From the NCBI GenBank assembly GCA_938038205.1, contig CALHSA010000029.1, positions 1 through 30,184 of the forward strand: a stretch of DNA of 30,184 bases, in the 5' to 3' direction. Position 1 is the first letter of the stretch. Each line of letters opens with the position of its first letter. Below the pieces are notes generated by a model that ran no database searches, had not been told where the DNA came from, and worked only from the letters and a program-made list of their open reading frames with translations. Source of the DNA: an uncultured bacterium. Lineage in GTDB: Bacteria > Bdellovibrionota_C > UBA2361 > JANWWW01. The translations under genes and the position numbers were made by a program. Below, piece by piece: positions 1 through 30,184 of the stretch.

Positions 1-2
1 AC

Positions 3-602
3 AGTTCAATAAGCCTAGACGAGGGTACCAAGGACGTTCATCCAGACTTAGATAAACTTCAGAATGACCTGGATGAGCTTCTTAAGGATACAGAGAGTAA
101 CTTTGAGAACTGGAACAAAAATATTGATGCAGAATCGAATAAAACCGCTGATACTGGTAAGTCGATTCCAAGTTTAAAGAATGTAATTGATGAACTTAAA
201 TCTGTTGAATCTTTTGAAGATTTATGTGAAGTACTACTACTAAAACTGGTAAGCAACAATCTATTCGACAGATCTGCTCTGTTAGAGTTATCAGTCAAAG
301 AGAAACGTTTGTATGTCAAAAAATCAGTAGGAGGAGAATTTAAATCAAAAATATATGAGCTTGATGAGCTAGTTTTAAACACCCTTAATTTTACAAAAGT
401 TAAATCGTCTGCCATTCCTGCTATTGTTGATCTACCCCTGGGTTCTCCAACTTTTGCCTTTATGCCTCTACCTGCTGGTTCAAAACTGTACATTCTCTAC
501 GCTGATACCTACAATCGTCCAATAGGTCTTGACTTACGAACATCATTCAGGGAAGTCGCTAATCTCGCTTTAAAGAAACTTCAAGAATTAAACATTAATT
601 GA
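3..602 (+). CDS. Partial CDS: C-terminal GAF-like domain of a probable regulatory/signalling protein
   Basis: The open frame runs in from the left edge (frame 3) without a stop to TGA at 600-602, so this is the last ~199 residues of a longer protein; the TTG at 309 is internal to it. The first third is acidic and low in complexity. From about nucleotide 190 on, the order of hydrophobic segments (FEDLCEVLLLKLVSNNLFDRS, then VDLPLGSP, MPLPAGSKLYILYAD, then a final helix REVANLALKKLQ) resembles the degenerate GAF-like domain often found at the C-terminus of PATAN/DUF4388-type regulators of delta-proteobacteria. No catalytic residues are visible. Its stop overlaps the 3' end of the convergent dehydrogenase gene by 15 bases. 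That it is coding is fairly sure; the family call is tentative. Confidence 0.6.
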   Translation, partial: SSISLDEGTKDVHPDLDKLQNDLDELLKDTESNFENWNKNIDAESNKTADTGKSIPSLKNVIDELKSVESFEDLCEVLLLKLVSNNLFDRSALLELSVKEKRLYVKKSVGGEFKSKIYELDELVLNTLNFTKVKSSAIPAIVDLPLGSPTFAFMPLPAGSKLYILYADTYNRPIGLDLRTSFREVANLALKKLQELNIN

Positions 603-1658
603 TTTTAAAGCTGGGTGACTTAACACTCCATCAACATCTAAATCCTCCACTTTCAAAAACCCTTTCCTAGCTTCATTTAACGCTTGTCCTGCACATGCCA
701 GTGAGGATGCCGCTGTCGCAATTTGTATGGCACTAAATTCATAGCCAAGAATTCTCTGATTCATTATTTTTTTAAAAAGAGAGATTTGCTCTAATTTACC
801 TTTTCGTTTTCCAATACACGTAATGAAAATTAAACATACATCTTGCCCTGTTGAGGGTATCGAATTTTCAAGAATTTTAACCAACTCTTTTGTATTGTTT
901 TTAAACTGTAAATCCTCCAACAAAAATTGAATAAACTCTCTGTGGCCCGGATACCTGATAGACTTGTAACAAACGTATTTTGCTTTACCTTTAAGAGTGT
1001 AACATAAAGTACCAACCCCACCCGATGTATAAAAAGCCTCGTATTGAACTCCATCTATTGAGAAGGTCTCATATCCTTCTAGTGGAGGTACAAGTTTAAT
1101 CTCGCCATGATCTAAAATCTCACAATCTTTTACATACTCGTTTATTAACCCCTCAGTTGACCATGTTAGGTTATATTTCAATCTGTTTGCCGGAAAAAGC
1201 GGAAGCGCACCCACTCTAAGGGAAAGACTATCAATTTCATCGAAATCTGAGTATACCTTTTTTGCTAAAACAGAAACTAACCCTGGGGCTAATCCTGTCT
1301 GAGGAAGTATAAAGGCTGAGTTAAATCCAACCGATTTCTCCCTCAATATTCTTGCCGTTTTTACATCCTCGGTTAGATCAACATAATTAACACCTAACTT
1401 AAATGCTAAATCTGCAACTTCTAATGTGGCACTAAAAGGGACTGAGTTTATTAAAACATCTACATGAGTAAAAGCTTCGGGAATCGAATGAGGCAGTGTT
1501 GAAGGTTGAATAACATAACCCTCAAACCCTGTAATTTCAGAAACCCTTTTAAGATTTGCATCGTATACATCAATAAGGTAGGCTTGATAACCTAGCGACT
1601 TCGCTAACACAGCTATGGCACTACCAACCTTACCACACCCAACAAGTAAAATTTTCAT
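588..1658 (-). CDS. Saccharopine dehydrogenase / lysine 6-dehydrogenase family oxidoreductase
   Basis: A 356-residue enzyme of the saccharopine dehydrogenase superfamily. An N-terminal Rossmann fold starts with GCGKVG (residues 7-12) after a short strand. The motif QTGLAPGL near residue 120 and the later WSTEGLINEY, EAFYTSGG and IRYPGHREF segments match the C-terminal substrate domain shared by lysine 6-dehydrogenase and the saccharopine dehydrogenase half of the lysine-degrading enzyme. Family chemistry is NAD(P)-dependent oxidation at the epsilon-amino group of lysine or saccharopine, giving 2-aminoadipate 6-semialdehyde; other members, such as carboxynorspermidine synthase, run reductively, so the direction is not certain. 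The ALDH7-type enzyme at 8476-9954 could take the semialdehyde on. The ATG start has no Shine-Dalgarno but a -10-like box 7 bases upstream. Confidence 0.75.
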   Translation of the reverse strand: MKILLVGCGKVGSAIAVLAKSLGYQAYLIDVYDANLKRVSEITGFEGYVIQPSTLPHSIPEAFTHVDVLINSVPFSATLEVADLAFKLGVNYVDLTEDVKTARILREKSVGFNSAFILPQTGLAPGLVSVLAKKVYSDFDEIDSLSLRVGALPLFPANRLKYNLTWSTEGLINEYVKDCEILDHGEIKLVPPLEGYETFSIDGVQYEAFYTSGGVGTLCYTLKGKAKYVCYKSIRYPGHREFIQFLLEDLQFKNNTKELVKILENSIPSTGQDVCLIFITCIGKRKGKLEQISLFKKIMNQRILGYEFSAIQIATAASSLACAGQALNEARKGFLKVEDLDVDGVLSHPALKSINV

Positions 1659-1665
1659 GCTTGGA

Positions 1666-1695
1666 ATTGTATTAGGAGTTTAAATTTCTTTTCAA
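1666..1695 (-). promoter_or_regulatory. Candidate promoter of the saccharopine/lysine dehydrogenase-like gene
   Basis: On the minus strand TTGAAA (1690-1695), an 18-base spacer and TACAAT (1666-1671) precede the ATG at 1658 by only 7 bases. Transcription would start at or next to the start codon, so the message would be leaderless or nearly so. Prediction by eye only. Confidence 0.4.
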
Positions 1696-1707
1696 TGTTG
1701 ATAGAAT
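1679..1707 (+). promoter_or_regulatory. Candidate promoter of the tRNA-Thr/tRNA-Trp unit
   Basis: TTTAAA (1679-1684), a 17-base spacer and TAGAAT (1702-1707) lie 10 bases before the mature 5' end of tRNA-Thr. The same two hexamers recur ahead of the exoribonuclease gene. It overlaps the divergent dehydrogenase promoter. Confidence 0.4.
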
Positions 1708-1716
1708 CATCTAAAA

Positions 1717-1789
<73 letters not shown>

Positions 1790-1795
1790 GCTCAC

Positions 1796-1868
1796 ACGCC
1801 CTTAGCTCAATTGGTAGAGCAACGGATTCCAAATCCGTAGGTTGGGGGTTCGACTCCCTCAGGGCGTG
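1796..1868 (+). tRNA. tRNA-Trp (anticodon CCA)
   Basis: A complete cloverleaf of 73 bases. The acceptor stem ACGCCCT pairs with AGGGCGT, the anticodon stem ACGGA/TCCGT closes the loop TTCCAAA with anticodon CCA, and the T arm is GGGGG TTCGACT CCCTC with one G-U pair. The discriminator is G and CCA is not encoded. A CCA rather than TCA anticodon fits the use of TGA as a stop in this window. Confidence 0.97.
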
Positions 1869-1869
1869 C

Positions 1870-1901
1870 AAAAAAAAACCCGCCTACTAAGAGGCGGGTT
1901 T
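1870..1901. terminator. Intrinsic terminator shared by the tRNAs and the outer-membrane protein gene
   Basis: A 10-bp perfect stem AAACCCGCCT (1876-1885) / AGGCGGGTTT (1892-1901) has a 6-base loop. On the minus strand it is followed by a run of nine T (the A-tract at 1870-1878), an excellent terminator for the outer-membrane protein gene ending at 1950. On the plus strand the T tract is shorter (TTTATAT), but the hairpin directly follows tRNA-Trp. It is the only unmistakable intrinsic terminator I found in the window. Confidence 0.9.
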
Positions 1902-1949
1902 ATATCCTTCTAATCTTTTAATTATCTTTTTTATATTTTAAACACTGAA

Positions 1950-2978
1950 CTAGTCACAAATACTGAAAGGTATGTCATAAGAGACGGTGTGTACAAAATC
2001 GTCATCTCCAACTCTTCTATACTCTAAACCATAATTTAGTGAGCCCCATGATCCAAAATTCACACCCACACCGCCTGAAAAGGCATTGTATTTCACGTTT
2101 GCATCACTACCTCCACCTAAGCTGTTTAAATCGTTGCCAGCAAAGTATCTGTAACCAGCTCTAACAGCAACTGTATCACCTAGAGGATACTCAACTCCTA
2201 ATCTTAAATTATAAGCACTCCCATCATCATAATCTAAATCATAGTTTGTGTAATCTACACCTGCAGCAGTTGTTAGACCAAAGTCATATGTATGTTCAAC
2301 TCCTAAATTCACACCCCAAGATGTAAGATCTAATTCTGATCCACCACCAGAGAATATCTCTTCATCTGTTGTATGAGAGTAATGACCACCAAAACCAACA
2401 TGAGTCTTTTCAGCAACCCTGTATAGAGCTCCAAACGAGTGTCTCAATGAATCATTCCTTAAATCTGAATCATCAATTTCGGCTCGATGCCAAGTTAAGG
2501 CGTACCCTAGAGAGAATGAATCGTTGATTGCCTTTGCATAACCCACTGTCACAGAGTGGTGAGTATTATCCTGACCAGAATCAAACTCTGCCCAATCACC
2601 TCTCCAACCAAATGTAATATTACCATAATCAGGTAAAGCGTCTGTATATGGGCCTATCGGCAGTGAGAGATAAATACCTACCCTATCAGCTTTTAACTCA
2701 TCCGAATATGAATCGCCATCATAAGAGATTCTATCGTTTGAGTAACTCACAGAACCATGAGCATCTTTCATTAAACCTGTATTTGCTGGATTGGATATCA
2801 CAAGGTTTGATGCTAATGACGTAAACTGATTAGCACCAGCCATCGCTGTGCTCCTCGCATCCAAAGTTGGTTGAGGGAAATAGTATTGAGTTACTGCTTG
2901 GTAACTAAAATCTTTTAATGCATCTGCAACTAAACCAACACAACCAATAAATAAAAAACTTCTGAAACTTTTCATCAT
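1950..2978 (-). CDS. Outer-membrane beta-barrel protein (PorV/UPF0164/FadL-like)
   Basis: About 342 residues from the chosen start. The start is ATG at 2978 (or the adjacent ATG at 2975) because AGGAGG sits 6 bases upstream; the in-frame GTG/ATG further up would lie before that site. A signal peptide is evident: MMKSFR, a hydrophobic stretch FLFIGCVGLV, then a likely cut after ADA. The mature start has the ARS-AMAGA...SNPANTGLM block typical of PorV/FadL-like barrels, where it forms the N-terminal plug region. The remainder alternates strand-turn-strand with many Y/G/D residues, and the C-terminus is short and strand-like. No ligand can be named. It has a near-consensus promoter, the best Shine-Dalgarno in the window and a strong terminator, all signs of high expression. 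Confidence 0.8.
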   Translation of the reverse strand: MMKSFRSFLFIGCVGLVADALKDFSYQAVTQYYFPQPTLDARSTAMAGANQFTSLASNLVISNPANTGLMKDAHGSVSYSNDRISYDGDSYSDELKADRVGIYLSLPIGPYTDALPDYGNITFGWRGDWAEFDSGQDNTHHSVTVGYAKAINDSFSLGYALTWHRAEIDDSDLRNDSLRHSFGALYRVAEKTHVGFGGHYSHTTDEEIFSGGGSELDLTSWGVNLGVEHTYDFGLTTAAGVDYTNYDLDYDDGSAYNLRLGVEYPLGDTVAVRAGYRYFAGNDLNSLGGGSDANVKYNAFSGGVGVNFGSWGSLNYGLEYRRVGDDDFVHTVSYDIPFSICD

Positions 2979-2996
2979 TATCTTCCTCCTGACCAT

Positions 2997-3025
2997 TTTT
3001 TACAGCACTGAGCTTAAATTGTCAA
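2997..3025 (-). promoter_or_regulatory. Strong candidate promoter of the outer-membrane protein gene
   Basis: On the minus strand a perfect TTGACA (3020-3025), a 17-base spacer and TAAAAA (2997-3002) are followed within 7 bases by AGGAGG. The -35 box overlaps the stop codon of the upstream MerR-like gene, so the barrel gene can be expressed independently of the pyruvate kinase unit. Confidence 0.6.
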
Positions 3026-3501
3026 CAGTTTTTATCTTTTCCATGAGAGGGCTTCTCTAAACCTAAAGCTTGAAAAATTCTTGAAAGAATTGAAGACCTT
3101 GATACTCCAGCTTGCTCTGCAATAACTTTTAACTGCTCTCTAGTTGTACTCTCAAGATTAAGAATCCTCTCTCTTAAGAATCTAACTTCCTCCTGCAACC
3201 ATTTTTTTTCCATGCTCAGCATGTACACTCTCTGGATTAACAAAGGGATTATATTTCCACTCTGACTCTGATTTTCGGTTATTTCAGTTTCTAAGGTTTG
3301 AGTTAACACTGGTTGATACTCAGACTCCACCCTCTCAATCTCTAGTGAAATTCCGCACTCTTTAAATGTATATAGCATTTCAGGATCTAAAGTCCCATCT
3401 GATCGTGTTTGTAAAATACCCAGCTCTACCAGCTTACTAATAGTGCTCTCACTTAAACCACTCTTTCTGCTGAATTCCTCAATTGTATATCCTTGACTCA
3501 T
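3022..3501 (-). CDS. MerR-like helix-turn-helix protein with coiled coil
   Basis: A 159-residue probable DNA-binding protein. Residues 5-35 (YTIEEFSRKSGLSESTISKLVELGIL) read as the recognition helix-turn-helix and wing of the MerR fold, without the usual arginine/tyrosine of a full MerR domain. Residues ~95-125 (LSMEKKWLQEEVRFLRERILNLE) form a heptad-rich coiled coil for dimerisation. The C-terminus has a second small helix pair (AEQAGVSRSSILSRIF). No metal- or drug-binding Cys cluster is visible. It lies 32 bases after pyruvate kinase on the same strand and just before the outer-membrane protein, so it may regulate one or both. The ATG start has only a weak AGG next to it. Confidence 0.6.
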   Translation of the reverse strand: MSQGYTIEEFSRKSGLSESTISKLVELGILQTRSDGTLDPEMLYTFKECGISLEIERVESEYQPVLTQTLETEITENQSQSGNIIPLLIQRVYMLSMEKKWLQEEVRFLRERILNLESTTREQLKVIAEQAGVSRSSILSRIFQALGLEKPSHGKDKNC

Positions 3502-3533
3502 ACCTAAATCTTAAGTCAGAAAAAGTCTCTAAT

Positions 3534-4964
3534 CTACACTTTTCTAATCTCCATAAGAGATGTGCCACCAATTTGAAATGTTTTTACACCACCTGTGAGA
3601 ATAACTGAATTCCCCTCCTGCAACTCAATCCTCCGTTTAACGGCCTCGAAAGCTAAGTCTCTTTCCTGTCTGTCATTTTTTGCTAAAACATTTCCTACAA
3701 TTGACTCAACACCCCAACAAATAGTTAACTTTCTAGCTACTTCCTCACTAGTGGTATAAGCAAAAACAGGTGGTTTTGGCCGGTATTTGGAGATAAGCTT
3801 GACGGAGAAACCGCTAGTAGTGCACGCTACTATGGCTGCTGCATTAAGTTTAAAGCCTGCTGCCGCTGCCGCGTAACAAACCGCCTCTACCAAGTCCTTC
3901 TCTCCCAGAGTCGTTAACCGCTTTTTATACTGATCAAAATCAAAGTTTTTTAATGCCTCCGACGCTATCCTTGTCATCATCTCTACAGTCCTTACAGGGA
4001 ATTTTCCAACTGATGTTTCCTCAGAGAGCATAATAGCATCTGCTCCTTGAGAAACTGAGAAACTTACATCCGAAATCTCAGCCCTAGTAGGTATGGGTGA
4101 GTTTACCATCGAAAGTAGCATTTGAGTGGCCACAATAACAGGTACTGCTTTATCATTAGCCTTTTCTATTAATTTAATCTGTACATTTGGTAATTTTTCT
4201 GGAGGAATTGCTAAAGCTAAATCACCTCTAGCAATCATGATCCCATCACTTGCCTCAAGTATTTCATCAATCTTTTCTAAAGCTTCTTTTCTCTCTATTT
4301 TGGAAATTATCCACGGTTTTTTACCTTTGGATGTCAAATACTCTCTAACATTATCAATAGTTTTTCTCGATCTAACAAAAGATATAGCAACAAAATCAAC
4401 TGGCGCAGTTTCAACTATATCAAGGTTTTGAAAATCTCTCTCGGTAACATCTGGTAGTGGTACATCGCAATCTGGGAACTCAATACCCTTACCTCCCTTA
4501 ATCTCTCCCCCACAGATTGTTTTAAGTGTTGCTTTACCATTTTTCACCGCTTCAACAACAAACTCAATGATTCCATCCCCTATAAAAACTCGATCTCCTA
4601 CTTTTAAGAAATTTAAATCGTTTATTGAACTTGTAGTAAGTAAACCAGTTTCACAAGGTTTTTCCCCTACTTCAAACGTAACCCTTTCACCCTCTGAAAT
4701 TAGCATACTATTTGAACTAGTGTTAATTTTATTTAGCCGAATTTTGGGACCCGGGAGGTCCAATAGAACACCGACTGAGATACTTAATTCTTCTCTCACT
4801 TTTTTTATCCTTGATATTAGCTCATACGTTTTATCGTTATCTGAATGGCTACAATTTATACGAAAGACCCTGACACCTGCCAAAATTAATTTCTTAATTG
4901 TTTCTAAATCTTCGGAAGCAGGACCCAGAGTTGCAATAATTTTTGTTTTACTTTGAAGAACCAT
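3534..4964 (-). CDS. pyk: Pyruvate kinase
   Basis: A 476-residue enzyme of glycolysis: phosphoenolpyruvate + ADP gives pyruvate + ATP. N-terminal TKIIATLGPASED and FRINCSHS (R35, N37, S39, H40) build the nucleotide/metal site; the usual N-F-S is N-C-S here. LLDLPGPKIR leads into the B domain. ISKIERKEAL holds the active-site Lys and Glu, and IMIARGDLALAI the metal ligand. The signature ATQMLLSM...PTRAEISDVSFSV...DAIMLSEETSVGKFP is complete. A C-terminal allosteric-type domain is present, with no extra PEP-utiliser domain. Length is typical. ATG is preceded by TAAGG eight bases away. A perfect 14-bp palindrome lies 9 bases before the start. Confidence 0.97.
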   Translation of the reverse strand: MVLQSKTKIIATLGPASEDLETIKKLILAGVRVFRINCSHSDNDKTYELISRIKKVREELSISVGVLLDLPGPKIRLNKINTSSNSMLISEGERVTFEVGEKPCETGLLTTSSINDLNFLKVGDRVFIGDGIIEFVVEAVKNGKATLKTICGGEIKGGKGIEFPDCDVPLPDVTERDFQNLDIVETAPVDFVAISFVRSRKTIDNVREYLTSKGKKPWIISKIERKEALEKIDEILEASDGIMIARGDLALAIPPEKLPNVQIKLIEKANDKAVPVIVATQMLLSMVNSPIPTRAEISDVSFSVSQGADAIMLSEETSVGKFPVRTVEMMTRIASEALKNFDFDQYKKRLTTLGEKDLVEAVCYAAAAAGFKLNAAAIVACTTSGFSVKLISKYRPKPPVFAYTTSEEVARKLTICWGVESIVGNVLAKNDRQERDLAFEAVKRRIELQEGNSVILTGGVKTFQIGGTSLMEIRKV

Positions 4965-4973
4965 ACTACAACC

Positions 4974-4987
4974 TTAGATGCATCTAA
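4974..4987. promoter_or_regulatory. 14-bp perfect palindrome between divergent pyk and the basic-protein gene
   Basis: TTAGATGCATCTAA is its own reverse complement and sits in the 44-base divergent spacer, 9 bases upstream of the pyk ATG. Position and symmetry fit an operator for a dimeric regulator; the MerR-like protein encoded two genes away is a natural but unproven candidate. Confidence 0.35.
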
Positions 4988-5008
4988 ACTACTAAATAAA
5001 AAGGTTAA

Positions 5009-5449
5009 TTGAAAGTGCCAAGTGATAAAGTAATTGAGAAAACTGTAAATTATCAGGGTCATGTGATAAAACTTTACAGTTTAGATGGTATAATCTGGTC
5101 GTCAAATAGAGCCGAACTAACTGTAATTAAAGAGCGACTCCACCGTAAAAAATTAGAGCTCCTCGGCGTTAAAGATGTAGGGAGTATAACAGGACCTTCA
5201 AACTCTGATCAGGTAAAACACGTTAAGGAGGTTAAAAAAAGAGCTCGAAAAGTTCGTGATATTACGAAAAATATCGTAGAAATAAAGGCCGAAGAAATTA
5301 AAGAAACACTAAGCAGAAATTTAACCAAGCATAAACCAAAAGTTAATTATGAGAGTAAACGGTTAAATCATAAGAGGGATAAAGCAAAACAGCTTAAAAA
5401 TCCAAAGAAGAGATTAAATAAACCAAAAGAACGAAAGAAAAAAAACTAA
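5009..5449 (+). CDS. Lysine/arginine-rich protein of unknown function
   Basis: 146 residues from a TTG (AAGG 4 bases before it); a GTG at 5015 is an alternative with better spacing. Residues 1-45 look folded (NYQGHVIKLYSLDGIIWSSNRAEL). From about residue 60 the protein becomes extremely basic, with dozens of K/R and no hydrophobic core, ending in KPKERKKKN. Such tails usually bind nucleic acid or polyanions, but I recognise no family. Reality as a gene is supported by its length in a dense region, its exact fit between neighbours and a stop that overlaps the convergent CsaB-like gene by 4 bases. No signal peptide or membrane segment. Confidence 0.55.
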   Translation: MKVPSDKVIEKTVNYQGHVIKLYSLDGIIWSSNRAELTVIKERLHRKKLELLGVKDVGSITGPSNSDQVKHVKEVKKRARKVRDITKNIVEIKAEEIKETLSRNLTKHKPKVNYESKRLNHKRDKAKQLKNPKKRLNKPKERKKKN

Positions 5450-6630
5450 GAGTTATTTACAGCTAAAGTTTGGGATGGCTTAACTCCTGCTATTTCTCTA
5501 AACAAATTGAAAGCTTTCTCAGCAAGTTGCTTCTCATGGAATACTGCAGCCTGTTGTCTTTCTTTAATTTTATGAAGATTGTTCAAGGCTCGAATCATTG
5601 ACTCTTCGAGTGCTGCCAGCGTATCAAACTCAATGATTAAATCGTTTGAATTAAGTAAGCGTAACAAACTTCTTACTTTAGGGGCATAAGCTATCCCTAA
5701 AACTGGGACACCAACCGAGGATGCCAGAACTAAGGAGTGAAATCTCATACCTACAAAAAGTTCACACAAACTCATGGCCGCCATAACATCGTGGCTCAAA
5801 TATGTTTTTGCTGGCACAAAAACTGCCTCAGTTTGATTAGCGACGTACTGATTAACAGAATCATCCATAGGATGGGTTGAAAAGAAAATTAAGTTAATTC
5901 CAACTTTCCTTTTTACAGCTTTTAGATTATCCACAATGAATCTGCTAAAATCCTCCTTATTCATGGAGTTTCCTACCCAGGATCCCAAATAGCTAGTCAG
6001 ATTAATACCAATGAAACGGGTGCTAAAATCTTTCACTCCGTGTCTTTCCAACAACAATCTACCAATCTCCGGCTCAGACACCGGGTTTATAAATGCTGCA
6101 TCTCCAACCCTAACTGCATCTTTTCTTCCAGTTAGATCGTTATAAATATTTATGCTCTCCTCATCCCTCAAAAAAACAAACTCACATGAATTAAGAACTG
6201 CTCTTGCAAGAGCCTTGCTAAGCTTTGAGTTAAACGGTCCAATCCCACAACAGAAAAGTCCAAGCCTCGACTTTCTCAGCAAAGGTAAAAGCAAATAAAT
6301 ATTACTTAAAAAATTAAACGATGGATCAAGCAGCCTCTTACCAAAAAGTATACCATCGCAAATTAATGTGAACTCTGAGTTACTGATCGCTCGTATAGTT
6401 GGAAAGCCTAAAAAGCGAATACTTAATCCTCTTAGAGGATGGATATCAATGGGAGTAGAGTTACCCAGATTTTTATAAAGCTTTACGAAATCAGGTTTAG
6501 GTGTGGGAACAAAGAAATGAAATGGATCATTTCTAAAATTAAAAAGTATAGAGCTAAGTATTGCAGCATCACCCAAATTGTTCCCTGAGTTAGAGCCCAA
6601 AAGTGTTATTCTAAGCTCATCATTGCTCAT
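5446..6630 (-). CDS. csaB: Polysaccharide pyruvyl transferase family protein (CsaB-like)
   Basis: 394 residues. The N-terminal GSNSGNNLGDAAILSSI is the usual glycine-rich opening of polysaccharide pyruvyl transferases. GLFCCGIGPF, FVFLRDEESI, RVGDAAFINP, IGINLTSYLG and FFSTHPMDD follow in family order. The C-terminal MSLCELFVGMRFHSLVLASSVGVPVLGIAYAPKVRSLL is the diagnostic CsaB-type block, with the conserved RFH. Characterised members move pyruvate from PEP to cell-wall polysaccharide, which in turn anchors SLH-domain proteins. Its first 11 bases overlap the end of the UPF0173 gene upstream, so the two are translationally coupled. I cannot exclude a different glycan acceptor. Confidence 0.85.
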   Translation of the reverse strand: MSNDELRITLLGSNSGNNLGDAAILSSILFNFRNDPFHFFVPTPKPDFVKLYKNLGNSTPIDIHPLRGLSIRFLGFPTIRAISNSEFTLICDGILFGKRLLDPSFNFLSNIYLLLPLLRKSRLGLFCCGIGPFNSKLSKALARAVLNSCEFVFLRDEESINIYNDLTGRKDAVRVGDAAFINPVSEPEIGRLLLERHGVKDFSTRFIGINLTSYLGSWVGNSMNKEDFSRFIVDNLKAVKRKVGINLIFFSTHPMDDSVNQYVANQTEAVFVPAKTYLSHDVMAAMSLCELFVGMRFHSLVLASSVGVPVLGIAYAPKVRSLLRLLNSNDLIIEFDTLAALEESMIRALNNLHKIKERQQAAVFHEKQLAEKAFNLFREIAGVKPSQTLAVNNS

Positions 6631-7333
6631 TTCGTCTAGCTAAATCAATTGATTCACCAGGCTCAAGTATTCTAACTTTAGTGTTTACTTCTTCATCAAT
6701 ACACAATTTCTCAAATTTTTGTGGAGTCCCTGTTAAAATCGGGAAAGTGCTATGATGTATGGGAATGGTAATCTCAGCTTGAATAATCTGAGCTGCCTCA
6801 ACAGCATCCTCAGGCCCCATCGTGTAAACATCTCCAATGGGCAGAAAAGCTACTTTGGGAGCAAACTTATAACTAATCCAATCCATATCTGAGAAAAGCG
6901 CCGTATCTCCCGCATGATAAATAGCAAAATCCTCATGCTTAATTACCACACCACACGCCTCTCCAGCGTAAACTAATTCATTGTTAAGTAGATATGAGCT
7001 ACTATGGACTGCATGAGTGAGCCAGATCTCAAAACCCTCAAAATTTACACATCCTCCTTTATTAAGCTCGTGACACAAATCAGGGTTCAAGTTATCTTTT
7101 TTTAAGAGATGAATAAGTTCAACTATTCCAAAAACCTTTGCCTGATACTGATTAGCAAGCTTTACAGCATCTGAAGCGTGATCAAAATGCCCATGTGTAA
7201 GCACTATACCGTCTGGCTTAAGATCCTTAAGCGCCGCTGGGCAAACTGGGTTATTGATCCAAGGATCAATAAATATAGTTTTGTTCTGATTTTTTATGAT
7301 AACAAAACTATGACCACCAAAAATTATCTCCAT
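6620..7333 (-). CDS. UPF0173 family metallo-beta-lactamase-fold hydrolase
   Basis: 237 residues. I choose ATG 7333 rather than TTG 7345 because the protein then begins at the conserved MEIIFGGHSFV and GAGG lies 6 bases upstream. Metal ligands are visible: FIDPWINNP, LTHGHFDH (H47, H49, D51, H52), HAVHSSS, YHAGDTALFSDM and the late PIHHSTF. The PIGDVYTMGPEDAVEAA segment is specific to the UPF0173/YtkL group. These are probably cytoplasmic Zn-dependent hydrolases of unknown substrate. It shares an operon with the CsaB-like gene (11-base overlap). Confidence 0.9.
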   Translation of the reverse strand: MEIIFGGHSFVIIKNQNKTIFIDPWINNPVCPAALKDLKPDGIVLTHGHFDHASDAVKLANQYQAKVFGIVELIHLLKKDNLNPDLCHELNKGGCVNFEGFEIWLTHAVHSSSYLLNNELVYAGEACGVVIKHEDFAIYHAGDTALFSDMDWISYKFAPKVAFLPIGDVYTMGPEDAVEAAQIIQAEITIPIHHSTFPILTGTPQKFEKLCIDEEVNTKVRILEPGESIDLARRNEQ

Positions 7334-7349
7334 AGAGAACCTCAAGCAG

Positions 7350-7377
7350 ATTATACTAACTTCATGAAATTAATCAA
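7350..7377 (-). promoter_or_regulatory. Candidate promoter of the UPF0173-csaB operon
   Basis: On the minus strand TTGATT (7372-7377), a 16-base spacer and a consensus TATAAT (7350-7355) precede the GAGG site and the ATG at 7333. It overlaps the 5' end of the possible small secreted-protein gene on the other strand. Confidence 0.5.
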
Positions 7378-7588
7378 AACCGCACTGTTAATTTTTTTGG
7401 TAACTTTAATCTGTCAAATTAGGGAATCCAGAACAAATCAAACCACATACATAATTAAATCAACGGAGGGATGTGCAGACGATTGCCCAAAAGTCACCCC
7501 TACCCCAACAATAGGCGTTCAAGTTTGGCATGAATTTTCTTCTCAGAATAAAAGCCGCACTCGAAAACGCCATCAGATGAAAGATTAA
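7364..7588 (+). CDS. Possible small secreted protein (74 residues)
   Basis: ATG at 7364 opens MKLIKTALLIFLVTLIC, a short signal-peptide-like segment: two lysines, then 12 hydrophobic residues. A polar tail follows with a CADDC pair (C37, C41), TPTPT and a basic end. The frame continues upstream only as antisense to the UPF0173 gene, so the ATG is the sensible start. A -10-like TATACT at 7353-7358 ends 5 bases before it. There is no Shine-Dalgarno, and its start overlaps the opposing promoter, so it may be a chance frame. It stops 2 bases before the 3' end of tRNA-Arg. No family recognised. Confidence 0.35.
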   Translation: MKLIKTALLIFLVTLICQIRESRTNQTTYIIKSTEGCADDCPKVTPTPTIGVQVWHEFSSQNKSRTRKRHQMKD

Positions 7589-7590
7589 AT

Positions 7591-7663
7591 CGCGCCGGGA
7601 AGGATTCGAACCCTCGACCCTCTGATCCGAAGTCAGATGCTCTATCCACTGAGCTACCGGCGC
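7591..7663 (-). tRNA. tRNA-Arg (anticodon TCG)
   Basis: Minus-strand cloverleaf of 73 bases. The acceptor stem GCGCCGG pairs with CCGGCGC, the D arm has GCTC/GAGC, and the anticodon stem TCTGA/TCAGA closes the loop CTTCGGA with anticodon TCG. The T arm is GAGGG TTCGAAT CCTTC, and the discriminator is G. CCA is not encoded. It should read CGA and other CGN codons. Confidence 0.97.
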
Positions 7664-8475
7664 TCATAAAAGATTTTACAAAACTTATCCTAGACTTTCA
7701 TATTGATATAATTTGAGATTGTAATCAGAGCTGATAAAATTCTTGTAATACTCAGGGAATAAAAAGTATTATGCTATCCTTAATTTTCTCCAGCAATTCT
7801 GATGATTCAATCTTGTAGGTGTTAAGAGAAATTAAATCTTCATTTTAATTAAAGATCTGAACTAATTATAGTTGCACTCAAAATTTAAAAATACCTTCCC
7901 TGACATTAAAGTTTATCCTGTGCTCATTTTTATCTGAAAATTTAATTAATGGTTAAATTTTTGCCTCCTAACTAACTTTTGATATTCCGTTTATTACAAT
8001 CATAACAAAAAACTTATAAAACTATTGGTATAATTTAAGCTGCTTAGGTATCAAAGTAAGCAAAAATTAAAAATAATCAACTCAGATTTAAATTTAAAAA
8101 ACTTGTCATTTGCCAATAAACAAAAGAGGTCAGAACTACAGATAATAAAGGGATAGTTTTAATAGTCATAAGTCCACCTACAAATGACTATCTGTAACTG
8201 TCAAGCTAATTTAACTTTTAAGATTCTCTCAGAAGGTTATTTATGAATAAGCAAGATCTTGTTTAAGCTTTTTAACCTCTTTTTAGCAGTTTGCGGTACA
8301 AACAATTTAAGTATAATACAGCTAGTAACAGGAATAACTTTTAGAAAGGCAAGTATAACAATAAGTAGAATCTTAATTTTTTGAGAAATGATTTACATAA
8401 AACAAAATTTCAACTAGGTTTGCATTTTTACACCATACCCCCTAGCAGATCCATTCAGAAAATAAAGTTGGCAGC
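7664..8475. other. Non-coding gap of 812 bases
   Basis: Very A+T-rich, stops in all frames and no tRNA, rRNA, tmRNA or RNase P signature. It contains a few inverted repeats: TACAGATA/TATCTGTA (8137-8144, 8189-8196) nested with ATAGTCAT/ATGACTAT (8162-8169, 8184-8191), and the palindrome CAAGATCTTG at 8252-8261 inside a longer imperfect hairpin at 8234-8278. TTAAGC occurs twice. No degraded gene could be recognised. Confidence 0.7.
8137..8196. repeat. Nested inverted repeat in the non-coding gap
   Basis: The right arm at 8184-8196 (ATGACTATCTGTA) pairs with two separate left arms, TACAGATA at 8137-8144 and ATAGTCAT at 8162-8169, as if one 13-bp stem had been interrupted by about 18 bases. It could fold into alternative hairpins or be a protein site. 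Confidence 0.4.
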
Positions 8476-9954
8476 TCAGCTTGGAAAATTTATATTTTGA
8501 CTAAGAGTAAAAATCCCACCCCAATTTACAACGCAACTTTGCCTTCTCATATAATTTTTCCAGCTATCACTTCCAGCCTCTCGACCTCCTCCAGTTTGTT
8601 TTTCTCCACCAAAAGCTAATCCGATCTCTGCTCCACTAGTACTAGTATTTACATTAGCTAATCCACAGTCAGATCCTCCCAGAAAAGTGAAAGCGACCTG
8701 TAAACTATCAGTGAAAATTGCTGAACTTAAACCTTGAGGAACGGAATTATTAAGTGTTATTGCATCATTAATATCCTCATATTCAAAACAGTACACTAGA
8801 GGAGCAAATGTTTCATTGTTAATCAAATCAAAAGGTGTATTTACCTTAACAAGAGTAGGTTGAACATAATTTCTAACCGGGAACCCATCTAGAAGTTTTC
8901 CTCCATACAGAATTTCTGAATCAGTACAATTTTTTATAAAGTGAACCACCTCTTCAAAACGTAAAGCAGCAGCATCACTAATTAGCGGACCCATCATCAC
9001 CTTAGGGTCTCTAGGATCACCAATAACTACACCTTCAAGTTTTCTGATCATCTTATCCATAAACTGCTCAAATACATCTTTATGTAAAATAAGCCTTCTT
9101 ATTGAGGTACATCTTTGACCTGACGTTCCAACTATACCGAAAAAGCAAGCATTTACTGCCAGGTCTAAGTTAGCATCCTTATGAACGATTACAGCATTAT
9201 TACCTCCTAGCTCAAGAATAACTTTTTTAAAATTTTTAGCACATTTTTGAGCCACATCTGATCCCATTCTCACACTACCTGTTGCAGAGATCAATGCAGT
9301 TCTGTTATTTTCAACCAAGAAAGAACCAGTTTCAGGACCACCAAAAACGGCACATATCAGATTCCCAAAACCCTGTTTCTCACACTCATTTTTTAGGATC
9401 TTCATGAATGTGTATGCAGTTTTTGGAGCAAGCTCAGATGGCTTCCAAACAACCGAGTTTCCACATGTTATTGCTAAAAAAGCATTCCAACTGAAAACCG
9501 CAACCGGAAAATTAAAAGCGGTAATTACTCCACAAACACCTAATGGATGCCACTGTTCAAACATAAAATGATTGATTCGTTCTGAGGGAAAAATTCTCCC
9601 TTCCAAAGTTCTACATAAACCAATGCAAAAATTAATTATATCTAAAGCCTCCTGTATCTCACCTACCGCCTCTTCTCTTATTTTGCCCACTTCCGTCTGA
9701 ATGCAATCAACCAATTCCTCTTTGGCGTTTAATATGGAGTTATATATCGAAGTTAAAAGATCTATCCTTTTGGGCGGCGGGACTTTACTCCAATTTAAAA
9801 ATTCCTGATAGGCAGCTTCACAAACCCTCGAGACTGTATTTTCATCTGCACCATAAAATTCACAAACCACCTCCCCATCTATGGGAGAGGTTTTTATGTA
9901 ATGGTATTTTTTTTCCGACTCAAACTGAGGTATTGATTCAGGGATAGTTTGCAT
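8476..9954 (-). CDS. ALDH7-type aldehyde dehydrogenase (probable aminoadipate-semialdehyde dehydrogenase)
   Basis: 492 residues, typical for the superfamily. EQWHPLGVCGVITAFNFPVAV and NSVVWKPSELAPKTA form the NAD pocket. ILELGGNN carries the general-base Glu, and GTSGQRCTS the catalytic Cys282. The C-terminus reads NTSTSGAEIGLAFGGEKQTGGGREAGSDSWKNYMRRQ, the block that marks the antiquitin/ALDH7 subfamily, including the charged residue used to hold the aminoadipate carboxylate. The expected reaction is 2-aminoadipate 6-semialdehyde to 2-aminoadipate with NAD+. The gene lies 38 bases after the LapA-TPR gene on the same strand and has its own -10-like TATTAT (9961-9966) six bases before ATG. A physiological partner could be the dehydrogenase at 588-1658. 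Confidence 0.9.
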   Translation of the reverse strand: MQTIPESIPQFESEKKYHYIKTSPIDGEVVCEFYGADENTVSRVCEAAYQEFLNWSKVPPPKRIDLLTSIYNSILNAKEELVDCIQTEVGKIREEAVGEIQEALDIINFCIGLCRTLEGRIFPSERINHFMFEQWHPLGVCGVITAFNFPVAVFSWNAFLAITCGNSVVWKPSELAPKTAYTFMKILKNECEKQGFGNLICAVFGGPETGSFLVENNRTALISATGSVRMGSDVAQKCAKNFKKVILELGGNNAVIVHKDANLDLAVNACFFGIVGTSGQRCTSIRRLILHKDVFEQFMDKMIRKLEGVVIGDPRDPKVMMGPLISDAAALRFEEVVHFIKNCTDSEILYGGKLLDGFPVRNYVQPTLVKVNTPFDLINNETFAPLVYCFEYEDINDAITLNNSVPQGLSSAIFTDSLQVAFTFLGGSDCGLANVNTSTSGAEIGLAFGGEKQTGGGREAGSDSWKNYMRRQSCVVNWGGIFTLSQNINFPS

Positions 9955-9992
9955 TAATAAATAATATCACACGGCTTACGAAGAGGTAACAG

Positions 9993-11174
9993 TTAACCAA
10001 CTAAAACAGTGTTAAGTACCCTCAAACTCTCAATTGTCGATCCCTTCTTCAAATTTAAAAGCGCTAGATAAAATTTCCTTAACCGGTCGACTGAAATTTT
10101 GGCAATGCTATTTAGCTCGTCATCAGTGAAAGAATCTAATACTTTTGTTGCATCATTCCATCGATTCAAATTGAGTAGTAGCCTTACTAAATCCAGTTTA
10201 ACAACTGCTTTATCCTCCGAGGATAACTGCTTGGTAAGACTCTCCTCTGCTACTTTAATAGCCTCCTCTACTCTTCCAAGTTGTACCAAAAACTCCCATA
10301 AATCCCTCCAATAAACTGCAGATTCTCCAACCTCTGCCCTCTGACGATAATACTTTAACGCTAAATTAGGATTTGAGTCCTTATAATATCGTGCCATGTA
10401 TTCCATACCAACCAGGCTTAATGGGTACTCTTTCACAAGCTGCTTATTTTCTGCGTACCAATCCTTACCCTCTAAGTAAAGGTGCTCAACCTGAGCTTCC
10501 ATTAGCGCTTGAAACAATTTATGATCTTTTACACCTAATCTCTTTAGCTCAAACACCCATTCTTTGGCTTCCTCTAACCTCCCGAGTTTCAAAGCTAACT
10601 CAGCTCCAAATTTTAAGGATAACAAAGTAGGGACTGTTTGATTAATTGATTTTAGATGATCCATTGCTAGATTTTCTTGACCAAGCTGAATAAGGGTTTG
10701 GGCCAACTCACAAATTAAATAAGGATTAGTTGGAAATTTACCTCTCAATGATTCTAATACTTTCAATTTCTGGTTAGGATCTATTATTGTTTTTACCTTT
10801 TCTATCTCAACAGAAAAATCTAACTCAGGAACCGGGGATTTTAGTTTCTCTGAAATCTCTCTCGCTAATTCTTCCTCTCCCAGCGTTATTACTTGATTAA
10901 GAATAACAGTGTTCTTGTACAAATCAACTAGCTGAGAAATTTGATATTCTTTTGTCTTTAACTGTAGATACCTCAGCATTAAAATCCAAGTGTACCAGAT
11001 AAACCCAATAAAAAATCCGAAACCCAAAGATGCTAGGGTAACAACGCCTAATGGAGCTGATATCGAGTAATCACTCCAAAATTTGACATTGACAATAGTA
11101 AGATTGTTAATTACAAAAACTGCAACAATAGAGAGCAGAGCCAAGCCGATCGCTGTGAGAATAACCAAACGCAT
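9993..11174 (-). CDS. LapA-domain membrane protein fused to TPR repeats (LapB-like)
   Basis: 393 residues from ATG 11174; the in-frame TTG at 11192 would only add residues before the first membrane helix. Two N-terminal membrane helices (residues ~3-22 and ~42-65) flank VNVKFWSDYSISAPLGVV, the layout of the LapA/DUF1049 domain. A coiled linker follows. From ~130 to the end comes a superhelix of TPR-like helix pairs (LAQTLIQLGQENLA, LALKLGRLEEA, EFLVQLGRVEEAIKVAEES, LLLNLNRWNDA). In E. coli, LapA and LapB are separate neighbours; LapB (membrane anchor, TPRs, rubredoxin-like end) controls LpxC and lipopolysaccharide level. Here the two parts are one chain and no rubredoxin Cys knuckles are seen. 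The lipopolysaccharide role is inferred only. Confidence 0.7.
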   Translation of the reverse strand: MRLVILTAIGLALLSIVAVFVINNLTIVNVKFWSDYSISAPLGVVTLASLGFGFFIGFIWYTWILMLRYLQLKTKEYQISQLVDLYKNTVILNQVITLGEEELAREISEKLKSPVPELDFSVEIEKVKTIIDPNQKLKVLESLRGKFPTNPYLICELAQTLIQLGQENLAMDHLKSINQTVPTLLSLKFGAELALKLGRLEEAKEWVFELKRLGVKDHKLFQALMEAQVEHLYLEGKDWYAENKQLVKEYPLSLVGMEYMARYYKDSNPNLALKYYRQRAEVGESAVYWRDLWEFLVQLGRVEEAIKVAEESLTKQLSSEDKAVVKLDLVRLLLNLNRWNDATKVLDSFTDDELNSIAKISVDRLRKFYLALLNLKKGSTIESLRVLNTVLVG

Positions 11175-11239
11175 ACTGTAATCATACAGCAACGATGTGT
11201 AAAACTAAATTATATTTGATAAGATTAAATTATTAATTA

Positions 11240-11611
11240 ATGAGAGTTTTAATTGGTTTAGTGTTTGTTATTTTATTAATTTTTTTTCTTGCTAATCAAA
11301 GTATTGAGAACCAAAAAAAGGTACTTAAACCGAGTGAACTCTTGATGTTTGAGAAAAAAAATCTTGTACGAGTTTTAGGTAACGTGAGAAACATGCGAAT
11401 AGCTAACTCGGGAAATGATTCTTTCTTTTTTGAATTTGAGTTAACTGATGATGTTGCCAGCATTAAAACTGTTTTCTCTGGCTACAAGCCAGAACTCTTG
11501 CAAGAGGGAATCAAAGCTATTGTTGACGGAGATTGGCATTCCGGAACATTGTATGCTGCTTCAGTCCTAACTCAATGCCCATCTAAGTACGAACCGAAAA
11601 AGATCAATTAA
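11240..11611 (+). CDS. ccmE: Cytochrome c maturation haem chaperone CcmE, Cys type
   Basis: 123 residues: one N-terminal membrane anchor (residues ~2-19), then a periplasmic OB-fold (LVRVLGNVRN, FFFEFELTDD, VFSGYKPELLQEGIKAIVDGDW). In E. coli the haem is held covalently by His in HxxxY near the C-terminus; here the site is C-P-S-K-Y, Cys113 and Tyr117, so this is the CxxxY form described for delta-proteobacterial and archaeal systems (System I*). CcmE carries haem from CcmC/CcmB-CcmA to CcmF. First gene of the ccm operon; ATG without Shine-Dalgarno in an AT-rich leader; its stop shares one base with the ccmF start. Confidence 0.88.
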   Translation: MRVLIGLVFVILLIFFLANQSIENQKKVLKPSELLMFEKKNLVRVLGNVRNMRIANSGNDSFFFEFELTDDVASIKTVFSGYKPELLQEGIKAIVDGDWHSGTLYAASVLTQCPSKYEPKKIN

Positions 11612-13392
11612 TGATTGCGAAAATAGGTTGGGCATTTCTATTCGCAAGCTTTTGTTCATTTATTCTAGGATTTATACTTCAATTTTTTAAAGCTAAATTC
11701 ATTGACGATAAGAATATAATAACAACGGCTTTTTTTTTGTGTCTTTCTGCATATCTAACTTTAGTTCTGAGTTTTGTTTTAGATAAGTTTTATGTTTATG
11801 CAGTATACCAATACTCAGAGGTTGATTTAGATTTAATTTATAAGATTGCTGCATCATGGAGTGGCATGCATGGATCTTTGTTGCTTTGGACCACCGTTTT
11901 GGTATTATTCATATACTTAGGAGTTAAAAATTTTGAATTAAAAAAATTAGATTCAATATTTATTTACTTTAGTGCAATCTTCTTAACTGGATTATCATTG
12001 TTTCTTGTCAATCCTTTCCAATATGTTACAGTTTCAGGATCTGTTCCTGCAGATGGGCTTGGCCTTAACCCACTTCTTCATAATGGATTCATGTTGGCCC
12101 ATCCAATTTTTACATATCTTGGACTTAACTCTAGTGTGTATTTGGTTTTGAAAAACAGCTCTGAGAGACAGGCAAACAAAATTGATAATCTTGAGGCTTT
12201 TGGTTGGATATGTTTAACAGTGGGAATTTTTTTAGGCGGCATCTGGGCCTACCTAGAGCTTGGATGGGGTGGTTATTGGGCCTGGGATCCGGTTGAAAAC
12301 TCATCTTTCATACCTTGGTTAAGTTACACTGCCTATTTACATCTTTTCAAATACAAAGCGGGTGAAAAGTACAGAAAATTTTTAGCATATTTGACTCATT
12401 TTTTTGCCATTTTTGGAACATTCCTTACACGAACCGGGTTTGTTCAGTCTGTTCATACTTTTTCAAACTCAGAAATGGGTTGGTACTTAAAGTTTTATGT
12501 TTTCTTTGCGTTGATTTTAACATTCTATAATTTTTTAACAGCCATACGAAAACAAGAAAAAACACAGAATCGATTTGAATTATTAATGTCCCTTCAAACT
12601 CTAACTTTCGTATTTTACGCTTTATCTATCCTTTGGGGAGTACTATATGGTCCTTTAGCAGATCTTCTTTTTGGTGAGCAGGTGATTCTTGGTATACCTT
12701 TTTTTGATGCAATATCACTACCATACTGGGGTATTTTGCTATCTATCATGCCTTTTGGATTTCTTTACCGTAGTAGTGGCGAAACAAGGGGTACTCTAGT
12801 ATCAGTGATTGCATCTTTTATTATTGCTATTAAAGCATACTGGTCGTTTGATAGCATTTCAAGTATAGATGCTATTTTCATTGCAATTTTTTGTTTTAAT
12901 ACTATCTGCTATACATTAAAACTATTCAGGTCAAAAACAAGTGACCAAGTATTACTTCTTTTGGTTCACTTCTTTGTAATTCTTACTGGTGTAGGAATCT
13001 TTTTTTCATACAATAAAAAAATAGAGATCAACCTAAGACTGGAGAGAGATAATCCAAAAGAGTTGTTTAACCACATTATCGTATTCAAAGGAATCGAGGT
13101 CGAAAAAAACAGGATTTTTGAGGAGGTAAAAGCAAAAATACTAATAGATAACAAGTTGGTTAAACCAGCATCTAGGTATTATTTCAAAAAAAATCAGGTG
13201 ACTGCAGAAATAGGTTTAGTAACGGAAATAAAAAAAGACATTTACATTTCTTTAGTTGAAATAGCGGAGGATGGCGAAACTGTAGCAGTCAAAGTTTACT
13301 TTAATCCTTGGGTTATTTTAGTTTGGTTGGGAATTACTGGCCTCTTAGTCTCTTACACACTTTATCGAATTCATGGTTATTTTAGATTGTAG
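11611..13392 (+). CDS. ccmF: Cytochrome c haem lyase subunit CcmF
   Basis: 593 residues with many membrane helices. The WWD signature WGGYWAWDPVENSSFIPW (residues 219-236) is intact. Haem-ligand candidates are H164 in MLAHPIFTYLG and H282 in FLTRTGFVQSVHTF, matching the family blocks around these motifs. A long C-terminal periplasmic region (from ~residue 470, KKIEINLRLERDN) precedes the last membrane helix. CcmF takes haem from holo-CcmE and attaches it to the CxxCH of apocytochrome c. About 50 residues shorter than the E. coli protein. The start overlaps ccmE by one base (TAATG) and the end overlaps ccmA by 20 bases, indicating translational coupling. Confidence 0.95.
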   Translation: MIAKIGWAFLFASFCSFILGFILQFFKAKFIDDKNIITTAFFLCLSAYLTLVLSFVLDKFYVYAVYQYSEVDLDLIYKIAASWSGMHGSLLLWTTVLVLFIYLGVKNFELKKLDSIFIYFSAIFLTGLSLFLVNPFQYVTVSGSVPADGLGLNPLLHNGFMLAHPIFTYLGLNSSVYLVLKNSSERQANKIDNLEAFGWICLTVGIFLGGIWAYLELGWGGYWAWDPVENSSFIPWLSYTAYLHLFKYKAGEKYRKFLAYLTHFFAIFGTFLTRTGFVQSVHTFSNSEMGWYLKFYVFFALILTFYNFLTAIRKQEKTQNRFELLMSLQTLTFVFYALSILWGVLYGPLADLLFGEQVILGIPFFDAISLPYWGILLSIMPFGFLYRSSGETRGTLVSVIASFIIAIKAYWSFDSISSIDAIFIAIFCFNTICYTLKLFRSKTSDQVLLLLVHFFVILTGVGIFFSYNKKIEINLRLERDNPKELFNHIIVFKGIEVEKNRIFEEVKAKILIDNKLVKPASRYYFKKNQVTAEIGLVTEIKKDIYISLVEIAEDGETVAVKVYFNPWVILVWLGITGLLVSYTLYRIHGYFRL

Positions 13393-13912
13393 TATTTCGA
13401 AGCTCTTTCGTGGTCAAAAGCTAGTTATAAAAAACTCGAGAATTCAGGTATGCCAAGGTGATAGAGTTTACTTAAAAGGTTTGAATGGGGTTGGCAAAAC
13501 ATCGCTTTTGCTAGCTTTATCAAATCAACTTGATTTTAAAGGCTTCTTACACAAAGAGATGAGAGCCCTTTATATACCCCCTAAAGGAGTTTTTTTTGAT
13601 TTTCTAACTCCAGAGGAAAATTCTAGAATATTACTACTAAAAGATATAACCTCTCCAAAAGAAATCATGCTAAATTTAAGCGCTGGTCAAAGAATTTTTT
13701 GGGAGCTTTCTCTATTGATAAATTCAAGTGACATTATCTACTTACTTGATGATTGCTTAAGTTATCTCGATTCAGAACTGCTTCAAATAATTTTTAATTT
13801 AATATCCAAGTTGAACCGAACCTGTATTTTTGCCTCTCAAGATGAAAGAGTAAGTAACTTTGCAACAAAAATATATGAAATTAGAGATAAAAAAATTTTT
13901 CAATCTAGCTAA
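13373..13912 (+). CDS. ccmA: CcmA-like ABC ATPase subunit with altered catalytic residues
   Basis: 179 residues, short for an ABC ATPase and a little under the ~205 of E. coli CcmA. Walker A GLNGVGKT (36-43) and the signature LSAGQ (102-106, as in many CcmA) are intact. Walker B IIYLLDD ends in Asp127 where the catalytic Glu is expected. The D-loop is SYLD (130-133). The switch position reads ASQDE, with Gln156 instead of His. In E. coli, CcmA with CcmB releases holo-CcmE from CcmC at the cost of ATP. Identity rests on these motifs and on its place between ccmF and ccmB. The gene overlaps both neighbours. Confidence 0.8.
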   Translation: MVILDCSISKLFRGQKLVIKNSRIQVCQGDRVYLKGLNGVGKTSLLLALSNQLDFKGFLHKEMRALYIPPKGVFFDFLTPEENSRILLLKDITSPKEIMLNLSAGQRIFWELSLLINSSDIIYLLDDCLSYLDSELLQIIFNLISKLNRTCIFASQDERVSNFATKIYEIRDKKIFQSS

Positions 13913-14501
13913 AGCAACCGCTTTAACGGAAATTCGAGGAGGTGCGTTTTTAAAAATTTCTATGATTCTAGCAGCCCTGGTAGTTTTTGTTGTTTACTTA
14001 GTTAACCTTATGATTCCAGCTCCTAGCTTTCAAGCAGATAGATTCTTTATTTGGTATTGGCTTACATCGATTTGCATCATTCAGATAATTCTCGTTTATC
14101 AAATTAACAGAACAGAGTTAAAATCGCTTTTACAACTTTTGATTATTAATGGATACGGATCAAATCAACTGACTTTATTTTATTCATCATATTTTTTCCT
14201 CGTTTCAATAATATTCGAGGCCATTGTGACGTTCTTACCACAAACCTTTATGGAAGGTTTGCCAACAGCTGATTTGATATCAATATTAGTAACCTCGTCG
14301 TTAATTTTTTCTCAGATTCTTTTATATGTAGTGACTAATAAAACAACGATATTTCCCTTAGCTATTTTAATTTTAGGTTTTAATTTAGTAGTTTCATTTA
14401 ATTTAGTCGAAAAGACCAATTACACTTTTAATCTACTGGCTATTTTTTTATCGTTAGTATTGTATAAACTAAATCATGACTCTATTAGAGTACTTGGTTA
14501 A
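13875..14501 (+). CDS. ccmB: CcmB-like membrane subunit of the haem-chaperone release transporter
   Basis: 208 residues from ATG 13875; an in-frame TTG at 13860 would add five. After a short basic start (KKFFNLAKATALTEIRGG) there are six hydrophobic helices, as in CcmB (about 220 residues, six helices). Sequence conservation is low, and the expected FxREPDQG-type block is not obvious, so the name relies on topology, length, and its place between ccmA and ccmC. It overlaps ccmA by 38 bases and ccmC by 26 bases. No Shine-Dalgarno. Confidence 0.65.
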   Translation: MKLEIKKFFNLAKATALTEIRGGAFLKISMILAALVVFVVYLVNLMIPAPSFQADRFFIWYWLTSICIIQIILVYQINRTELKSLLQLLIINGYGSNQLTLFYSSYFFLVSIIFEAIVTFLPQTFMEGLPTADLISILVTSSLIFSQILLYVVTNKTTIFPLAILILGFNLVVSFNLVEKTNYTFNLLAIFLSLVLYKLNHDSIRVLG

Positions 14502-15114
14502 CTCACTCTTATTTCTTTTGACAATTGTGAGCATAAGTCTAGCTCCTCCAGAAGCAATTTTATCAACGAGTCAAAAAATAATGTATCTAAAATTGGGATG
14601 CATTTTTTCTACTTATGGAATGGTGCTAATTAGTTTCTTTGCCACAATCACATATCTAATACAAAAAAAAATTTTTTGGCAGGCTATTGTTAAAGAAGCT
14701 CTTGAGCTTGCTTTTTTTCTCTCCACAGCCTCAATAATAATGGGATCATTATGGGCCAAATTTGCTTGGAATACTTTTTTTAGTTTCGAGCCAAGATTAC
14801 TCTCGTTCTTAGTTCTTTGGTTAATCCTCCTAGCGGCTTTCACAGCTCCAAAGGAAGGTCCAAGATCAATACAATTTTACTCGCTGATTTCAGTATTGAG
14901 TGTAATATCGATACCTATTATAAAAGTATCAATTGAGTGGCTACCTGAAGACTACAGATTGCATCCTCAAATCATTTCAAAAGGTGGTTTAGAGTCTTTA
15001 TATTTTAGGATCCCTCTGATCATCAGTACAATTTTTACGTTTATTTTAAGTCTAACGCTTTTAGTTAAAGCTGTTAAAGCGCAAATGATTTATTTCAAGA
15101 TAAGGTATGGCTGA
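14476..15114 (+). CDS. ccmC: CcmC-like haem protein with altered haem-binding motifs
   Basis: 212 residues, six membrane helices. Alignment by eye to CcmC is clear around QKIMYL, MGSLWAKFAWNT, PRLLSFLVLW and ISIPIIKVSIEW. Key residues differ: the first haem-ligand His (E. coli H60, in MYIHVP) is Lys39 here (MYLKL), and the WWD motif (WGTWWVWDARL) reads WNTFFSFEPRL at 98-108. The second His is kept as H163 in RLHPQ. CcmC normally loads haem onto CcmE, so loading must work differently or this protein must have a changed role. It overlaps ccmB by 26 bases and ccmD by 8. Confidence 0.8.
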   Translation: MTLLEYLVNSLLFLLTIVSISLAPPEAILSTSQKIMYLKLGCIFSTYGMVLISFFATITYLIQKKIFWQAIVKEALELAFFLSTASIIMGSLWAKFAWNTFFSFEPRLLSFLVLWLILLAAFTAPKEGPRSIQFYSLISVLSVISIPIIKVSIEWLPEDYRLHPQIISKGGLESLYFRIPLIISTIFTFILSLTLLVKAVKAQMIYFKIRYG

Positions 15115-15244
15115 TATAGTCTTTTTACTATCGAGTTTAACTTTTTGGATTATAATCCTTATTTACTTAAGCAGAATTAACAAAAAACTTCACTCTCTTG
15201 AAAAAGAGTTAGCTGAAGAGAAAAATGAAAAATTGGATGATTAA
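15107..15244 (+). CDS. ccmD: Small membrane protein at the CcmD position
   Basis: A 45-residue frame starting ATG 15107, with AAGG just upstream, overlapping the ccmC stop by 8 bases. One membrane helix (residues ~4-20: [17 protein letters not shown]) is followed by a charged, probably helical tail ([23 protein letters not shown]). Size, topology and place directly after ccmC match CcmD, which helps release holo-CcmE from CcmABC. CcmD sequences are poorly conserved, so position is the main evidence. Its stop overlaps the convergent rpsK by 4 bases and ends the operon; no ccmG, ccmH or ccmI follows. Confidence 0.75.
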
Positions 15245-15630
15245 ACTCTTCGAGTTTTTCTTGGCCTACATCCGTTGTGTGGAATAGGTGTGACGTCCCT
15301 TATAAACTTAATTTTTATTCCAGCTTGACTAATTGCTCTAACTGCTGTTTCCCTTCCTGCACCAATACCTTTCAGAAGAACTCCAACAGTTTTGATACCA
15401 AATTCTTTTGCTTTCTCAGCCGCCCTGGTGCCGGCAACTTGAGCAGCAAACGGAGTACCTTTTTTTGTACCTTTAAAACCACAAGCTCCAGCACTCGATG
15501 AACAGATTGCATTACCAGCTAAATCAGTAAATGTAATCAAAGTGTTGTTAAAAGAGGAAAATATATGAGCATAACCTGAGGAAACACTTTTCTTTACTTT
15601 CTTTTTTTGTTTTTCTTGAGTTTTTGCCAT
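15241..15630 (-). CDS. rpsK: 30S ribosomal protein S11
   Basis: 129 residues, normal length. After a lysine-rich start come [55 protein letters not shown] and the terminal [18 protein letters not shown], all diagnostic. S11 binds the 16S platform near the decoding site. It normally lies between rpsM and rpsD in the alpha operon; here it is alone, flanked by the convergent ccm operon and the divergent leuS. ATG without Shine-Dalgarno; candidate promoter directly upstream. Confidence 0.98.
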
Positions 15631-15640
15631 TTAGGCCATT

Positions 15641-15669
15641 AGTTTAACAGAATTCTTACAATCCTTCAA
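15641..15669 (-). promoter_or_regulatory. Candidate rpsK promoter
   Basis: On the minus strand TTGAAG (15664-15669), 17 bases, TAAACT (15641-15646), then 10 bases to the ATG. It lies back-to-back with the leuS promoter. Confidence 0.35.
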
Positions 15670-15676
15670 ACAGACC

Positions 15677-15705
15677 TTAAAAATGATCCAAGTTTTGTTT
15701 AAAAT
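15677..15705 (+). promoter_or_regulatory. Candidate leuS promoter
   Basis: TTAAAA (15677-15682), 17 bases, TAAAAT (15700-15705), then 11 bases to the GTG start, leaving a leader of roughly 4-5 bases. Confidence 0.35.
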
Positions 15706-15716
15706 TAGTAAGCATT

Positions 15717-18302
15717 GTGGAGTACAAATTTCTCGAAATAGAGAGAAAATGGCAAGAATTATGGGAGAAAGAAAAGACTTTCAAAACTCCAGTTAAACCC
15801 TCTGGAGAAAAGATATACATTTTAGACATGTTTCCTTACCCCAGTGGATCTGGCTTACATGTAGGGCATCCCCTTGGATATACAGCAACTGATATTTACG
15901 CAAGATTTAAAAGAATGAACGGCTTCTCTGTTTTGCACCCAATGGGTTTTGATAGTTTTGGGCTTCCCGCTGAACAGCATGCTATAGCTACTGGAGAGCA
16001 CCCCTCAATTGAAACTGAAAGAAATTGTGCTAGATTTCGGGAACAGCTTAAACGTGTGGGTTTTTCTTACGACTGGGATAGAGAAATAAAAACATCTGAT
16101 AAAAATTACTATAAGTGGACACAATATATTTTCACTTTACTTTATAACTCTTATTACGATGAAAAACAAAACAGAGCTCGCCATATTTCAGAACTTGAAA
16201 TTCCAGCAGGTATCTCGGATCCTCTTGAGATTCAGGATTACCAAGACAAATTTCGATTGGCTTACTTAGATTACTCTTATGTAAATTTTTGCCCAGAACT
16301 TGGCACTGTTTTAGCAAATGAGGAAGTAATTGATGGGAAAAGTGAGCGAGGCGGATATGATGTCATTAGAATTCCAATCAAACAGTGGGTTTTAAGAATC
16401 ACTGCCTACGCCGAAAGACTCTTAGATGATTTAGCTGATTTAGATTGGCCTGAATCAATTAAGGAACAGCAGCGAAACTGGATAGGCAAAAGTTATGGGC
16501 ACAAAGTTAGATTTTTTATTAATGAATTAAATGACTACATTGAGTGTTTCACAACGAGACTTGATACACTTCCAGGAGTTACCTTCATTGCGATAGCCCC
16601 CGAAGTTGCTGGTTTAGATAAGAGATTCCAAACTAATGCTAAAGTTACAGATTTTCTGCATAATGTTTTAAAAAAATCTGAGAGAGATAGAGCTATAGAG
16701 AAATCAAAAAACGGAGTAAACACAGGCTTGGTTGCTATTAACCCACTAACCCAAGAGCCAATACCAATTTTTGTAGCAGAGTATGTGCTTTCTGGTTACG
16801 GGACAGGAGTGGTTATGGGAGTTCCAGCGCATGATCAAAGAGATTTTGAATTTGCAATTCAGAATAATTTGCCAATCAGACAAGTTGTTTATCCTAGGGA
16901 TAAAATTAAAGTAGAGGGTGCTTTTACTGAGGAAGGAGTTATTTTAGAGTTAAAATTAAAAGGGTTTTCTTTCACAAATATTTCTTCGGAAGAAGCAAAG
17001 AAGTTAATATGCGAGCATTTACCGGAAGCTTGCACACCAGCAAAATCTTTTAAACTTAGGGATTGGATTTTCTCAAGGCAACGATACTGGGGTGAACCAA
17101 TTCCAATCATACACTGGGAAGATGGTTTAAGATCTTGTCTTGAACTTAAGGATTTACCTTTAGAGCTTCCACATGTTTCTGATTTTACACCAACCAAAGA
17201 TGGCTCCAGTCCTCTGGCAAAAGTTAAAGATTGGATTGAGGTTCGAGATCCGAAAACCGGTAAAAAGGGTTTCAGAGATACAAATACAATGCCTCAGTGG
17301 GCTGGCAGCTGTTGGTACTATCTTCGTTTCATAGATCCACATAATGATGCAGATTTTGTAAATCATGAGTTAGAGAAGTTATGGATGCCAGTTGATTTGT
17401 ATGTTGGAGGAGCAGAGCATGCTGTTCTTCATCTTCTGTATGCAAGATTCTGGCATAAATTTCTATATGATTTAGGAAAAGTTTCTACCAGTGAACCTTT
17501 TAAAAAACTTTTTAACCAAGGAATGGTTCTAAGTTATGCTTACAAAGACTCTAGGGGAGCTCTTGTAGCCACAGATCAGGTTGTTGAGAGAGACGGCAAA
17601 TTTTATAAAAAAGATTCTAACGAGCCTCTTGAGCAAATAGTTGCAAAAATGTCAAAGAGTCTTCGTAACGTAATTGATCCCCTTGAGGTCATAAATGAAT
17701 ATGGAGCTGATACTCTTAGGCTGTATTTAATGTTCATGGGCCCTTTAAATGAAAAGAGAATCTGGAACACAAAAGCTGTAATGGGAATTTTTCGTTTCTT
17801 GAAAAGAGTCTATGCTTGGATTCAAACGGCCCCTGCTCAGGATGATGATCGCGTTTCATCAGAGCTAAATAAATTGGTTTATAAAGTTACTGATGATATA
17901 GAGAAATTAAGGTTTAACACAGCCATAGCTGCAATGATGGAGTTCTTAAATTTTGTGGAAACTACCTCAACCTCAATAGACACAAGGAAAACCTTCATAA
18001 AATTGTTGTCACCATTTGCTCCTCATTTAGCAGAGGAGTGTTGGGAAATTTTAGGGGAGCCTCCTTTTATTTCTAACTCCTCATGGCCAAAGTATGACCT
18101 TAGTTTATTAAGCTCGGAGAGATTTACTGTTGTTGTGCAGATTAATGGTAAGAAAAAGAGAACATTCGAGGTTTCTCCTCCATGTTCAGATGAGGATATA
18201 AAAATTAAAGCATTGGAACTTTTAGGTAACTTAAGTTACAAAAAATGCTTTGTTGTAAAAGATAAGGGTAACAATCCCTGCCTAATAAATTTTGTTGTTT
18301 AA
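15717..18302 (+). CDS. leuS: Leucyl-tRNA synthetase
   Basis: 861 residues from a GTG. Class I signatures are HVGH (48-51, inside PYPSGSGLHVGHPLGY) and KMSKS (644-648). The CP1 editing domain is present (ETFTTRLDTLPGVTF-like block near 280 and GYGTGVVMGVPAHDQRDF near 360). SGSCWYYLRF and the C-terminal anticodon-binding and tRNA-contact domains complete it. The segment RARHISELEIPAGISDPL...NFCPELGTVLANEEVIDGKSERGGYDV resembles the long insertion type of Planctomycetes/Verrucomicrobia-like enzymes rather than the E. coli type; this is recollection, not a search. No Shine-Dalgarno. The stop is 2 bases from the convergent unknown gene. Confidence 0.98.
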   Translation: MEYKFLEIERKWQELWEKEKTFKTPVKPSGEKIYILDMFPYPSGSGLHVGHPLGYTATDIYARFKRMNGFSVLHPMGFDSFGLPAEQHAIATGEHPSIETERNCARFREQLKRVGFSYDWDREIKTSDKNYYKWTQYIFTLLYNSYYDEKQNRARHISELEIPAGISDPLEIQDYQDKFRLAYLDYSYVNFCPELGTVLANEEVIDGKSERGGYDVIRIPIKQWVLRITAYAERLLDDLADLDWPESIKEQQRNWIGKSYGHKVRFFINELNDYIECFTTRLDTLPGVTFIAIAPEVAGLDKRFQTNAKVTDFLHNVLKKSERDRAIEKSKNGVNTGLVAINPLTQEPIPIFVAEYVLSGYGTGVVMGVPAHDQRDFEFAIQNNLPIRQVVYPRDKIKVEGAFTEEGVILELKLKGFSFTNISSEEAKKLICEHLPEACTPAKSFKLRDWIFSRQRYWGEPIPIIHWEDGLRSCLELKDLPLELPHVSDFTPTKDGSSPLAKVKDWIEVRDPKTGKKGFRDTNTMPQWAGSCWYYLRFIDPHNDADFVNHELEKLWMPVDLYVGGAEHAVLHLLYARFWHKFLYDLGKVSTSEPFKKLFNQGMVLSYAYKDSRGALVATDQVVERDGKFYKKDSNEPLEQIVAKMSKSLRNVIDPLEVINEYGADTLRLYLMFMGPLNEKRIWNTKAVMGIFRFLKRVYAWIQTAPAQDDDRVSSELNKLVYKVTDDIEKLRFNTAIAAMMEFLNFVETTSTSIDTRKTFIKLLSPFAPHLAEECWEILGEPPFISNSSWPKYDLSLLSSERFTVVVQINGKKKRTFEVSPPCSDEDIKIKALELLGNLSYKKCFVVKDKGNNPCLINFVV

Positions 18303-18304
18303 AA

Positions 18305-19387
18305 TTAATTGAATATATCTATCTCCTCTATACAAGCTGCAGGAACCGTAACTTCAGCTTTTATTGTAGTGTTTGACAATGGTCCTCTGAGTTTTACACC
18401 CGGACAAATGATACCTGAAGGAAAAGTAACATCATTTTTACAAAATTCAGCGGATGCGAACACGTAGTTCCAGTATGGATCAACTGTCACTCTATAACCA
18501 GGTTTGCTAGAAATACTAATTTCATCTCCCCAAACCCAAATCTCAGGTCGAATAGATCCAGCACGTATTTGTGTTCTTGCAGACACAGAACAATCTAAAC
18601 CATCTACCATCTCAAAAAATTTAATCACCCGGAGCTGCAGCTCCGATTCCGAGAATCTTTCAGTTAAGCAGAGTGCGAAATCCAGCTCTTTAGAAACATT
18701 CGACGAAACTTCAACACCAAGAACATCAAAAACTTCTTCAGACGCATGGGCCAAGATAATTCCTCTTACACCGATTTCCCTTGCAAGTTTAACAGCATCA
18801 GGTGTCACTGTTTTAATTCCAACTAAAATATACCCAGCCATACTCTTATCCAAATCTGATTCTCTAAGGGTTTCGTTGTACTTTCTCAAGTTCAATATTT
18901 TGCCAAAAACATCTCCTCCAACCCCATAAACACACTGCAGAAGATGACCAACACCCTCAATTTCTACTGAGTTATTCTCAATTTTTAACACTGTACCTTT
19001 ATAAAAAGCTGGAATAAGTTTTCTTTCAGGATTAAAACTCAATATGACTGCTTGTCTATCCTCTGAAATTATTAAAACTTCCCCATCTACCGGAGATACC
19101 ATAGAAATCTCCCCCAACCCTAGTAACCCTTTTTTGATGAATAAAGGATCTCCCTTTCTTATCTTATCACCTTGTTTCACTAATAAACCTCGCCTAAATT
19201 GCTCCTTAGAAACACTATAATACTGAGACAAAGAAACTTCTATAAACTCATGCTTAGTCTCAGATATCAGCAATCCTTGTTCAGGTAAAACCTCACTTCC
19301 CTCAGTTACGATTGGTTTATATCCATGTTGAGACCTTGAAGCCCTAAATTTTAGGTTAAAACAAACCTTCTGATTAAAACCACTCAT
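18305..19387 (-). CDS. Uncharacterised protein with a barrel-sandwich (lipoyl/RnfC-like) segment
   Basis: 360 residues, no membrane segment or signal peptide. Residues ~66-110 (RGLLVKQGDKIRKGDPLF, then SPVDGEVLIISEDR) look like the half-barrel seen in biotinyl/lipoyl carriers and RnfC N-termini, but without a modified-lysine motif. KGTVLKI and a GVGHLLQCVYGVGG block follow, then a middle alpha/beta part (LVGIKTVTPDAVKLAREIGVRGIILAH) and RAGSIRPEIWVWGDEI. This order recalls uncharacterised proteins I associate with Chloroflexi; no function is known to me. It starts 45 bases after rplW on the same strand, where rplB would be expected, so it may be co-transcribed with ribosomal genes. No Shine-Dalgarno. 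Confidence 0.75.
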   Translation of the reverse strand: MSGFNQKVCFNLKFRASRSQHGYKPIVTEGSEVLPEQGLLISETKHEFIEVSLSQYYSVSKEQFRRGLLVKQGDKIRKGDPLFIKKGLLGLGEISMVSPVDGEVLIISEDRQAVILSFNPERKLIPAFYKGTVLKIENNSVEIEGVGHLLQCVYGVGGDVFGKILNLRKYNETLRESDLDKSMAGYILVGIKTVTPDAVKLAREIGVRGIILAHASEEVFDVLGVEVSSNVSKELDFALCLTERFSESELQLRVIKFFEMVDGLDCSVSARTQIRAGSIRPEIWVWGDEISISSKPGYRVTVDPYWNYVFASAEFCKNDVTFPSGIICPGVKLRGPLSNTTIKAEVTVPAACIEEIDIFN

Positions 19388-19432
19388 TATAGGTAAAAAT
19401 AAGGATAAATTAATCTTCTAAACAGTGATAAA

Positions 19433-19729
19433 CTAAACCTGATCAAAAAGCGGCAAACTATAACCCGGAGCAAGAGTGATGTAAGCCTTCTTGAAATTGG
19501 GTCTATATCCTACCTCTCCTTTCCGATTCATTTTTCTTTTTCCAATAAAGTTCAAAGTTCTAACTTTTTCAACTTTAACCTCAAAAATTCGCTCAAGGGC
19601 CTCCTTAATACTAGTCTTATTGGCTTTAGGGTCAACCTTTACTACATATACCCTACCTCCTTGGCCCAATTTAAAAGCTTTTTCAGTCAAAACTACTTCT
19701 TTAATTAAATCAAAATCTTTATAACTCAT
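19433..19729 (-). CDS. rplW: 50S ribosomal protein L23
   Basis: 98 residues. LIKEVVLTEKAFKLG at the start, VYVVKVDPKANKTSIKEALERIFEVKVEKVRTLNFIGKRK and a short basic C-terminal part match L23, which lines the peptide exit tunnel and docks trigger factor and SRP. Its ATG overlaps the rplD stop by 4 bases, the usual S10-operon coupling. Confidence 0.96.
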   Translation of the reverse strand: MSYKDFDLIKEVVLTEKAFKLGQGGRVYVVKVDPKANKTSIKEALERIFEVKVEKVRTLNFIGKRKMNRKGEVGYRPNFKKAYITLAPGYSLPLFDQV

Positions 19730-20334
19730 ACCCCTGCACTCTGAATACCATTATTAACCCAATCAGTAATTGAGTCGCCAAGATTATTTGGGCAAATTAT
19801 ATAGTCGTAATCTAGAAAATCTACAGCAGATAATTGCCTCCAGTACTTCCAAGAAACCCCTCTCATGTTTCTAACCGATAAAAAAAAGTTCAAATCCCTC
19901 TTCTCGCCTAACAAAATTAAAACTTTACATTTTTGATAGTTATCGCCTACTACACTTTTCAACCATTTAGATGCCTCTTTTGTTGAGGGTTTAGATAATG
20001 AGGGAAACTCAACTTTTTTAAATCTACCTTCAGCTTCAAAAATTTTGTAAGCTTCCTTTCTAGCTTTTATAAGCTTTTTTCTTGGTATTCTAAAAGAATA
20101 ATCTCTTGGCTGTGGTCCATGAGCTACTGCTCCTCCAACCCAAATTGGAGAGTCAAAACCTCCAGCCCTTGCTCTTCCAGTTCCCTTCTGTTTCCAAGGT
20201 TTCCTACCACTAACCTCCATTTTTCTTTTATTTAAGGTTGCATGGTTACCCCTCCTTAGATTCCTTCGATGCCAATAGTTAACCTCGAAGAAAAGAGACT
20301 CTAAGGAATTACTTGAGCTTTCCGCGTTACTCAT
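19726..20334 (-). CDS. rplD: 50S ribosomal protein L4, N-terminus shortened
   Basis: 202 residues. The conserved loop that reaches into the exit tunnel is intact (GRKPWKQKGTGRARAGGFDSPIWVGGAVAHGPQPRDYSF), as are the later KVLILLGEKRDLNFFLSVRN and the DYDYIICP region. The KPW..KGTGRAR block begins about 10 residues earlier than in E. coli L4: the first strand (MELVL-like) is missing and replaced by a Ser-rich start. An in-frame TAA only six codons upstream rules out a longer start. The 51-base gap before it carries TATAAT 9 bases from the ATG, a possible internal promoter. Confidence 0.95.
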   Translation of the reverse strand: MSNAESSSNSLESLFFEVNYWHRRNLRRGNHATLNKRKMEVSGRKPWKQKGTGRARAGGFDSPIWVGGAVAHGPQPRDYSFRIPRKKLIKARKEAYKIFEAEGRFKKVEFPSLSKPSTKEASKWLKSVVGDNYQKCKVLILLGEKRDLNFFLSVRNMRGVSWKYWRQLSAVDFLDYDYIICPNNLGDSITDWVNNGIQSAGV

Positions 20335-20385
20335 TTTTGCTAAATTATATTAAATAAATAATTCAAAAATCAAAAAAATTTAAAA

Positions 20386-21045
20386 CTAAACCGCCTGCAA
20401 TTCTGATTTTTTTGTTAATTTGATTGCAGGTCTAATTTTAATTATTGAATTTATATGACCCGGAACAGCACCCCTTACAGCTATGATTCCTTCATCGGGA
20501 TATACTCCCACTATTTTAAGGTTAAGAACCGTAACATTCTCACAACCATACCTGCCAGGTAATCTTTTTCCCTTAAAAACCTTACCTGGATATTTTCTAC
20601 AACCAATACTTCCAACATTTCGCCTCGCCTCATGTGTTCCCCTAGTTGCTGGAGGTCCCGACATGTTGTGCCTCTTTAAAACTCCAGTAAAACCTCTCCC
20701 TTTAGAGATACCCTGACAGTCAACAATCGCACCCACCTTTAACCAAGATGGTACTTCAACTTTACTTCCTATTTGAAAACTCTCTGAGTTTTCAACTTTC
20801 AGCTCCTTAAACGATCTAAAGGCCGAAGTAAGACCATTTTTAACTAACCAACCTTTTGTTGGTTTATTAGCTCTTGCTAAAGGTATGGAGTCATAACCAA
20901 CTACCAAAGCACTATACCCATTCTTCTCAACTGTACGAATATCAACTATAACACACTCCTCAATTGATAAAAGTGTTACAGGGTGCTCAACACCATTTGA
21001 GTCGAAAATTCTGCTACAACCAAGCTTCCTAGCTAAAAACTCCAT
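20386..21045 (-). CDS. rplC: 50S ribosomal protein L3
   Basis: 219 residues. It opens MEFLARKLGCSRIFDSNGVEHPVTLL. The conserved core GVLKRHNMSGPPATRGTHEARRNVGSIGCRKYPGKVFKGKRLPGRYG and VPGHINSIIKIRPA near the end identify L3, which organises the peptidyl-transferase-side 23S rRNA. One base separates it from rpsJ, and GAGG lies 9 bases before the ATG, inside the rpsJ end. Confidence 0.97.
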   Translation of the reverse strand: MEFLARKLGCSRIFDSNGVEHPVTLLSIEECVIVDIRTVEKNGYSALVVGYDSIPLARANKPTKGWLVKNGLTSAFRSFKELKVENSESFQIGSKVEVPSWLKVGAIVDCQGISKGRGFTGVLKRHNMSGPPATRGTHEARRNVGSIGCRKYPGKVFKGKRLPGRYGCENVTVLNLKIVGVYPDEGIIAVRGAVPGHINSIIKIRPAIKLTKKSELQAV

Positions 21046-21046
21046 G

Positions 21047-21361
21047 CTAGAGTACCTCTATTTTAACATCTACACCACTTGGAAGCTCAATACTCCCAAG
21101 CTGATCTATTGTTGTTGGGTTAGGATCTAAAATATCAACTAACCTAGCGTGCCATCTGATCTCAAACTGCTCCCTTGATTTTTTATCTGTAAACGTACTT
21201 CGCTGAATCGTAAACCGCTTTATCTTTGTAGGTAAAGGAACAGGACCAGAAACCCTGGATCCAGATCTCCTGGCAATCGTTAAAATTTCATTTACCGATT
21301 TTTCTATTGTCTCAGGATCAAAGCTAACCAGTTTGATCCTTATTATACCTCCGTTTATCAC
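21047..21361 (-). CDS. rpsJ: 30S ribosomal protein S10
   Basis: 104 residues from GTG 21361, five bases after the tuf stop. IRIKLVSFDPETIEKSVNEILTIARRSG, SGPVPLPTKIKRFTIQRSTFTDKKSREQFEIRWHARLVDIL and a final VDVKIEVL are typical of S10/NusE. A GGAGG lies inside the first codons but is followed only by ATA codons; the GTG gives the normal distance to IRIKL, so I keep it. S10 also takes part in antitermination. Confidence 0.95.
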   Translation of the reverse strand: MINGGIIRIKLVSFDPETIEKSVNEILTIARRSGSRVSGPVPLPTKIKRFTIQRSTFTDKKSREQFEIRWHARLVDILDPNPTTIDQLGSIELPSGVDVKIEVL

Positions 21362-21366
21362 CTACC

Positions 21367-22563
21367 CTATGCAATGATATCAGTTACTATTCCAGAGCCT
21401 ATTGTTCTTCCACCTTCTCTGATAGCAAATCTAGTTTGTGGCTCAAGTGCTACAGATTTTTGTAACTCAACCTCGATAGTTACCTGATCACCCGGCATAG
21501 CCATCTCTACCCCTTGAGGAAGATTTACGGTTCCTGTTACGTCAGTGGTTCTGAAATAAAATTGTGGCCTATATCCCGAAAAGAATGGAGTGTGTCTTCC
21601 ACCCTCTTCCTTTTTGAGTACGTAAACCTGACCCTTAAATTTAGTATGAGGTGTAATTGTTCCAGGCTTACATAATACTTGACCTCTTTCAACATCAGTT
21701 CTTTTGATACCTCTTAAAAGGCAACCAGCATTATCACCAGCAACACCCTCATCTAAGGTTTTTCTAAACATTTCTATACCAGTAACCACAGTCTTAATCG
21801 ATGGTCTTAATCCAACTATCTCAACCTCTTCTCCAACCTTGATTCTACCTCTCTCAATTCTACCTGTTACGACCGTACCTCTACCTTCAATCGAGAACAC
21901 ATCTTCGATAGCCATTAAAAATGGCTTATCAATCTCTCTTTGCGGTAAAGGAATATACTCATCAAGAGCATCCAGAAGCTTTTTAATTGCTTGAACTCCA
22001 AGCTCTGAATCCTCTAGATTCAAAGCTTTTAAGGCAGAACCCCTTATAAATGGACACTCATCTCCAGGAAAACCGTACTGGCTTAATAAATCTCTTACCT
22101 CCATTTCTACAAGGTCTAATAGCTCTGGATCATCAACTAGGTCACATTTGTTTAAAAAGACAACAATATACGGAACTCCAACCTGCCTAGCAAGTAGAAT
22201 ATGCTCTCTGGTTTGAGGCATAGGACCATCAACAGCAGATACCACGAGAATTGAGCCATCCATTTGAGCAGCTCCAGTTATCATGTTTTTGACATAGTCA
22301 GCATGACCTGGGCAATCAACGTGGGCATAGTGCCGATTTTGAGTTTCATACTCGACATGAGCACTAGCCACGGTAAGCGTCTTAGTTGGGTCTCTTTCTA
22401 TACCACCCTTTGCAATCTCTTTGTAACTTTTGGGAGTGGCTAGGCCATCTCTGGCCTGAACAGCTAATATAGCTGCAGTTAGAGTAGTTTTACCATGATC
22501 CACGTGCCCAATAGTTCCTACATTAACGTGAGGTTTAGTTCTCTCAAAAGCTTTCTTTGCCAT
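21367..22563 (-). CDS. tuf: Elongation factor Tu
   Basis: 398 residues. GTP-binding motifs are GHVDHGKTT, the switch I region [40 protein letters not shown] and GSALKAL. In switch I the usual ITI reads LTV, and the threonine is retained. Domain 2/3 blocks ([58 protein letters not shown]) are complete. It delivers aminoacyl-tRNA to the ribosome. It sits 22 bases after fusA, as in the str operon; no Shine-Dalgarno is apparent. Confidence 0.98.
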
Positions 22564-22585
22564 AGTTTAAATCGTTGCTAGTTTA

Positions 22586-24688
22586 TCACTTTCTCCCTCT
22601 AGACTCAACAATCTCCTGGATTAAATTTGGTGGAACTTCCTCATAACCATAAAATTCCATGGTAAAACTTGCCCTTCCTTGACTCAAACTTCGAACATCA
22701 GTTGAGTAACCAAACATCTCAGCTAACGGAACATGAGCTCTAATTACTTGAGCACCACCACGATGCTCCATTCCAAGTATCCTAGCCCTTCTTCTGTTAA
22801 TATCACCCACTATGTTACTCACATACTCTTCTGGAGACGAAACCTCTAAAAGCATAATTGGCTCAAGTAATGTTAATCCGGCTTTCCTACACAATTCTTT
22901 TGTACACATTGCAGCAGCTATTTTAAAAGCAAGTTCACTAGAGTCAACCTCGTGAAAACTACCAAAATAAAGAGTTATTTTAAGATCTATAACTGGATAA
23001 TTCGCGAGTACACCCTCATTAAGAGCCTCACATACCCCTTTCTCAACAGCCGGAATATACTCTTTTGGAATCACCCCGCCCTTGATCTCATCAACAAATT
23101 TAAATCCGCTTCCACGAGGCAAAGGTTCAGCTCTTAAGCAAACATGCCCATACTGTCCACGACCACCTGACTGCTTAACATGCTTGTACTCTGCTTCTGC
23201 CTTTGATTTAATAGTTTCTCGGTAAGCAACCTGAGGTTTACCAAGATTTGCACTAACACCAAACTCCCTTAATAACCTCTGTTGAACTATTTCTAGGTGA
23301 AGCTCCCCCATTCCCGAAATAATTGTTTGACCAGACTCATGATCCACTGACAGTTGCAGAGATGGATCCTCCTTTACAAGTTTTCCAAGCGCTATACTTA
23401 ACTTCTCCTCATCTGCTCTAGTTTTAGGCTCAATTGCTACACTTATTACAGGTGTTGGAGGCTCAATTGACTCCAGCACGATTGGATTATCTGGATCACA
23501 AAGCGTATCTCCTGTGATTACTTCTTTCAAACCTACAGCAGCTCCGATATCACCAGCTTCCAAAATTTTTACCTCTTCTTTTTTGTCAGCATGAAGTCTT
23601 ACAAGTCTTCCAATCCTTTCACGCTTACCATATCTGGGAATAAAAACTGTATCACCTTGTTCTATTTTTCCTGAGTAAACCCTGATAAAAGTCAGCATGC
23701 CTACATAAGGATCTGATACAATTTTGAACGCCAAAGCAGCCAAAGGTTCGTTCGGATCAGCCCTTCTTTCTACTATCTCATCAGATTTATACTTAGTACC
23801 CTTAACAGGTGGAATATCCAAAGGACTTGGTAAGTAATCAATTACTCCATCCAAAAGTGGCTGAACTCCTTTGTTTTTAAACGAACTTCCACAAAACACA
23901 GGAAATACATTCATAGCGATGGTATGTTTTCTTAAGGCTTTTTTAATTAAATCTTCATCAGGCTCCTCCCCATCCAAAAGCTTGGATAAAATCTCATCAT
24001 CAACTTCACTAAGTATTTCAAGCATTTCTTCTCTAGCTTTCTTTGCTTCATCCAAAAGTGTACCTGTCAGCTCTATAACATCGTAGTCAGCCCCTTTTGT
24101 TTCATCCTTGTAGATATATCCCTTGAGTTTGATAAGATCAACGACTCCTCTGAAATCTGATTCTTTACCAATTGGAATTTGAACAGGACATGCTCTTGCT
24201 TTAAGCTTATCCCTAATCGTTTGAACACTGAAATTGAAATCCGCGCCCAATTTATCCATCTTATTTATATAGCAGATTCTCGGAACCCTGAATTTTGATG
24301 CCTGCCGCCAAACCGTTTCTGACTGAGGCTCTACTCCATTTACACCATCAAAAACCGCTATGGCTCCATCCAAAACTCTTAAACTACGCTCCACCTCAAT
24401 GGTAAAATCTACGTGGCCTGGGGTATCAATTATATTTATTTTATGTTGAGGTTTATCCCTAAATGAACCAGACCAAAAACATGTAGTAGCTGCTGCAGTT
24501 ATTGTTATTCCTCTTTCTTGTTCTAACTCCATGTAGTCCATAGTTGCTGATCCCTCATGGACCTCGCCTAACTTGTAATTAATTCCTGTGTAGAACAGAA
24601 TTCTTTCAGTTGTAGTTGTTTTACCTGCATCAATATGTGCAGCAATACCAATATTTCTTACTCTGGACAGGTCAATCTGCTTACTCAT
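22586..24688 (-). CDS. fusA: Elongation factor G
   Basis: 700 residues. G domain: [56 protein letters not shown]. Domain IV/V signatures include [28 protein letters not shown] and [19 protein letters not shown]. It catalyses translocation, and with RRF ribosome recycling. Full length with no frameshift. It follows rpsG by 31 bases; no Shine-Dalgarno. Confidence 0.98.
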
Positions 24689-24719
24689 AGCAAAAATCCA
24701 TCAAGTGAAAAAAACTATA

Positions 24720-25196
24720 CTACCATCGAAAATGCATAAAGGCTTTATTCGCCTCAGCCATTTTATGTGTTTCCTCTCTTTTCTTAATTGCTCCTCCTTT
24801 ATTATTAAAGGCATCAAACAACTCTCCAGCTAGTTTTTTCCCAAAACCTCTTTCAGAGGTTCTGGCTCTTGCGCTATTTTTTATCCATCTAAGAGCTAAA
24901 CTTATAGCTCTTCTAGGATTTACCTCAACCGGAACCTGGTAATTTGCACCTCCAACTCTCCTTGACCTTAGCTCTACTAGAGGTTTTACATTATCAACAG
25001 CTAACTGAAGCGCCTCAACAGGATTTAGTTTTGTTTTCTCTGACAGCTCATTCAAAGCTTGATAAACGAACTTTTCAGCTATCCTCTTCTTACCATTTTT
25101 CATGATCACATTAATCAGTTTGTTAACTAAAGTGCTTCCGTAAATCGGATCTGGCCCTACATCTCTAACAAAGCTTTTCTTCTTCTTTCTCGGCAT
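24720..25196 (-). CDS. rpsG: 30S ribosomal protein S7
   Basis: 158 residues. MPRKKK start, DPIYGSTLVNKLINVIMKNGKKRIAEKFVYQAL, VEVNPRRAISLALRWI and the terminal EETHKMAEANKAFMHFRW are diagnostic. S7 is the primary binder of the 16S 3' major domain and an autoregulator of the str operon in E. coli. It is the first gene here: rpsL, normally directly upstream, is absent and minE lies there instead. Confidence 0.98.
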   Translation of the reverse strand: MPRKKKKSFVRDVGPDPIYGSTLVNKLINVIMKNGKKRIAEKFVYQALNELSEKTKLNPVEALQLAVDNVKPLVELRSRRVGGANYQVPVEVNPRRAISLALRWIKNSARARTSERGFGKKLAGELFDAFNNKGGAIKKREETHKMAEANKAFMHFRW

Positions 25197-25207
25197 TTAG
25201 TACCTAG

Positions 25208-25236
25208 ATTATAATAAACTCAAAACTTGATTTCAA
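25208..25236 (-). promoter_or_regulatory. Promoter of the rpsG-fusA-tuf-rpsJ-rplCDW operon
   Basis: On the minus strand TTGAAA (25231-25236), exactly 17 bases, then a consensus TATAAT (25208-25213), then 11 bases to the rpsG ATG. This is the best -35/-10 pair ahead of any translation gene here. The leader would be about 5 bases, leaving no room for a classical S7 autoregulatory site. Confidence 0.6.
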
Positions 25237-25252
25237 AAAACTAACGATAGAA

Positions 25253-25609
25253 TTATTCTTTTGCTTCTTCTTTGATCAGCTTGTTCTCATCCAAAAACTC
25301 AATCTCAATCTCTGACTCAATAGCCTTATTATTTACTCTCTTTACAAGAACAGGTGAGCTTATACTTAAAACTGTGCAATCCCCTTGCCTTTTGTAATCT
25401 ATGTCAAAACCGCTTACATCAATAACAAAGTACTTTTCAATCACAGAGATTAAGGCACTCCTAAACTCATCAAGCTCTCTACTGGTCAAACCTGCTCTAT
25501 CCTGAACAAGAACAACAGTTAAACGATTCTTGGCGATAAAATTACTCGCAGATCTGCGGTTCTTTTTACCAAAAAAATGACCAAAAACGTTTTTAATAAG
25601 TTCAAACAT
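25253..25609 (-). CDS. minE: Cell division topological specificity factor MinE
   Basis: 118 residues, about 30 more than E. coli MinE. The N-terminal amphipathic helix (FELIKNVFGHFFGKK) is the membrane-targeting part, followed by AKNRLTVVLVQDRAGL, the anti-MinCD contact helix/strand. The C-terminal dimer domain reads LISVIEKYFVIDVSGFDIDYKRQGDCTVLSISSPV. The extra C-terminal tail is acidic. It drives MinD ATP hydrolysis so that MinCD oscillates or is excluded from midcell. The start is 2 bases after the minD stop. Confidence 0.93.
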   Translation of the reverse strand: MFELIKNVFGHFFGKKNRRSASNFIAKNRLTVVLVQDRAGLTSRELDEFRSALISVIEKYFVIDVSGFDIDYKRQGDCTVLSISSPVLVKRVNNKAIESEIEIEFLDENKLIKEEAKE

Positions 25610-25611
25610 TT

Positions 25612-26439
25612 TCAGTCTCCAAATTTAAACATTCTTGTGAGTTTATTCCAGATATTTTCTCTCTCCCAATCATCAAGTGGAATACTTTCACCTAGCAGTC
25701 TGCCTGCTAATTTTATAAACGCTCCTCCAGCTTTCGATTTCGGGTTATATACTACCGGCTCACCATAATTAGCTGAGATTATGATAGAGTCATCTTTAGG
25801 GACAACACCCAGTAGTGGAATACTTAAAATTTCTTGAATATCCTGAACAGATAACATGTCACCTCTTCTGGCCATATCAACATCAAATCTGTTAATAACC
25901 AATCTACTCTCCATTTGCTGTGCTGATATTAAGCCAATAACTTTATCAACATCTCTTAGAGAGGTTACCTCGGGGGTTGTTACCAATATTGCCTCATCAG
26001 CAACTCCTACAGAGGTTTTAAATCCGTGCTCGATACCAGCAGGACTATCTATAAGTATGAAATCAAACTCCTTCCTAAAAAAATCAACAACTTGCCTAAA
26101 ATCTTCCAAAGATACAGATTCTTTATCATCTGTTTGAGAAGCAGGTAATAAGTACAAGTTCGAGGATTTTTTACTTCTTATGATTGCTTGTGCTGGCTTA
26201 CACTCACCTCGGACAACATCAACAAGATTGAAAACAACCCTGTTCTCTAAACCAAGCATAACATCCAGATTTCTTAATCCAATATCTGCATCTACAACAA
26301 GAACCCTAACACCCTTAAGAGCCAATGCAGCACCTAGATTTGCGGTTGTTGTCGTTTTTCCTACCCCTCCTTTACCTGAAGTAACAACATATACCTGAGC
26401 ACCGCTTTTCCTGCCTTTTGGTTCCTCCATCATATTCAT
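25612..26439 (-). CDS. minD: Septum site-determining ATPase MinD
   Basis: 275 residues. Deviant Walker A SGKGGVGKTTTTANLG (from residue 21), VLVVDADIGLRNLDVMLGLENRVVFNLVDV, DSPAGIEHGF and the C-terminal amphipathic membrane-targeting helix WNKLTRMFKF identify MinD. ATP-bound dimers recruit MinC to the membrane; MinE releases them. ATG at 26439 is taken; ATGs at 26433 and 26430 are alternatives that shorten the protein by 2-3 residues. Confidence 0.97.
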   Translation of the reverse strand: MNMMEEPKGRKSGAQVYVVTSGKGGVGKTTTTANLGAALALKGVRVLVVDADIGLRNLDVMLGLENRVVFNLVDVVRGECKPAQAIIRSKKSSNLYLLPASQTDDKESVSLEDFRQVVDFFRKEFDFILIDSPAGIEHGFKTSVGVADEAILVTTPEVTSLRDVDKVIGLISAQQMESRLVINRFDVDMARRGDMLSVQDIQEILSIPLLGVVPKDDSIIISANYGEPVVYNPKSKAGGAFIKLAGRLLGESIPLDDWERENIWNKLTRMFKFGD

Positions 26440-26476
26440 TACTTTAAACTAAACAAAATTTTTATGCAAAGTGTAG

Positions 26477-27169
26477 CTACTTAAAACCTCTTGAGTAAAT
26501 TTTGGAATTATAGGGCTCGATTACAATAATATCATCATCCAACCTTGCGACCTCAGGCTTTATTCCTTTTGACTGAATACCACTCTCTCCTCGGCTTATA
26601 ACACTACCAATCCTTAACTGAGTTGGGGCCATTGTTAAAGCAAAAATGATACTTTTTGGCTTCTCTTCAAATGCTCCAGCATGAGCCAATCCCCTTAGGG
26701 CTCCTAACACAAAAATATCACCTCCTGCAACAATCTCTGAGGCATGATTAGCATCACCAACAAGCACTAAACTTTGCGCAGTTTCAACTTTTTGCCCACT
26801 TCGCAAAGGTCCAAAGATAACGATGGCGCTTTTGCTGTCTTCAACATCAATTTTTTTAAGATCATTTGGTATCAAATCTTTATCATCAAATATTCCAAAA
26901 TCTAAATTAAAAGGAGTTTTGCTCTCTTCGTTCTGATCTACCTCAGCATAAAATTCTTCCCTTAAAATTTGCGAAACACTATTAAATAACTCATACTCTG
27001 GAATCTCGGGCTCCCAAAGAAGCTCAATTTTAGCCCCTTTTAAAAACCCTGCACGTGCGGCGAGGTACTCTCTAAGTTTATTTAAATCAACCTTTCTTGA
27101 AGTATCAATTTTTAGTTTTAAAAAAGTTTTACTTCCTGTTAGTAGGAAAGGCGTATAACCTTCACTCAT
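26477..27169 (-). CDS. minC: Septum site-determining protein MinC
   Basis: 230 residues. The divergent N-terminal domain (FSEG..PFLLTGSKTFLKLKID-like start, LREYLAARAGFLKGAKIELLW) inhibits FtsZ. The C-terminal beta-helix domain is clear: GPLRSGQKVETAQSLVLVGDANHASEIVAGGDIFVLGALRGLAHAG with further turns after it; this part dimerises and binds MinD. First gene of minCDE, 37 bases before minD. Its TAAAAT box (27181-27186, minus strand) ends 11 bases before the ATG, back-to-back with the divergent exoribonuclease promoter. Confidence 0.93.
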   Translation of the reverse strand: MSEGYTPFLLTGSKTFLKLKIDTSRKVDLNKLREYLAARAGFLKGAKIELLWEPEIPEYELFNSVSQILREEFYAEVDQNEESKTPFNLDFGIFDDKDLIPNDLKKIDVEDSKSAIVIFGPLRSGQKVETAQSLVLVGDANHASEIVAGGDIFVLGALRGLAHAGAFEEKPKSIIFALTMAPTQLRIGSVISRGESGIQSKGIKPEVARLDDDIIVIEPYNSKIYSRGFK

Positions 27170-27175
27170 GTAGCG

Positions 27176-27205
27176 TTTAAATTTTACAGCAAGTAAGATT
27201 AGAAT
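27176..27205 (+). promoter_or_regulatory. Candidate promoter of the exoribonuclease gene
   Basis: TTTAAA (27176-27181), 18 bases, TAGAAT (27200-27205), then 12 bases to the GTG. The hexamers are identical to those ahead of the tRNA pair at 1679-1707. Confidence 0.4.
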
Positions 27206-27217
27206 TCATAATTAATT

Positions 27218-29107
27218 GTGAATATTTTGGTCTTTTTTTACTCAAAAAAAACTGTAGCGTCTGGTTGGAAAGTATCTGAATCTGAGAAATTTATAGACGT
27301 TGAAACAGAGGATAATCAAGTTACTCACTTAAAAAAAGAGAGGGTTCTGTTTACACTTAAACTTAGCAAACGTTTAAGTTTTGAAGAGCTCAATCAGATT
27401 AAGAATAAAGCCACTGAGCTTGATCTTGAGGAGGTGTGGGAGGTTATCCATGGGTATGAATCGCAGGTTAAGGCTGAAGAGCTTGCAAATCTAGTCTACG
27501 GCACCTATTCGGATGATAATCTTGTCCAGCTTGTTTATCATCTTTTTTTAGATAACACATTTTTCTCGTTTAAGAATGGCTTTTTCTATCCCAATGAAAG
27601 AAGCACAGTTATTCAAAGAAAAATTGAAAGAGCAAAAAAACAAGCTTTAGCTGAGAAAGCAAATCAAGTTATAAAATGGATTAATGGCGAGGATGTACAG
27701 CTTAAGTCAGAAGTTTTAAAACAACTCCTCTCTTTTGTGTTTGACAACCAAGAGAAAGATGAACTACTAGAAGAGATTCGGTCTCAAACGGGTTTCTCAA
27801 ATGATACTCTTAAAACTAGAGTTCTTAAAGCTCTTCAGCAAAGGAATATTATAACCCCACTAACAAATATTCCATTCTTAAAATCAGGTATAGAACCCTT
27901 GGCTTTTAAGGTAGATTACAATGAAGCTATTTTTGATGATTTACCGGAGGTTACCCTTGAGCCTGAGTTAATCTCAGTTGACAACAAAGATACTCTTGAT
28001 ATTGATGATGCCTTCTCATTTAAAAAAACTAATCATGAGTATCATTTAAGCATTGCAATATCCAATGTAGGGCCTATCTTTGCCTCATCTGATCTCCTGA
28101 AAAAATTACCCGAAAGACCAACAAGTATTTACATGCCCGACACAGTTATTCATATGTTACCTATTGAACTGGCAACACACCTACTTAGTTTAAAGGCCGG
28201 AGAGTTTAAGCCAGTGATGCTTATAAGTACTGTGTTGTCATCTGAGGCTGAGGTTAAAGCATATCAGATTAAATTCTGTAAAACTAGGGTCGCAAAAAAT
28301 CTTAGCTATGAGGAATTTGATGTTTTACTTGAGACTGATTATTTAGATTTACTTAAACTTTGTGAGCAGCTAAGACTGATCCGAGTAAGGAATGGCGCGA
28401 TTGATTTTAAAAAATCAGAGATTGAGGTACGTGTTAATGAAGAGGGAAGAATTGTAACCTCAAGTGTTATTAAAACACCAGCAAGATTAGTTATAGAGGA
28501 GCTTATGATTCTAACAAATTTTATTCTAGCAAAGTTTTTTGTTGAGAACGAGCTTCCTGGAATTTTTAGAGGTCAACAGATTGTAAATAAGAACTCATTA
28601 GATGAGATTTTGCAAATTCAGAATGAGAATGTAAGGAATTATAAACTGAGATCTGTTTTTGGTAGATCGGAGTTTCAAGTAGAGCCGGTAAGACATGATG
28701 GTTTAGGGCTACCATTTTACATGCAAGCAACAAGCCCCATAAGAAGATTTTTTGACTTACTCTGTCAGCTTCAAGTCTGGTTAAAATTAAGAGGTAATCC
28801 CACCCTTTCAAAAAAAGATCTTCAACATTATATCTCTCTATCTTTACCATTTTTAGAGACATTTCAGTTAGCACAAAGAGACGCTAAGAGGTATTACATT
28901 TTAAGGTACTTACAACAAGAGCGTATTGAGTTCTTGAAAGGAATTGTAGTTAACAAAACTCCTGGAGGTTATGTAGTTGAGATTCCGGATTACGAGCTAT
29001 TCTGTTATGTAAAAACATCTCAGGCGCTTGAGTTAGGCGCAGAGATAAAGTTAAAAGTAGATACAGTAAACCCAGAATATCTAACCCTATTTGTTTCTCA
29101 CTGCTAA
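27218..29107 (+). CDS. RNase II/R family 3'-5' exoribonuclease
   Basis: 629 residues from a GTG. A ~240-residue N-terminal part, without recognisable cold-shock motifs and with a winged-helix-like stretch (residues ~170-215), precedes the RNB domain. The catalytic aspartates are D255, D261, D263 and D264 (DNKDTLDIDDA), the same spacing as in E. coli RNase II. RNB continues with TSIYMPDTVIHMLP and ends with YMQATSPIRRFFDLLCQLQVWL. A C-terminal S1-like barrel (FLKGIVVNKTPGGYVVEI) covers the last ~60 residues. It degrades RNA to nucleotides processively. Architecture is nearer to the RNase II type common in cyanobacteria and chloroplasts than to E. coli RNase R; the symbol is left open. Confidence 0.9.
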   Translation: MNILVFFYSKKTVASGWKVSESEKFIDVETEDNQVTHLKKERVLFTLKLSKRLSFEELNQIKNKATELDLEEVWEVIHGYESQVKAEELANLVYGTYSDDNLVQLVYHLFLDNTFFSFKNGFFYPNERSTVIQRKIERAKKQALAEKANQVIKWINGEDVQLKSEVLKQLLSFVFDNQEKDELLEEIRSQTGFSNDTLKTRVLKALQQRNIITPLTNIPFLKSGIEPLAFKVDYNEAIFDDLPEVTLEPELISVDNKDTLDIDDAFSFKKTNHEYHLSIAISNVGPIFASSDLLKKLPERPTSIYMPDTVIHMLPIELATHLLSLKAGEFKPVMLISTVLSSEAEVKAYQIKFCKTRVAKNLSYEEFDVLLETDYLDLLKLCEQLRLIRVRNGAIDFKKSEIEVRVNEEGRIVTSSVIKTPARLVIEELMILTNFILAKFFVENELPGIFRGQQIVNKNSLDEILQIQNENVRNYKLRSVFGRSEFQVEPVRHDGLGLPFYMQATSPIRRFFDLLCQLQVWLKLRGNPTLSKKDLQHYISLSLPFLETFQLAQRDAKRYYILRYLQQERIEFLKGIVVNKTPGGYVVEIPDYELFCYVKTSQALELGAEIKLKVDTVNPEYLTLFVSHC

Positions 29108-29190
29108 TAAAATTTAGGCACACTGAAAGAATAGGAATTAGAGGGTGTTTTAAAGAATTAATACAAGTTTAAAAAACCGCATAAATGCGA

Positions 29191-29293
29191 GAGTAAAAAC
29201 TAGCTTAAATTAAAAGCACAAGTAACAGCTTAAATAAAAGCATCAATAAGCATAAATAAGTAAGAGTAAAACTAACAGGTTAAACATAAGTAC
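29191..29293 (+). repeat. Degenerate direct repeats (about 24-30 bases, three copies)
   Basis: Copies at 29191-29219, 29220-29243 and 29264-29293 share the pattern RAGTAA..., then AGCTTAAA or AGGTTAAA, then TAAAAGCA-like ends, with small gaps between and within copies. Too irregular and short for CRISPR; more like decayed tandem repeats or repeated protein sites. Confidence 0.35.
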
Positions 29294-29960
29294 ATATTTT
29301 ATTAAGCATGTACAAAATAAGCTCAAGTTTAAGTATTAGCTACACAGCGCTTAATTTAATATGCCCCTAGCTGAGCAAAGTTAAGAGCACAGGGTAAAGT
29401 TTTTGTTCTTCTGTAAATCGTAATTTTAGAATGCCTATTGAGTTTATGTAAGATATAACTATTAAAGCCAATCTAATTAAATGTTTAAGCTTTTAAATAC
29501 TTTGCAAACATTTAAGCAGTATTTTTAGTTAATTTTTTACAAGAGTTTCTTTTAGTAAATTTATCTTTAAATAACGATGTTATGATATTAATTCTACACT
29601 TGCTATGTAGGTGGGTAGATACAAGTAAGGAAAATAGAGATTCAAAGAATTAACTTGTAACTTTTTTTTAGCAGCTTAATCGATAAGGGTAAAAAACATA
29701 AGCTAGATGGAAAAGGCAATTTTTGTTTTTTTTTATACGATTTGAAATAGATTTTTAAAGACGAAAAAATCTTAGGTCTAGCTTAAAAATTACTCTACAA
29801 GGCTAAGCTTAAAACTAGATGATAGTTATATTTTGGACTTAGAATTATTCTGAGTTTAAATGCTTACTTAAGATCTACAACTTTAGAATTAGCTTTAAAA
29901 TTTTACCTTATTTAAGACGTAAACACAGAACAAAAAGTTCGTTTGATATTTAAAATATTT

Positions 29961-29966
29961 TATAAT
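29961..29966 (+). promoter_or_regulatory. Candidate -10 box of the last gene
   Basis: A consensus TATAAT lies 12 bases before the ATG at 29979. The -35 at the right distance is poor (TTCGTT); a TTGATA at 29943-29948 is only 12 bases away. Confidence 0.35.
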
Positions 29967-29978
29967 TAAGCTCTAATA

Positions 29979-30184
29979 ATGTTTGAGTATTCTCCGGAAA
30001 TAAGATTAAGAAATATCGTAAATTATTTCTCTAGAAGTTTACCAGACAGATTTGTTTTTGAAATTTCAGTTCAAGAGAGAGAATTACCCGGTTCACCTGA
30101 CGACGCTGAGAGTATGTTAATAATAGACATTTTAGAAAACAGTGAGGGTGTAGCCACATTTAGTTTAGTGCTTAATAAAGAAAG
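29979..30184 (+). CDS. Partial CDS at the right edge, function unknown
   Basis: ATG at 29979 opens a frame that stays open to the end of the window (68 codons): MFEYSPEIRLRNIVNYFSRSLP and on through ELPGSPDDAESMLIIDILENSEG. The alternation of charged and hydrophobic residues and a codon pattern like the neighbours suggest a real gene. Cytoplasmic by look; no motif that I recognise in this fragment. Confidence 0.6.
   Translation, partial: MFEYSPEIRLRNIVNYFSRSLPDRFVFEISVQERELPGSPDDAESMLIIDILENSEGVATFSLVLNKE

Follow-up and report, generated by a model that had tools for sequence, protein, structure and literature searches.

The window analysed here, a stretch of 30,184 nucleotides, is contig C29 of an assembly (G000) of 1.22 Mb that is 81% complete and has a GC content of 33%. 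Its forward strand carries a ccm operon, the features of which are collected in Table 1. The same gene order is found in G001, the only family-level relative compared (85% complete), where the ccm genes again have the divergent TPR and aldehyde dehydrogenase genes as neighbours; the G001 contig matches JANWWW010000011 of Deltaproteobacteria bacterium SKYG31. The CcmD-like protein resembles the small protein encoded 3' of ccmC in G001, and CcmC is found here in the company of CcmA, CcmB, CcmD, CcmE and CcmF. An earlier reading of the locus, made from the sequence only, had argued that the operon has not simply decayed. This view is borne out: the WWD segment of CcmF is intact, as had been noted, all four conserved histidines of that protein are also present, and the ccmC reading frame is whole and in overlapping register.

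Table 1. Features of the ccm operon and of the CcmC heme site (positions in the window)
Feature	Positions	Strand	Description
ccmE	11240..11611	+	Heme chaperone, Cys type (Cys113-PSK-Tyr117 in place of H-x3-Y)
ccmF	11611..13392	+	Cytochrome c synthase; WWD segment WGGYWAWDPVE intact; His164, 244, 282 and 453 conserved
ccmA	13373..13912	+	ATPase; assigned from profile match (NCBIfam) and motifs
ccmB	13875..14501	+	Strongly diverged; reading frame opens at TTG 13860; assigned from operon position and fold model
ccmC	14476..15114	+	Heme-handling membrane protein, 212 aa; ATG start; 26-base overlap with ccmB
Lys39 codon	14590..14592	+	AAA at the P-His1 position (E. coli H60)
WWD segment of CcmC	14767..14799	+	WNTFFSFEPRL (residues 98–108); Glu105 for Asp126, Arg107 for Arg128; class-typical form
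His163 codon	14962..14964	+	P-His2 (E. coli H184), kept
ccmD-like	15107..15244	+	Small membrane protein, 45 aa (MADIVFLL...); TIGR04391 E = 2e-4, below cut-off

The open reading frame assigned to ccmC encodes a true CcmC, and its descent is not in doubt. It contains no internal stops, and its product matches Pfam PF01578 at 52.6 bits (cut-off 29.9) and NCBIfam TIGR01191 (ccmC) with an E-value of 1.7e-16, which falls under the strict cut-off of that model. An AlphaFold2 model (pLDDT 89) superimposes on the E. coli CcmC chain 7f02_C with a Z-score of 20.3 and an rmsd of 2.5 Å over 206 residues. Profile search and structural model both place the protein as a System I CcmC, in keeping with what alignment by eye had indicated.

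Alignment of the family profile to the PDB sequence 7f02_C, on which the E. coli CcmC numbering is based, gives an E-value of 2.2e-33 and is ungapped around residue 39, so that this residue corresponds to E. coli residue 60. Residue 163 aligns to E. coli H184 across a three-residue gap. Of the two periplasmic histidines required in E. coli CcmC, P-His1 is therefore replaced by Lys39 and P-His2 is present as His163, which is the sole histidine in the protein. Both assignments had been made in the sequence-only reading and are upheld by the profile alignment. A histidine shifted out of place by misalignment can be dismissed, as there is no other histidine nearby and the profile alignment is ungapped.

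The WWD segment had been described as remodelled. It does read as had been reported, but the remodelling is not particular to this gene. Comparison with 32 relatives from the class and with G001 shows that WN-x-x-[FW]-x-x-EPRL is the usual form of the CcmC motif in the class, with Glu in place of the Asp of the WWD motif in all 32 of the class relatives. Glu105, Pro106 and Arg107 are invariant in this set, with variation at the aromatic loop positions; the segment reads WNAFFHFEPRL in G001, which has the FFxFE variant in common with the CcmC studied here. We conclude that the WWD form was inherited and is ordinary for the clade, and local remodelling is rejected. The heme site as a whole retains the two upstream tryptophans (W93 and W98), Glu105, Arg107 and His163, the Trp and Asp of the WWD loop being represented by Phe and Glu.

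The situation at P-His1 is different. This position is His in all 32 class relatives and in G001 (YLHVPAA), as well as in 11 sequences from Poribacteria and one from a different lineage; P-His2 is likewise His in 32/32 class relatives. The possibility that Lys39 is conserved among homologues was thus not upheld, since none share it, and the comparison shows that Lys39 arose recently, in this species or genus, and is no alternative ligand used across the lineage. Lys39 is known from one genome; a pattern scan of GTDB r220 for close relatives returned SKYG31 (that is, G001), Poribacteria and a short Bacteroidetes match, and no others.

The sequence-only reading had also proposed that decay would be betrayed by homologues having the histidine, accompanied by random changes. 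Homologues do have the histidine, but the other changes confined to this CcmC at near-invariant sites are conservative and its rate of change is not raised. Among 34 near-invariant columns of the class alignment, 11 are broken in this protein and eight in G001, six of these columns being common to both; besides Lys39, those broken in this CcmC alone are V40L, A43I, L87I and V146I. At conserved sites there are 16 changes found only in this CcmC and 14 found only in G001, a rate like that of the His-keeping relative, and faster evolution of CcmC in this species is not seen. The two CcmC proteins are 42% identical, a value similar to those for CcmE and CcmF of the same operon. Taken together, the conservative substitutions and the even rates form a pattern unlike that of a decaying gene. 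Lys39 is genuine and out of the ordinary, in a protein that is otherwise a typical member of its family. A second, ordinary ccmC was searched for and not found in the 81%-complete G000 assembly, in which contig C1 (64,711 bases) reads as N in the stretches taken; a second ccmC, or the heme synthesis genes considered below, could be missed for these reasons.

Of the other proteins of the operon, CcmE has Cys in place of the heme-binding His, and this C-x3-Y (CXXXY) form is common to all the class members aligned. In D. vulgaris the cysteine of such a CcmE is the ligand to ferric heme, and CcmE of this type is able to bind heme non-covalently (PMC3884852). A match to the CcmH family (PF03918) was found in G000 and in five relatives, although in G000 it is short and weak at 28 bits, with 20.6 bits for part of it. 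ResB (PF05140) was found in none of the six genomes searched, G000 included, and on this basis System II (CcsBA) is rejected as a substitute route of maturation.

CcmA and CcmB have departed from the usual pattern. The catalytic Glu of the CcmA Walker B motif is Asp127 (13751–13753) and the H-loop His is Gln156 (13838–13840); Walker A, signature and D-loop are retained. Neither this CcmA nor that of G001 (L033 12061–12621) has the catalytic Glu and H-loop His of an active ABC ATPase, the Walker B motif reading LLDDC or LIDDC and the H-loop SQD in these two proteins. The aligned class relatives, on which our conclusion about CcmA is based (the E. coli sequences being extra rows in the class alignments of CcmA and CcmC), have the canonical DE and H-loop His. 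According to a review of degenerate ABC sites (PMC7756269), a change of Glu to Asp greatly slows ATP hydrolysis without abolishing it and is often accompanied by H-loop changes, as in ABCB2/B3 (TAP), and ABCC1 tolerates a His-to-Gln change in its H-loop. CcmA may therefore still hydrolyse ATP, and a fair reading is that it is slow rather than dead. CcmB has no Pfam or NCBIfam match and is more diverged than CcmC, with 22–25% identity to its G001 counterpart. Its model (pLDDT 81.5) has an ABC-2 fold and matches 8ce1_B with a Z-score of 16.1 and an rmsd of 3.6 Å over 198 residues; this match is tied with those to other ABC-2 membrane domains, and CcmB is absent from the best matches of Foldseek alone. 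The earlier suggestion that CcmF or CcmB has taken over heme loading finds no positive evidence, CcmB being, if anything, the more diverged protein.

The genome has c-type cytochromes to mature. Contig C20 encodes a pentaheme and a monoheme cytochrome, within a gene set (C20:9246–16501) that, from its order and sequences, we take to resemble alternative complex III. A heme-copper oxidase lies at C3:47793–51834, with two c-type heme motifs in subunit II (COX2), and two CXXCH motifs occur in another protein, encoded on contig C31. Cytochrome c maturation must therefore be needed.

The source of the heme is less apparent. Profiles for HemB, HemC, HemE and HemH gave no match in G000 (81% complete, C1 unread) or in G001 (85% complete), and all four are present in most class relatives tested, HemB occurring in 36 of 45 class genomes. 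The reading frames flanking the hem genes of two relatives, G003 and G010, some of which we presume from their sequences to be ALA synthase, HemD, HemY and HemQ, are likewise without a match in G000. The hem genes of G010 form one cluster, and a single missed cluster could explain their absence from one genome but less easily from two; heme auxotrophy of the family is likely. Auxotrophy alone is nevertheless insufficient to account for the change in CcmC, since two relatives without HemB, G004 (96% complete) and G018, keep the CcmC histidine, and the CcmA of G004 is ordinary. HemB was also not found in G011, G015, G029, G034 and G043, as in G004 and G018, and G011, G015 and G034 are without a CcmC match too, which suggests repeated loss of heme metabolism within the class. 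Heme a synthase (CtaA) gives weak matches in the family (20 bits at C15:6196–7002 of G000 and 27 bits at C8:2707–3087 of G001) and 113–307 bits in four class relatives. Each family genome has one TonB-dependent receptor (C26:111–2078 in G000; C44, L161 8869–10854, in G001), which is a candidate for heme uptake. The G000 receptor best fits the family TOL_0244, under the cut-off, and so neither supports nor excludes that role.

Several explanations of Lys39 have to be weighed against this background. An error of sequencing or assembly at codon 39 would suit a metagenome-type assembly and a position that is His in all relatives, but His (CAT/CAC) to Lys (AAA) demands two substitutions within one codon, and residues 40 and 43 nearby have changed as well; we consider it highly improbable. 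That ccmC is at an early stage of decay, heading for loss with a damaging Lys39 tolerated in a reduced genome, is quite improbable. The intact reading frame in its overlapping register argues against it, as do the 34 near-invariant columns, where there is one radical change beyond those common with G001 and the others are conservative, and the presence of cytochromes c where no other maturation system was found. These points stand against the small size of the assembly (1.2 Mb, 33% GC), the parallel divergence of CcmA and CcmB and the confinement of Lys39 to a single genome, each of which such decay would fit.

Two further explanations leave the gene a function. CcmC might be kept without heme loading, as a scaffold or membrane anchor, with CcmE taking scavenged periplasmic heme directly and delivering it to CcmF. 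The intact CcmF, the ability of Cys-type CcmE to hold heme without a covalent bond and the lack of detected heme synthesis genes, in view of which heme may come from the periplasmic side, are all in its favour; it is nonetheless improbable, because W93, W98, E105, R107 and H163 would be unneeded by a mere scaffold and yet are kept, and because the evolution of CcmC is not accelerated. The other proposal is a plain swap of ligands, in which Lys39 replaces His60 as axial heme ligand and all else is as in E. coli. NrfA nitrite reductase provides a natural precedent, lysine taking the place of His as ligand to its CXXCK heme. Lysine is also listed among possible axial ligands (PMC13141917), and here it occupies the same helix position in a site that is otherwise conserved. 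Against this, Lys39 occurs in no relative and so has no comparative support, lysine is longer than histidine and must be deprotonated, and the changes in CcmA are left unexplained. We regard such a swap as unlikely.

The explanation we prefer, to which we would give a little less than an even chance, is that CcmC is functional and constrained, and that the part of System I concerned with heme loading (CcmA, CcmB and CcmC) was retuned in a lineage no longer making heme. The most plausible context for Lys39 comes from two findings that the sequence-only reading did not make, namely the changes at the active site of CcmA and the apparent lack of a heme pathway. In E. coli, neither holo-CcmE nor cytochrome c is obtained with the CcmC variants H60A and H184A; mutants in the CcmA active site do form holo-CcmE, though no cytochrome c (PMC9616876), from which it follows that CcmA acts in release. 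Should release have little driving force in this family, a looser bond between CcmC and heme would be favoured, and the loss of P-His1 could provide it. Heme supplied from outside the cell would be held more weakly by CcmC through His163 and the WWD platform, probably with either Lys39 or CcmE Cys113 as second axial ligand, and the weaker hold would let holo-CcmE depart with little ATP-driven release by CcmA. Heme auxotrophy and the CcmA change, which are family-wide, would have come earlier, and the loss of P-His1, which is seen in this species only, later. Counting against this explanation, H60, and not H184, is the sole iron ligand seen in the E. coli cryo-EM structures (PMC9616876), which makes a site built on His163 alone less obvious.

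The value of the system lies in its combination of an altered P-His1, an altered CcmA site, an intact synthase and an apparent absence of heme synthesis. E. coli cannot mature cytochrome c without P-His1 of CcmC, nor without active-site residues of CcmA (PMC9616876); here both are non-canonical in a genome with cytochromes c and one known maturation system. It is possible, if on balance doubtful, that a Cys-type CcmE is charged with scavenged heme in the absence of a bis-His site in CcmC, both nucleotide sites of CcmA being degenerate, by a simplified and perhaps release-free route. Such a route, if true, would contradict the need for P-His1 and CcmA catalysis established in E. coli. The organism is thus an experiment of nature on the extent to which the heme-attachment machinery is really required. 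It brings heme ligation in CcmC and the role of CcmA ATP within reach of direct tests, and it suggests that what such tests show may vary with whether a cell synthesises heme itself.

Comparison with known systems brings out both the familiar and the unusual features. The CcmC described here has the fold, WWD platform, P-His2 and Arg128 equivalent of E. coli System I CcmC (CcmABCD; PDB 7F02/7F04, 8CE1) and an operon with CcmA, B, D, E and F, but it differs in having Lys at P-His1, Phe for the WWD-loop Trp and Glu for Asp126, and in that a cytoplasmic source of heme is not apparent and the catalytic residues of CcmA are altered. The C-x3-Y motif of CcmE is that of the Cys-type System I of Desulfovibrio and archaea. 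The archaeal-type CXXXY system is not known to have CcmH; this genome and five relatives, in contrast, have a CcmH-family match, and P-His1 of CcmC has been lost here. CcmA shares the catalytic Glu-to-Asp change with the degenerate ABC sites of TAP and of MRP1 (site 1), and in TAP it is likewise coupled to a deviant H-loop (PMC7756269). In those transporters one of the two sites is degenerate; as the E. coli complex contains two CcmA subunits, both would be so here. Finally, CcsBA and CcmF, heme handling proteins of the same superfamily, resemble CcmC in having a WWD domain flanked by a pair of P-His residues, but the structural match to the CcmC model is weaker (7s9y, Z-score 10.0, rmsd 3.3 Å over 143 residues). 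They keep both P-His residues, have the TM-His and attach heme to cytochrome c, whereas CcmC passes heme to CcmE.
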